A stretch of 47,389 nt of DNA from Bacteroidales bacterium. Lineage in GTDB: Bacteria; Bacteroidota; Bacteroidia; Bacteroidales; Muribaculaceae. The notes below the pieces were generated by a model, which saw only the letters and a program-made list of their open reading frames with translations, did no database searches and was not told where the DNA came from. Positions 1 through 47,389 of the stretch are shown one piece after another (positions within the stretch are counted from its first letter, which is position 1; every line of letters begins with the position of its first letter). The DNA is taken from contig JAAVFI010000075.1 of NCBI GenBank assembly GCA_014800815.1, positions 1-47,389 of the forward strand. The letters are read 5' to 3'. Made by a program: the position numbers and the translations under genes.

Positions 1-494
1 AGAAGATGCTCAACTGTGAGCTTCTGAAACATTGGGTCAGCATTATTCAGCTCAGGAATATATTTCGTTATAGGTTCAGAAATTGAGATATATCCCTCGT
101 CTACTGCAATCCCACACAACAACGCAGTTATTGCTTTACTTATAGAGAATATATTGGATGGTGAGAGTTTTGAGAAATTACCAAAATATTTTTCGAGAAG
201 AATAGTATCATTGCGAACTATCAGTAGCGCACCGTTACCTCTAACACGCGAAAAATATTCTCCGATGGTTTCTCCGTTAAAACGACCTCCTGAAAATTTT
301 GAGTCTTCAAAATAACGATAATGGTTAGAGTCGGAAATCAGTACCTCTTTGGGGTTTTCTTTTGCTAATATTGTATCAAGCGCAAAATTTAGATATGTGT
401 CAGTTGACGGGCTCCCACATTTGATAGACCTGAATGTGGTGCAACTTGTCAGAATAAACACTAACGAAATGAGTATATATGCGAGCCTTCTCAT
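1..494 (-). CDS. Serine hydrolase lipoprotein (class C beta-lactamase family), 3' end outside window
   Basis: Read leftward from ATG at 492-494; about 164 codons are open to the window edge. The N-terminus is MRRLAYILISLVFILTSC, a lipoprotein signal with the lipobox ending at Cys18, so the protein is probably anchored in a membrane facing the periplasm or surface. A short variable region precedes a segment ending in SPSNIFSISKAIT. SISK fits the S-x-x-K catalytic motif of class C beta-lactamases, penicillin-binding proteins and esterases, followed by the usual long helix and an E-P-I-T-K-Y-I-P segment. The later Y-x-N and H/K-T-G motifs lie beyond the edge, so beta-lactamase, esterase or D-aminopeptidase activity cannot be separated. 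A TACCTTTG box ends only four bases before the ATG. Confidence 0.75.
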   Translation of the reverse strand, partial: MRRLAYILISLVFILTSCTTFRSIKCGSPSTDTYLNFALDTILAKENPKEVLISDSNHYRYFEDSKFSGGRFNGETIGEYFSRVRGNGALLIVRNDTILLEKYFGNFSKLSPSNIFSISKAITALLCGIAVDEGYISISEPITKYIPELNNADPMFQKLTVEHL

Positions 495-498
495 AATA

Positions 499-506
499 CA
501 AAGGTA
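499..506 (-). promoter_or_regulatory. -7 promoter box of the serine hydrolase gene, leaderless geometry
   Basis: TACCTTTG on the minus strand matches the Bacteroidetes TAnnTTTG element. Only four bases separate it from the ATG at 494, so transcription would start at or next to the start codon. No good TTTG -33 box is seen at the usual distance. Confidence 0.5.
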
Positions 507-735
507 GTGATAATATTTGGATTATGAGGACATTTCACAAGAATACTTCAAGGTCGTTGACTTTGAAGATGCAGCAGTCGCGGATTTCTTTGCGAGCAAA
601 GCGCTAAAGCGATTATGCGACATTCGCCGGAGGAAAGCAACTTGACGTTGCGCCACCCCCGTAAAAAAGAAGCTGCGCCGTAAACCTTAATTACGACACA
701 GCCTCTCTGTTTTTAATATCTTATTGTAAAGTATC

Positions 736-1689
736 TTACTTTGCTTCCCAACCGAGAGCAGAAGCGCCGAGTACGGCAGCGTCGGCTTCCTTGAGTTCGC
801 TGAGGATAACTTTTGCTTTGCCCTTGAACATAGAGAGCATATTGCGTTCGAAAGCTTCCTTGAGGGGACGCATGATGAGGTCGCCGCTCTTGGCAAGACC
901 ACCGAAGAGGATAAATGCTTCGGGCGAAGAGAATACCATCATGTCGGCCATAGCCTCGCCGAGGAGGGTGCCGGTGTAGTTGAAGATATCCTGAGCGAGT
1001 TTGTCGCCTGCCATAGCAGCATCGTACACATCTTTAGAGGTGATGTCTTCGATAGGCATATTGCGGAGGAGAGAGGGCTCGTTGCGGGATTCGAGGAATT
1101 CGCGTGCAGTGCGGGCAACGCCTGTAGCGGAGCAGTAAGCCTCGAGACAGCCTGTGCGACCGCAACCGCAGAGACGGCCGTTGTTGCGCTTGATGATAAC
1201 GTGGCCGAGCTCACCTGCGAGACCGTCGTGACCATATACTACCTGGCCGTTGATTACGATACCCGAACCTACGCCGGTGCCGAGAGTAATCATGATAAAG
1301 TCTTTGAGACCACGGGCTGCACCGTAAGTCATTTCGCCGAGAGCGGCAGCGTTGGCATCGTTGGTCACGGCAACGGGGATACCGAATTTTTCGCTAACGA
1401 GCTGTGCGAGGGGGAGGGTAGGCCAGGGGAGGTTTACAGCCTTGTCGATCCAACCGTTGTAGTAGTTGGCGTTAGGAGCGCCGATACCGATGCCCTGAAT
1501 TTTATCTTTGGCGTCGTGCAGTTCTATAAGGCGTGAAGCCTCGGTGTAGAGTTCATCGAGATAATCGTCGAACTTAGCGTGCTTCTGAGTCTTGATTGAA
1601 GAGCTGGCAATAACGTTGCCGCGAGCGTCTACTATGCCGAAGACGGTGTTTGTACCGCCAATATCGATACCTAATACGTAGGGTTTCAT
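736..1689 (-). CDS. ROK family sugar kinase (glucokinase-like)
   Basis: 317 aa, the usual length for ROK kinases. The phosphate-binding motif LGIDIGGTNTVFGIVD is at residues 6-21. The catalytic segment VTNDANAAALGE contains the general-base Asp, and GLAGELGHV is followed by the zinc-binding cysteine cluster CGCGRTGCLEAY typical of ROK proteins. It phosphorylates a hexose (glucose, or possibly N-acetylglucosamine or N-acetylmannosamine) in the cytoplasm. No DNA-binding N-terminal domain is present, so it is an enzyme and not a NagC/XylR-type repressor. It is monocistronic, divergent from the biotin genes, with its own well-formed promoter. Substrate is not decided by the sequence. Confidence 0.9.
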   Translation of the reverse strand: MKPYVLGIDIGGTNTVFGIVDARGNVIASSSIKTQKHAKFDDYLDELYTEASRLIELHDAKDKIQGIGIGAPNANYYNGWIDKAVNLPWPTLPLAQLVSEKFGIPVAVTNDANAAALGEMTYGAARGLKDFIMITLGTGVGSGIVINGQVVYGHDGLAGELGHVIIKRNNGRLCGCGRTGCLEAYCSATGVARTAREFLESRNEPSLLRNMPIEDITSKDVYDAAMAGDKLAQDIFNYTGTLLGEAMADMMVFSSPEAFILFGGLAKSGDLIMRPLKEAFERNMLSMFKGKAKVILSELKEADAAVLGASALGWEAK

Positions 1690-1735
1690 GGATAAATCGG
1701 TGTGTTATATTGTTTGAGTAATTTTTTTCGAAAGC

Positions 1736-1766
1736 CAAAGTTACGCTTTTTTTATTAGACAACAAA
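1736..1766 (-). promoter_or_regulatory. Promoter of the ROK kinase gene
   Basis: On the minus strand a TTTG (1763-1766) is followed after 19 bases by TAACTTTG (1736-1743), a full match to the Bacteroidetes -33/-7 consensus, about 47 bases before the ATG at 1689. Confidence 0.75.
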
Positions 1767-1821
1767 AAACTCTCCGAAAGTTTTTCGCCAAAGTCCAAAA
1801 TCTTACAAGAATGCGCAAGGA

Positions 1822-1853
1822 TTTGCACAGTCGGGCGTAATTAGGTAATTTTG
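1822..1853 (+). promoter_or_regulatory. Promoter of the bioGC-bioD operon
   Basis: TTTG (1822-1825), 20 bases, TAATTTTG (1846-1853) match the Bacteroidetes consensus. The ATG is at 1874, leaving a leader of only about 15 bases. No BirA operator or riboswitch-like structure is seen. Confidence 0.75.
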
Positions 1854-1873
1854 CATCGCATTTCCGACAAACG

Positions 1874-3247
1874 ATGAAGTCAGCACTCATATCATCCAAC
1901 GATTCCGACCGTCTCATCCTGCTTTTTGCGGGGTGGGGAATGGACTCTCGCCCATTCGTGTCGCTTCGCCGCCCCGGCTACGATATCGCGGTGGTGTGGG
2001 ACTATAGGGACTTGACGTTCGACGCTTCGCTGACAGCTCCTTATCGTGAAGTCTGCGTCGTAGCCTGGTCGCTCGGAGTGGTGGCCGCCGGTATTCTCAT
2101 GCCGCAGATTGGCAGCAAAGTTACACGTTTCCTCGCCGTCAACGGCACCTTCACGCCGATTGACGATGAACGTGGAATACCTCAGGCCGTTTTCAATGGC
2201 ACTCACGACGGCCTCGACGAGAGGTCGCTGCGGAAATTCTACCGCCGCATGGCCGGTAGTGCATCTTTGTTCGCCGCCTTTGCCGCCACGATGCCTGAAC
2301 GCCCTGTCGACGAGCTAAAAGAAGAACTGCGTTCGTTCGTCGGACGCACGGTGCCGGGCGATGTGCGCAAGCCTGACCTTGCTGTCGTCGGCATGAATGA
2401 CGCGATATTCCCTCCTGCCAACCAGCTCAAAGCTTGGGAGAATATCCCCGTGGTACGCACCGACGATACCCACCTTCCCGACTTTTCCGCATTGCTCGAC
2501 ACATATATCATCGACAAAGATGTAATGAGCAAGCGCTTCGGCCAACGCCGCTCAAGCTACGACGGCGCGGCGGAAGTGCAATCGGCGATAGTCGGCAGGC
2601 TCATACAGGCTCTCTCAGAGTGCGGCATACTTTCGCGTGCCGCCGACGTGCTTGAAGTCGGTTGCGGCACCGGCCTGCTCAGCTGGCGCCTTGACAGGCA
2701 GCTCTCGCCCGAAGCTCAATTCACCCTTTGGGATATCGTGGGCGAATCTCCGCTGTCGGGTCCCCGACGGTCGTTCTGCTGCTGCGATGCCGAACTCGCC
2801 GTGCACGATCTCCCTGCCGACAGCCTCGACCTGATATGCAGTGCCTCTACCGTGCAGTGGTTCAATTCACCCGCAGCGTTCTTCAAGGAATGCAAGCGGG
2901 TGCTCCGACCGGGCGGAGTGCTTGCCGTATCCACATTCTGCCGCGGCAATATCGCCGAAGTAGAGCAGAGTACGGGTGTGTCTCTCCCCGTATTCACAGC
3001 TGATGAGTGGATAGCCTCACTTCCTGCAGGGATGCGCGAAATATTCAGGCTGGAATGTAGCGACACCCTCATTTTCAACACTCCCGCCGAGGTATTCAGG
3101 CATCTCAGCCGCACGGGCGTAAATTCACTGGCAGCGTCCGACTCGGGCGCAGTGCTCCGTCGTGCCCTCAAGTCATACCCCTTGGATTGCGAGGGACGCG
3201 CACCACTTACCTATCGTTCAATAATTTTCTTATTTGTAAAGGAATGA
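1874..3247 (+). CDS. bioGC: Fused BioG-BioC: pimeloyl-ACP methyl ester esterase plus malonyl-ACP O-methyltransferase
   Basis: 457 aa with two catalytic domains. Residues 1-215 are a BioG (DUF452) alpha/beta hydrolase: nucleophile Ser66 in VAWSLGVV, Asp175 in GMNDAIFPP and His200 in DDTHLPD form a plausible triad. Residues 225-457 are a BioC methyltransferase with the SAM-binding motif VLEVGCGTGLLS (259-270) and the DLICSASTVQWF region. BioC methylates the malonyl-ACP carboxylate so fatty-acid synthesis can extend it to pimeloyl-ACP methyl ester; BioG removes the methyl group. One chain thus opens and closes the modified pathway. Fused BioG-BioC is known in Bacteroidetes. The stop overlaps the bioD start by ATGA, suggesting translational coupling. 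bioA, bioF and bioB are not in the window. Confidence 0.9.
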   Translation: MKSALISSNDSDRLILLFAGWGMDSRPFVSLRRPGYDIAVVWDYRDLTFDASLTAPYREVCVVAWSLGVVAAGILMPQIGSKVTRFLAVNGTFTPIDDERGIPQAVFNGTHDGLDERSLRKFYRRMAGSASLFAAFAATMPERPVDELKEELRSFVGRTVPGDVRKPDLAVVGMNDAIFPPANQLKAWENIPVVRTDDTHLPDFSALLDTYIIDKDVMSKRFGQRRSSYDGAAEVQSAIVGRLIQALSECGILSRAADVLEVGCGTGLLSWRLDRQLSPEAQFTLWDIVGESPLSGPRRSFCCCDAELAVHDLPADSLDLICSASTVQWFNSPAAFFKECKRVLRPGGVLAVSTFCRGNIAEVEQSTGVSLPVFTADEWIASLPAGMREIFRLECSDTLIFNTPAEVFRHLSRTGVNSLAASDSGAVLRRALKSYPLDCEGRAPLTYRSIIFLFVKE

Positions 3248-3912
3248 AGAAATCCTGCACAGATTCAGAAGCAATATTTATAACCGGCATCGACACTGAT
3301 GCCGGAAAGACTTACGCTACAGCCTTTCTGGCCAAGAAACTCGCAGAAGAGGGCTACAGCGTTATAACACAGAAGTTTATGCAGACAGGCTGCAAAGACA
3401 CGTCTGAAGATATCGAGGCACATCGCCGACTTACCGGCACAGGGCCTCTCCCCGAAGATACCGAAGGCCTCACCGCTCCCGTAATATTCACCTATCCTGC
3501 TTCGGCACAGCTCGCAGCGCGGGTCGACGGCAAAGAAATCGACCTCCAGGTGATTGAGCGGGCTACCGGCGAACTCCTCCGTCGCTACGACCGCGTACTC
3601 ATCGAGGGCGCCGGCGGCTTGATGGTTCCGATTACCGACACATATTTCGCAATTGACTATGTGGCAGAGCATAAGCTCCCGGTAGTACTCGTGACCAACG
3701 GCAGACTCGGGTCGATAAACCATACCATACTCTCACTGGAAGCCATAAAGGCTCGCGGACTCGAACTCCTTGCCGTGGTCTACAACGAACATTTCGACAG
3801 CGACGCCGTTATTGCTTCTGACACTGTGGGATTTATCGAGCGTTACGTAAAGCGTTTCTTCCCCGAGGCATCTTTCATGATAATGCCCGAATCCACTGTT
3901 AAATTTACATAA
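3244..3912 (+). CDS. bioD: Dethiobiotin synthase
   Basis: 222 aa from the ATG at 3244, which overlaps the bioGC stop. An upstream in-frame ATG at 3187 lies inside bioGC and is unlikely. The P-loop FITGIDTDAGKT (residues 12-23) is the BioD form, with its Asp and Lys. LIEGAGGLMVPI is the conserved E-G-A-G-G motif that binds the diaminopelargonate substrate, and PVVLVTNGRLGSINHT is the conserved switch-like stretch. It makes dethiobiotin from 7,8-diaminopelargonate, CO2 and ATP in the cytoplasm. Length is normal. Confidence 0.93.
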   Translation: MKKSCTDSEAIFITGIDTDAGKTYATAFLAKKLAEEGYSVITQKFMQTGCKDTSEDIEAHRRLTGTGPLPEDTEGLTAPVIFTYPASAQLAARVDGKEIDLQVIERATGELLRRYDRVLIEGAGGLMVPITDTYFAIDYVAEHKLPVVLVTNGRLGSINHTILSLEAIKARGLELLAVVYNEHFDSDAVIASDTVGFIERYVKRFFPEASFMIMPESTVKFT

Positions 3913-3940
3913 TAATTCCGCTTAGTTGAGCCATAATCAC

Positions 3941-3948
3941 TAATTTTG
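3941..3948 (+). promoter_or_regulatory. -7 promoter box close to a GTG start
   Basis: TAATTTTG ends four bases before the GTG at 3953, so the transcript would start at or beside the start codon. An in-frame TAA at 3941-3943 rules out a start further upstream. The -33 region is weak. Confidence 0.5.
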
Positions 3949-3952
3949 TATA

Positions 3953-4597
3953 GTGAATAGTAAAGATTACATAATCAGCATAGACAAGGCGGCTCTCGCA
4001 GAGCTACCCACTATAAGCTATCCTGCCGAAATCACCGTTGTAGAATCGGCTGCCGAGGCGCTCGCTGCTCTCAGAGCACTCGCCACGGAGAAAGTTGTGG
4101 GTTTCGACACCGAGACACGTCCGTCGTTTCACAAAGGGCGCACACACAAGGTTGCCCTCATGCAGATTTCGACGGAAGACCGCTGTTTCCTCTTCAGACT
4201 CAATAAAATAGGTATCTGCAGCGAGCTGAAGGCATTTCTCGAAAATCCCGATATTGTCAAGATTGGCCTTTCGGTGCACGACGATTTCAGCGTGCTCCGA
4301 CGCTCGGGTGATATCAACCCCGAAGGCTTCATCGACCTGCAGCATACAGTCAAGAAATATGGTATCACCGATATCTCGCTGCAGAAGATTTATGCGATAA
4401 TATTCGGCGGTCGAATCTCCAAGAGTCAGCGACTTACTAATTGGGAAGCCGAGACTCTCACGCCGGCACAGCAGGCTTATGCCGCCCTCGACGCATGGGC
4501 ATGTCTGAAGATCTACACTTACCTTAAGAACGGCGACTTCGACCCTTTGGCATCGCCCTACAGGCATCTGAAGGAAGAGCCCGCCGCTGCCCGCTAA
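3953..4597 (+). CDS. RNase D-like 3'-5' exonuclease domain protein
   Basis: 214 aa with a GTG start. It carries the three motifs of the DEDDy 3'-5' exonuclease fold: VVGFDTET (D-x-E, motif I), IVKIGLSVHDDFSVL (motif II Asp) and AYAALDAWACLKIY (motif III with Tyr and Asp). It resembles the exonuclease domain of RNase D and Werner protein but lacks the HRDC domains of full RNase D, a stand-alone form common in Bacteroidetes. It probably trims structured RNA, perhaps tRNA 3' ends; DNA is possible. The start is fixed by the upstream in-frame stop. It is followed after 18 bases by a small membrane protein gene. Confidence 0.85.
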   Translation: MNSKDYIISIDKAALAELPTISYPAEITVVESAAEALAALRALATEKVVGFDTETRPSFHKGRTHKVALMQISTEDRCFLFRLNKIGICSELKAFLENPDIVKIGLSVHDDFSVLRRSGDINPEGFIDLQHTVKKYGITDISLQKIYAIIFGGRISKSQRLTNWEAETLTPAQQAYAALDAWACLKIYTYLKNGDFDPLASPYRHLKEEPAAAR

Positions 4598-4615
4598 CCA
4601 TTTAAATCGGCGAAC

Positions 4616-4846
4616 ATGAAAATACAACGCTCCACACTCATTCCGGCCGTACTCCTTGTGTATCTTGCCGTTATGGCCTCGATAGGCTATCGCGGATACG
4701 CGCAGGGCACAATGTCGGCTCTGGAATATTTCGGCATTATAGCCGTGACTATCGTTATAATCATACTTCTCCATTTCAATCTCAAGAGACGCGAACGTCT
4801 CCGCCGCGAGCGCATGGAGGATATGGAACGAAATACCGGTAAATAA
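4616..4846 (+). CDS. Small membrane protein, unknown function
   Basis: 76 aa. Two hydrophobic segments, about residues 8-24 ([17 protein letters not shown]) and 37-54 ([17 protein letters not shown]), are followed by a basic tail rich in Arg and Glu ([15 protein letters not shown]). The positive tail suggests both ends lie in the cytoplasm. It sits between the exonuclease and gpmI with short spacing, probably cotranscribed. I do not recognise a family. Confidence 0.6.
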
Positions 4847-4869
4847 TAAAAACTCAAAATAATACGACA

Positions 4870-6387
4870 ATGGCTCACAAAGCACTTCTTATCATTCTCG
4901 ACGGCTGGGGCATAGGCAAGCACAACCATGCCAACGCTATCTACAATACACCCACTCCCTATTGGGACTATCTCCTCAAGACATATCCTCACAGCGAACT
5001 TCAGGCAAGCGGTGAGTTTGTAGGTCTTCCCGACGGACAGATGGGCAACTCCGAAGTAGGTCACCTCAATATCGGTGCAGGCCGCATCGTATATCAGGAC
5101 CTCGTGAAAATCAACAAGGCCATTGAATCGGGTGAAATCCTCAACAATCCCGAAGTGAAGAGCGCATTCGAATATTGCGCCAACACCGGCAAAGCCATGC
5201 ACTTCATGGGCCTGACTTCTACCGGCGGTGTTCACTCCTCACTCGACCACCTCTACGCTCTCTGCGACATTGCAAAGCACTACAACCTCAAGGAAGTATA
5301 TCTCCACTGCTTCATGGACGGCCGCGACACAGACCCCCGCAGCGGTCTGGGCTTCATCAAAGACGTACAGGCACACTGCGAGAAGAGCGCAGGCGTGATC
5401 GCTTCTATCATCGGCCGCTTCTACGCTATGGACCGCGACCACCGCTGGGACCGCGTGAAAGTAGCCTACGACCTCCTCGTAGACGGTAAGGGCGAGCAGG
5501 CTACCGACATGGTGGCAGCTATGCAGCAGAGCTACGACAACGAGGTGACCGACGAATTCATCAAGCCTATCAACAACGCTAACGTAAACGGTACTATCAA
5601 GCCCGACGACTGCGTGATCTTCTTCAACTACCGCAACGACCGCGCCAAGGAAATCACCGAGGTGCTCACTCAGCACGATATGCCCGAAGAAGGCATGCAC
5701 ACCGTACCCGGCCTCCAGTACTACTGCATGACTCCCTACGATTCGTCGTTCAAGGGCGTTCATATCCTCTTCGACAAGGAAGACGTTGCCAATACTCTCG
5801 CTGAATACCTCTCGAAGCTCGGCAAGAAGCAGCTCCACATTGCCGAAACAGAGAAGTATGCACACGTTACATTCTTCTTCAACGGTGGCCGTGAAGCTCC
5901 CTTCGACGGCGAAGACCGCACTCTCGTGCCCTCGCCCAAGGTTGCTACATACGACCTCAAGCCCGAGATGAGCGCTCCCGAAGTTAAGCAGAAACTCGTC
6001 GACGCTATCGACACCGAGAAGTACGACTTCATCGTAGTAAACTATGCTAACGGCGACATGGTAGGCCACACCGGCATCTATCCCGCTATCCAGAAGGCTG
6101 TCGAGACCCTCGACACCTGCCTCCACGATACTGTTGAAGCTGCCAAGAAGAACGGCTACGAAGTGATAATCATTGCCGACCACGGCAATGCCGACAACGC
6201 TGAGAATGCCGACGGTACTCCCAACACCGCTCACTCGCTCAACCCTGTACCCTTCGTGTACGTGACCGAGAACAAGGATGCAAAGGTAGACAACGGTATT
6301 CTTGCCGACGTAGCTCCCTCGCTGCTCCACATTCTTGGTGAGCCTCAGCCCGCCGAGATGACCGGTGCAAACCTCATCAAGGACTGA
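4870..6387 (+). CDS. gpmI: 2,3-bisphosphoglycerate-independent phosphoglycerate mutase
   Basis: 505 aa, full length for i[13 protein letters not shown] (7-16) supplies the first metal-binding Asp; [15 protein letters not shown] holds the catalytic Ser61 that is transiently phosphorylated. [26 protein letters not shown] and [10 protein letters not shown] carry the substrate- and Mn-binding residues, and [12 protein letters not shown] is the conserved C-terminal histidine motif. It interconverts 3- and 2-phosphoglycerate in glycolysis. Codon use is strongly biased (GAC, AAC, CTC), consistent with high expression. A strong hairpin lies 30 bases after the stop. Confidence 0.97.
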
Positions 6388-6416
6388 TACAGTATCTGAA
6401 AGTATAATCAGGCAAA

Positions 6417-6444
6417 GGCAGGGTTACCCCGTGGTAGCCCTGCC
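6417..6444 (+). terminator. Strong hairpin after gpmI
   Basis: GGCAGGGTTACC and GGTAGCCCTGCC form a 12-bp stem with one G-U pair and a 4-base loop. No clear T-run follows, so it may be a rho-independent terminator with a poor tail, an RNA-stabilising hairpin, or partial attenuation before the lipoprotein gene. Confidence 0.55.
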
Positions 6445-6471
6445 CGAGCTATTAAAATCCACAACCTTACC

Positions 6472-7257
6472 ATGAAGTTTCTCAACATTATTGCAGCGTC
6501 GCTCCTGGTGCTCGGAATGGCATCGTGCGGCAAGACCGCAAGCGGTCCGTCTCCTCTCGAAGCTCAGGCAGAACGCCTTGACGACGAACTCGGCAAGCTC
6601 GCCGAAGAAAGCCCGATGTATCTTAGCGAAATAGATGCGTCTTACGAAAATGCAACACTCACTGTCGACATCGAATTCAGCGACACCGTAGTAAACGTGG
6701 CCGACTACAGCGATGCCCTCGTGCAGTACGTCCTCGCCCAGTATCTCAAAAATCATACCGGCGCAAATCTCGACGAAATTGCCAATACTCTTACCAAAGA
6801 GAAAGGTCAGCTCGTAATCAAACTTGAAGATACCCACGGCAATACCCGCGACTACAATGTGAGTGCGGCACGCTTCGTGAAGCTCATCAAGCTCCGCCCC
6901 ATGGAACTGAACTACAACGACGTGCGCACCAACGTAAGCGATATCCTTGCTTCGCGCTGTGCTTCCTATGCCGCTGCATACAATGCCACATCGTGTGAGT
7001 TCGACATCGCATACAGCTTTGCCCAGTACACCCTCACATTCCCCAACACCCGCGCCTTTGCAAATCTCAACCAGGCGAGCCTCACCGGTCGCTACCAGAA
7101 GATTCTCAAGGAGCAGTATGAGAACTACGGCGCTTGCCGTCCTATGGTTGAAGACCTCCTCAAGAGCCTCTCTATCGATGGCTACCGTTTCATCTACCTC
7201 GCTCCCGACGGCAAGAGCGGTCTCACTGCCGGACTCCCCTGGCGCACTATCAACTGA
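6472..7257 (+). CDS. Lipoprotein of unknown function
   Basis: 261 aa. MKFLNIIAASLLVLGMASCG is a signal peptide with a lipobox and Cys at residue 19. The rest is soluble and mixed alpha/beta with no motif I recognise. A repeated theme of acidic and aromatic residues is seen around NDVRTNVSDILASRCASYAA. It lies between gpmI and pepT, with a 15-base gap to pepT, so it may be cotranscribed with the peptidase. Likely a periplasm-facing lipoprotein of a Bacteroidales-restricted family. Confidence 0.7.
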   Translation: MKFLNIIAASLLVLGMASCGKTASGPSPLEAQAERLDDELGKLAEESPMYLSEIDASYENATLTVDIEFSDTVVNVADYSDALVQYVLAQYLKNHTGANLDEIANTLTKEKGQLVIKLEDTHGNTRDYNVSAARFVKLIKLRPMELNYNDVRTNVSDILASRCASYAAAYNATSCEFDIAYSFAQYTLTFPNTRAFANLNQASLTGRYQKILKEQYENYGACRPMVEDLLKSLSIDGYRFIYLAPDGKSGLTAGLPWRTIN

Positions 7258-7272
7258 TAATATTCCCGGATC

Positions 7273-8505
7273 ATGACTTTAGTAGACAGATTCCTGCAAT
7301 ATGTGAAGTTCGACACGCAGAGCGACGAACTCACCAACCTCACCCCCTCGACTCCCGGCCAGATGATTTTCGCCGAGCACCTCAAGAAAGAACTTGAGGC
7401 TCTCGGTCTCTCCGAGGTGTCGCTCGACGACAACGGCTATCTTTTCGCCACTATCCCTTCGAATCTTCCCGAAGGTGAGTGCGCGCCCACAGTAGGTTTC
7501 ATCGCCCACCTCGATACATCTCCCGATATGTCGGGCCGCCATGTAGCACCCCGTATCGTAGAGAATTACGACGGCGGCGACATCGTGCTCAACAGCGCCG
7601 AGGGCATCGTACTCTCGCCTGAGCAGTTCCCCGAACTCCGCAATTACGTAGGACAGGCTCTCATCGTTACCGACGGTAACACCCTCCTCGGTGCCGACGA
7701 TAAAGCCGGTGTAGCCGAGATAGTTACCGCTGCCGACTACCTCCTCCGTCATCCCGAAATCAAGCACGGCAAAATCCGCGTGGGCTTCAACCCCGACGAA
7801 GAAATCGGTCTCGGTGCTCACAAGTTCGATGTTGAGCGCTTCGGCTGCGACTTCGCCTACACTATGGACGGCGGCGAAATCGGCGAACTTGAGTATGAAA
7901 ACTTCAATGCCGCCGTGGCTAAGGTAACCTTTGCCGGCCGCAACGTGCATCCCGGTTATGCCAAGCACAAAATGCTCAACTCAATGCGCGTGGCCAACCA
8001 GTTTATCATCATGCTCCCCCGCTGGGAGACTCCCGAGCACACCGAGGACTACGAAGGCTTCTACCACCTCGTGAGCATGGAAGGTACGGTCGAAAAGACT
8101 GTCCTCACCTACATCATCCGCGACCACGACCGCGACCGCTTCGAGCGCCGCAAGAAAGAGCTCGAGCACCTTGCACGCAAGATCAATAACGAGTTCCCCG
8201 GCTGCTGCTCTATCGAAATCAAGGACCAGTACTACAACATGCGCGAGAAAATCGAGCCCGTGAAGTACATCGTGGATATCGCTGAAGAAGCAATGCGCCG
8301 CGAGGGCGTAACTCCCAAAGTTCAGCCCATTCGTGGCGGAACAGACGGTGCCCAGCTCTCGTTCAAGGGTCTTCCCTGCCCCAATATCTTTGCGGGCGGT
8401 CTCAACTTCCACGGCCGCTACGAGTTCGTGCCCATTCCCTCTATGGAGAAGGCCGCCGGCGTGATTGTGGAAATTGCAAAACTCGTAGCCGAACGCGGTT
8501 GCTGA
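7273..8505 (+). CDS. pepT: Peptidase T (tripeptide aminopeptidase)
   Basis: 410 aa, the normal length. An M20 metallopeptidase: [13 protein letters not shown] gives the first zinc His and catalytic Asp, [14 protein letters not shown] the bridging Asp, [15 protein letters not shown] the catalytic Glu pair, and [19 protein letters not shown] is characteristic of PepT. The dimerisation domain (about 200-320) and the C-terminal His in [11 protein letters not shown] complete the set. It releases the N-terminal residue of tripeptides in the cytoplasm. miaA starts three bases after the stop, so the two are likely one transcript. Confidence 0.95.
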
Positions 8506-8508
8506 CCC

Positions 8509-9432
8509 ATGGCCGAAGTGAAGGGCAGCAGGATAGCGGCGATTGTCACCGGGCCTACGGCTTCGGGCAAGACCTCGCTTGCCATAGACCTCGCCTGCCA
8601 CTTCGGCACCGAAATAGTGTCGGCTGACTCCCGACAGATATACAAAGATTTACCTATAGGCACGGCCGCGCCCACCACCGAAGAGCGCAGCCGTGCCTTT
8701 CATCACCTCATCGGCACCATGCCGCTCGACGCCTACTACAGCGCCGCCCGCTTCGAAGAAGATGCCCTTCGCATACTCGACGGAATATGGCAGCAGCACG
8801 ACGTCGCCGTAGTCTGCGGAGGTTCGATGATGTATGTCGACGCCCTTGTGAAAGGGTTCGACGATATGCCGCAGGTGAGCGACAGCACCCGTGCCTACGT
8901 CCTCTCCATGCTCGAGCAGCAGGGCTCAGATGCAGTACTTGCCCAACTCGAAATTGTAGACCCCGATACATTTGCGCGTATCGACCGTGCCAACATGCGC
9001 CGCGTGGTGCACGCCCTCGAAATAAGTCTTGAAGCCGGCGTGCCATACTCACTGCTATGCCGCGGACAGCGACGCGAGCGTCCCTTCAAAGTGCTCAAAT
9101 TTGCCATAGACCGCAGTCGCGAAGACCTTTTCGACCGCATCAACCGACGCGTAGACTTAATGATAGAGCAGGGCCTGGAAGAAGAAGCCCGCCGCGCCCT
9201 CGCCACCGGCGACTATAATTCGCTCAACACCGTGGGCTACAAGGAAATGAAAGCAATGTTCGAGGGCGAAATGGACCGCGAAACTGCCATTGCCCGCATA
9301 GCCAAAAATACCCGCGTCTATGCCAAAAAACAACTCACCAGGCTCCGCCGCGACCCCGATATAATATGGCTCAACCCCGCCACCGCCTTCGAAGACGCCG
9401 TACATCTGATTGAAGCAGAGCGAAATAAATAA
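8509..9432 (+). CDS. miaA: tRNA dimethylallyltransferase
   Basis: 307 aa. The P-loop GPTASGKTSLAIDLA is at about 14-28; SADSRQIYKDLPIGTA is the MiaA tRNA- and substrate-binding motif with the catalytic Asp; GGSMMYVDALVKG and the insertion domain around DRANMRRVVHALEI follow; the C-terminal helices contain NTVGYKEM. It adds a dimethylallyl group to A37 of tRNAs reading UNN codons. Bacteroidetes often carry two MiaA copies; only one is seen here. Confidence 0.95.
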   Translation: MAEVKGSRIAAIVTGPTASGKTSLAIDLACHFGTEIVSADSRQIYKDLPIGTAAPTTEERSRAFHHLIGTMPLDAYYSAARFEEDALRILDGIWQQHDVAVVCGGSMMYVDALVKGFDDMPQVSDSTRAYVLSMLEQQGSDAVLAQLEIVDPDTFARIDRANMRRVVHALEISLEAGVPYSLLCRGQRRERPFKVLKFAIDRSREDLFDRINRRVDLMIEQGLEEEARRALATGDYNSLNTVGYKEMKAMFEGEMDRETAIARIAKNTRVYAKKQLTRLRRDPDIIWLNPATAFEDAVHLIEAERNK

Positions 9433-9472
9433 TCCATTTAAATTTTTATCCTGTTTTTTAGGGTAAGTTAAA

Positions 9473-9480
9473 ATATTTTT
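9473..9480 (+). promoter_or_regulatory. Probable -7 box of the ECF sigma operon
   Basis: TATTTTTG in an AT-rich gap about 62 bases before the first gene. A T-rich stretch sits where a -33 TTTG would be. An ECF-type promoter for self-activation could overlap but cannot be assigned by eye. Confidence 0.4.
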
Positions 9481-9541
9481 GCCGCCTGCGTGTCTTAAAT
9501 AATAGAGAGCTCTGAAAATAATATTAAAAATAAATGAGATT

Positions 9542-9880
9542 ATGAAAGGATTTAAGATGATAGTGGCACTTGCGGTGCTTGTAGGTCTGGCTGCTCTTGT
9601 AGCTCTGGGTGTAATGGCCCTGTGGAACGGCTTTGTGCCGGAGATCTGTGGCTTTTCTACTATAACATACTGGCAGGCAGTAGGCTTACTCGCGCTTGGT
9701 CAACTCTTGAGCGGCGGTATTATTATGGTATTGTTCGTATTTTTCGGCAGTCTGCATGCATTAGTGCATCCGCATAAAGATTGGCGTAATCATTGGCACA
9801 ATATGAGCGAAGAGGAGCGTCAGGAGTTTATAAACCGTCGGCGCGAACTCTGGGGATTTCACAGAGAAGCTAAGGAATAA
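9542..9880 (+). CDS. Small two-helix membrane protein of the ECF sigma operon
   Basis: 112 aa. Two strong transmembrane segments (about 5-28 and 43-70), then a polar tail with HPHKDWRNHWHNMSEEERQEFINRR. It precedes the sigma factor by 14 bases. The position suggests a regulator of the sigma factor, but it has no zinc-binding anti-sigma motif and no FecR domain. Small membrane proteins with a similar soluble tail are found next to ECF sigma genes in other bacteria; a sensing or anti-sigma role is inference only. Confidence 0.65.
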   Translation: MKGFKMIVALAVLVGLAALVALGVMALWNGFVPEICGFSTITYWQAVGLLALGQLLSGGIIMVLFVFFGSLHALVHPHKDWRNHWHNMSEEERQEFINRRRELWGFHREAKE

Positions 9881-9894
9881 TAGATAAGTATTGG

Positions 9895-10437
9895 ATGCAA
9901 GACTTACTTATCGATAAGATTTATTCCGAATATTCGACTCGACTGCTCAGGTATATAAGGTCGCAGGTGCACTGCCGTGAGGATGCTGAGGATATTCTTC
10001 AAGATGTATTCTATCAGTTGGCTCGCACTACGACAGACGGAGAGCGTGAGGTAGAGCGAGTATCGTCGTGGCTGTACCGCGTGGCCCGAAATATGGTGCT
10101 GAACTTCTGGAGGAAAAAACGGGAGATTTCGCCCGACACAGAAGATGTTGTGTGTGAGGATATTGCTCAGACTCTATTCTGTGCCCCTCAGGATGCTCCC
10201 GATACTGTATTGCTGCGAAAACTTGTGTGGCAGGAACTTGAGATAGCTTTGGCGGAGTTGCCTCCCGAGCAGTGCGAGGTGTTCTGTCTGACGGTGTTCG
10301 ATGGTGTGCCGGTTAAAGAAATTTCTGTTGCGACGGGTACTCCGACAGCCACTTTATTGTCTCGAAAACATTATGCTGTAAAATATCTGCGGAAGCGGTT
10401 TCATAATTTATATGATTCGCTGATTATGCAGGACTAA
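9895..10437 (+). CDS. ECF RNA polymerase sigma factor
   Basis: 180 aa. Region 2 spans about residues 10-75, with the core-binding segment CREDAEDILQDVFYQLAR and the -10-recognition part VSSWLYRVARNMVLNFWRKKR. Region 4 is about 115-170 with ELPPEQCEVFCLTVFDGVPVKEISV and the helix-turn-helix ATGTPTATLLSRKHYAVKYL. There is no region 3 or N-terminal region 1, as for ECF (sigma-70 group 4) factors. Its likely partners are the membrane protein upstream and the outer-membrane protein gene 16 bases downstream. Confidence 0.92.
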   Translation: MQDLLIDKIYSEYSTRLLRYIRSQVHCREDAEDILQDVFYQLARTTTDGEREVERVSSWLYRVARNMVLNFWRKKREISPDTEDVVCEDIAQTLFCAPQDAPDTVLLRKLVWQELEIALAELPPEQCEVFCLTVFDGVPVKEISVATGTPTATLLSRKHYAVKYLRKRFHNLYDSLIMQD

Positions 10438-10453
10438 TCCACAATACGTACTT

Positions 10454-12544
10454 ATGAGATTTTTTATGATGTGGGCATTTATATGCACCACAGTGCTCAC
10501 TGTGTGCGCACACGAAATCAATTCTCTTGATTCGATAGAGAATTCAATATCACCACAACACCTTCAGGAAGTGGTGGTTAAGGCTTCCCCTATAATTAAT
10601 AGGACCGACGGAAAGGTGCTCCGCCCCAATAAAGAAATGTTGAGAACTGCGGCCGACGGTATCGACCTGTTGCGCAAATTACAGATACCCCGCATCAGTA
10701 TAAACCCTCTCACTGAAGAGGTGCAGGTGTCAGGAGGCGGTGCGGTGGTATTCTGTATCAACGGAGTAGAATCGACATCGGCACAGGTTGCTGCTATACA
10801 ACCTCAAGATATTCTGCGGATTGAATATCATGATACTCCGGGAATACAGTTTGCCGATGCGGCGGTTGTTATCGACTACATTACGTCGCGTAGGGAGTCG
10901 GGCGGAAGCATATTCCTTAATTCATTCGGTGCTTTGGGCAAAGGTCGTTGGGCATCGATTGACAATCTGACGGCTCAGTACAATCGTGGACGGTCGGTGT
11001 GGACAATTAATGCCGGATATTTCGGCAAGCGCACCTCAGGCTGGAAGAGAGACTATGATGAGACCTGGAACTACCCGGATGCGGTGGTGAATCGCAAGGA
11101 ATACGGACTGCCTATAAGCATAGGCAACAATTCGTTTGAAAGCTCAATCAATTATAACTATTTACTGTTGAATGGTGATATACTTAATGTGCGGTTCGGA
11201 TTCAATCTTGATGATGTCCCCAACAAGGAGGAAGGCGACAGGCGTGCCATACTCGAAACGTCGGATATGTCGCCTACGGTATTAGTGTCTGAACATACCG
11301 AGGAACATTCTGTACAGCCTGATATAGAGGCCTACTATAAGCACAGACTGTCGGAGAACCAAAGTATAATAGTGCAAGGAATTGGCAGCTATATGGATTC
11401 GCGCATGATTCATGAATACTTCGAAGATGAGGTAGGGGAGAGCTCGCGCGTGGACGGAGATAAATACGGAGGCAAAGTGCTCGGTATGTACGAGAACCGC
11501 GTGAGAAATCGCGTGTGGAGCATTGCGGTATCAAACACGGGCTCGTCACTGCGCAATACTTATAATGTTGACGGTAAGGTGAATGTCAAAATCAAACAAT
11601 CAGAGGCCGCTTTTATGGGAGAATACTCCAACCGTTTCGGCAATATAGGCTTGCAGGGCAATCTCAGAGCAGTATATCGCTATCTCGGTCAGGACGGACA
11701 GGGCCTTAACAAGTTCTTTTTACTGCCGCAAGCTACCGTATCATACCGCCCTTCCGGTAAATGGGCCGTTCGCTACACCGCTTCGCTTGACTATAAAATG
11801 CCCTCGGCTGCCGAAATAAGTGACGTCGAACAGGTGATACAGCGCGGCATGGTGCGCAGAGGAAACCCTGGCTTAAAGCCCTTTAGAGTGATTGACCAAT
11901 CGCTGGACGCGTCTTTCGAAAACCGAATTATAGGCGTAAACGCTCGCATTGATTATCGCAATGAACATACGCCGATAATGGAGTCGGTGATATTTGACAA
12001 CGGAGAATTTGTAAGAACGTATTTTAATCAGCGTTCATTCCAGCGACTCATGCTCAGCGGCGGACTCACCGTAAGACCGTGGAAAGATCATATTTCAATA
12101 AGTGTCAACCCCGAATTAACAAGGTATTTCAGCCATGGAAAAGACTACAAGCACTGCCACAATATCTTCCGATTGGGTCTTAGTGCGGATTTCACGTACG
12201 GCAACTGGCTGCTCTATGGAAGTATTATGTCAGGGCCCGCAAACTATATGTATGGCGAGGAGATAATCGAAGAGAAGGATATGAACCAGATAATGGCAGG
12301 ATATAAGAGCCGAAAATGGAGTATTCATGCAGGTGTATTCAACGCCTTTATAAATTACTGGATGGAATCGCGGAATCTTTCTGCATTGACACCTTACACC
12401 TCCAAAGCACACAGCGGAAATCGTAGTATCTATGCCGCCGTGAAGTTCACACTGATGCTCGACTTCGGTCGTCGAGGTCGCGAGGTAGACGTCCTGCAGA
12501 ACGATATCGACAGAGATTCAGGAATCCTGAATGGAGTGAAATGA
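10454..12544 (+). CDS. Outer-membrane beta-barrel protein, TonB-receptor-like plug
   Basis: 696 aa. A signal peptide (about 1-19) is followed by HLQEVVVKASPIINRTDGKV, a typical start of a TonB-dependent receptor plug, and the plug-like part up to about 150 (INGVESTSAQVAAIQPQDILRIEYHDTPG). The remaining 500 residues alternate aromatic and polar residues as in outer-membrane strands, matching the outer membrane beta-barrel family that includes TonB-receptor-like proteins. The N-terminal carboxypeptidase-like domain common in Bacteroidetes SusC homologues is absent, and no SusD neighbour exists. It is probably a target of the adjacent ECF sigma factor. Ligand unknown. Confidence 0.8.
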   Translation: MRFFMMWAFICTTVLTVCAHEINSLDSIENSISPQHLQEVVVKASPIINRTDGKVLRPNKEMLRTAADGIDLLRKLQIPRISINPLTEEVQVSGGGAVVFCINGVESTSAQVAAIQPQDILRIEYHDTPGIQFADAAVVIDYITSRRESGGSIFLNSFGALGKGRWASIDNLTAQYNRGRSVWTINAGYFGKRTSGWKRDYDETWNYPDAVVNRKEYGLPISIGNNSFESSINYNYLLLNGDILNVRFGFNLDDVPNKEEGDRRAILETSDMSPTVLVSEHTEEHSVQPDIEAYYKHRLSENQSIIVQGIGSYMDSRMIHEYFEDEVGESSRVDGDKYGGKVLGMYENRVRNRVWSIAVSNTGSSLRNTYNVDGKVNVKIKQSEAAFMGEYSNRFGNIGLQGNLRAVYRYLGQDGQGLNKFFLLPQATVSYRPSGKWAVRYTASLDYKMPSAAEISDVEQVIQRGMVRRGNPGLKPFRVIDQSLDASFENRIIGVNARIDYRNEHTPIMESVIFDNGEFVRTYFNQRSFQRLMLSGGLTVRPWKDHISISVNPELTRYFSHGKDYKHCHNIFRLGLSADFTYGNWLLYGSIMSGPANYMYGEEIIEEKDMNQIMAGYKSRKWSIHAGVFNAFINYWMESRNLSALTPYTSKAHSGNRSIYAAVKFTLMLDFGRRGREVDVLQNDIDRDSGILNGVK

Positions 12545-12613
12545 CGCATGGAGCGTCGCACCATAACCGCATTTACCCCCAATAACAATTGCTTATGTTT
12601 TTCAGCATATCCG

Positions 12614-12644
12614 ATTGCAACTTCAAAAATTCTTTGTACTTTTG
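12614..12644 (+). promoter_or_regulatory. Promoter of the DUF3791-DUF3990 cassette
   Basis: ATTG (12614-12617), 19 bases, TACTTTTG (12637-12644) fit the Bacteroidetes consensus except for one base of the -33 box. It leaves a leader of about 90 bases before the first gene at 12740. Confidence 0.6.
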
Positions 12645-12739
12645 TCGTTGTCGTTACAGACTGTGGTCGGGCATCAGATGCTGTTCGGATGATTCTTTAT
12701 CTAATATGACAGACCCTCTCAAACAAAATATATTTTGAC

Positions 12740-12970
12740 ATGGATACAACCAACGATATATACCGACGGATTCATTTCGCTGTAATGGCGATTGAGAGCG
12801 GAGCGCGTAAGCTGGGGATTTCCGGTAAGGAGATGCACGATCGGTTGAGCAAACAAGGCTTAATCCAAAGCAGGCTTATAAAAAGGTATGAGGAACTTCA
12901 TACACAAAGTCTCGACTGGGTTGCCGACGACATAAGCGAAACACTCTTAAACTGGGAGGCCGGATTATGA
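12740..12970 (+). CDS. DUF3791-type small protein (candidate antitoxin)
   Basis: 76 aa, all-helical. The pattern GISGKEMHDRLSKQGLI followed by YEELHTQSLDWVADDISE matches DUF3791 proteins, short cytoplasmic proteins nearly always next to DUF3990 genes. Its stop overlaps the DUF3990 start by ATGA (12967-12970), so the two are translationally coupled. An antitoxin or chaperone-like role is inferred from size, order and coupling. Confidence 0.7.
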   Translation: MDTTNDIYRRIHFAVMAIESGARKLGISGKEMHDRLSKQGLIQSRLIKRYEELHTQSLDWVADDISETLLNWEAGL

Positions 12971-13467
12971 TAATACTTTATCACGGTTCATACATAGAGG
13001 TGTCAGCTCCATTGGTCGGACTGGGTAGAAAAAAAGTTGACTTCGGACAAGGTTTCTACCTCACTCATCTGCATGTACAGGCAAAAGCGTGGGCAGCAAC
13101 AATTGCCGAAAGAAAAGGCCGAAACACAAAGCCTATCGTCTCGGCGTATGCTTTAGATTACGATTCGGTAAAAAACGATGGCTTCCGCGTCAAGATATTT
13201 TACTCATACGATCTCGAATGGCTCGAGTATGTGATCGACTGTCGGCGTGGAGGTGAGATGCAGAAGCTGTATGATATAGTCGAAGGAGGTGTAGCCAATG
13301 ATAATGTCATCGACACGGTTGAGGACTACGAGAACGGTATTATTACAGCAGAACAGGCTCTCGGTCAGTTGCGCTATAAGAATGTCAACCATCAGATCTG
13401 CATACTCAATCAGGAGATAATTGATAAGTATTTGACATTCAAAAATTCGGAGATTGTGCCGGAATAA
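12967..13467 (+). CDS. DUF3990 protein, ADP-ribosyltransferase-like
   Basis: 166 aa. The start has LYHGSYIEV (His6-Gly7), then DFGQGFYLTHLHVQAKAWA (Tyr31 in G-F-Y-L-T) and near the C-terminus NVNHQICILN (Gln143). His, Tyr and Glu/Gln in this order and spacing resemble the H-Y-E/Q triad of PARP-like ADP-ribosyltransferases, with His and Tyr holding NAD and the last residue as catalytic position. It is flanked on both sides by small DUF3791-type genes, the arrangement common in Bacteroidetes and Firmicutes. A modifying toxin or host-cell conflict enzyme is an inference; target unknown. Gln instead of Glu occurs in some active families and in inactive ones. Confidence 0.75.
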   Translation: MIILYHGSYIEVSAPLVGLGRKKVDFGQGFYLTHLHVQAKAWAATIAERKGRNTKPIVSAYALDYDSVKNDGFRVKIFYSYDLEWLEYVIDCRRGGEMQKLYDIVEGGVANDNVIDTVEDYENGIITAEQALGQLRYKNVNHQICILNQEIIDKYLTFKNSEIVPE

Positions 13468-13480
13468 ATGGTTATAGCGT

Positions 13481-13687
13481 ATGAGAGATAATGTACTATG
13501 GCGCAAGCAAAGTCGAATAATCATGCTCTTGGCTGATACCTTGAAAATATCGCCCGAGCGAGCCCTTGACCTATATTACACCACAAAGGTATACGAGCAA
13601 ATGACAGACCCAAAATATGGTCTGCAACTGATGAGCGACGATTACATTCTCGAAGAGTTGATTGCAGAACTGAGAGGGACCCAATAA
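13481..13687 (+). CDS. Second DUF3791-like small protein
   Basis: 68 aa, starting 13 bases after the DUF3990 stop. SRIIMLLADTLKISPERALD and YYTTKVYEQM are followed by KYGLQLMSDDYILEELIAEL. The helical layout is shared with small proteins that accompany DUF3990. Together with the upstream gene it makes the cassette small-large-small. Two different small partners may mean one antitoxin and one adaptor. Confidence 0.65.
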   Translation: MRDNVLWRKQSRIIMLLADTLKISPERALDLYYTTKVYEQMTDPKYGLQLMSDDYILEELIAELRGTQ

Positions 13688-13826
13688 AAACGGATTAACT
13701 TAATGAAATACAATTCGGCAGGTCGCCTTTCTTGTTTCGGAAAACCGTGGTAATCTTTGTTGTTAATGGTTGAAACTCAAAATATAGCCTTCTGTTAAAG
13801 TTGGATAATACAGCCCTCTATAGTTT

Positions 13827-16652
13827 ATGCAAAAGCATAACAATATTTCTGATGAATTAGCCCGACTTCGAGAGGAGAATGCGCGACTGCGGGCGTTGCT
13901 TACTCGTCACGGCATCACTGATGAGTTTACGCCTGCTACGCCTCAAAAATCATTGCTCTCATTAGAGGAAAAAGTCAACTTATTTCGCAGTCTGTTTCGG
14001 GGGCGGGAAGATGTCTTTGCCCGCAGGTGGAGTAGTTCTGCCACCGGCAAGAGCGGGTATCAGCCCGTGTGCGTACGGGAGTGGAATCGCGAATATTGCG
14101 ACAAAAAGAAATATAAATGTGCTGAATGCCCTAATCGAGAATTTCAACCGTTAGGATACCAAGATATTTATAGGCATCTTGAAGGCCGGGCTCCCGGCGG
14201 CCGGGATGTGGTAGGGGTATATGCAATCCTGGAAGATAACACGTGCAACTTTCTTTGCTGCGATTTCGATGATAAAAGTTGTGAGCACGGCTATCAGGAC
14301 GACGTTCGGGCTTATGTATCGGTCTGCCGCGACTGGAATATTCCGGCATATATCGAGCGGTCACGATCCGGCCATGGAGCGCATGTATGGATTCTGTTTG
14401 TGGAGCCGATTCAGGCCCGACAAGCCCGTCGGCTTGGCAACGCCGTTCTAACCGAGGCTATGGAACGCGAGGGAAGAATGTCGTTCAAATCCTACGATCG
14501 ATTCTTTCCCAATCAAGACTTTATGCCGGCGGGTGGCTTTGGCAATCTCGTGGCACTACCTCTTCAAGGACAGGCACGCAAGAATGGCAACAGCGTGTTT
14601 GTCGATGATGATTTTGTACCTTACGACGACCAATGGGGCTACCTTCAGCAAATTAAGAAGGTCTCATCGGCCGATGTCGAAAGCATATTATACAAATATG
14701 GCACGGCAGAGCCTCTTGGAGATTTGTCAAAATCAAGAGATTCAGCACCGTGGGAACGCCCGTTGCCCAAACCTATGTCCCGATCCGACTTCCCGCAATC
14801 GATAACCTTGGTGCGTGCATCAGGCATTTATATTCCAATACAAAATCTTTCGGGCAAAGCCATAAACCACCTGAAACGATTAGCGGCATTTAAAAATCCC
14901 GAATTTTATGCCAAACTCGGCATGCGGTTGCCGGTCTACAACTTACCGCGAATCATTTCTTGCTCCGAGATTACCGACGACTACCTCTTCCTGCCGCGAG
15001 GTTGCGAGGACAGCGTAGTTGACTTCTTCCGGGAAAACAAGGTGATAATGTCGCTCGAGGATAAAACTACTCATGGCAGCAAGATATGCGCAACTTTCAA
15101 TGGCACCCTGTATCCCGAACAACAAAAAGCATTGACTGCACTTTCCCGTCACCGCTGCGGTACCCTTCATGCCATGACGGCTTTCGGCAAGACCGTAACG
15201 GGCGCCGCCTTGATTGCCGAAAAGAAAACCAATACCCTGATACTCGTCCACACAAAGGCTCTCTTGGACCAATGGCGCAAGGAATTGGAGCAGTGGCTTG
15301 AGGTAGATTTTCGATCTGAAGACGTACCAAGAGCGCGGGGGAGAAAGAAAAAATTTCAGAAATTCGGGGCATTGTCATCCACCGAAAATTCATTAAATGG
15401 CAAGATAGACATCGCATTGCTCCAATCGTGCATCTCCGACAATGAAGTAAAACCGTTTGTTCGTGATTACGGAATGGTGATAGTTGATGAATGCCACCAC
15501 GCGCCGGCTGTCAACTTCGAGCGAGTGCTTCGCGAAGTAAACGCCCAATGGGTCTACGGCCTGACAGCCACGCCTATTCGCAAAGACGGTCACCAGCCTG
15601 TCATCTTCATGCAATGCGGCGAGATAGTATATACGGTCGACTCTAAGGTACAGCAAGATAGCCAATCATTCCGACGCGTACTCATCCCCCGATTCTCATC
15701 ATATCGCCCTGTAGACAATCTCGACGGAAACAGCTACGTACAAGTCTGCGAAGCACTCTCCACCGATGAGAGCCGCAACAAAATGATAATCGACGATGTA
15801 AAAGAAGCATTATCAGAAGGTCGCTCTCCGATAATACTTACCGCACGAACATCGTACGTAGATCTGCTCGCTGCGGCGTGCCGCGAAATATGCCCTAATG
15901 TCATCCGATTGGTCGGGAATGATTCCGCCAAGTCGAAGCGCGAGACCATGGAGCAACTGAGGGAAATCCCCGATCCCGCACCATTAGTCGTTGTGGCGAC
16001 CGGCAAATATGTCGGCGAAGGATTTAACCTTCCCCGCCTCGACACACTCATGCTCGCTCTCCCCGTATCATGGAAAGGACTCATAGCCCAATACGCCGGA
16101 CGCCTTCACCGCGACTATGAGGGCAAAGAAGAAGTCCGCATCTACGACTACATCGATCTCCGACTGCCAATCTGCGACTCGATGTATCGCAAACGCATCC
16201 AAGGCTACAAAAACATCGGCTACTCAATCTCTGTCGGCAACGAAGGACTCTTCGCAGACCCCAAAACAGATGCCATATACACTGCCGCTGATTTTGAAAG
16301 GGCCTTTTACGCCGACCTCGCCACTGCCGGACGGAGCGTCGTAATCTCAACCATACGTCTTTGCTGGAAACGCCCGCCACGCCTCATCGATTTACTTACC
16401 ACATCCGCTCGGCGAGGAGTCTGCATAACAATCGTCGTGGCCGAACCCGGACATCAGGAGGACGACCTCCGACAAATGGGCTTCACCGTCCTCCACCGCT
16501 CCGAATGCAAGATGCAGGCAGCCATCATCGACCAACACATCGGCTGGTACGGCACCGTAAACCTCATCGGCAAATCAATCGAAGACGCCACCGCAATTCG
16601 CCTCGATTCCCCCGACTTCACCTCATCCCTATTCGATGTCATGAAGCTTTAG
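13827..16652 (+). CDS. TOTE-type primase-helicase-phospholipase D fusion protein
   Basis: 941 aa in four parts. (1) A short coiled coil, residues 5-24. (2) An archaeo-eukaryotic-type primase domain, about 50-290: a Cys cluster around YKCAECPNREF, metal-binding acids in LCCDFDDKS (about 143-151) and SGHGAHVWILF (about 179-189), then NLVALPLQG. (3) An SF2 helicase, about 425-790: Walker A MTAFGKT (about 449), DECHH (about 553), LTATPIRKDG and the motif V/VI stretch ending in AQYAGRLHRDYEG. (4) A C-terminal phospholipase D-like domain in which the H-x-K motif reads C-K-M-Q-A-A-I-I-D, so the histidine is missing. This layout is that of proteins called TOTE conflict systems, proposed to act on invading nucleic acid. 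It is convergent with the retron RT gene. Confidence 0.85.
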   Translation: MQKHNNISDELARLREENARLRALLTRHGITDEFTPATPQKSLLSLEEKVNLFRSLFRGREDVFARRWSSSATGKSGYQPVCVREWNREYCDKKKYKCAECPNREFQPLGYQDIYRHLEGRAPGGRDVVGVYAILEDNTCNFLCCDFDDKSCEHGYQDDVRAYVSVCRDWNIPAYIERSRSGHGAHVWILFVEPIQARQARRLGNAVLTEAMEREGRMSFKSYDRFFPNQDFMPAGGFGNLVALPLQGQARKNGNSVFVDDDFVPYDDQWGYLQQIKKVSSADVESILYKYGTAEPLGDLSKSRDSAPWERPLPKPMSRSDFPQSITLVRASGIYIPIQNLSGKAINHLKRLAAFKNPEFYAKLGMRLPVYNLPRIISCSEITDDYLFLPRGCEDSVVDFFRENKVIMSLEDKTTHGSKICATFNGTLYPEQQKALTALSRHRCGTLHAMTAFGKTVTGAALIAEKKTNTLILVHTKALLDQWRKELEQWLEVDFRSEDVPRARGRKKKFQKFGALSSTENSLNGKIDIALLQSCISDNEVKPFVRDYGMVIVDECHHAPAVNFERVLREVNAQWVYGLTATPIRKDGHQPVIFMQCGEIVYTVDSKVQQDSQSFRRVLIPRFSSYRPVDNLDGNSYVQVCEALSTDESRNKMIIDDVKEALSEGRSPIILTARTSYVDLLAAACREICPNVIRLVGNDSAKSKRETMEQLREIPDPAPLVVVATGKYVGEGFNLPRLDTLMLALPVSWKGLIAQYAGRLHRDYEGKEEVRIYDYIDLRLPICDSMYRKRIQGYKNIGYSISVGNEGLFADPKTDAIYTAADFERAFYADLATAGRSVVISTIRLCWKRPPRLIDLLTTSARRGVCITIVVAEPGHQEDDLRQMGFTVLHRSECKMQAAIIDQHIGWYGTVNLIGKSIEDATAIRLDSPDFTSSLFDVMKL

Positions 16653-16753
16653 AGTGGAATATGTTAATTATAAAGGAGATATCTACGCATTTTCAATGCT
16701 GTTTAAGTATGATATAACACCTCTAAGACTTTCTTTTGAATTCTCATTCTTCT

Positions 16754-17518
16754 TTAGTCTAGCGACAATTTTATCATATCCCGGAGGTGGCGAAGTTTGT
16801 TATTGTGAACGACAACTCCAGTTACAACTGGATTTCTAGTTTTATAAAAGGTTTTATTGTGGCTAATCTTAAAACCATTATCACTAAGTATTCTCAGAAA
16901 TTCAGGTATTAGATGTTTGAAATCTTTGGACGAAGAAAGAGTCATATCATCTACATAAATAGAGAATTTGATTTTGTGCTGCATCGCTAAATCTGAAATT
17001 TTTTGACCAGTAGGAAGAAAAACCAGATTAGCGATTAATGTTGATGTTGGAATACCTTGTGGAACCTGTCCATCACGTGTAATAAGACGAGTTAAAATCC
17101 GTGCAATATCGGGTGTAAATTGGAGTGTTACTAGCGTTGTGTAAACTTGTTTATGAGAAATAGACGGGAAAAACGATTTTAAGTCTGTTGTGAATATATA
17201 TTTATTCCCCTGATGGAAGCGAGCATTTAAAATATTATTCTTTCCTTTAACGCCTCCATAGAAAAAGTTTGGCAGTGAAATATTAGAAAGCAAAAACCTA
17301 TATATTCGAGATTGAATATTTTTTAAATCTCCTTTTGAAGAGTTTATTGTTCGCTTTTTTATATTGCCATTTCCATCAAACTTTGGTTTGCCTGTCAGCT
17401 TATCCATCTTGACTTTTTCGAAAGAGTAATAAAACTCATCAAGGTGTGTCAAAATATAGTCAAGCCTTTCTGAGTTAACTTTCAATACATGTAATAGATG
17501 GCGTTTATTCTTAATCAT
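16754..17518 (-). CDS. Retron-type reverse transcriptase, C-terminus frameshifted
   Basis: 254 aa. The fingers motif NIKKRTINSSKGDLKNIQ (52-69), the retron region X motif N-A-x-x-H as NARFH (98-102), the catalytic TDLKSFFPSI (111-120), PQGIPTSTLIANLVF (153-167), YVDD (188-191) and the retron region Y motif VTG (232-234) are all present. The frame ends at LSLD, earlier than expected. Reading back one base at the AAAA run (16769-16772) opens IVARLKKN...SLRGVISYLN...IENA up to a stop at 16683, which looks like the normal thumb end. So the gene either has a one-base deletion, needs -1 slippage at A-AAA, or contains a sequencing error. The RT copies part of its own RNA into msDNA; the matching RNA gene lies upstream. 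Confidence 0.88.
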   Translation of the reverse strand: MIKNKRHLLHVLKVNSERLDYILTHLDEFYYSFEKVKMDKLTGKPKFDGNGNIKKRTINSSKGDLKNIQSRIYRFLLSNISLPNFFYGGVKGKNNILNARFHQGNKYIFTTDLKSFFPSISHKQVYTTLVTLQFTPDIARILTRLITRDGQVPQGIPTSTLIANLVFLPTGQKISDLAMQHKIKFSIYVDDMTLSSSKDFKHLIPEFLRILSDNGFKISHNKTFYKTRNPVVTGVVVHNNKLRHLRDMIKLSLD

Positions 17519-17539
17519 AAAAAGAATTTAGAGAGCAGA

Positions 17540-17773
17540 TTAGTTGAGCAACCATTCCCAGAAGAGCCTTACCCAAGGTTTAATTTGGTCATAGGCGGAT
17601 TTTACAACCACAAGACCTTTTGTTATAGACTTTATGAATCCTGTCAACGCAACAATCCATTTAGTCCATTCCTTCATCTTTGAGGTTTTCTTACTAATCG
17701 CGGAGGAACAATGGAGGGATTTCTGATTAGCCTTCTTCCCTCTGTTTGAAGGCTTTCTCTTATTTTTTGCCAT
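17540..17773 (-). CDS. Small basic/hydrophobic protein between retron RNA and RT
   Basis: 77 aa. The first 35 residues are highly basic (KNKRKPSNRGKKANQK), the last 40 hydrophobic with tryptophans (WTKWIVALTGFIKS, LVVVKSAYDQIKPW and VRLFWEWLL). It could be an amphipathic, membrane-active peptide. The gene ends 21 bases before the RT start on the same strand and follows the predicted msr-msd RNA, the place where retron effector or accessory genes often sit. I do not recognise a family; effector function is inferred from position only. Confidence 0.55.
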   Translation of the reverse strand: MAKNKRKPSNRGKKANQKSLHCSSAISKKTSKMKEWTKWIVALTGFIKSITKGLVVVKSAYDQIKPWVRLFWEWLLN

Positions 17774-17825
17774 AGTTGAAATTGTTTAGCTGTGACGACA
17801 TTGTCACGTGCCAAAACCAACATCG

Positions 17826-18083
17826 GTACATGCTAAAACTAACTATAAGCATTGTCTCCATTGCTCTCTAAATTTCACGTGCCATAAAATGACACTAAGG
17901 ATAACAACTATAAAGCACAATGGCCTATTATCCAATAAGGTAAAGTATAAACAACACTACAATACAACAATAAACCTAAAGGCTTGTAAAGTTGTGTCGT
18001 ACGGCCAGAGGTCTTTTGTTAACCAGGTCAACCCGGTTGGGTGCGAATTTAATCGCTTCAATTTTTAGTTTCGTTTTAGCTAC
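17826..18083 (-). ncRNA. Predicted retron msr-msd RNA
   Basis: About 258 bases, transcribed leftward, with no ORF. The ends are inverted repeats: the 5' arm (18066-18083) contains GTAGCTAAAACGAAACTA and the 3' arm (17826-17845) TAGTTAGTTTTAGC then atGTAC. They pair over GCTAAAAC/GTTTTAGC, AACTA/TAGTT and GTA/TAC with small bulges, as the a1/a2 arms of retron RNAs do. Inside are a stem AACCAGGT/ACCCGGTT (18021-18038), a hairpin at 17924-17940 (CCTATT/AATAAGG) and a stem GCCAT/ATGGC (17881-17885 with 17920-17924). A consensus promoter lies about 30 bases upstream. The branching G and the msr/msd border cannot be set by eye. Confidence 0.7.
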
Positions 18084-18121
18084 AAAAGCCTTCTCAGTAT
18101 TTCAATGTACTAATACTAATG

Positions 18122-18153
18122 CAAAGGTACAAACTTTAACTTGAATCTGCAAG
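18122..18153 (-). promoter_or_regulatory. Promoter of the retron
   Basis: Minus strand CTTG (18150-18153), 20 bases, TACCTTTG (18122-18129). Transcription should start near 18116, about 30 bases before the a1 arm, and give a leader of about 340 bases before the 77-aa ORF, which is the predicted retron RNA. Confidence 0.65.
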
Positions 18154-18243
18154 ACCTATTAGTGCGATATTTTCCTGAAAATTTAGTCTGATATAGTGTA
18201 GTACTCCTTTTTATAAGAAATCGTATCCGCCTGTTGAGATTCC

Positions 18244-18521
18244 CTACTCTTTGGAATGCGGGAGGTTGGAAGAACCTTCTTCATAATTTGATCGGAATAC
18301 ATACGTAAAGGAAGCAAATATATGGGCAGAGAATTCTCGTCTATATGCCTCTAAATATTCATACTCATGGACTGGCTTATGCTGATATGAAATTCTTGCT
18401 GTCCGATAAAAAAAGTGTTATGATGATTTAGGACAGATACTTGCAAAGCGATCGACTTTAGTCGATTACCATTTATAGGATTCTGCCATTCTTGGTTAGC
18501 TAGCTGTCGCCACATAGCCAT
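18244..18521 (-). pseudogene. Broken small gene in two frames, unknown family
   Basis: Starting at ATG 18519-18521, eight bases after TAACTTTG (18530-18537), 56 codons read MAMWRQLANQEWQN...FFIGQQEFHISISQS and stop at 18351. In the next frame the reading continues without a gap of sense as PVHEYEYLEAYRREFSAHI and then FASFTYVFRSNYEEGSS to a stop at 18244-18246. The two halves look like one protein of about 95 aa split by a one-base shift near 18370. It could also be chance. No known family is recognised. Confidence 0.35.
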
Positions 18522-18683
18522 GCGCAATACAAAGTTATTTAATCAGATTGCAATAATAGTTTTCGTTATTCCGAAGCATTCCCTAATACTCCCCATAGTT
18601 TCCTCAATATACCCCAAGAAAAATTTTCTCAGTGAACATTTCGCGAATATAGGAGTACGAGGTTTGTATTCTGAAATCTACTG

Positions 18684-18715
18684 CAAAGCTAACATAGCCT
18701 CAAAACCGTGCCAAA
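18684..18715 (-). promoter_or_regulatory. Consensus promoter without an intact gene behind it
   Basis: Minus strand TTTG (18712-18715), exactly 20 bases, TAGCTTTG (18684-18691). The first 150 bases downstream hold only ORFs of fewer than 20 codons. It may drive the broken gene at 18244-18521, an RNA, or be a relic. The stretch 18122-18997 otherwise contains no gene I can support. Confidence 0.45.
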
Positions 18716-18997
18716 TTTTTACGGACAAAGTCCGCAGTTGCCCGTAAATGGTCCGGTTGAGTCTGAGTAATGTCCGGTTGCCTTGAATTTCGATTGCAAG
18801 GTTATATCACGCATTATCCATTTTTTCAATTGGAAATCATCGAACATCGATGAAATCAAAGCAATGTGAGATAAAAATTTACCCCCAAGATAGAGCATTT
18901 GATTGAGCACATATAGCTTATGATTGCATTGATGGGGAGATTACAAAAATGGAAATTCCGACTCTCAACGCCATCGTGTCAAGAATCGGGAAAAAAT

Positions 18998-19474
18998 CTA
19001 TTTTGGGGTTGACTCAATATATTCTAAAGAACGCAGTATTGTTATGGATGGTAGAAAGTCTCCTATTGTTCTATATTGGAAATCTCGCACATTCATATTC
19101 TTAGGTAGTATGATATATTTGGTATGATCATAATACAATCTAATCTCAAAGCTTGAGCCAGAACCATTTCTATATTTGCCAATCTTTGTAATCTGTAAAG
19201 ATTTCTCTTTTTCTGATATATGAATCAGATCTGGTCCAATACAGTTCCCATCAAGAAAAAATGAAACTTCACTGCTCATCCAATACCCATTCATAGAATG
19301 AGAGCCCGACCCAATTTGTGCAATTATATCACATATTGATGAGATTGAGTCCTCATATAGTTTGGATAGATTCGTTTTTAGCGCAACTGACGTAAAATTG
19401 TTTGTTTCCATACAAAACCATCTTATGAGAGTATTATATTCCTGAAATATGTTAAAATATTCAATCCGATTCAT
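18998..19474 (-). CDS. Hypothetical protein next to the ATPase pair
   Basis: 158 aa, soluble, low GC. The N-terminal half is helical (MNRIEYFNIFQEYNTLIRWF, LSKLYEDSISSICDIIAQIG), the second half beta-rich (SSEVSFFLDGN, SSFEIRLYYDHTKYIILP). No signal peptide, membrane segment or catalytic motif that I recognise. It lies 50 bases downstream of the 175-aa gene on the same strand, so it may be the third gene of that set or an unrelated neighbour. Confidence 0.55.
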   Translation of the reverse strand: MNRIEYFNIFQEYNTLIRWFCMETNNFTSVALKTNLSKLYEDSISSICDIIAQIGSGSHSMNGYWMSSEVSFFLDGNCIGPDLIHISEKEKSLQITKIGKYRNGSGSSFEIRLYYDHTKYIILPKNMNVRDFQYRTIGDFLPSITILRSLEYIESTPK

Positions 19475-19524
19475 TCAATTGGATTCAGGGGCGTTCGGCG
19501 GGGTTGAAAATGGGAAGCTAACTA

Positions 19525-20052
19525 TTATTTTATCAACTTCCCATAATCCCAAGTCTGACCGACAGAGACTATTTTATGTAGGGCCAACTTTCTTCCCTGA
19601 ATGGAATTTGGTATTATCCGTAAATCCGTAGTACCCGATGAAACCCAATAGAATTCTTTTGTACCGGGAAGTTTTAGCATTTCAGGAGCTACCGAACCTA
19701 GCCAACGCTTGACAAAAATCACTTTCTTCACCATACAGTCAATTTCTGATGTATGCGCAGGGTGTATTTCAATGAAGAATGTCTTTCCAGCATAATCCAA
19801 AGCATAGTCCCATCGATTCTCATGCGAATATGTGGCTTTGGCTGCATCATCTAAGTTCACGCTGTAATTCAATCTTGACGTTGATGGAACCTTGATTTTC
19901 TTTCGTTCATTATTGCCAAATGCTCCTAATCCAACGTTCAAATATGGGCGAAGTATTGAACAATTCTCACATACCGAACGAAGCGTATCCGATGACGTTT
20001 CAGACAAGGAGAAATCTCGCATATTATCTTTATTTTTATTTCGCTTTCCCAT
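19525..20052 (-). CDS. Hypothetical protein with a nuclease-like D...E-x-H segment
   Basis: 175 aa from ATG at 20050-20052, one base after the stop of the ATPase gene; a TTG at 20061 would add three residues with an 8-base overlap. The middle reads RWDYALDYAGKTFFIEIHPA, a pattern like the PD-(D/E)XK nuclease core (Asp, beta strand, Glu-x-Lys) but with His in place of Lys. The following helix and a strand around KEFYWVSSGTTDLRIIP fit such a fold loosely. Tight coupling to an AAA ATPase suggests an ATPase-effector pair as in several anti-phage systems. Nuclease activity is inference. Confidence 0.6.
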   Translation of the reverse strand: MGKRNKNKDNMRDFSLSETSSDTLRSVCENCSILRPYLNVGLGAFGNNERKKIKVPSTSRLNYSVNLDDAAKATYSHENRWDYALDYAGKTFFIEIHPAHTSEIDCMVKKVIFVKRWLGSVAPEMLKLPGTKEFYWVSSGTTDLRIIPNSIQGRKLALHKIVSVGQTWDYGKLIK

Positions 20053-20053
20053 A

Positions 20054-21205
20054 TCACTCAAGATATTCAGAAACTACATTATTCATACGCGATGCAAATT
20101 CTGCTAACCCACCCCACTCAGATAGATAGGATTCATTAGAAGACACATCTAGACTACTAATATCTCTTGTCATCACTTTCCCATTATCCTCTTGTCGATA
20201 GAAATAATATGTTCTAATTGTTTTATCATACATTTTTTTTAACATTTTCCCTACCGATGAGTCAGGATTAACTTCTAACATTTTACAAATGGCCTTGTGA
20301 AAATGAAGAGAATTCCCTTTTATCGTATTAAAGGCCCAAGCAAATTCTAAGAAAATTGATGAATGTGTTGATACAATTACTTGGTATCCTGAATCGATCA
20401 ATAATTCAATTATTTGAAGAAGTACGCTTGCTATAGCCTTCGGATGAAGACCCATTTCTGGTTCCTCTATAATTACTGTGGAGTAATGATCTCGCTTGAC
20501 AACCTTTGAAGGTGGACCAGAGAGACAATAGAAAGCCAATAGCAAAGGCATAAATTCCTTCTGACCCGTACTCCAAGCCATAAAAGGAATCTTCATTCCA
20601 TTTACAGACAGAAGCATCTTCTTTTGACCAGATACTTCAGACATCACTACCTCTCCATTGTGAAATATATTTTTATCAAATAACTTCTTTTGCAGATTTT
20701 TAAATCTTTCCTTTATAGGAAAAATCTTATCCTTATTCCCTAGGCCGAACTGTACAAATGTTCGTAATGTCTCAGTAAATTCTCTTAGCACATAAGGAGT
20801 GGTAAATGAGAAATCACTGAAAAATTTCGGAAAGCCATCCCCCATACAAATAATTCTCTGTGCAGGCACATAGAACACCGATGCTTCCTTTCCTGATGAA
20901 TTTTTAGAGAGATTTTTGAGAGTCAAATTCGTATTGTCCAAATTCAAGATCGTATCAGCTTTCCATATTCCCTCCATTCCTTCTCCATAATACACATTCA
21001 ATATCTTCCGAGCATTGTGCCCAAGTATATAATTATACCTATCAAGTGTCTCAATGATATTATCTCTATCCTGGGCCAATTTTAGTGATTCTAATGCCAG
21101 GCTTTTCCCGCTGGCCTGAGGCCCGACAAAAAAAGTAAGGTCACCGAACTCAACATTGACATCAGCCAACGGTCCGAGGTTTTTTATTTCAATATGATTA
21201 ATCAT
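20054..21205 (-). CDS. AAA family ATPase, ABC/SMC-like (OLD/AAA15 type)
   Basis: 383 aa. N-terminal IEIKNLGPLADVNVEFGDLT leads into Walker A FVGPQASGKS (26-35). A signature-like WSTGQKE (211-217), Walker B TVIIEEPEMGLHP (243-255) and switch His in VIVSTHSS (276-283) follow. This is the AAA_15/AAA_21 type of ABC ATPase found in OLD nucleases, PtuA of Septu, AriA of PARIS and retron-associated ATPases. No TOPRIM domain is present, so an effector should be elsewhere; the next gene, starting one base after the stop, is the obvious candidate. GC content is clearly lower than in the flanking core genes, fitting horizontal transfer. Confidence 0.85.
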   Translation of the reverse strand: MINHIEIKNLGPLADVNVEFGDLTFFVGPQASGKSLALESLKLAQDRDNIIETLDRYNYILGHNARKILNVYYGEGMEGIWKADTILNLDNTNLTLKNLSKNSSGKEASVFYVPAQRIICMGDGFPKFFSDFSFTTPYVLREFTETLRTFVQFGLGNKDKIFPIKERFKNLQKKLFDKNIFHNGEVVMSEVSGQKKMLLSVNGMKIPFMAWSTGQKEFMPLLLAFYCLSGPPSKVVKRDHYSTVIIEEPEMGLHPKAIASVLLQIIELLIDSGYQVIVSTHSSIFLEFAWAFNTIKGNSLHFHKAICKMLEVNPDSSVGKMLKKMYDKTIRTYYFYRQEDNGKVMTRDISSLDVSSNESYLSEWGGLAEFASRMNNVVSEYLE

Positions 21206-21284
21206 TATTAAACATTTAAAAATTCGAACATCCTGGTAAAAATCGTAAAATACACGTTAACACTTTATCTTTCACCAGAATTTA

Positions 21285-22295
21285 CTAATAATCTATTTTA
21301 TTAGTCTCGCAATACTTAATGGCTTCTGAATCTCCTCCTTTCGCCGCAGTCTTATACCAAGAATAGGCGACTCCAATATCTTTTTTGGTGCCTATACCAT
21401 TTTTATAACATATTGCAACACAACGTTGGCCCCAAGAATTACCTGCATTGGCTGCCTTGTTATACTGAAGAAATGCTAACGAATCATTCTGCTCTACGCC
21501 TTTTCCAAATTGGTAAAAATTACCAAGTTTGCACATCGCGTCAGTGTTTCCTTGCTTTGCCGACTTTTTATAATAAGAAAGCGCTATATTAAAACTTTGA
21601 TTAGTACCTTCCCCTAATTCATACATATTACCCAAAAGATAGTTTCCTTCGTTATCTAACTTATCCTTTGGAACTATTCTTATTAAATTGAATGCCTTCA
21701 CCTTATCAGCTTTTATATTATCTTCTCCAGAATAATATAATGCAGCCATTGTCAAGCAACATTTAGGGCTGTTTAAACTTACCCCCTTTTGCAAATATTC
21801 TATAAATTTCGCTGTATCGATAGGTAGACCATTTTGAACGTCACGAACCATTTCGATCCCACTAAGATAAAAGTAAGCATCGGGGTTCCCATGAGAGGCA
21901 GCTTTGTTAAACCAATAGAACGCGGAGTCTAGATTTTCTTGTCCTGGATATGCCATATATATTTGAGCGAGCCCATTCATCGCATTGCCATTACCTTTTT
22001 CACAAGCGGAAATATAATATGCTTTAGCTTTTAAAGGATCTCGATCTACACCAAGACCAAATTTATATGCCCGGCCAAGAAACCAGGCAGCTATCTCATC
22101 TTTATAATGGTGGCGAGAAGCCCAATCAAATGTTTCTTTCACTCTGACGCTGTCAGAAACATAAGCCAAGAGGCTATCATCAGAGATTGTGCCAGAACGA
22201 TAATCACTCACCACTTTTTGAATAGGGCTATTATCTCTGCATGAAAAGCAAAATATCGAAAGTATGAGTGGAATTGCGTAGATTAGCTTTTTCAT
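21285..22295 (-). CDS. Sel1-repeat lipoprotein
   Basis: 336 aa from MKKLIYAIPLILSIFCFSC; an ATG ten codons upstream (22325) would spoil the signal peptide. Lipobox Cys at residue 19 (FCFSC). The rest is a chain of about seven Sel1-like repeats of 35-36 residues, e.g. AWFLGRAYKFGLGVDRDPLK, AMNGLAQIYMAY, GNYLLGNMYELGEGTNQSFN, AMCKLGNFYQFGKGVEQNDS and GQRCVAICYKNGIGTKKDIG. Sel1 repeats form an alpha-solenoid used for protein binding. It lies 79 bases upstream of the AAA gene on the same strand; a part in the same conflict system is possible but not shown. Confidence 0.85.
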   Translation of the reverse strand: MKKLIYAIPLILSIFCFSCRDNSPIQKVVSDYRSGTISDDSLLAYVSDSVRVKETFDWASRHHYKDEIAAWFLGRAYKFGLGVDRDPLKAKAYYISACEKGNGNAMNGLAQIYMAYPGQENLDSAFYWFNKAASHGNPDAYFYLSGIEMVRDVQNGLPIDTAKFIEYLQKGVSLNSPKCCLTMAALYYSGEDNIKADKVKAFNLIRIVPKDKLDNEGNYLLGNMYELGEGTNQSFNIALSYYKKSAKQGNTDAMCKLGNFYQFGKGVEQNDSLAFLQYNKAANAGNSWGQRCVAICYKNGIGTKKDIGVAYSWYKTAAKGGDSEAIKYCETNKIDY

Positions 22296-22423
22296 TGGGA
22301 TGTTACTAAAAGTTAAATTATTCAAATTCGTTTCATTCAGTATAATTCATTGCGATTTATTTCGGTTGAAATGGGGTGTTGGCGCGGGGTTGGTTGATAC
22401 CGCGTTGACACGGGTTGAAATTG

Positions 22424-22462
22424 AAAATTGCAAGCAACTGAATTTCAATTACTTGCAATTTT
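22424..22462 (-). terminator. Terminator behind tRNA-Leu
   Basis: AAAATTGCAAG and CTTGCAATTTT form an 11-bp stem with a 17-base loop, three bases after the tRNA 3' end; the descending arm supplies a T-rich end. Confidence 0.7.
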
Positions 22463-22465
22463 ATA

Positions 22466-22549
22466 TGGTGCCCAGAACAGGACTCGAACCTGCACGCCTC
22501 GCAGCACTCGCACCTGAAACGAGCGCGTCTACCATTCCGCCACCTGGGC
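22466..22549 (-). tRNA. tRNA-Leu(CAG)
   Basis: 84 bases with CCA encoded. The acceptor stem GCCCAGG pairs with the 3' end TCTGGGC; D-arm GCGGAATGGTAGACGC; the anticodon stem CTCGT/GCGAG encloses the loop TTCAGGT, giving anticodon CAG; a long variable arm, as in Leu tRNAs; T-arm GCAGGTTCGAGTCCTGT. It reads CUG codons. It marks the right edge of the AT-rich accessory island; no copy of its 3' end was found at the other edge. Confidence 0.92.
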
Positions 22550-22678
22550 TTTTGCGTTGCAAAGTTAGGCATTTTTTTTCAATTTGTGACAACTTCCGAC
22601 GATTTTTTTTGCTATTTTTGTTGAAAATTTGGGCTCGTAAGAGTCTGTTCGTTATACTGAATTAATTTGCAATAAGTT

Positions 22679-23131
22679 ATGAGTATTCTTAAGGAAGGCG
22701 TTCCCGTTGGATTGTGTTGCGATCATGCCGGGTTTGAACTCAAATCCATGATTATCGGCTGGCTTGAGGCCAATAATATCGCGTGGCAGGATTTCGGGAC
22801 ATACAGTACCGAGAGCTGCGATTATCCCGATTTCGCACACCCGTGCGCCGAGGCCGTCGAGAGTGGTAAGTGCTATCCGGGGATCGCTATCTGCGGTTCG
22901 GGCAACGGCATTGGTATGACCATGAACAAGCATCAGGGCATACGCGCAGCCCACTGCTGGCTCCCCGAACTGGCACGTCTCGCCCGCGAGCATAATGATG
23001 CCAATGTGCTCGTTCTGCCCGCACGATTCATCGAACCTTCTGTGGCTCTTGAGTGTGTGGAAGTGTTCCTCAACACCGGTTTCGAGGGTGGTCGCCACAC
23101 TCGCCGCGTGGAGAAAATCCCCGTGCACTGA
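22679..23131 (+). CDS. rpiB: Ribose-5-phosphate isomerase B
   Basis: 150 aa. LCCDHAGFELKSMI has the family's D-H-A-G motif; AICGSGNGIGMTMNKHQGIRAA holds the catalytic Cys and anion-binding loop; HNDANVLVLPARFI is the conserved later strand. It interconverts ribose 5-phosphate and ribulose 5-phosphate; allose-6-phosphate activity occurs in some members. LacA/LacB subunits share the fold, but no tagatose genes are near. A possible -7 box TATTTTTG is at 22613-22620. Confidence 0.92.
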   Translation: MSILKEGVPVGLCCDHAGFELKSMIIGWLEANNIAWQDFGTYSTESCDYPDFAHPCAEAVESGKCYPGIAICGSGNGIGMTMNKHQGIRAAHCWLPELARLAREHNDANVLVLPARFIEPSVALECVEVFLNTGFEGGRHTRRVEKIPVH

Positions 23132-23140
23132 TAGGCCCGC

Positions 23141-24250
23141 TTACTCGTCGTCATTCTCGGCCGGCGTTCCTTCTCGGGGCGCCGGTTCGCTTATATAGCG
23201 GGTGTAGTAGGTGAAAATCAGTGTGGTAGCGGGTAGGGCAATAATCATTCCGATGATTCCGAGCAAGCTGCCCCACACGGTGAGTGCAAGCAGAATCATG
23301 GCCGGATTCAATCCCATTTCGCGCCCCATTACGTGCGGGGTGATGATATAGTCGCAGATGCCCTGACTCACAGCATATACGAGCAGACATTTGCCCATTT
23401 CGGGGAGGAACATCGCCTCTCCGCCCAGCGAGTAGATAAAGCAGATTGCGGCTATAGGAATGAGTGTAATGTACTGGAAATAAGGTATCATGTACAGCAC
23501 GCCTACGAGTATGCCCATAGGTATGGCGAGCGGGAGTCCGATAATTGAAAATCCGGTGCAGTAGAATACTGCCGCGCACAGAGCCACCTTGCCTTGCCCG
23601 CGGAAATAGTGGTTCATACTCACCTCAACCTGATGTACGACGTTGATTGCCGGTTTGCGGAATCGGTGAGGGATAATCATCTTGAACCCGCGCACAATCG
23701 CCGGATAATCAATGAGAATGAATAGAACGTATATCAGCGTGAGCAGCCACATAAGTATGCTCAGCACAAAGTCGAGCGACTCCTCGATAATCGACGTACC
23801 CTTGTTGAGCACCGTCTCCAGGTGAGTGCCGTCGAGCATCGCCTTGAGATTGTCGGGGTTGAAGTAGCGCCCGATAAAGTCCACGATAGCAGTGTATTCC
23901 GGCGGCAGATTCCGCTGCCCCGAAGTCACGCTGTGTATGATATCTCCGAGTGTATCGAGCTCGCGTATCACCGCCGGCGTAAAGAGATATATGATAGCCC
24001 CGATGAGCACCGTCACATCCAGAATGGTGAGTATCGACGGTATCGCCAACCCCTTGCTGCGGGTCAGGCGGCGGTTGAGGTCTACCAGCGGCTGAAGCAG
24101 ATAGGCTATGAAGCACGCCGCGAAGAAAGGCAGAAGCACGTCGCTCAGATAGCGTATCAGGGCTATCAATGCCACCGAGGTCGCCAGCCCGATTATAAGC
24201 TTCATTATCCTGTCCGTGGTCCAGAAATGTCCTTTAGGATCTTCTGCCAT
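23141..24250 (-). CDS. AI-2E family transporter (PerM/TqsA-like)
   Basis: 369 aa. Hydrophobic segments near 12-30, 32-50, 60-85, then a soluble stretch, and further segments at about 155-180, 215-245, 245-270 and 310-345. The pattern of two early helices, a loop with VIRELDTLGDIIHSV, and the C-terminal LPLAIPMGILVGVLYMIPYF and GRMGLNPAM-like stretch (here GREMGLNPAMILLALTVWG) is that of the AI-2E/PerM family. Members export small molecules or act as Na+/H+ antiporters; the substrate here is not predictable. The C-terminal tail is acidic. Confidence 0.88.
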   Translation of the reverse strand: MAEDPKGHFWTTDRIMKLIIGLATSVALIALIRYLSDVLLPFFAACFIAYLLQPLVDLNRRLTRSKGLAIPSILTILDVTVLIGAIIYLFTPAVIRELDTLGDIIHSVTSGQRNLPPEYTAIVDFIGRYFNPDNLKAMLDGTHLETVLNKGTSIIEESLDFVLSILMWLLTLIYVLFILIDYPAIVRGFKMIIPHRFRKPAINVVHQVEVSMNHYFRGQGKVALCAAVFYCTGFSIIGLPLAIPMGILVGVLYMIPYFQYITLIPIAAICFIYSLGGEAMFLPEMGKCLLVYAVSQGICDYIITPHVMGREMGLNPAMILLALTVWGSLLGIIGMIIALPATTLIFTYYTRYISEPAPREGTPAENDDE

Positions 24251-24286
24251 AAGTCTTTAGTCCAATTGCCGAGTTGCTAAATAACG

Positions 24287-24329
24287 CCGCCCGGGCTCTT
24301 TCGTATCGGTCGAACTGAGTCCCGGGCGG
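24287..24329 (-). terminator. Hairpin between nagB and the AI-2E gene
   Basis: CCGCCCGGG and CCCGGGCGG form a perfect 9-bp GC-rich stem with a 25-base loop. On the minus strand GTTATTTAG follows, a weak T-tail. It should end nagB transcripts before the AI-2E gene. Confidence 0.65.
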
Positions 24330-24350
24330 TTATTTTATAGAAGTGATATT

Positions 24351-25160
24351 TTAGAGCTGAGAGTCCGGGTCGAGGTTGGCACCTTCGATATCCTTGAAGT
24401 AGCGGTAAGTACCTACTTTAAGTTCCTCGCAAGCAGCTTCGTCAGCTACGATGATAGCCTTCGGGTGCATCTGGAGAGCCGAGATGGTCCACATCTGAGT
24501 GATGCCGCCTTCCACGCCGTGGTGAAGGGCGCGCGATTTATTGTGGCCGTTTACCATGAGCATCACGCTGCGGGCATCCATGATAGTGCCTACGCCAACG
24601 GTGAGAGCGGTCTTGGGCACGAGATTGACGTTGCCTTCGAAGAAGCGTGAGTTGGCGATGATAGTATCCTGAGTAAGAGTTTTAACACGAGTGCGTGATG
24701 TGAGCGACGAACCCGGTTCGTTGAAAGCGATGTGTCCGTCAGGACCTACGCCACCCATGAAGAGGTCGATGCCGCCGTACTGCTTGATTTTGGCTTCGAA
24801 ACGTGCACATTCAGCTTCGAGGTCGGCAGCGTTGCCGTTGAGGATATTTACATTCTCTGCGGGGATGTCGATGTGGCTGAAGAAGTTGTTCCACATAAAC
24901 GAGTGGTAGCTTTCAGGGTGATCTTCGGGCAGGCCCACATATTCATCCATGTTGAAAGTCACAACATTCTTGAAAGAAACCTTACCCTCATTGTAGAGTT
25001 CGATAAGGCGGCGGTACATGCCCAAAGGAGAAGAACCGGTAGGGCAGCCGAGTACAAAAGGATGCTCTGCAGTAGGTTTTGCTTCGTTAATGCGTGCGGC
25101 CACGTAGTTTCCGGCCCAGCGGGAGAGGGCGGAGTAGTCAGGCTCGATTACAAGTCTCAT
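24351..25160 (-). CDS. nagB: Glucosamine-6-phosphate deaminase
   Basis: 269 aa, normal NagB length. [19 protein letters not shown] is the phosphate-binding start, [20 protein letters not shown] holds the catalytic Asp, [20 protein letters not shown] contains the Asp-His-Glu active-site residues, and [19 protein letters not shown] is conserved. It converts glucosamine 6-phosphate to fructose 6-phosphate and ammonia, feeding amino sugars (mucin, chitin, peptidoglycan) into glycolysis. It follows the outer-membrane gene by 26 bases on the same strand, so the two may be cotranscribed. Confidence 0.96.
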
Positions 25161-25186
25161 TGTCTATGAATTTTAATAGTTGTTTA

Positions 25187-25840
25187 TTAGAAGAGCCATG
25201 CGGCTGTTACTGTCCAATAGTTATTTTTACCCTCGATAGGAGTCGACGGAGCGGTGATGCCGGTATTGAGTCTGTTGACAGTCTTGGTGATGCCCAGACC
25301 GTACGATGCTCCCACCTGGAGGTGAGTGAAGAGCTGAAGGCCCAGACCGAAGTTCCAAGCCACGTCGAAGGCTTTATTCTCGTAAGCCTCAGTGATTGCG
25401 CGCTTTGAAGCGAGGAATGCGAAGCTCGGTCCTGTAAATATATAAGGAGTCACGATTTTGCCTACGAGGGGCAGACCGATTTTATATTTGAAGTTGAGCG
25501 GAATCTCGATGTAGTCGCGTTTCTTGAAGCTCTTTGAGTTGAGCAGAGCCTCATCATCAGCATTCAGGTTGCCGTTATCATTCTTGAAATTGCTCTGGCC
25601 TACACGGTGCACATACATCAGCGAGAGGTCAAAAGCCACATTTACCACCGGGATAGTGAATTCGGCCTGCACACCGCCGGTAAAACCTGCGCGATTGTCA
25701 TTGTCGAAGATACTGCTGTTGAGGCGCATCGAGTTGACCTCCATACCAAGGCGTGGACCGATGCGGAACTGTGCACTCGCCGGGAGTGAGCAGAAAGCTA
25801 TCGCGGCAATTGCGAGCAGAAGCGTTTGAAGTTTTTTCAT
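25187..25840 (-). CDS. Outer-membrane beta-barrel protein (PorT/OmpA-barrel-like)
   Basis: 217 aa. Signal peptide MKKLQTLLLAIAAIAFCSLPASA, then FRIGPRLGMEVNSMRLN and alternating strands such as AGFTGGVQAEFTIPVVNVAFDLS, in parts only, and YIEIPLNFKYKIGL, TPYIFTGPSFAFL and a final aromatic NYWTVTAAWLF, the usual last strand recognised by the BAM machinery. It matches the Bacteroidetes porin family/outer membrane beta-barrel domain proteins of unknown role. It has a good promoter and is probably the first gene of a two-gene unit with nagB. Confidence 0.8.
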   Translation of the reverse strand: MKKLQTLLLAIAAIAFCSLPASAQFRIGPRLGMEVNSMRLNSSIFDNDNRAGFTGGVQAEFTIPVVNVAFDLSLMYVHRVGQSNFKNDNGNLNADDEALLNSKSFKKRDYIEIPLNFKYKIGLPLVGKIVTPYIFTGPSFAFLASKRAITEAYENKAFDVAWNFGLGLQLFTHLQVGASYGLGITKTVNRLNTGITAPSTPIEGKNNYWTVTAAWLF

Positions 25841-25899
25841 ATAAGAGATTTTTATTGTGTGTCAGTTTGTTACGGGTGTGCTTAGTAGTACACACAATG

Positions 25900-25933
25900 C
25901 AAAATTACAATTTTTAGCGCAATATGTGGCAAA
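25900..25933 (-). promoter_or_regulatory. Promoter of the outer-membrane gene and nagB
   Basis: Minus strand TTTG (25930-25933), 22 bases, TAATTTTG (25900-25907), 59 bases before the ATG. Back to back with the promoter of the divergent DUF59 gene. Confidence 0.6.
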
Positions 25934-25951
25934 CTCATTCAAAAAAATTTG

Positions 25952-25959
25952 TAATTTTG
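25952..25959 (+). promoter_or_regulatory. -7 box of the DUF59 gene, leaderless geometry
   Basis: TAATTTTG ends six bases before the ATG at 25966, so the transcript would begin at or just before the start codon. The -33 position lacks a clear TTTG. Confidence 0.5.
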
Positions 25960-25965
25960 TTGATT

Positions 25966-26286
25966 ATGAATCCTGAAGAACGCTTAAAGATAGAAGAAAA
26001 AGTCGTAGACATGCTCCGTACAGTCTACGACCCCGAGATTCCCGTCGACATCTATTCGCTCGGACTCGTTTACCGCATCGACCTTGCCGATAGTGGCGAA
26101 CTCACTGTCGACATGACACTTACCGCTCCCAATTGCCCCATGGCTGACTTCATCCTCGAAGACGTACGCATGAAGCTCGAGAGCATCGAAGGTGTAAAAT
26201 CCGTAACCGTCAACATCGTCTTCGAGCCCGAATGGACTCAGGACATGATGAGCGAAGAAGCCAAGCTCGAACTCGGCCTGCTATGA
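25966..26286 (+). CDS. MIP18/DUF59 family Fe-S assembly protein (SufT/PaaD-like)
   Basis: 106 aa from ATG 25966; an ATG at 25924 lies upstream of the -7 box and gives an unlikely hydrophobic extension. LRTVYDPEIPVDIYSLGLVY contains the D-P-E-I-P motif of the DUF59 fold; MTLTAPNCPMADFI holds the single conserved Cys, and VTVNIVFEPEWTQDMM is the usual C-terminal strand. These proteins help insert or transfer Fe-S clusters. The stop overlaps the next gene by ATGA. Confidence 0.88.
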   Translation: MNPEERLKIEEKVVDMLRTVYDPEIPVDIYSLGLVYRIDLADSGELTVDMTLTAPNCPMADFILEDVRMKLESIEGVKSVTVNIVFEPEWTQDMMSEEAKLELGLL

Positions 26287-27050
26287 CCGACCGCACAAAG
26301 ACATACTTCATCAGCGACGTTCACCTCGGCGCATCATATATCCCCGACCGCCGAGCGCACGAAGACCGCATCGTGCACTTCCTGCAGTCCATCGAGCACG
26401 ACGCCCGTGCCCTCTATCTGCTCGGCGATATCCTCGACTACTGGTATGAATACCGCACCGTCGTGCCCCGCGGCTACGTCCGTTTTTTCGGACAGCTCGC
26501 CCGCATGGCCGACGCCGGTGTCGAAATCGTCTGGTTTATAGGTAATCACGACATCTGGCTTTTCGACTACCTCCGCGATGAGATAGGCCTGCGAATAGTC
26601 GACACCGCCGATGGAGGAGTCACTACCACTATCGACGGCGTCCAATTCTTCCTCGGCCACGGCGACACCTTCGGCCGCCAGCCCCTCAGCTACCGCATGC
26701 TGCGCCGCCTCTTCCACAGCCATTTCTGCCAGACCCTCTTCGGCGCTATACATCCCCGCTGGACCATACCCTTTGCGCACCGTTGGAGCTCACACAGCCG
26801 CAAGGGTAGTGCACCAGTGGCCGACACCCTCGATCCTCGTGCACGCATGTCAGTCGAGACCTTCGCCCGCAAGCTCGCATCTTCTGACCCCGACCTCCGC
26901 TACATCATCATCGGCCACCACCACGTAGCTCTCAACGAACCCCTCAGTTCCACCTGCCGCCTCATAGTGCTCGGCAATTGGATAGACCGTAGCACCTACG
27001 CCGTATTCGACGGCCACACCCTCGAGCTCAAGGAATACATGCCCAAGTAG
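26283..27050 (+). CDS. lpxH: UDP-2,3-diacylglucosamine diphosphatase, LpxH-like
   Basis: 255 aa from ATG 26283, which overlaps the DUF59 stop. A calcineurin-type phosphatase with all metal motifs: FISDVHLGA, LLGDILDYWYEYRT, WFIGNHDIWLFDYL, FFLGHGDTFG and IIIGHHHVALN. The spacing and the W-Y-E-Y-R insertion are like LpxH, which cleaves UDP-2,3-diacylglucosamine to lipid X in lipid A synthesis at the inner membrane face. A related metallophosphatase of other function cannot be fully excluded. An 8-bp inverted repeat (27092-27099 with 27123-27130) follows. Confidence 0.82.
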   Translation: MTDRTKTYFISDVHLGASYIPDRRAHEDRIVHFLQSIEHDARALYLLGDILDYWYEYRTVVPRGYVRFFGQLARMADAGVEIVWFIGNHDIWLFDYLRDEIGLRIVDTADGGVTTTIDGVQFFLGHGDTFGRQPLSYRMLRRLFHSHFCQTLFGAIHPRWTIPFAHRWSSHSRKGSAPVADTLDPRARMSVETFARKLASSDPDLRYIIIGHHHVALNEPLSSTCRLIVLGNWIDRSTYAVFDGHTLELKEYMPK

Positions 27051-27138
27051 AACCTGACTTAGAGAGAGCTGCTAAAGTCAATTAAACCCAAAACACACCC
27101 TGAAAGAACCTTTCCCCTCCGAGGTGTGTTCATATAAT

Positions 27139-27357
27139 ATGGGTGAAATATTGATAACATCAGGAATTGTGATAGCCTTAGGTGCTACGCTTGTGCTACT
27201 TGTTTTCGCAATAAAACAATGGCATATGCGACAGCGTGTCAAAGATATACCTATACGATACAATGAGTGGTTGACGCAATACAAAACCAAACGAGGCTAT
27301 ATATTGCTCGCACAGTTAGCTGGAATCATAATTGCTATTATCGGCCTTTCTGTCTGA
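27139..27357 (+). CDS. Small two-helix membrane protein, unknown function
   Basis: 72 aa from the ATG at 27139; the ATG at 27124 would add five residues. Hydrophobic segments at about 2-22 (ILITSGIVIALGATLVLLVF) and 52-72 (LLAQLAGIIIAIIGLSV) flank a polar loop KQWHMRQRVKDIPIRYNEW. Coding sense is supported by the clean two-helix pattern. No family recognised. Confidence 0.55.
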   Translation: MGEILITSGIVIALGATLVLLVFAIKQWHMRQRVKDIPIRYNEWLTQYKTKRGYILLAQLAGIIIAIIGLSV

Positions 27358-27404
27358 CAACGTCGGTACTTAGATTCTTATTTACCCATCTTAAAAAGTC
27401 CCTG

Positions 27405-27590
27405 CTATCTACGATAGTCCATGAATGAGGATGCCTCTGACGGGTAACATGACTTGGGTTGCTTATCGCCCTTAATTGCCGTATAACCAACAGAAGAATC
27501 TTGATTCAGAAAAACCTGATTCACCGTCACTTTCTGTGAACAACTGCATAATAAAGAAATAAGCGGTATAGCTAAAAACTTAAGATTCAT
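27405..27590 (-). CDS. Small lipoprotein, unknown function
   Basis: 61 aa. MNLKFLAIPLISLLCSCSQK is a convincing lipoprotein signal with the lipobox at Cys15 or Cys17, followed by about 45 polar residues without a known motif. It stands alone between convergent and divergent neighbours in an AT-rich stretch. Confidence 0.5.
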   Translation of the reverse strand: MNLKFLAIPLISLLCSCSQKVTVNQVFLNQDSSVGYTAIKGDKQPKSCYPSEASSFMDYRR

Positions 27591-27746
27591 ACATTCTCCT
27601 TTTGTATTTCTTTCAAAGTTACATACTTTATTCCAATTGACCTAACATTTCCTAAATTTCATGACTTTGATTTAATCAAGAGCTTGTTTTCGTAATCATG
27701 TTTGATAAATATGCTTAACTCAATTATCAAAGTCAAGAATTTTTAT

Positions 27747-27754
27747 TACCTTTG
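27747..27754 (+). promoter_or_regulatory. -7 box upstream of the zeta-like gene
   Basis: TACCTTTG, about 125 bases before the ATG at 27880. The following GGAGGTGTGTTGGCG stretch resembles one at 22374-22395 near tRNA-Leu. Confidence 0.45.
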
Positions 27755-27879
27755 CGGAGGTGTGTTGGCGTGTGGTTAACTTGATATAGCGGACCGCTTA
27801 AGCCAAATGAATCTCAGTTTCACGGATACATCTGAATGAAAAAATGCCAAATGTAAAATGAATTCTTGATATAAAAATT

Positions 27880-28452
27880 ATGGATAAACCGATTTTATAT
27901 ATAATTGCTGGATGCAATGGAGCTGGTAAAACCACGGCTTCATATTCGGTTTTACCCGATTTACTATATTGTAAAGAGTTTGTTAATGCCGATGAAATAG
28001 CGAAAGGACTTTCTCCTTTTAATCCTGAGTCGGTTGCAATTGAGGCTGGGAAATTAATGATACAACGAATTAATTTTCTTTTGTCGCAACATAAAACTTT
28101 TGCGATTGAAACAACTCTTGCAACACGAAGTTATGCAAACCTTGTGATAGAAGCTCATCGTCAAGGATATCAGGTAGTGCTCTTGTTTTTCTGGCTATCT
28201 TCTCCGGAGATGGCTATAGAACGAGTTCGTAAACGTGTTAGTGAAGGAGGGCATAACATCCCAACAGAAACAATTATTCGTCGATATTGGCTTGGGTTAC
28301 AAAACTTTTTCAATATCTTTGTTCCAATTGTTGATAGCTGGATGTTTTTTGAGAATATAAATCAAACGATACTCTTAGCAGATGATAAATCTGTTATAGA
28401 TCAAGTATTATTTCCCAAGATTGTGCAAATATGTCAGAACAGGAAAAATTAG
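27880..28452 (+). CDS. Zeta-toxin-like P-loop kinase
   Basis: 190 aa. Walker A AGCNGAGKTT (9-18), then EFVNADEIAKGLSPFNPE with the conserved Asp of zeta toxins, FAIETTLATRSY, and the RVRKRVSEGGHNIPTETIIRR stretch that contacts ATP. It is the family called zeta toxin or AAA domain protein, whose well-studied members phosphorylate UDP-N-acetylglucosamine and block wall synthesis; short stand-alone forms like this also phosphorylate other targets. The gene is AT-rich compared with the core. The next small gene overlaps its end by 22 bases. Confidence 0.85.
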   Translation: MDKPILYIIAGCNGAGKTTASYSVLPDLLYCKEFVNADEIAKGLSPFNPESVAIEAGKLMIQRINFLLSQHKTFAIETTLATRSYANLVIEAHRQGYQVVLLFFWLSSPEMAIERVRKRVSEGGHNIPTETIIRRYWLGLQNFFNIFVPIVDSWMFFENINQTILLADDKSVIDQVLFPKIVQICQNRKN

Positions 28453-28622
28453 AATTAAAAGAGAAAATTCTACAAGGATTGAAACAATCATACGAAAATC
28501 TGCTTCGCCGTAAAGCCGCACTTGGACAAGATATGGTATTTGCAGACGAAAACGGCCAACCACGTATTGTCTCTGCCCGCGAAGCGCTGGCAGATTATGA
28601 GCGGAATCATATTTCCGATTGA
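28431..28622 (+). CDS. Small partner of the zeta-like kinase (candidate antitoxin)
   Basis: 63 aa, overlapping the kinase gene by 22 bases in another frame. It is charged and helical: EKLELKEKILQGLKQSYENL, then RRKAALGQDMVFADENGQPR. The overlap means coupled translation. Classical epsilon antitoxins come first and are longer, so this is not epsilon by sequence. Similar small ORFs follow stand-alone zeta genes; an antitoxin role is inferred. Confidence 0.6.
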   Translation: MSEQEKLELKEKILQGLKQSYENLLRRKAALGQDMVFADENGQPRIVSAREALADYERNHISD

Positions 28623-28687
28623 TAATCTCTCCAAGTTAGTGTAAACTATTGGGCAAGAGATTCTTCTGACATGTATCATTAATTAAA

Positions 28688-28723
28688 AAGACCGCGCTCC
28701 CTGATTTCAGGAAACCCGATCTT
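28688..28723 (-). terminator. Terminator hairpin, left copy
   Basis: An imperfect hairpin of 17 positions (13 paired) closing around CCCTGA/TCAGG, with CTTTTTAATTAATG on the minus strand side and CTTTATTAATTTT on the plus side, so it can end transcripts from both directions. Nearly identical to the hairpin at 30411-30444. Confidence 0.6.
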
Positions 28724-28726
28724 TAT

Positions 28727-28758
28727 TAATTTTCATGACTTACTCATTCCTTCGTGCC
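28727..28758 (-). repeat. Direct repeat of the upp 3' end, left copy
   Basis: 32 bases, one mismatch to 30613-30644. On the minus strand it spells the last codons of upp (Thr-Lys-Glu-stop) and the next 17 bases. Upstream of it the sequence no longer resembles upp. Confidence 0.75.
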
Positions 28759-28812
28759 CTCCGATTCACGGCAGAGGCTACGGTTTGACCTGATTAAGGA
28801 GAGTTAGATATC

Positions 28813-30369
28813 TTACGGTTTCTGCCAGAACCATTCATCATCAGTAGTGATAATGTCGGAATTCGTATAGTTGCTTCCCAAAGGAACTAACGTAACATGT
28901 TGGCCTTGAGCATGATTGCTTTTGCCCTCAGGCTCAGCCTGATTTATAGTATTTGCCGACATAATATACAGATTTTTAGCCATATACTCATCGAGGTAAT
29001 AATCCTTGGATTGTGTGCTACGGTGGTTCCAGTTAGCATCTTCATTAAGGACCAAAGGCAAATCATTTTGCAGACGATAGCGCACTTCGCCCGGATGCAG
29101 AAGCAAACCGTTTTCGTCGGTTACATAAGCTGCAAATGTCGGGTCTACCCATATCCATTTGTTAAGTGTATCGCTCCATGCCACACAGATCACGTGACAG
29201 TCGTAGTCTGTGTCCCATGCTTTTGACTCACACGTGATATATCGCGCGGGGATGCCTTCGGCCAGAAGCGCTTCGGCAAGGCATATGGCAAGAGCCCTAC
29301 AGTTGAAGCCACAGCTGTCTCGTTTGGCCGATTCGTAGGTGTTGCGCAAATTTCGTGGACCGGGAGGAAATCCGTGGCCGCCATCGTGTTCAATATTGTC
29401 GTGAACCCAATACAGCAGATTCATGATGCGGCTTATATCATCACCGCTTCCGGCAATACTGTCAAGATTGAATCGTTCACGGGTTTGGCTGAGTATCGAG
29501 TCGGAAGGTTGTGCGTAGACGAATTCAGGCTTTTGATTCGTTTCCTTTTTATAGCCTGGAGATTCCTTCAAAAGCTGGAGTTTCGATTTTACATCGTCGG
29601 TCGAATCCCATGCAAAATCCATAGCTTTCTTAAGCCCGTCCGCTTTATCATTCTTCAACTGTTCAAGCACCGGCAGAAGTTCTGCCGCATTGTAGTACTG
29701 CCATTTGCGCATCCATTTCGGGTCTTTGGCGGTCAATACTTCCGACTGATATTGAGCAAGCCTTTCCAAATCTTTTACGACACTTGGATTCTCTTTGATC
29801 GCCACTGCAATATCTTCAGGGTTTGACCTGTTTGCCAACAACCCCTTACCGCCGAATTGCTCAAGTTTGGGACACTGAGCATCCGCTACTATTCGGAGAT
29901 TGAACCTTGCCACAGGTCCATCAAAAATCACACTATCCAATTGTGGGCAGTCGAATGCGAAAGTCGGGCCGCCTGTACTCGATACAGGACCTCGAAATAC
30001 TATCTTACGTAAGTTGGGGCAATGGGTGACCAGCGTACAGTCAAAATGACCTATAAGACCGCGAAACTCTATTTCTTCAATTGTTTCATTATTCTGAAAT
30101 AGGCCACCGGGAACATAATCGATATCCCCGAAAGTCACTTTCTTAAGATTTTTGAAGCCATAGTTCTCGAATCTGCCTATCATCCCGACATCGGGAATCG
30201 TAATTTCCTCTGCATCTATTGAATATACAAGACTATCAGGGAACAATTCATAGCCGTCGCGAATCGGCGCCGAGAAATAATCGGGAGATTTGATGACAAT
30301 ATCCTCTGCCGATACCGCTGAAATTCCAAGAGCGGTTGTTATAATGAATCCGAGATTTTTTAGGTTCAC
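28813..30369 (-). CDS. Secreted LRR/transglutaminase-like domain protein
   Basis: 518 aa. Signal peptide about 1-21 (FIITTALGISAVSA). Residues 50-180 form a BspA-type leucine-rich repeat region (ITIPDVGMIGRF, FKNLKKVTFGDID, IEEIEFRGLIG, CPNLRKIVFRGPV, CPQLDSVIFDGPV). Residues 290-470 are transglutaminase/protease-like: Cys in DSCGFNCRALAICLAEALL (about 350), His in DTDYDCHVICVAW (about 392) and Asp in KWIWVDPTF (about 407), a full Cys-His-Asp triad. It could be a surface or periplasmic peptidase or crosslinking enzyme. The gene lies alone between duplicated copies of the upp 3' end, a sign that it was inserted there. Confidence 0.82.
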   Translation of the reverse strand: MNLKNLGFIITTALGISAVSAEDIVIKSPDYFSAPIRDGYELFPDSLVYSIDAEEITIPDVGMIGRFENYGFKNLKKVTFGDIDYVPGGLFQNNETIEEIEFRGLIGHFDCTLVTHCPNLRKIVFRGPVSSTGGPTFAFDCPQLDSVIFDGPVARFNLRIVADAQCPKLEQFGGKGLLANRSNPEDIAVAIKENPSVVKDLERLAQYQSEVLTAKDPKWMRKWQYYNAAELLPVLEQLKNDKADGLKKAMDFAWDSTDDVKSKLQLLKESPGYKKETNQKPEFVYAQPSDSILSQTRERFNLDSIAGSGDDISRIMNLLYWVHDNIEHDGGHGFPPGPRNLRNTYESAKRDSCGFNCRALAICLAEALLAEGIPARYITCESKAWDTDYDCHVICVAWSDTLNKWIWVDPTFAAYVTDENGLLLHPGEVRYRLQNDLPLVLNEDANWNHRSTQSKDYYLDEYMAKNLYIMSANTINQAEPEGKSNHAQGQHVTLVPLGSNYTNSDIITTDDEWFWQKP

Positions 30370-30410
30370 GTTATAGATATATTAGATGAATTTTTCCGAC
30401 TAAAACTGAT

Positions 30411-30444
30411 AGACCGCGCTCCCTGATATCAGGAAACGCGATCT
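30411..30444 (-). terminator. Terminator hairpin, right copy
   Basis: Same hairpin as at 28688-28723, with CCCTGA/TCAGG at the tip and 13 of 16 positions paired. One stem difference (CCC to CGC) makes an extra pair here. It was probably the original terminator of upp, now pushed away from the stop codon by the palindromic repeat. Confidence 0.6.
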
Positions 30445-30468
30445 TTATTTATGTGCTGTCACACTCTT

Positions 30469-30630
30469 AGTAAGTCATGTAAATTAGTTTATGCTAAAAT
30501 TTGAAGTAGTTATGAGTAAGATTCGTACTTGAGAAGAAGGAGTTATGGGGCTCCATAATGACTGATGAACAAGCACGAAGATTGCCTTAACTACTCAAAG
30601 GTTGATATAAACTAATTTTCATGACTTACT
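30469..30630. repeat. 162-bp palindromic repeat element, copy 1
   Basis: Starts AGTAAGTCATGTAAATTAG and ends with the reverse complement form CTAATTTTCATGACTTACT. The two halves pair along most of the length: terminal repeats of about 24 bases, an inner stem TTTGAGTAG-like (30500 with 30590), a stem TTCGTACTTG/CAAGCACGAA and a tip hairpin GTTATGG-ggct-CCATAAT. The second copy is at 46975-47136 with exactly the same length. The right end supplies the last base of the upp stop codon. No ORF inside. Confidence 0.85.
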
Positions 30631-30644
30631 CATTCCTTCGTACC
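30613..30644 (-). repeat. Direct repeat of the upp 3' end, right copy
   Basis: Contains the true 3' end of upp (Thr-Lys-Glu-stop at 30630-30641) and the outer part of the palindromic element. Matches 28727-28758 with one mismatch. Confidence 0.75.
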
Positions 30645-31283
30645 GTAAGCGAGGTCGCCGGCATCGCCGAGACCGGGCACGATATAGCTGTGAGCATTGA
30701 TTTCGGGGTCTATCACACCCACCCAGAGTTCAGCCTCCTCGGGAAGCACACTCTCCAGGTAGTCAACCGCTTTCTGCGATGCGATTACCGAAGCGATGTG
30801 CACCTTGCCGGGATTGCCCTTGGTGAGCAGAGCCTTGTAGCTGAGTTCCATCGACGCTCCCGTGGCAAGCATGGGGTCGCACAGAATCAAGGTCTTGCCG
30901 TCGAGTTTGGGCGACGCGAGATACTCTATGCAGATATCGAAATTTTCCTTCTCCTTATACTTGCGGTAAGCCGATACAAAAGCGTTTTCGGCATTGTCGA
31001 GATAGCGGAGGAAGCCCTGGTGGAAGGGTACGCCGGCACGGAAGATTGTGGCGAGTACGAGCGGTTCGTCTATCACATCGCACGCAGCCTTTACGCCGAG
31101 CGGGGTAGTGATATCTTCTTTGCGGTAGCGCAGAGTCTTGCTTATTTCGTAGGCGAAAATTTCGCCGAGGCGCTCCAGATTGCGGCGGAAGCGCAGGCGG
31201 TCGGTCTGAACAGACGTGTCGCGCATCTCAGCCAGATACTGGCTGACGAGCGACGGCTGCTCTGCAAAATTATGTATCTTCAT
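30630..31283 (-). CDS. upp: Uracil phosphoribosyltransferase
   Basis: 217 aa. The type I phosphoribosyltransferase motif LILCDPMLATGASMELSYKALL binds PRPP; the C-terminal LWVGVIDPEINAHSYIVPGLGDAGDLAYGT is the uracil-binding region of Upp. It converts uracil and PRPP to UMP in pyrimidine salvage. It starts 28 bases downstream of the lpxA-like gene, so both may be one transcript. The stop codon lies within the outer end of the palindromic repeat; the protein is complete. Confidence 0.95.
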   Translation of the reverse strand: MKIHNFAEQPSLVSQYLAEMRDTSVQTDRLRFRRNLERLGEIFAYEISKTLRYRKEDITTPLGVKAACDVIDEPLVLATIFRAGVPFHQGFLRYLDNAENAFVSAYRKYKEKENFDICIEYLASPKLDGKTLILCDPMLATGASMELSYKALLTKGNPGKVHIASVIASQKAVDYLESVLPEEAELWVGVIDPEINAHSYIVPGLGDAGDLAYGTKE

Positions 31284-31311
31284 ATTCTTCGTAGTTTTAG
31301 CGACTCCGGTT

Positions 31312-32100
31312 TTATTCGTCGAGGAAACGATTTCCCGAAATCTTCAGGTCATTGTTGCGGATAAAGGTGAGAATTTCCGAACGGACGGGTGTCTCGTCAA
31401 TATCGTCTTCGATACGGCGGAGCGCATTGAAGAGCGATGTCGACGACTGATATATATGGCGGTATGCCTTGGCTATATCGTCGATCTGCTCCTCTGTGAA
31501 GCCTGCATGCTTGCGGAGGATGAGAGAGTTCACACCGTAGTAGGTCACAGGGTTGTGAGCCATGATTACGTACGGGGGCACGTTCGAACTGATTCGTGTA
31601 CCGCCTTTTATAAGAGTCAATTTGCCCACATTGCACTTCTCGTGGAGTACCACATGAGACGATAGGATAGTACCGCTGTCTACCTTTACATCACCGGCAA
31701 TCGACACGGCGTTGCCTATCACGCACTTATCTGCCACATGGCTGTCATGGCCGATATGGCTGTCGGCGCAGATCACGCAGTCGGCACCTATGCTTGTGCC
31801 TCCTTCTTCGTGTATGCCGCGGTTGATGATTACATGTTCGCGGATTATCGTATTGTCGCCTATGAAGCAGAACGATTTGCAGCCTTTCCAACGGAAATCC
31901 TGCGGATCGGCGCCTACAATGGCTCCCTGGTAAACCTTCACGCCTTTGCCGAGAGTGGTACCGCGTACCACCGAAGCGTAGGGCATTATTACACAATCAT
32001 CACCGATTACGGTATCTGCATCTACGTATGCAAACGGATGTATGGTCACGTCTTTGCCAAGTTTGGCAGAGGGGTCGACGTATGCGAGCGGACTTATCAT
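31312..32100 (-). CDS. lpxA: LpxA-like UDP-GlcNAc acyltransferase
   Basis: 262 aa. Left-handed beta-helix hexapeptide repeats run from residue 5 to about 185 (LAYVDPSAKLGKDVTIHPFA, GTTLGKGVKVYQGAIVGADP). The catalytic His sits in DSHIGHDSHVADKCVIGN. The C-terminal helical domain begins around GVNSLILRKHAGFTEEQI, the equivalent of the G-L-K-R-R-G-F motif of LpxA, partly altered. It should add a hydroxyacyl chain to UDP-GlcNAc, the first lipid A step. Bacteroidetes usually have lpxA beside lpxC-fabZ, so this isolated copy may be a paralogue with another chain length or substrate. Confidence 0.8.
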   Translation of the reverse strand: MISPLAYVDPSAKLGKDVTIHPFAYVDADTVIGDDCVIMPYASVVRGTTLGKGVKVYQGAIVGADPQDFRWKGCKSFCFIGDNTIIREHVIINRGIHEEGGTSIGADCVICADSHIGHDSHVADKCVIGNAVSIAGDVKVDSGTILSSHVVLHEKCNVGKLTLIKGGTRISSNVPPYVIMAHNPVTYYGVNSLILRKHAGFTEEQIDDIAKAYRHIYQSSTSLFNALRRIEDDIDETPVRSEILTFIRNNDLKISGNRFLDE

Positions 32101-32129
32101 GGTATTTGAGTTTTAAAGTGTTCTGTGTG

Positions 32130-32137
32130 CAAATTTA
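32130..32137 (-). promoter_or_regulatory. -7 box of the lpxA-like gene
   Basis: TAAATTTG on the minus strand, about 30 bases before the ATG at 32100; -33 box not clear. Confidence 0.45.
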
Positions 32138-32172
32138 CTCAAAAATCTTTATCAGTGTATATCCTTGTATAT

Positions 32173-33534
32173 TTATTTTACGGCTTTGAGAATGCCGGCG
32201 GCGATATCAATGTTGTTGTTGAAGCCTTTGAAGAGATCGGCATCCTTACCTGCAACGAATACAGGCACGGGATTGCCGGAGTGGCCGGTAGTGCTGAAAG
32301 TGAGGCCGGCAGCGTCGTTGAAGATGCGGAATACTTCGGCCGCAAAACCGTTGAAGGTTGCGTAGAGAGTCTTCTGGTCGGCGCTGTTGCGCATTTCAAA
32401 AGTCTCATTGAAGAGGCTCTCAAGCTTTTCTTCCTGCTCGGCGCTTACAGGAATATGGGTATAGAATCCGAGATTTTCAGTAAGATATTCTTTCATGTCA
32501 GCCCATGTATATATCATGCGGCTCTTGAGCAGACCCTTGCAGTAGTCGTTGAAAGCTTCCTTCGATACCTTCTGATAGTCGATGTTGCCGATACCGCTGC
32601 CCTTGCCGTTCTGGATAGCAAGACCGCCGGTATCATGGTCGGCTGTAACGATTATGAGGGTTTCTTCGGGGTGAGCTTTGTAGAAATCAAAAGCGATCTT
32701 CAGAGCGCTGTCGAAGTTCAGAATTTCCTTTACAGCAGCGCCACCGTCGTTTGCGTGGAGGGCGTGGTCGATGTTGCCGCCCTCGATCATCATGAAGAAG
32801 CGGTCGGGCGAGGTGCGTTCGAGCTGAGTAAGAGCCGCCTTAGTAATGTCGGGAAGTGTGAGGGCCCCGGCGATAGAGTCGATAGTGTAGCCGATATTGT
32901 TGCTGTGCAAGGGATTGGTCTCATTGATGAGGACAACCTTGTCTGACTTCATCTCTTCGATGCCTTTGAGGCCGCGGACAACCTGCACATTGTTCTCTGC
33001 CATATAGTCGAAGATACCCTTATCGTCGGAGCGGAGATCTGCGCCGGCAATGAAGTTAAATCCGGCCTCTGCCATCTGGCGGTCGATTTCATTAAGCATC
33101 TTGCGGGTAGGTACGTGAGCATAGAATGCTGCGGGAGTAGCGTCATCGGGAGCTACCGAAGTAGCCACGGCAATACCATAACCCATTTCAGAGAGAGTCT
33201 TTGTCACAGAGTACACGTTGGTAGTATCGGGAGTCATGCCGAGCATACCGTTTTTAGTCTTGTAGCCTGTCGAAAGAGCTGTGCCGGCAGCCGCGCTGTC
33301 GGTCACGGGGGCTGATGCCGAGTAAGTCTGGCTCCAGCCTACGACGGGCATCTGCATCATGGTCAGAGGCTCATCATTTCCGAGAACAGTGCGGTTGTAG
33401 TTCTGGGCTGCGTTCACAGGACCCATTCCCATACCGTCGCCTATGTACAGGAAAATATATTTGGGAGCCTCGGCATAGCTCGCTGTTGCGGCCAGGGTCA
33501 TCGCCGCTGCTGTGAGAAATACACGTAGTTTCAT
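32173..33534 (-). CDS. Alkaline phosphatase
   Basis: 453 aa with a signal peptide (1-21, cut after ASYA). YIFLYIGDGMGMG supplies the first metal Asp; the nucleophile is Ser80 in APVTDSAAAGTAL; MIEGGNIDHALHANDGG and VTADHDTGG carry the other metal ligands; the C-terminal His is in FSTTGHSGNPVPVF. A periplasmic phosphomonoesterase of the PhoA superfamily. It follows the GH3-like gene by 19 bases on the same strand. No Pho box is visible, so phosphate control cannot be claimed. Confidence 0.92.
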   Translation of the reverse strand: MKLRVFLTAAAMTLAATASYAEAPKYIFLYIGDGMGMGPVNAAQNYNRTVLGNDEPLTMMQMPVVGWSQTYSASAPVTDSAAAGTALSTGYKTKNGMLGMTPDTTNVYSVTKTLSEMGYGIAVATSVAPDDATPAAFYAHVPTRKMLNEIDRQMAEAGFNFIAGADLRSDDKGIFDYMAENNVQVVRGLKGIEEMKSDKVVLINETNPLHSNNIGYTIDSIAGALTLPDITKAALTQLERTSPDRFFMMIEGGNIDHALHANDGGAAVKEILNFDSALKIAFDFYKAHPEETLIIVTADHDTGGLAIQNGKGSGIGNIDYQKVSKEAFNDYCKGLLKSRMIYTWADMKEYLTENLGFYTHIPVSAEQEEKLESLFNETFEMRNSADQKTLYATFNGFAAEVFRIFNDAAGLTFSTTGHSGNPVPVFVAGKDADLFKGFNNNIDIAAGILKAVK

Positions 33535-33553
33535 TTATATTGTTTTTATATAG

Positions 33554-35092
33554 TTAATGTTTTATAGTCTGAGAAAGTTTGATGATAGGGTCAATTATTC
33601 GTCGGTCGTTCGATAGACGAGGAATCTTACGCTGACCGCCAAGCTTACCGGTCGAAGCAAGCCAGAGGTCGAAAACGCCCTCGGGAGCTTCTGTCAGTTC
33701 GAGGCGGGCAAGGAATATATCGGAGTTGCGTTTGGCCTGATAGTCAGAGTTTACCTTCTGGAGCTCGGCATCGAGAATGTCTGCAAACGCCTCATTGTCG
33801 CACTTCGGAGCCTTCTCCCATTCAATAAGCCACTGGTGATGCCCCTTCGTGCCGCACGATGCGTAGACAGGCGCCGCCGTATAGTTGCGTATCGACGCTC
33901 CCGTTTTGCTGCACGCCTCGGCGAGAGCCTTGTCTGCATTCCACACCATAAGCTCCTCACCGAAAGCATTGATAAAACTGTTGGTGCGTCCGGCTATCGA
34001 AATCTTCAGAGGCGACGTACTTTCGATCCGCACGGTATCGCCTATCATGTATCGCCATAAGCCGTTGCACGAACTTATCATCATTGCATAAGTCCGTCCC
34101 TTCTCAACTTTCCACGCCGGAATGGCTGCTTCCGAAGCCTTGTCGAGACTGTCGAGAGGCACAAACTCATAGAATACGCCTATGTCGCAGAGCAGACGCA
34201 TCACGCCGCTCTTATCGGAGTCTTGTGTGGCGAAGAACCCCTCCGACGCATTATAGTTCTCGTGGTAGCGCATCTTCGCCGGGTCGGTAATTTCGTGATA
34301 CTGCTCGCGATAAGGCCCGAAAGCAATACCTCCGTGGAAGAATACCTCAAGATTGGGCCATACCTCGTGGATAGTCTTGGCACCCTTGTCGGCTATGATG
34401 CGGCGGAGCACCGTCATAAACCACGACGGCACGCCCGAAATGTTCGTAACATCCTCATTGGCCGAAGCTTCCGCTATCGCCGGCAACTTCTTGTTCCAGT
34501 CCGAGAGCAGTGCTATGTCGCGCGACGGAATCCTGAAAAGATTCACCACCGGCCCGACGCGGTCGATAAGAGTAGCTGAGAGATCGCCTACGCACACATT
34601 TTCAGGCACATAGGGCAACTCGTGAGCAAAACTGCCCCCGAGAATCAGACTCTTGCCGCCGAACAGACGGCTCTGCGGATACCGTGCCAGATAGTATGCC
34701 ACGGCATAAGCCGCTCCGGCATAGTGGTTGTGGTGCAGCGCTTCCTTGGTTACAGGTATATATTTGCTCTTGCCGCCGGAAGTTCCCGACGACTGCGCAT
34801 ACCGCCTGCAGACACCGGGCCACAGCACATCGGCCTCGCCCGATACCATACGCATCACCATAGGGCGGATGTCTTCAAATTCGGTGGCCGGAACCGCCGC
34901 GATAAAATCTTCGTATCGCCTTATCTTCTTGAAGCCGTAGCGGCGCCCGTATTCAGTGCCCGAGGCCTTCTTGATGAGCGATTTAAGCACACGGCGTTGC
35001 GCCTCCTCGGTTGCTCCGGGAGTATCTATAGCCTCTGATTTATTGTAGAGGAGATGGAATAGAGGACGTGTAAGCGGTGTGTAGTTCAGCAT
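33554..35092 (-). CDS. GH3-like (auxin-responsive promoter) family protein
   Basis: 512 aa, the full length of the family. Near the N-terminus EYGRRYGFKKIRRYEDF, then the ATP-binding stretch AQSSGTSGGKSKYIPVT, and later NYNASEGFFATQDSD, YEFVPLD and GLWRYMIGDTVRI, all as in the acyl-adenylate-forming GH3 fold of plants and bacteria. Plant members join amino acids to hormones; bacterial members have no firm function. In Bacteroidetes the gene is common and often lies close to xseAB, as here, with one base between the genes. Confidence 0.88.
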   Translation of the reverse strand: MLNYTPLTRPLFHLLYNKSEAIDTPGATEEAQRRVLKSLIKKASGTEYGRRYGFKKIRRYEDFIAAVPATEFEDIRPMVMRMVSGEADVLWPGVCRRYAQSSGTSGGKSKYIPVTKEALHHNHYAGAAYAVAYYLARYPQSRLFGGKSLILGGSFAHELPYVPENVCVGDLSATLIDRVGPVVNLFRIPSRDIALLSDWNKKLPAIAEASANEDVTNISGVPSWFMTVLRRIIADKGAKTIHEVWPNLEVFFHGGIAFGPYREQYHEITDPAKMRYHENYNASEGFFATQDSDKSGVMRLLCDIGVFYEFVPLDSLDKASEAAIPAWKVEKGRTYAMMISSCNGLWRYMIGDTVRIESTSPLKISIAGRTNSFINAFGEELMVWNADKALAEACSKTGASIRNYTAAPVYASCGTKGHHQWLIEWEKAPKCDNEAFADILDAELQKVNSDYQAKRNSDIFLARLELTEAPEGVFDLWLASTGKLGGQRKIPRLSNDRRIIDPIIKLSQTIKH

Positions 35093-35093
35093 A

Positions 35094-35318
35094 TTATCCT
35101 ATAGTACTGTCAAGTTCTTCGAGGACCTTGTTGAGCTCCTCTTCAGTTCGTGTCAGACGTTTGCGGCACTCTGCAAGGAGGGTAGCCGCGCGGCGCGTAC
35201 GTTCGGCGAGAGTATCTACATCGCAACTCTCCGACCGCAGCGACGAAAGTATGCTTTCAAGCTCTGCAAGAGCCTCATTATAGCTTAGTTCAGGGGTTTT
35301 ATGGTCTGCCATGGTCAT
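35094..35318 (-). CDS. xseB: Exodeoxyribonuclease VII small subunit
   Basis: 74 aa, helical. PELSYNEALAELESILSSLR is the family hallmark, followed by ELNKVLEEL near the end. It binds XseA to form the enzyme that degrades single-stranded DNA from both ends. The ATG overlaps the xseA stop by ATGA (35315-35318), fixing the start and coupling translation. Confidence 0.92.
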   Translation of the reverse strand: MTMADHKTPELSYNEALAELESILSSLRSESCDVDTLAERTRRAATLLAECRKRLTRTEEELNKVLEELDSTIG

Positions 35319-36562
35319 TCTGTAATTGAAGTTAAAGTCTTTCCGCGGCTGAATGTTGTCTCAATCCGGGTGCCAGGTTTAAGATTATCGGCGTTGGTCA
35401 CAGCCTTGCCGTCCACTCGCGTTATGGAGTAGCCTCGGCGGAGAGTAGCCTCGGGCGACAGCGCCTCAAGAATCTCACCGAGCGCCCCCAGACGGTCGCG
35501 ACGTCGGTTCACAGCCGTTCGCGCAGCCTCTGCTATTGCTCGCGCAGCTGCATCGTCGGTCAGACGGCGATTGCGATCAAGGATATTGCGCGCCAATGCA
35601 GGCAGAAGTCCTTGATAATACGCCAACTGCACGCGCTGTCCCGAAATCTTGTCGGTCGCCGCACGCTGAATCTCGCTCGCGATACCCACAACCTTCCCCA
35701 GCGCCTCCGACATACGTCCGATAAGCAGTTCGGCAGCCGCCGTAGGAGTCTTCACGCGAGTATTGGCCACGAAATCAAGCACCGTTACATCGCGCTCGTG
35801 CCCGATACCCACAATGATAGGCAGCGGGAATTGGGCGACGTTGGCCGCCAACTCATAGTCGTCGAACGACGCGAGGTCGCTCACAGCGCCGCCGCCGCGG
35901 ATTATAGCCACACAGTCGAAGTCATCGACGCGCGCCATAATGGCATCGAGCGCGGCAATTACACTCTCCGAAGTATGCTCTCCCTGGAGGGTAGCGGTGA
36001 ATAGGGTAGTGTCGAAGCGCACGCGCAAGCTGTTCATCAGCAGATGCTTCATGAAGTCGCCGTAGCCTGCCGCACCCGTCGCCGAGATAATGGCAATGCG
36101 CGACGGAACGCTGCTCCACGGCAGACTCCTGTTGAGGTCTGCCACACCCTCGGCCGTCAGTCGGGCGAGAATCTCGTTGCGCTTGCGCACGAGGTCGCCC
36201 ACGGTGTAGTCCGGGTCGATATCGCTTATCACGAGCGAAAAACCGTAGACGCTGTGAAACGACACCGAAACCCTCACCATCACCTTCATATCCGACGCCA
36301 GGCGGCTGCCCGTAGCGGCAGCGAACCGTGCACCGATGCGGGCATAAGTCGAAGCCCATATCACGGCGCGTGTGCGGGCCAGCGGGGTGCCCCCCGAAGG
36401 GTCCTTCTGGAGCAATTCCATGTAGCAATGTCCGCCCGAAACGCGCACATCGCTCGTCTCGGCCGTAATCCATATTCCGTCGAGACCCGGCGCGGCTGCC
36501 AATGAGCGTGTTACGCGGCGGGTCAGTTCCTCAAGACTTATGGCATTGCGTTCTGCTGTCAT
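35315..36562 (-). CDS. xseA: Exodeoxyribonuclease VII large subunit
   Basis: 415 aa. N-terminal OB-fold with IWITAETSDVRVSGGHCYME (ssDNA binding), then IAIISATGAAGYGDFMKHLL and the conserved catalytic stretch VAIIRGGGAVSDLASFDDYELA, PIIVGIGHERDVTVLDFVAN and RVKTPTAAAELLI. The C-terminal part is a long coiled coil for XseB binding and ends with LRRGYSITRVDGK. It acts in mismatch repair and ssDNA clean-up. The start overlaps the DUF3256 stop by ATGA. Confidence 0.95.
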   Translation of the reverse strand: MTAERNAISLEELTRRVTRSLAAAPGLDGIWITAETSDVRVSGGHCYMELLQKDPSGGTPLARTRAVIWASTYARIGARFAAATGSRLASDMKVMVRVSVSFHSVYGFSLVISDIDPDYTVGDLVRKRNEILARLTAEGVADLNRSLPWSSVPSRIAIISATGAAGYGDFMKHLLMNSLRVRFDTTLFTATLQGEHTSESVIAALDAIMARVDDFDCVAIIRGGGAVSDLASFDDYELAANVAQFPLPIIVGIGHERDVTVLDFVANTRVKTPTAAAELLIGRMSEALGKVVGIASEIQRAATDKISGQRVQLAYYQGLLPALARNILDRNRRLTDDAAARAIAEAARTAVNRRRDRLGALGEILEALSPEATLRRGYSITRVDGKAVTNADNLKPGTRIETTFSRGKTLTSITE

Positions 36563-37176
36563 TTCTCAGCCGGTATCAGTTTTTTGCCGTCGAATTTCAT
36601 AGTGAATTTCGAAGGCATTTTATCGAGCCAATCAGGTCGGTCGGCCGCGGAATAATATCCTCCCGTAGTGTTGCGGAATACAAGTACATTCTCCGTCGGG
36701 TCGTAGCTCGCCGCCATAAATACAATGTCGGAAGTCGACACCTTTTCGCCCTTCTTCCCCGAAGGCGCCGAGGCCCCGGGAATACCGCTCACGCCTATCT
36801 TCTTCCACTTCGAGTCGTAGAACGATATCGAGCTGTCGGCCAACGGAGTAAGCACGGTCTCGATAACGAGCGTCACCGTATCGTTTTTCACCGGCACGAG
36901 GGCAATCTCCACGGTCGCATCCCGCGAAACCGATGCAAGCAGCCGTGAATCACTACATTCTATGATTTTGGCCTCGCCTCCCATACGGTTCGGCGAAGTA
37001 TTGGGCATCGAGTGGTTGAAGTAGTCGAGCAAGTCCAGACGCGTATTGGACCGCAAGAGCGGAAGCACGTCATAGGGTGCGTCGACAAACACTTCAGCCG
37101 CGGTGCGGGCGCCTGCAGTAAACGCTGCAAGCACCGACATCGCGGCAAAAAGTTGACGGACGGAGAGTAGTCTCAT
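36559..37176 (-). CDS. DUF3256 family protein
   Basis: 205 aa with a signal peptide (about 1-23). AAEVFVDAPYDVLPLLRSNTR and LDLLDYFNHSM are the signature of DUF3256, a Bacteroidetes-specific exported family of unknown function. The middle is beta-rich (VTLVIETVLTPLADSSISFY) and names a target-like pattern DSKWKKI found in the family. It overlaps the DEAD-box gene by one base (TAATG) and xseA by four, so all are one transcript. Confidence 0.78.
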   Translation of the reverse strand: MRLLSVRQLFAAMSVLAAFTAGARTAAEVFVDAPYDVLPLLRSNTRLDLLDYFNHSMPNTSPNRMGGEAKIIECSDSRLLASVSRDATVEIALVPVKNDTVTLVIETVLTPLADSSISFYDSKWKKIGVSGIPGASAPSGKKGEKVSTSDIVFMAASYDPTENVLVFRNTTGGYYSAADRPDWLDKMPSKFTMKFDGKKLIPAEK

Positions 37177-38909
37177 TATTTCTTTTTCCTCGGGTTAGTC
37201 GTTTTGGAACTCTTGGCGGAAGCCTTGCCTTTGCGCGACGAAGCCGCTGCATAGTTGCGTTCTGCATCCGCAATCTCGCTGAAAATCCGTTTGCCGAAGA
37301 AGTCAAGTCCCTTCAGAGCCGATACCACACGGTGAGCGTCGCCCTTCTTCACGTCGAAGAGAGAGTAGCCCGGCATCAGGTCGATGCGGCCTACATCCAC
37401 GCGCTGACCGTGTATATTCTTGTTCAGCAGGTCGATAAGGTTACCGGCATAGAATCCGTCGTCCTTACCTGCATTGATATATATTCGGGCCATACCCTTT
37501 TCGGCAGTACGGCGGTCCTTGTCTTTGTCAGAGCGCGGAGCGCGGTCTTTCGACTTACGGTCGCGGTCGCGCGAGGGCTTCTCGTCGATGAAGTCAATCT
37601 TGGGAGCATCCTTATAGTATTCGAGGAGGCGGTTGAACTCAAGCGAAAGCACACGTTTAAGCAGGTCCTCGGTCGAGAGCCATGCGAGCTTGCGGAGTAC
37701 GCCGGGCAGATACTGCTCGATTTCCGATTCGGGAACTTCGACACGCTCCAGACGGTCGGCGAGGTTATAGAGCTGTTTCTCTATGATGTGCTGAGGTGTC
37801 GGCACTTCCTTACGCTCGAACTTCTTGCCGATAATTCGCTCTATCTCACGGAGCTTGCCTTTCTCGCGCGAGTGGATGATAGCCACCGATATACCTGTCT
37901 TGCCGGCACGGCCCGTACGGCCCGAGCGGTGAATGTACACGGCTGTATCGTCGGGCAGACCATAATTGATTACATGTGTGAGATCGTCCACGTCAAGACC
38001 GCGGGCGGCCACGTCGGTAGCCACGAGAAGTTTGGTCACGCGGTCGCGGAACTTCTTCATCGTCATATCGCGCTGTTGCTGCGAGAGGTCGCCGTGGAGC
38101 GCGTCGGCATTGTATCCGTCGGCAATAAGTTTGTCGGCAATCTCCTGAGTGTCGCGGCGAGTGCGGCAGAAGATTATAGCGTAGATGTTGGGCGAGTCGT
38201 CGGCGATACGCTTGAGTGCAAGGTATTTATCCTTGGCGTTCACCATATAGTATATATGGCGCACGTTCTTCGCGCCCTCGTTGCGGGTACCTATTACTAT
38301 TTCTTCGGGATTATGCATGAAGCGCTTCGATATCTTGGCAACTTCTGCCGGCATCGTAGCCGAGAAGAGCAGCATCTTGCGGTCGTCGGGTACGTGTGCA
38401 AGGATATCGTTGATAGAGTCCACGAAGCCCATGTTGAGCATTTCGTCGGCCTCGTCGAGGACTACAGTGTGCACGTCATCGAGTTTCACAACTCCGCGGT
38501 TGATAAGGTCGATGAGTCGGCCCGGGGTAGCAACGATTATCTGCACGCCTTGCTTGAGGGCGCGTATCTGACTCTCGATGCTGCTGCCGCCGTACACGGG
38601 GAGCACTACCAGACCGTCGGTGTACTTGGAGAAGTCGGCGAGATCGCCGGCTATCTGCAGACATAGCTCACGAGTAGGAGCAAGTATAAGAGCCTGAGGT
38701 ACACGGTGCTTCGTGTCGACGCGCTGTATTACCGGCAAGCCGAATGCGGCTGTCTTGCCGGTCCCTGTCTGGGCGAGCGCAACCATGTCGTGGTCGCCGT
38801 TCAGAAGCACCGGTATCACCTTCTCCTGCACCGGCATAGGAGTTTCAAAACCCATTTCTGCGATTCCACGGAGGAGGTCTCCGCGAACGCCTAATTCTTC
38901 AAATGTCAT
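37176..38909 (-). CDS. DEAD-box RNA helicase (DeaD/CsdA-like)
   Basis: 577 aa. Q motif FEELGVRGDLLRGIAEMGFE; Walker A AQTGTGKT (46-53); LAPTREL; DEAD (152-155); FSATMP; VATDVAARGLDVD; HRSGRTGRAGKTG. After the core come a basic Arg/Asp-rich linker (about 455-475) and a DbpA-type RNA-binding domain from MARIYINAGKDDGFYAGNLI to about 555, then a Lys/Ser-rich tail. It probably helps ribosome assembly or mRNA unwinding in the cold. The first gene of the leftward xse operon. Confidence 0.92.
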   Translation of the reverse strand: MTFEELGVRGDLLRGIAEMGFETPMPVQEKVIPVLLNGDHDMVALAQTGTGKTAAFGLPVIQRVDTKHRVPQALILAPTRELCLQIAGDLADFSKYTDGLVVLPVYGGSSIESQIRALKQGVQIIVATPGRLIDLINRGVVKLDDVHTVVLDEADEMLNMGFVDSINDILAHVPDDRKMLLFSATMPAEVAKISKRFMHNPEEIVIGTRNEGAKNVRHIYYMVNAKDKYLALKRIADDSPNIYAIIFCRTRRDTQEIADKLIADGYNADALHGDLSQQQRDMTMKKFRDRVTKLLVATDVAARGLDVDDLTHVINYGLPDDTAVYIHRSGRTGRAGKTGISVAIIHSREKGKLREIERIIGKKFERKEVPTPQHIIEKQLYNLADRLERVEVPESEIEQYLPGVLRKLAWLSTEDLLKRVLSLEFNRLLEYYKDAPKIDFIDEKPSRDRDRKSKDRAPRSDKDKDRRTAEKGMARIYINAGKDDGFYAGNLIDLLNKNIHGQRVDVGRIDLMPGYSLFDVKKGDAHRVVSALKGLDFFGKRIFSEIADAERNYAAASSRKGKASAKSSKTTNPRKKK

Positions 38910-38930
38910 ATATTATATTTTTTCAATTTA

Positions 38931-38938
38931 CAAATATA
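38931..38938 (-). promoter_or_regulatory. -7 box of the DEAD-box helicase operon
   Basis: Minus strand TATATTTG, 21 bases before the ATG at 38909, in a very AT-rich gap after uvrC; the -33 position is T-rich without a clean TTTG. Confidence 0.45.
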
Positions 38939-38992
38939 CAACATTTAAAATTAGAAAAAGGTCTTTTATATATCTTTTTTAACCAAATAAAG

Positions 38993-40804
38993 TTAATTGT
39001 TCGTTAGAGCCTCTGTCACGAGTTTCGCTTTTGCAGCACCTACCACGGCCGTAATGTCAGCTACCGATGCCTCCCTCAGTCGTTTAACGCTCTTGAAGTG
39101 CGTAAGCAGCGCCTCCGCCGTCTTGGGGCCGATACCTTTGATCCCGTCAAGCTCGCTCACGAGAGCGCTCTTGCTTCGACGGTCGCGGTGGTGAGTTATA
39201 CCGAAGCGGTGAGCCTCATCGCGCAGGTGTTGCACCACGCGCAGAGTCTCCGAGTTCTTGTCGATGTAGAGCGGAACGCTGTCGCCGGGGAAGTAGATTT
39301 CCTCCAGACGCTTGGCTATGCCCACCACTGCAATCTTTCCGCGCAGACCCATTTCATCGAGAGCCTCGACAGCCGACGAGAGCTGACCCTTGCCGCCGTC
39401 AACCACTATGAGTTGCGGCAGCTCCTGCCCCTCCTGCATCAGTCGGGTATAGCGCCGCGTGAGCACCTCTTTCATAGAGGCGAAATCGTCAGGCCCCTCC
39501 ACGGTCTTGATGTTGAAGTGGCGGTAGTCGCGCTTGGCCGGTTTACCGTCGCGGAATACCACGCACGACGCCACCGGGTTCGTTCCCTGGATGTTGGAGT
39601 TATCGAAGCACTCGATATGGTGAGGCAGTTCCGTGAGGTGGAAGTCGCTCTTGATTCGCTCAAGGAGTTTAGACGTGCGCTCCTCGGGATTATGACGTTC
39701 AAGATGCTTGAGGTCGTCTATGCGGTTTTGTCGCGCGTTCTTTTCCGATACTTCGAGGAGTTTTGCCTTGTCGCCGCGCCTCGGGATAGTGAATGAAACA
39801 TTGCTGATTTCCACCTCCGGGGCTTCGGCCACGATTACCTCGTCGTACTCCACGCCGAAGCTCTGACGGATTTCCTCCATGGCATAACCCAGAATCTGCG
39901 CCCGCGATTCTTCGAGCGAGCGGCGGTAGCGGAGCGTAACGCTGCGCACCACGGCACCGCGGCGTACATGCATATAGTTGACATACACCTCGTTCGAGCC
40001 GTCGTCGTCAAACCCGAATACATCCACATCGCCTATCGTCTGACTCACAATCACACTCTTGGAGCGGTAATTCTCGAGCAGACGGTATGCGTCTTTGAGC
40101 TCCTGAGCCTCCTCAAACCGAAGTTCCGATGCAAGTTGCTCCATTTCGGTGCGCAGATAGTTCATCAGTTCCTGCGTCTCACCGCGGAGTATCTGGCGTA
40201 TGCGGTCGATATATCCCTGATAAGTCTTGCTGTCGATTTCTCCCGTGCAGCACCCCCGGCACCGCTTTATATGGTATTGTAGGCAGAGTCGCCCCTTGCC
40301 CTTCGCAATATATTCGGGGGTGATAGGTATGCGGCACGTGCGCACGGGGTATAGCTCGCTGATGAGTTCGAGCACCGTGCGGGCCACAGCCGTATTGGTG
40401 TAGGGGCCGTAGTAGCGCGAGCCGTCGCGGATGTGCTGGCGGGTGAGAAACACGCGGGGATAGAGCTCGTTAGTCACCACAATCCACGGGTACGACTTAT
40501 CATCTTTAAGGAGTACATTGTAGCGGGGCTTGTACTCCTTTATCATCGAGTTCTCGAGATTGAGAGCGTCCTGCTCCGTAGGCACCACTATATACTTCAT
40601 ATCCGCTATGTTGCGCACTAAGAGATTGGTACGCAGCACATCGTGGGTGCGGTTGAAGTACGACGATACACGTCGCTTAAGGTTCTTTGCTTTGCCTACA
40701 TAGATCACTGTCCCCGCGGCGTCGTAGTAGATGTACACGCCCGGGGTGTCAGGTAATATGGAGATTTTTTCTTTTAGTTCTGCCGATTTTTCGTGTTTGG
40801 CCAT
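38993..40804 (-). CDS. uvrC: Excinuclease ABC subunit C
   Basis: 603 aa. N-terminal GIY-YIG nuclease (LPDTPGVYIYYDAAGTVIYV, GKAKNLKRRVSSYF) for the 3' incision; a four-Cys-like cluster CLQYHIKRCRGCCTG; UVR motif around TEMEQLASELRFEEAQELKD; the RNase H-like 5' nuclease with HIECFDNSNIQG and VVDGGKGQLSSA; C-terminal helix-hairpin-helix ELDGIKGIGPKTAEALL. It works with UvrAB in nucleotide excision repair. Twenty-two bases follow the ruvB stop. Confidence 0.96.
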   Translation of the reverse strand: MAKHEKSAELKEKISILPDTPGVYIYYDAAGTVIYVGKAKNLKRRVSSYFNRTHDVLRTNLLVRNIADMKYIVVPTEQDALNLENSMIKEYKPRYNVLLKDDKSYPWIVVTNELYPRVFLTRQHIRDGSRYYGPYTNTAVARTVLELISELYPVRTCRIPITPEYIAKGKGRLCLQYHIKRCRGCCTGEIDSKTYQGYIDRIRQILRGETQELMNYLRTEMEQLASELRFEEAQELKDAYRLLENYRSKSVIVSQTIGDVDVFGFDDDGSNEVYVNYMHVRRGAVVRSVTLRYRRSLEESRAQILGYAMEEIRQSFGVEYDEVIVAEAPEVEISNVSFTIPRRGDKAKLLEVSEKNARQNRIDDLKHLERHNPEERTSKLLERIKSDFHLTELPHHIECFDNSNIQGTNPVASCVVFRDGKPAKRDYRHFNIKTVEGPDDFASMKEVLTRRYTRLMQEGQELPQLIVVDGGKGQLSSAVEALDEMGLRGKIAVVGIAKRLEEIYFPGDSVPLYIDKNSETLRVVQHLRDEAHRFGITHHRDRRSKSALVSELDGIKGIGPKTAEALLTHFKSVKRLREASVADITAVVGAAKAKLVTEALTNN

Positions 40805-40826
40805 ACTGTGTATCTCAACTCACTTA

Positions 40827-41852
40827 TCACCCGAACAGTCCGAAATCATCGTTATAGCGGCTCTCGCCCAGATGATCATAGGCGAGCTGAGTCACTTCGC
40901 GACCGCGGGGTGTACGCTTTATGAAACCCTCCTTGATGAGGAAAGGTTCATACACTTCCTCTATAGTTCCGGGGTCTTCGCCAAGCGCCGTGGCAATAGT
41001 CGAGAGGCCTACCGGGCCGCCCTTGAACTTCCGTATGATAGTCCCCAATATCTTATTGTCGATTTCATCAAGGCCGTAGCGGTCAATATTGAGAGCTTCG
41101 AGCGCAAAACGGGCTATGTCGAGGTCTATCTCGCCCGAACCTTTCACCTGTGCGAAATCGCGCACGCGGCGGAGCAGGGCATTGGCAATACGGGGCGTGC
41201 CGCGGCTGCGCATCGCTATCTCGTCGGCCGCCTCGGTTGAGCAGGGTATGCGCAGTAGCGACGCCGAGCGCAGCAGGATGCGGCGAAGCACGAGGTGGTC
41301 GTAGTACTCAAGGTGGCATTTGATGCCGAAACGTGCGCGGAGAGGCGACGTGAGCAGGCCGCTGCGGGTAGTGGCGCCCACGAGGGTAAACGGGCTGAGC
41401 GAAAGCTGTACGCTGCGTGCTCCCGGGCCCTTATCTATCATTATGTCAATGCGATAGTCCTCCATCGCTGAGTAGAGGTATTCCTCCACCACGGGGCTCA
41501 ATCGGTGAATTTCGTCGATAAAGAGCACATCGTTCTCCTCGAGAGAGGTCAGTATGCCTGCGAGGTCGCCGGGCTTGTCGAGCACGGGGCCCGACGTTAT
41601 TTTGATGCCGACGCCGAGTTCGTTGGCCACGATTCCAGCAAGAGTAGTCTTGCCCAGTCCCGGAGGGCCGAACAGAAGTATGTGGTCGAGAGCCTCGGAG
41701 CGCATCTTGGCGGCGGCAGTAAACACCTTTAGGTTGTCAATGATTTTATTCTGACCGTTGAACGCGCTGAAAGAGTCGGGGCGGAGAGCTTTTTCAAAAT
41801 CGTTCTCACCCGATACCGCCTGGTTGCGTATGTCGAAATCTTCCTGATTCAT
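40827..41852 (-). CDS. ruvB: Holliday junction branch migration helicase subunit
   Basis: 341 aa. [18 protein letters not shown], Walker [15 protein letters not shown] (about 59-72), Walker [18 protein letters not shown], sensor [20 protein letters not shown] and the C-terminal winged helix with [20 protein letters not shown] and [14 protein letters not shown] hexameric motor acting with RuvA. It overlaps the glycosyltransferase gene by four bases. Confidence 0.97.
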
Positions 41853-42955
41853 TGTTTGTCACTTATTCCCGCCACACGTGCGAGTGCATTGTAGATTGTG
41901 TCGGGGCGAATGGCCTTGAGACAAAGCATGTCGCCGCGATAGCAGGGCTTGTTGCCGAACACCGAGCACGGGCGGCACGGCAGAGAAGCCTGCACTGTAT
42001 TTTCCTCCGTCTGGTTCCATGCAAGGAAGCCGCAGTAGGGGTGCGTCGCTCCCCATACGCTTACCGTCGGAGTGCCCGCGAGAGCAGCAAGGTGCATGTT
42101 TGCAGAGTCCATGGCCACCATACCGTCTATGTGGTTGAGCAGAGCCAGTTCCACGCCAAACCCGTACCGCTTGCCGGCAAGGGATGTCGCAACGGGATAT
42201 AGGCTTTCCCAGGCCTCGAGAGTGGTGCGTTCCTCGCCACCGCCTCCGAATAGGAATACCCGCACCTTTCGCCCTGCCGAAGCGTCGGCCTGGATGTGAG
42301 CGAGCACCTTCTCCATAAGTTCCGGCGGATATATCTTGCCGCTGTGGGCTGCGAATGGTGCTATGCCGAGCCATATCTCGCCCTCGGGTTTGGGAGCCGT
42401 AACGGCAGCGAAAGCCTCCGTCGGAGCTGCGCCGCGACTGCCGAACAAGCCCGAGAAGTGCTCCGTCACGGGAAGACCCGCACGGGCAAAAGTATCGCCG
42501 TAGCGCTCAATCTGACTTTCGACAGGCAGCAGAACCTTATTGTTCCGGCGCGTAAGCTCGCGCTGTTGCGCGCGTGGTTTATATAGGTGTACGGCAGGAA
42601 TGCCTTTCAGACGCAGCAACAGACCGATTATGCGGGTGCGGAGCACATTGTGAAGGTCTACGAGAAGTTGAGGACGATAGCTTTCGCACAACTCCCCCAC
42701 GAGCCTGTTCAGCCCCTTGATGCCCGCATATTCCTCCTTAACATCCACACCTCTCACCTCCAGATTTGCCGGAGCGTCCACAAATATCGAAGTCATCTGC
42801 GGACGTGTGAGAAGCACGAATTTGATATGAGGATAGCAGCGGCAGGCACTGTAGAGTACGGGCACGACCATAGCCACATCTCCGAACGCGGAGAAGCGTG
42901 TCACCAGCACAGTATCAAGGTCTGCGATATTTGCAGCCTGCTTATTTTGCGCCAT
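41849..42955 (-). CDS. Glycosyltransferase family 9 (heptosyltransferase-like)
   Basis: 368 aa, a GT-B fold. [20 protein letters not shown] is the N-terminal motif, [15 protein letters not shown] the middle, and [20 protein letters not shown] with [21 protein letters not shown] the ADP-heptose-binding C-terminal half. It likely adds a sugar to the lipooligosaccharide core. Several cysteines near the end ([19 protein letters not shown]) are usual in Bacteroidetes members. Overlaps DUF4254 by 14 bases and ruvB by four. Confidence 0.9.
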
Positions 42956-43547
42956 AGAGCACAGGGTTGGTGTCGGCGTCGTTGTACATCTTCATCTGAC
43001 GGTACACCTTCATATACTTGCGGCCTGCAGCGATATCGTCGAGCAGAGCATCAATAGCCGAAATGAGGTCGGCGCGCTGCTCCTCGAGTACGGCGAGTTT
43101 CGCCGCACAGCGGGCGCGGTGCTCGTCCGAAGCATCAGTGCGTTCCGTCTCAGCCTTCATATGGTAAATCTTCAGAGCAAGAATCGAGAGGCGGTCGAGC
43201 GCCCACGCAGGACTCTCGGTATTGATAGTAGCGTCGGGAAGTACCTTCACATCCTTATATAACTCGCGGAAATAGCTGTCGAGTTCCTCCACCATATCGG
43301 TGCGTTCCTGGTTGGAGCGGTCGATGCGGCGTTTCAGAGCGAGAGCCGCCACCGGGTCGATTTCCGGGTCGCGGATAATATCCTCGAGGTGCCACTGCAC
43401 GGCATCAATACGGTTCTTTGCATAGAGCACATTCTCGATACTGCTGGCGGCATAATGGTTGCGGGTTGCTGCATCTACATCATCATCAATGTGGTAGTCC
43501 TCAACCGATTCTTCAAATATCTTATAGCTTTTCTCTGTAAATTTCAT
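42942..43547 (-). CDS. DUF4254 domain protein
   Basis: 201 aa, nearly all helical. ASSIENVLYAKNRIDAVQWH and LEDIIRDPEIDPVAALALKR match DUF4254, a cytoplasmic family found in Bacteroidetes next to glycosyltransferase 9 genes. Function unknown; the fixed neighbourhood suggests a role in surface glycan synthesis. First gene of the operon with the glycosyltransferase, ruvB and uvrC, behind a perfect promoter. Confidence 0.82.
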   Translation of the reverse strand: MKFTEKSYKIFEESVEDYHIDDDVDAATRNHYAASSIENVLYAKNRIDAVQWHLEDIIRDPEIDPVAALALKRRIDRSNQERTDMVEELDSYFRELYKDVKVLPDATINTESPAWALDRLSILALKIYHMKAETERTDASDEHRARCAAKLAVLEEQRADLISAIDALLDDIAAGRKYMKVYRQMKMYNDADTNPVLYGAK

Positions 43548-43579
43548 AACCTTGAGAGGAGACTTTATTGTTTAGTCTA

Positions 43580-43611
43580 CAAAGCTACAAATAAAAACCG
43601 ATATTTCCAAA
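43580..43611 (-). promoter_or_regulatory. Promoter of the DUF4254-GT9-ruvB-uvrC operon
   Basis: Minus strand TTTG (43608-43611), 20 bases, TAGCTTTG (43580-43587); 32 bases before the ATG at 43547. Confidence 0.75.
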
Positions 43612-43735
43612 CCCCCGATTCCATTCCCCCGGAGTATGCGGCGAAAACAAGCGCTATTCACCGCAAAAATTCTGTCAGTCTCAAATATTTATTGTAACTT
43701 TACATTCGCATATCGTCTGCCGAAGTCTGATTTAA

Positions 43736-43743
43736 TAATTTTG
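43736..43743 (+). promoter_or_regulatory. -7 box of the M16 protease gene
   Basis: TAATTTTG, 44 bases before the ATG at 43788; no clean TTTG at -33. A second look-alike TAACTTTA is at 43695-43702. Confidence 0.5.
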
Positions 43744-43787
43744 CCATTTGCAAAGACATTTCAAAACACAATTATATCAATTATATC

Positions 43788-46610
43788 ATGAACAAGTTTC
43801 TTAAACGCATCACTGCGGTACTACTGCTGGCGATGATGCTTCCGCCGGTGGCTTCCGCTCAGGACGACCAAATGACGCAGCCTCTGCCCATCGACCCCGC
43901 CGTAAGGATCGGTAAACTCCCCAACGGTCTCACCTACTACATCCGTCACAATGAGTATCCTAAAGGACAGGCCGACTTCTACTTGGCTCAGAATGTAGGT
44001 TCCGCCCTCGAAAAGGACGATCAGCGCGGTCTGGCTCACTTCCTCGAACATATGTGTTTCAACGGTACTACCCATTTCCCCGGTAACGCGATGGATGATT
44101 GGATGGAAAGTATCGGCGTGATAAACTTCAACGCTTACACCGGCATCGATGAAACTGTCTACAACATCTCCGGTGTGCCGGTTGCTCGCCAAGCTGTCCG
44201 GGACTCATGTCTCCTTATCCTCCGCGACTGGGCCAACGATCTTACCCTCGACCCTAAGGAGATCGACAAGGAACGCGCTGTCATCCATGAAGAATGGCGC
44301 AGATTAATGGTTGGCTCGAATCGTATCACTGAAAACATCCTCCCTGATGTCTTCCCCACCTCCAAGTATGGCCATCGTCTTCCCACCGGCACAATGGATG
44401 TAGTTGACAACTTCCCTTATCAGGCTCTCCGCGATTACTACGAGGCCTGGTATCGTCCTGACCAGCAGGCTGTCATAGTTGTCGGAGACATCGACGTTGA
44501 CCGCATCGAAGACAAAATCAAGGAAATGTTTTCCGATATCGAAATGCCGGACAATGCCCCCGAACGCATTTTCGAGCCTGTACCCGACCATAAGGGTACG
44601 CTCTACGGCATCGGCGACGATCCCGAAATGCCCGCTCTCAAGGCTGAAATATCTTGGCTTTCAGATCCTATGCCCAAGGAAATACACGGCTCTCTGGCGC
44701 ACTATGTCAACGCCTACCTGGAATATATGATTTCCTGCATGCTCCGGGAGCGCCTGAATGATATCGCCGCTAAATCCGACTCTCCATTCGTGAGTCCGGA
44801 TTTCTATTTCACCGACTTCTTCACAAAGAGTAAGCATGCAATGGAGGCAGATGTCACGGCCAAGGACAACGATATCATCACTCCACTGGTGGCTCTCTAT
44901 CGCGAAGTGCTGCGCGCGCAGCGTGGCGGTTTTACCGAATCGGAGTATGAACGTGCCCGCAACAAATATCTCTCTATCTTTGAAAGTGCCTACAACAACC
45001 GCGCCAGTGCCACAAATGAAGGTTATGCCACCGAATATGTGCGCAACTTCCTCGATGGGGTCGCTATCCCCGATATCGAAATGAAGTATAACATCGTCAA
45101 TATGCTCGCTGCTCAGATTCCTCTCGAAGTAGTAAATGCCAAATTTGCAGAAGCCGTCACTCCCGACAACCGTGTTATCATGGTCTACTCTCCTCGCAAG
45201 GATGGCTACACACTCCCCTCCAAGGAAGTCATAGAAGCCGCACTTGCAGCAGTCGATGCCGAGACAATAGAAGGTTTCGTTGAAGAAGTTAAGAGCGAGC
45301 CCTTCGTGCCTGAAGCGCCCGTAGCGGGCAAGATTGTCTCCGTGAAGGAAAATCCCCTCTTCGGCACAACCGAATGGATACTCTCCAACGGCGCGTCTGT
45401 AATCATCAAGCCCACTAAATTTAAAGAAGACGAAATCCTCTTTACAGCCTACGCTATGGGTGGCTACGCAGGGAAGTACAGCGACGACTACGCCAACTCT
45501 GTCATCTTCATGCCCGTGGCTCTCTCTCGTTCAGGTAGAGGAACTTATTCCAACTCCGACTTCAGAAAATACGTCGCAGGCCGGCAAATCTCAGTATGGC
45601 CATCCTTCCAGAGTTACGTGCGCACCGTTTCCGGCTCAACCACTCCCAAGGATCTCGCCGGATGCATGGAAGTGCTCTATATGACCTTCAAGGATATCCA
45701 ATGGACCGACGAAGAGTTCTCAGCCATTCAGAAATCCTACAGCGGTATGCTCGCCAATAATGAAAACGACCCCGGGTTCATCTTCAACCTCGATGTAGCC
45801 AAGACTAAATATGCCTCCCCATTCGAGCAGATCATGACAGCCGAAGTCGTCAACGGTGCCTCACGCGAGAAAATTACTCAGATCGCCCACGACCTCACTG
45901 CCAACGCCGCCGACTGGACTTTCACCTTCGTCGGCAACGTTGACCCGGAAGCACTTCGTCCGCTCGTCGAGACCTATATCGCCTCACTCCCCGGCGATCC
46001 CGCCACTGCTGTTAAGAGCGTAGACTCCTTCGATCCCGCCTATTTTGCAGCCACAGGTACTGCCACCAACGTCTACACCACCAAGATGGAGACACCGCAG
46101 ACCTACGTGTCGATCTATGAGAATGCTCCTATCGAATACACCTCGAAGAATCTCTTCCTCGCCACCATCGCCGGTCAGATACTTTCCAACCGTCTTAGCA
46201 AGACTGTTCGCGAGGAGATGGGTGCCGTCTACTCCATTGGCGCTTCCGGCATGGCTACGATCTGGGGTAATAACCCATCCGTAATCTTCACAGAGTTCCC
46301 AATGAAGCCTGAAATGAAAAATGAGGTGCTCGACTTCATAGCCGGCCAGTTCAAGGCCATGGAATCTGACGTCACTGAATCCGAGCTCGCGAACATTAAG
46401 GAATTGCTGGTGACAAATATCACCGAAGCCTTTGAGCAGAACGATTACTGGTTGGATAAGATTGTCTCTCATAGTATTAACGGTGTCGATAGTTTAAACA
46501 ACGCTGTTGAGATTGTCAACTCCCTCACAGTCGACGACGTGAAGGAGTTCATGAAAGCGATGAACGCCGCAGGCAACTATCGCGTAATCATCCTCGACCC
46601 CGCCGAATAA
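43788..46610 (+). CDS. M16 family zinc metallopeptidase (pitrilysin/insulinase type)
   Basis: 940 aa, about the length of two fused M16 halves. Signal peptide 1-24 (cut after VASA). The inverted zinc motif H-x-x-E-H is HFLEH (84-88) in GLAHFLEHMCFNGTTHFPG, and the third ligand is in the KEIDKERAVIHEEW region about 75 residues on. NAYTGIDETVYNISGVPV is the usual strand. The second half (from about 510) has the inactive M16 domain with the R-Y pair region LSNRLSKTVREEMGAVYSIG. A periplasmic peptide- or protein-degrading enzyme; Bacteroidetes often have several. Confidence 0.93.
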   Translation: MNKFLKRITAVLLLAMMLPPVASAQDDQMTQPLPIDPAVRIGKLPNGLTYYIRHNEYPKGQADFYLAQNVGSALEKDDQRGLAHFLEHMCFNGTTHFPGNAMDDWMESIGVINFNAYTGIDETVYNISGVPVARQAVRDSCLLILRDWANDLTLDPKEIDKERAVIHEEWRRLMVGSNRITENILPDVFPTSKYGHRLPTGTMDVVDNFPYQALRDYYEAWYRPDQQAVIVVGDIDVDRIEDKIKEMFSDIEMPDNAPERIFEPVPDHKGTLYGIGDDPEMPALKAEISWLSDPMPKEIHGSLAHYVNAYLEYMISCMLRERLNDIAAKSDSPFVSPDFYFTDFFTKSKHAMEADVTAKDNDIITPLVALYREVLRAQRGGFTESEYERARNKYLSIFESAYNNRASATNEGYATEYVRNFLDGVAIPDIEMKYNIVNMLAAQIPLEVVNAKFAEAVTPDNRVIMVYSPRKDGYTLPSKEVIEAALAAVDAETIEGFVEEVKSEPFVPEAPVAGKIVSVKENPLFGTTEWILSNGASVIIKPTKFKEDEILFTAYAMGGYAGKYSDDYANSVIFMPVALSRSGRGTYSNSDFRKYVAGRQISVWPSFQSYVRTVSGSTTPKDLAGCMEVLYMTFKDIQWTDEEFSAIQKSYSGMLANNENDPGFIFNLDVAKTKYASPFEQIMTAEVVNGASREKITQIAHDLTANAADWTFTFVGNVDPEALRPLVETYIASLPGDPATAVKSVDSFDPAYFAATGTATNVYTTKMETPQTYVSIYENAPIEYTSKNLFLATIAGQILSNRLSKTVREEMGAVYSIGASGMATIWGNNPSVIFTEFPMKPEMKNEVLDFIAGQFKAMESDVTESELANIKELLVTNITEAFEQNDYWLDKIVSHSINGVDSLNNAVEIVNSLTVDDVKEFMKAMNAAGNYRVIILDPAE

Positions 46611-46638
46611 TTCCCCCGCGCCCGCCTCTCAAATACCC

Positions 46639-46674
46639 TTCGCCACGCCTCCCATTCCCGGGAAGCGGGGCGAA
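46639..46674 (+). terminator. Terminator of the M16 gene
   Basis: TTCGCC-a-CGC pairs with GCG-g-GGCGAA (9 bp with one mismatch), followed by ATCATTCTTTT. Confidence 0.5.
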
Positions 46675-46793
46675 ATCATTCTTTTGCCGGAATAATAGGC
46701 ACCCTTTAGGCACTCTGATACAATGATTCGCTGAATAGTTACCTCCAGTCTCCGTTGGGTTATTATATCGTAATATATAGGGGCTTCACACCT

Positions 46794-46823
46794 CCCACAC
46801 CTCCCACATCTCCCACCACTCCC
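46794..46823 (-). other. G-quadruplex-type motif
   Basis: On the minus strand four GGG runs are spaced by exactly six bases (period nine), within a pyrimidine-rich plus strand of CACCTCCCA-like repeats (46787-46880). Three-G runs with loops of 1-7 bases meet the usual intramolecular quadruplex rule. The region 46611-46878 holds no gene I can support. Confidence 0.55.
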
Positions 46824-46878
46824 AAGCCCATTTCCCCACCGCCGACATCTACCCGCACACCTCCCACACTCCGCCTCT

Positions 46879-46886
46879 TACCTTTG
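46879..46886 (+). promoter_or_regulatory. -7 box close to the start of the interrupted gene
   Basis: TACCTTTG ends four bases before the ATG at 46891; leaderless geometry as at 499-506. No TTTG at -33. Confidence 0.5.
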
Positions 46887-46890
46887 CGGC

Positions 46891-47389
46891 ATGGCTCGCC
46901 GCTTCCTCGACATAACCGCAGAATTTGCTCGGTGGTTTGGCCGTTCCCTCCGTTGGTGGGAACGCAATATCATAAGTAAGCCTTGCATATTAGGTTATAT
47001 TAAGATTTGAAGTAGATATGAGCAAGATTCGTATTTACGAAGAAGGAGTTATGGGGCTCCATAACGACTGATGAGTAAGTACGAAGATTGCCATAGCTAC
47101 TCAAAGATTGATATAAACTAATATGTAAGACTTACTTGCTCACCCTCGAGCGACAGCGACGTCGTCGCGGCGGCATCAACGTGCAGGTCGTAGACTATCC
47201 CGACACCGACTCCACTGAGGTCCTTATCGGCTACATCAACTGGCTCATGACCCTCACGCCCGAGCTTGACTTAGTGCTCGTAGACCGCAGCATCAAAGAG
47301 GCCCATGCCTTAGAGTACAAGTTCGTCAGGAGACCGCTCGCCATAGCGTCACAGCGTAGACCTAATGCCCTCAGAGGCACGAATTTCAA
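46891..47389 (+). pseudogene. ORF interrupted by the palindromic repeat, unknown family, 3' end outside window
   Basis: From the ATG at 46891 the frame reads MARRFLDITAEFARWFGRSL, RWWERNIIS and then runs into the 162-bp repeat and stops at 47008-47010. After the repeat another frame is open from 47127 to the window end: TLERQRRRRGGINVQVVDYP, DTDSTEVLIGYINWLMTLTP and on. Removing the repeat (any length equal to 2 mod 3, such as 149 or 164 bases) joins the two parts in frame. I do not recognise the protein. The second part could also be a separate gene with a start inside the repeat. Confidence 0.5.
46975..47136. repeat. 162-bp palindromic repeat element, copy 2
   Basis: Terminal inverted repeats AAGTAAGcCTTgCATATTAG and CTAATATGTAAGACTTACTT (three mismatches in 27 bases including the inner part). 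Further in, TTTGAAGTAGATATGAGCAA pairs with TTGCCATAGCTACTCAAA, TTCGTATTTA with TAAGTACGAA, and the tip is GTTATGG-ggct-CCATAAC. About 80 percent identical to copy 1 at 30469-30630 and of the same length. Confidence 0.85.

Follow-up and report, generated by a model that had tools for sequence, protein, structure and literature searches.

Does a reverse transcriptase (RT) gene that follows a leader RNA and a small open reading frame (ORF) of no recognised family represent a new type of retron, or an unusual form of a known one? The question is raised by a locus in the genome of a gut bacterium of the Bacteroidales (Muribaculaceae; assembly GCA_014800815.1, 79 contigs, 99.89% complete), which we analysed within a stretch of 47,389 nucleotides of contig JAAVFI010000075.1 (hereafter, the window). 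A first, sequence-only reading of this DNA had taken the locus for a retron, with an msr-msd RNA and an uncharacterised small ORF, and had suggested that it may be of a new type. The retron, its msr-msd-like RNA and the small ORF are supported by our comparison with related loci, but the new type is not, and the RT gene contains a frame break that had gone unmentioned. Judging from these sequence comparisons, the locus is a form of the type VI retron that lacks the HTH gene and that appears to have arisen several times, i.e., a new variant and not a new type. Its features are collected in Table 1.

Table 1. Position of the elements of the retron locus in the window, in the direction of transcription
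Feature	Positions	Strand	Basis
Promoter-like site, TTG - 20 nt - TACCTTTG	18122..18152	minus	read in the sequence; CTTTGCA part shared by L002 and L010
Conserved 5' box, a variant of the TTCTTTGA box seen close to where type VI leaders start	18098..18113	minus	place read in the window sequence
a1 arm of the msr-msd RNA	18066..18082	minus	pairs with a2; coevolution test
msr hairpin after GAAG/AAAG, likely RT recognition hairpin	18043..18056	minus	RT recognition inferred
Variable msd template region, predicted	17846..18042	minus	position relative to the arms; cDNA start predicted near 17846 (a2 boundary)
DR1, first repeat copy, inside the predicted template	17875..17884	minus	10-nt identity with DR2, 71 nt apart
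a2 arm	17829..17845	minus	pairs with a1
DR2, second repeat copy, in the small-ORF leader	17804..17813	minus	10-nt identity with DR1
Small hairpin overlapping the 3' end of DR2	17792..17809	minus	read in the sequence; comparable hairpin visible in many type VI leaders
a1' element beside the small-ORF start, alternative partner of a2	17784..17792	minus	within-locus a2/a1' pairing
SP, small protein of 77 aa, candidate effector	17540..17773	minus	ORF; aligned with five relatives
RT, retron type VI, open frame of 254 aa	16754..17518	minus	PADLOC RT_VI 1.1e-76; Pfam RVT_1 1.5e-17
Displaced-frame tail of the RT coding region (region Y, msr-binding part, broken)	16683..16753	minus	DNA alignment with L002 and L010

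The RT has both motifs expected of a retron, at the places first noticed: NARFH at residues 98-102 (NAXXH, region X) and VTG at 232-234 (opening region Y), with YVDD at 188-191. In the portion of a review that was accessible, NAXXH in region X and VTG at the opening of region Y are given as the defining features of retron RTs (PMC6868368). The best PADLOC model is RT_VI, 28 orders of magnitude ahead of the second, RT_III-A (1.3e-48), and no type IV RT model occurs among the best 25 of 63 PADLOC matches. In a maximum-likelihood tree of 39 RTs, 34 of type VI and 5 less similar ones used as outside rows, the RT of the window is placed among the type VI RTs, inside a group whose 8 rows all lack the HTH and which is supported at 97/95. 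The intact RT of a relative, L002, was compared with the sequences of the PDB, where the best match is the RT of the Kva2 retron (chain 36ht, 1.3e-21); 12 of the 14 solved chains among the matches listed are named retron, and the other 2 are named only RNA-directed DNA polymerase. The same protein matches retron profiles down to 2e-37, a group II profile at 4.1e-8 and Drt2 at 1.6e-7, none of them above its curated cut-off. Clustering with group II or UG RTs, which had been named as an observation that would speak against a retron, was not seen, as the RT falls with retron RTs. Given the match to the RT_VI profile, with which the tree agrees, a new retron type is not supported.

Type VI retrons, a class that reportedly goes back to Mestre et al. 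2020 and for which PADLOC holds the models RT_VI, HTH_VI and SP_VI, have the canonical gene order ncRNA - SP - XRE HTH - RT. The locus of the window shares with them the RT clade, the ncRNA - small ORF - RT order, the architecture of the leader, the a1/a2 arms, the msr hairpin and a direct repeat. It differs in that it has no HTH gene, in that its SP is strongly basic and not recognised by SP_VI, and in that the frame of its RT is broken. To place these differences we used 37 distinct type VI loci, 32 with tblastn scores of at least 120 bits and 5 further ones, drawn from genome contigs (a scan that gave 8 loci), whole genomes searched at the protein level, the family of a relative (3 of 123) and plasmids (the best 3 of 35 records). 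At E <= 1e-25, matches were found in 12 of 393 genomes of the order, 16 of 395 of the phylum and 5 of 397 of the family, numbers that include the genome of the window itself and a few other RTs; a looser protein search of genomes (E 0.001) gave matches in 43 of 295, mostly to other RTs. Among viral contigs, 7 stretches matched a pattern and none of them encodes a relative, and the 3 matches in phage records are only 29-31% identical.

An XRE-like HTH lies between the small ORF and the RT in 23 of the 37 loci. It is missing in the other 14, namely the window (L001), L002, L003, L004, L010, L011, L039 (the same place as L061), L040, L043, L049, L051, L058, L062 and L063. The HTHs were recognised by reading; PADLOC HTH_VI was run on one locus, and 8 HTHs were confirmed by tblastn. 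Searched by tblastn with four type VI HTHs, 13 HTH-less loci and the whole window gave no match, while all 8 positive controls were found (L061 stood for L039, and L004, a near-copy of L003, was left out); for some of the loci, the upstream sequence covered ends about 1-1.5 kb from the RT match. Since the HTH was searched for and is absent, we do not file the locus as a standard member of type VI, and it is by the lack of the HTH and by the diverged, basic small protein that it qualifies as a variant. In the RT tree the HTH-less state requires four separate changes, all forced by well-supported branches, and the simplest reading of the tree would be that the HTH was lost four times.

The region upstream of the small ORF proved to have the organisation of a retron RNA. 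Where a promoter had been predicted (18122-18153) there is a promoter-like site at 18152-18122, which we take to fit the Bacteroidetes -33/-7 consensus, and the leader that would follow it has no minus-strand ORF of at least 50 aa, again as predicted. Its ends are complementary, 18082-18066 pairing with 17845-17829 in a duplex of -14.0 kcal/mol, as had been seen in the a1/a2-like arms of the sequence-only reading, and the folding of the RNA from 18090 to 17820 beats that of all 200 shuffles (z -2.44). The pairing of a1 with a2 coevolves between type VI loci: it amounts to -16.35 kcal/mol within loci and to -9.41 between loci (0 of 20,000 permutations, 18 loci), in a test where, as in the main test of the repeat below, conserved landmarks guided the manual placing of the zones and the partner was in view for a few loci. 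With zones fixed by distance the values are -29.4 and -25.5 (1 of 10,000; 19 loci, without L009, L049 and L063), and a control zone in this pairing test showed no effect (8,906 of 10,000). The arm a2 also pairs with a1', at -7.37 within and -5.03 between loci (0 of 20,000, 18 loci), a weaker effect than that of a1/a2. The identity of a1 with a1' across loci is within chance (421 of 5,000), significance being reached only for their common pairing with a2.

This organisation is conserved in the homologous loci; a lack of conserved structure there, which had been named beforehand as an outcome that would refute the retron, was not seen. Leaders run in the order 5' box, a1, msr hairpin, variable msd and conserved block before a2, many also having a hairpin before the start of SP; the TTCTTTGA box or a near variant is present in 30 of 32 leaders, and the msr hairpin, by reading, has a similar place and form with and without the HTH. 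A full-length sequence profile of 14 HTH-containing type VI leaders matches the window at 18096-17784 on the minus strand (E 0.0024 in 191 kb) and 9 of the 12 other HTH-less loci, missing L049, L051 and L063, while none of 25 control loci was matched at E <= 10. When the profile was limited to the 3' module, it found L002, L003 and others, the window not being among its matches, and weakly matched 5 control loci (E 3.9-10); in some rows of the leader alignment a1 and a2 are one base out of register. No Rfam family reached its gathering score in the leader of the window (the one match in the window is a tRNA) or in 20 related loci, and a known Rfam RNA was rejected. A weak match to RT-11 at 17562-17689 (18.9 bits for a gathering score of 143.5) lies inside the SP gene and was taken as chance.

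In each of the 37 loci a small ORF (68-88 aa) comes ahead of the HTH or, if there is none, ahead of the RT, with starts chosen by reading and the frame broken in L010. The SP of the window has a basic N-terminal half (+12) and a long amphipathic or hydrophobic C-terminal segment. In its clade the start of the protein is rich in lysine and arginine, and P-S..G and H-C-S are invariant; across the window and five relatives the invariant residues are M1, P8, S9, G12, H21, C22, S23 and K48. In a low-confidence AlphaFold2 model (pLDDT 66, pTM 0.27, 3 sequences), an N-terminal third of low confidence is followed by one long helix at 23-76. The dN/dS values, 0.22-0.67 in five pairs of the window clade and 0.62 in L011/L040, hint at selection on the protein, although the numbers are small and values near 0.5-0.67 are weak evidence.

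The window SP matches no family in PADLOC, Pfam or NCBIfam, and the profile of its clade does not match that of canonical SPs (hhalign probability 0.5), so that its homology to SP_VI rests on its position and on the SPs of L011 and L040. These two HTH-less SPs match PADLOC SP_VI weakly (0.0073 and 0.0066, respectively), the three canonical SPs tested match it at 2e-5, 7e-15 and 9e-13, and no match was obtained for the window (E 0.001), for L003 (E 0.1) or for L063, L043 and L049 (E 10). The L040 lineage is tied to SP_VI because its SP aligns with the canonical SP of L013 (BLASTP 8e-9, for that single comparison). What sets the HTH-less SPs apart is their charge. The net charge has a median of 0 in 22 HTH-containing loci (range -6 to +5) and of +13 in 11 HTH-less loci (range +1 to +16), a difference with p 1.8e-5 when counted by loci and not corrected for descent, there being only four independent changes. 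This count is without the near-copies L007 and L004, the broken L010 and L039/L061, which are near-identical to L058. The mean charges of the four HTH-less lineages are +14, +12, +13 and +4, i.e., the shift is clear in three of them; in L049 (+7) and L051 (+1) the HTH is absent and the SP shows no clear shift. It is as if the binding of nucleic acids had been taken over by SP where the HTH is gone.

Retrons hold a toxin in a complex of RT and msDNA until a phage disturbs the complex. We consider it somewhat probable, at about 0.6, that the locus works in this manner as an HTH-less type VI retron, in which SP contacts the msDNA or RNA, is released upon disturbance by a phage and harms the membrane, leading to abortive infection. 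A single transcript starting at about 18.12 kb would provide the msr-msd RNA and the mRNAs of SP and RT. The RT would bind the msr hairpin and, primed beside the a1/a2 duplex, would copy msd into msDNA, as is expected by homology. In canonical type VI retrons the XRE HTH probably sits on the msDNA and helps to keep SP inactive, and in the HTH-less lineage the basic N-terminal half of SP probably contacts msDNA or RNA directly. A phage that disturbs the msDNA complex would then release SP, whose C-terminal amphipathic helix may harm the host membrane, and the putative defence would consist in abortive infection. Type IV retrons (Ec48) have a membrane-type effector, a likeness that is here only proposed, and their small protein is unrelated.

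A parallel for the role of the HTH comes from retron-Kva2 (type IX), where, in the accessible text of its description, a winged-helix protein contacts the msDNA through arginines and lysines, in a complex that keeps a toxic HEPN RNase sequestered (PMC13405049). If type VI works in an analogous way, its HTH would be the reader of the msDNA and SP the effector; after loss of the HTH, the basic half of SP could allow it to take both roles. The tripartite logic would be common to both systems, with a DNA-binding protein that reads the msDNA and a toxin held in the complex, whereas the winged-helix protein and the HEPN RNase that this text reports for Kva2 are not seen here. The four absences of the HTH, three of them with a charge shift of SP, suggest that SP is the effector and that the HTH is an msDNA-binding adaptor which can be replaced. 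Such systems would escape a search that requires the HTH.

A different question is whether the copy in the window still works, and we rate the chances that it is decayed and no longer functional as about even. DNA comparison with L002 and L010 shows a one-base shift of the RT frame in region Y, so that the open frame closes at 16754 while the rest of the conserved C-terminus is encoded in another frame, to about 16683. These two loci are the nearest relatives (RT protein identity about 88-89%) and have uninterrupted RTs of 278 aa with an intact region Y, which makes the break a defect of the window copy and not of its clade. As region Y is described in the accessible part of the 2019 review as directing a retron RT to its msr (PMC6868368), the window copy is possibly unable to make msDNA, unless the break comes from the assembly. 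L010, one of these two relatives, presents the reverse case, with an intact RT and a small ORF whose frame is broken inside an A-rich run, and this too counts in favour of decay. Against decay, the leader, SP and the remainder of the RT are well kept in the window, L002 is intact in both RT and SP, and the break of the RT in the window or of SP in L010 could each come from the assembly.

The most surprising part of the locus is a direct repeat, which is also found in canonical type VI retrons. In most type VI loci a word of 7-13 nt occurs twice, once 5' of a2 and again between a2 and the start of SP; in the window the word is TGGCACGTGA, at 17884-17875 and 17813-17804. In the 17 representatives that have the repeat, a distance of 35-51 nt separates the first copy from a2 on its 5' side (35-43 in all but L045), and the two copies are spaced by 57-72 nt, or by 96 in L016. 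The word varies between loci and its copies agree within them, over a mean of 8.78 nt as opposed to 5.78 between loci (0 of 20,000, 18 loci). The agreement is retained with zones fixed by distance (8.45 vs 6.47; 0 of 10,000, 22 loci) and when only six HTH-less representatives are compared (5 of 5,000), and zones shifted by 75 or 150 nt in the 5' direction show no effect (1,015 and 4,460 of 5,000). A search for an anti-repeat sequence upstream gave a value within chance (427 of 5,000). The core was anchored on identity, so that only the flanks are independent; in the flank 5' of the core (-3 to -1), 45 of 51 cells match, when about 19 are expected by re-pairing (17 loci, leaving out L041 and L044, which have no repeat, and L017, a near-copy).

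The repeat is not equally clear everywhere. Five of 32 loci have no convincing repeat at the usual spacing (L041, L044, L049, L052 and L054). When single loci are shuffled, 14 of 18 have their observed word equalled by at most 18 of 500 shuffles, and the word is within the range of the shuffles (56-125 of 500) in the four others, L009, L041, L053 and L016; a locus's own partner is strictly the best one in only 8 of 18. Overall, the coevolving repeat is a sharply defined element, and the evidence favours a constraint of identity between its copies without choosing among a protein-binding site, an antisense pair and a template pair as its putative function. We would give only tentative credence to the broader proposal that the repeats of type VI retrons let the msDNA pair with the SP mRNA, as a DNA antisense control of a toxin, or reset on the second repeat for tandem cDNA in the manner of telomerase or DRT10, and that in HTH-less loci the repeat, the RNA, the RT and the basic SP are the minimal working unit.

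Of these functions, the one we rate highest, though we are inclined to doubt it, is a duplicated site for a protein, RT or SP, on RNA or DNA, with no pairing involved and with the HTH as a dispensable autoregulator. Such a site would fit the core common to the loci (CA plus G), and an operator for the HTH is unlikely and was rejected, since the repeat persists in HTH-less loci; the variable flank matches more closely within loci than a plain binding consensus would need. It seems unlikely that the msDNA acts instead as an antisense in cis, the cDNA of DR1 pairing with DR2 and repressing the translation of SP until destruction of the msDNA turns SP on, possibly aided by a choice of a2 between a1 and a1'. 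This mechanism would be compatible with the main explanation. It agrees with the place of DR1 in the predicted template, at a steady distance from a2 in the 17 representatives, and of DR2 in the leader of SP, with the closer match of the copies within than between loci, also among the HTH-less representatives, and with the coevolution of a2/a1'. Yet the repeat is only 7-13 nt long, the msDNA is predicted, a duplicated protein-binding motif could yield a similar pattern, and the repeat is unconvincing in 5 of 32 loci, within shuffles in 4 of 18 and strictly best with its own partner in 8 of 18.

Very improbable is that DR1 and DR2 form an A-B-A' template pair, with the end of the cDNA re-annealing at DR2 and the RT copying again to give tandem-repeat cDNA in units of about 57-96 nt in type VI retrons: the repeat does have a sharp identity block of 7-8 nt, but priming beside a1/a2, as in retrons, should leave a2 uncopied, B is about 50-60 nt here and a B of 20 nt in DRT10 gave no detectable repeat addition in the text accessible to us (PMC12632851), and the weaknesses of the repeat (5 of 32, 4 of 18 and 8 of 18) apply equally. 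A neo-like endless ORF, as the accessible text reports for DRT2 (PMC12039810), is rejected, since only 9 of 17 loci have a repeat spacing divisible by 3. DRT10 (UG17) likewise has direct repeats that flank the RT template in its ncRNA (A-B-A'), a likeness that here concerns geometry only, with a predicted template; as far as its accessible description goes, it is protein-primed, has a SLATT partner and makes short (9-nt) units (PMC12632851). The window, by comparison, has a retron RT, a1/a2 arms and a much longer spacing of the repeat, and no SLATT family was found among the window proteins scanned.

In its accessible portion, a 2019 review names Bacteroidetes as one of the groups in which no retron had been validated by experiment (PMC6868368), and the corresponding portion of a 2022 review reports that msDNA synthesis was shown in Bacteroides (PMC8867640). 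The titles, abstract openings and passages covered, outside which most subscription papers and preprints lie, give no account of the mechanism of type VI, and within the same scope the titles and abstract openings searched mention neither a type VI retron that lacks the HTH nor a direct repeat in the RNA of one.

The surroundings of the retron contain further candidate defence genes. Beside it, at 18998-21205 on the minus strand, are an ATPase (PADLOC PDC-M56A, 5e-150) and a PDC-M56B protein (2e-37), and a third ORF of this cluster (18998-19474), with no family match, may belong to this candidate defence system as a third, unlisted gene. On the plus strand, a 941-aa fusion of a TOTE-type archaeo-eukaryotic primase with a helicase (13827-16652) converges on the end of the RT, and together with its neighbours around the retron it suggests a defence island. 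Further along, at 12740-13687 on the plus strand, a DUF3990 protein (PADLOC PDC-M13B) is flanked on both sides by small ORFs of the DUF3791 kind, of which the second is a weak match, below the cut-off.

Type VI retrons also occur on plasmids. An HTH-less one (L058, 2761-3858), with an RT 88% identical to that of L003 from Mediterranea massiliensis Marseille-P2645, is carried by plasmid pBUN2 of Bacteroides uniformis NBRC 113350, where it is annotated only as a hypothetical protein and a reverse transcriptase family protein. Both of these HTH-less loci, L003 and L058, are intact. A canonical one (L059) is found on a plasmid of Riemerella anatipestifer, beside IS4351 and floR.
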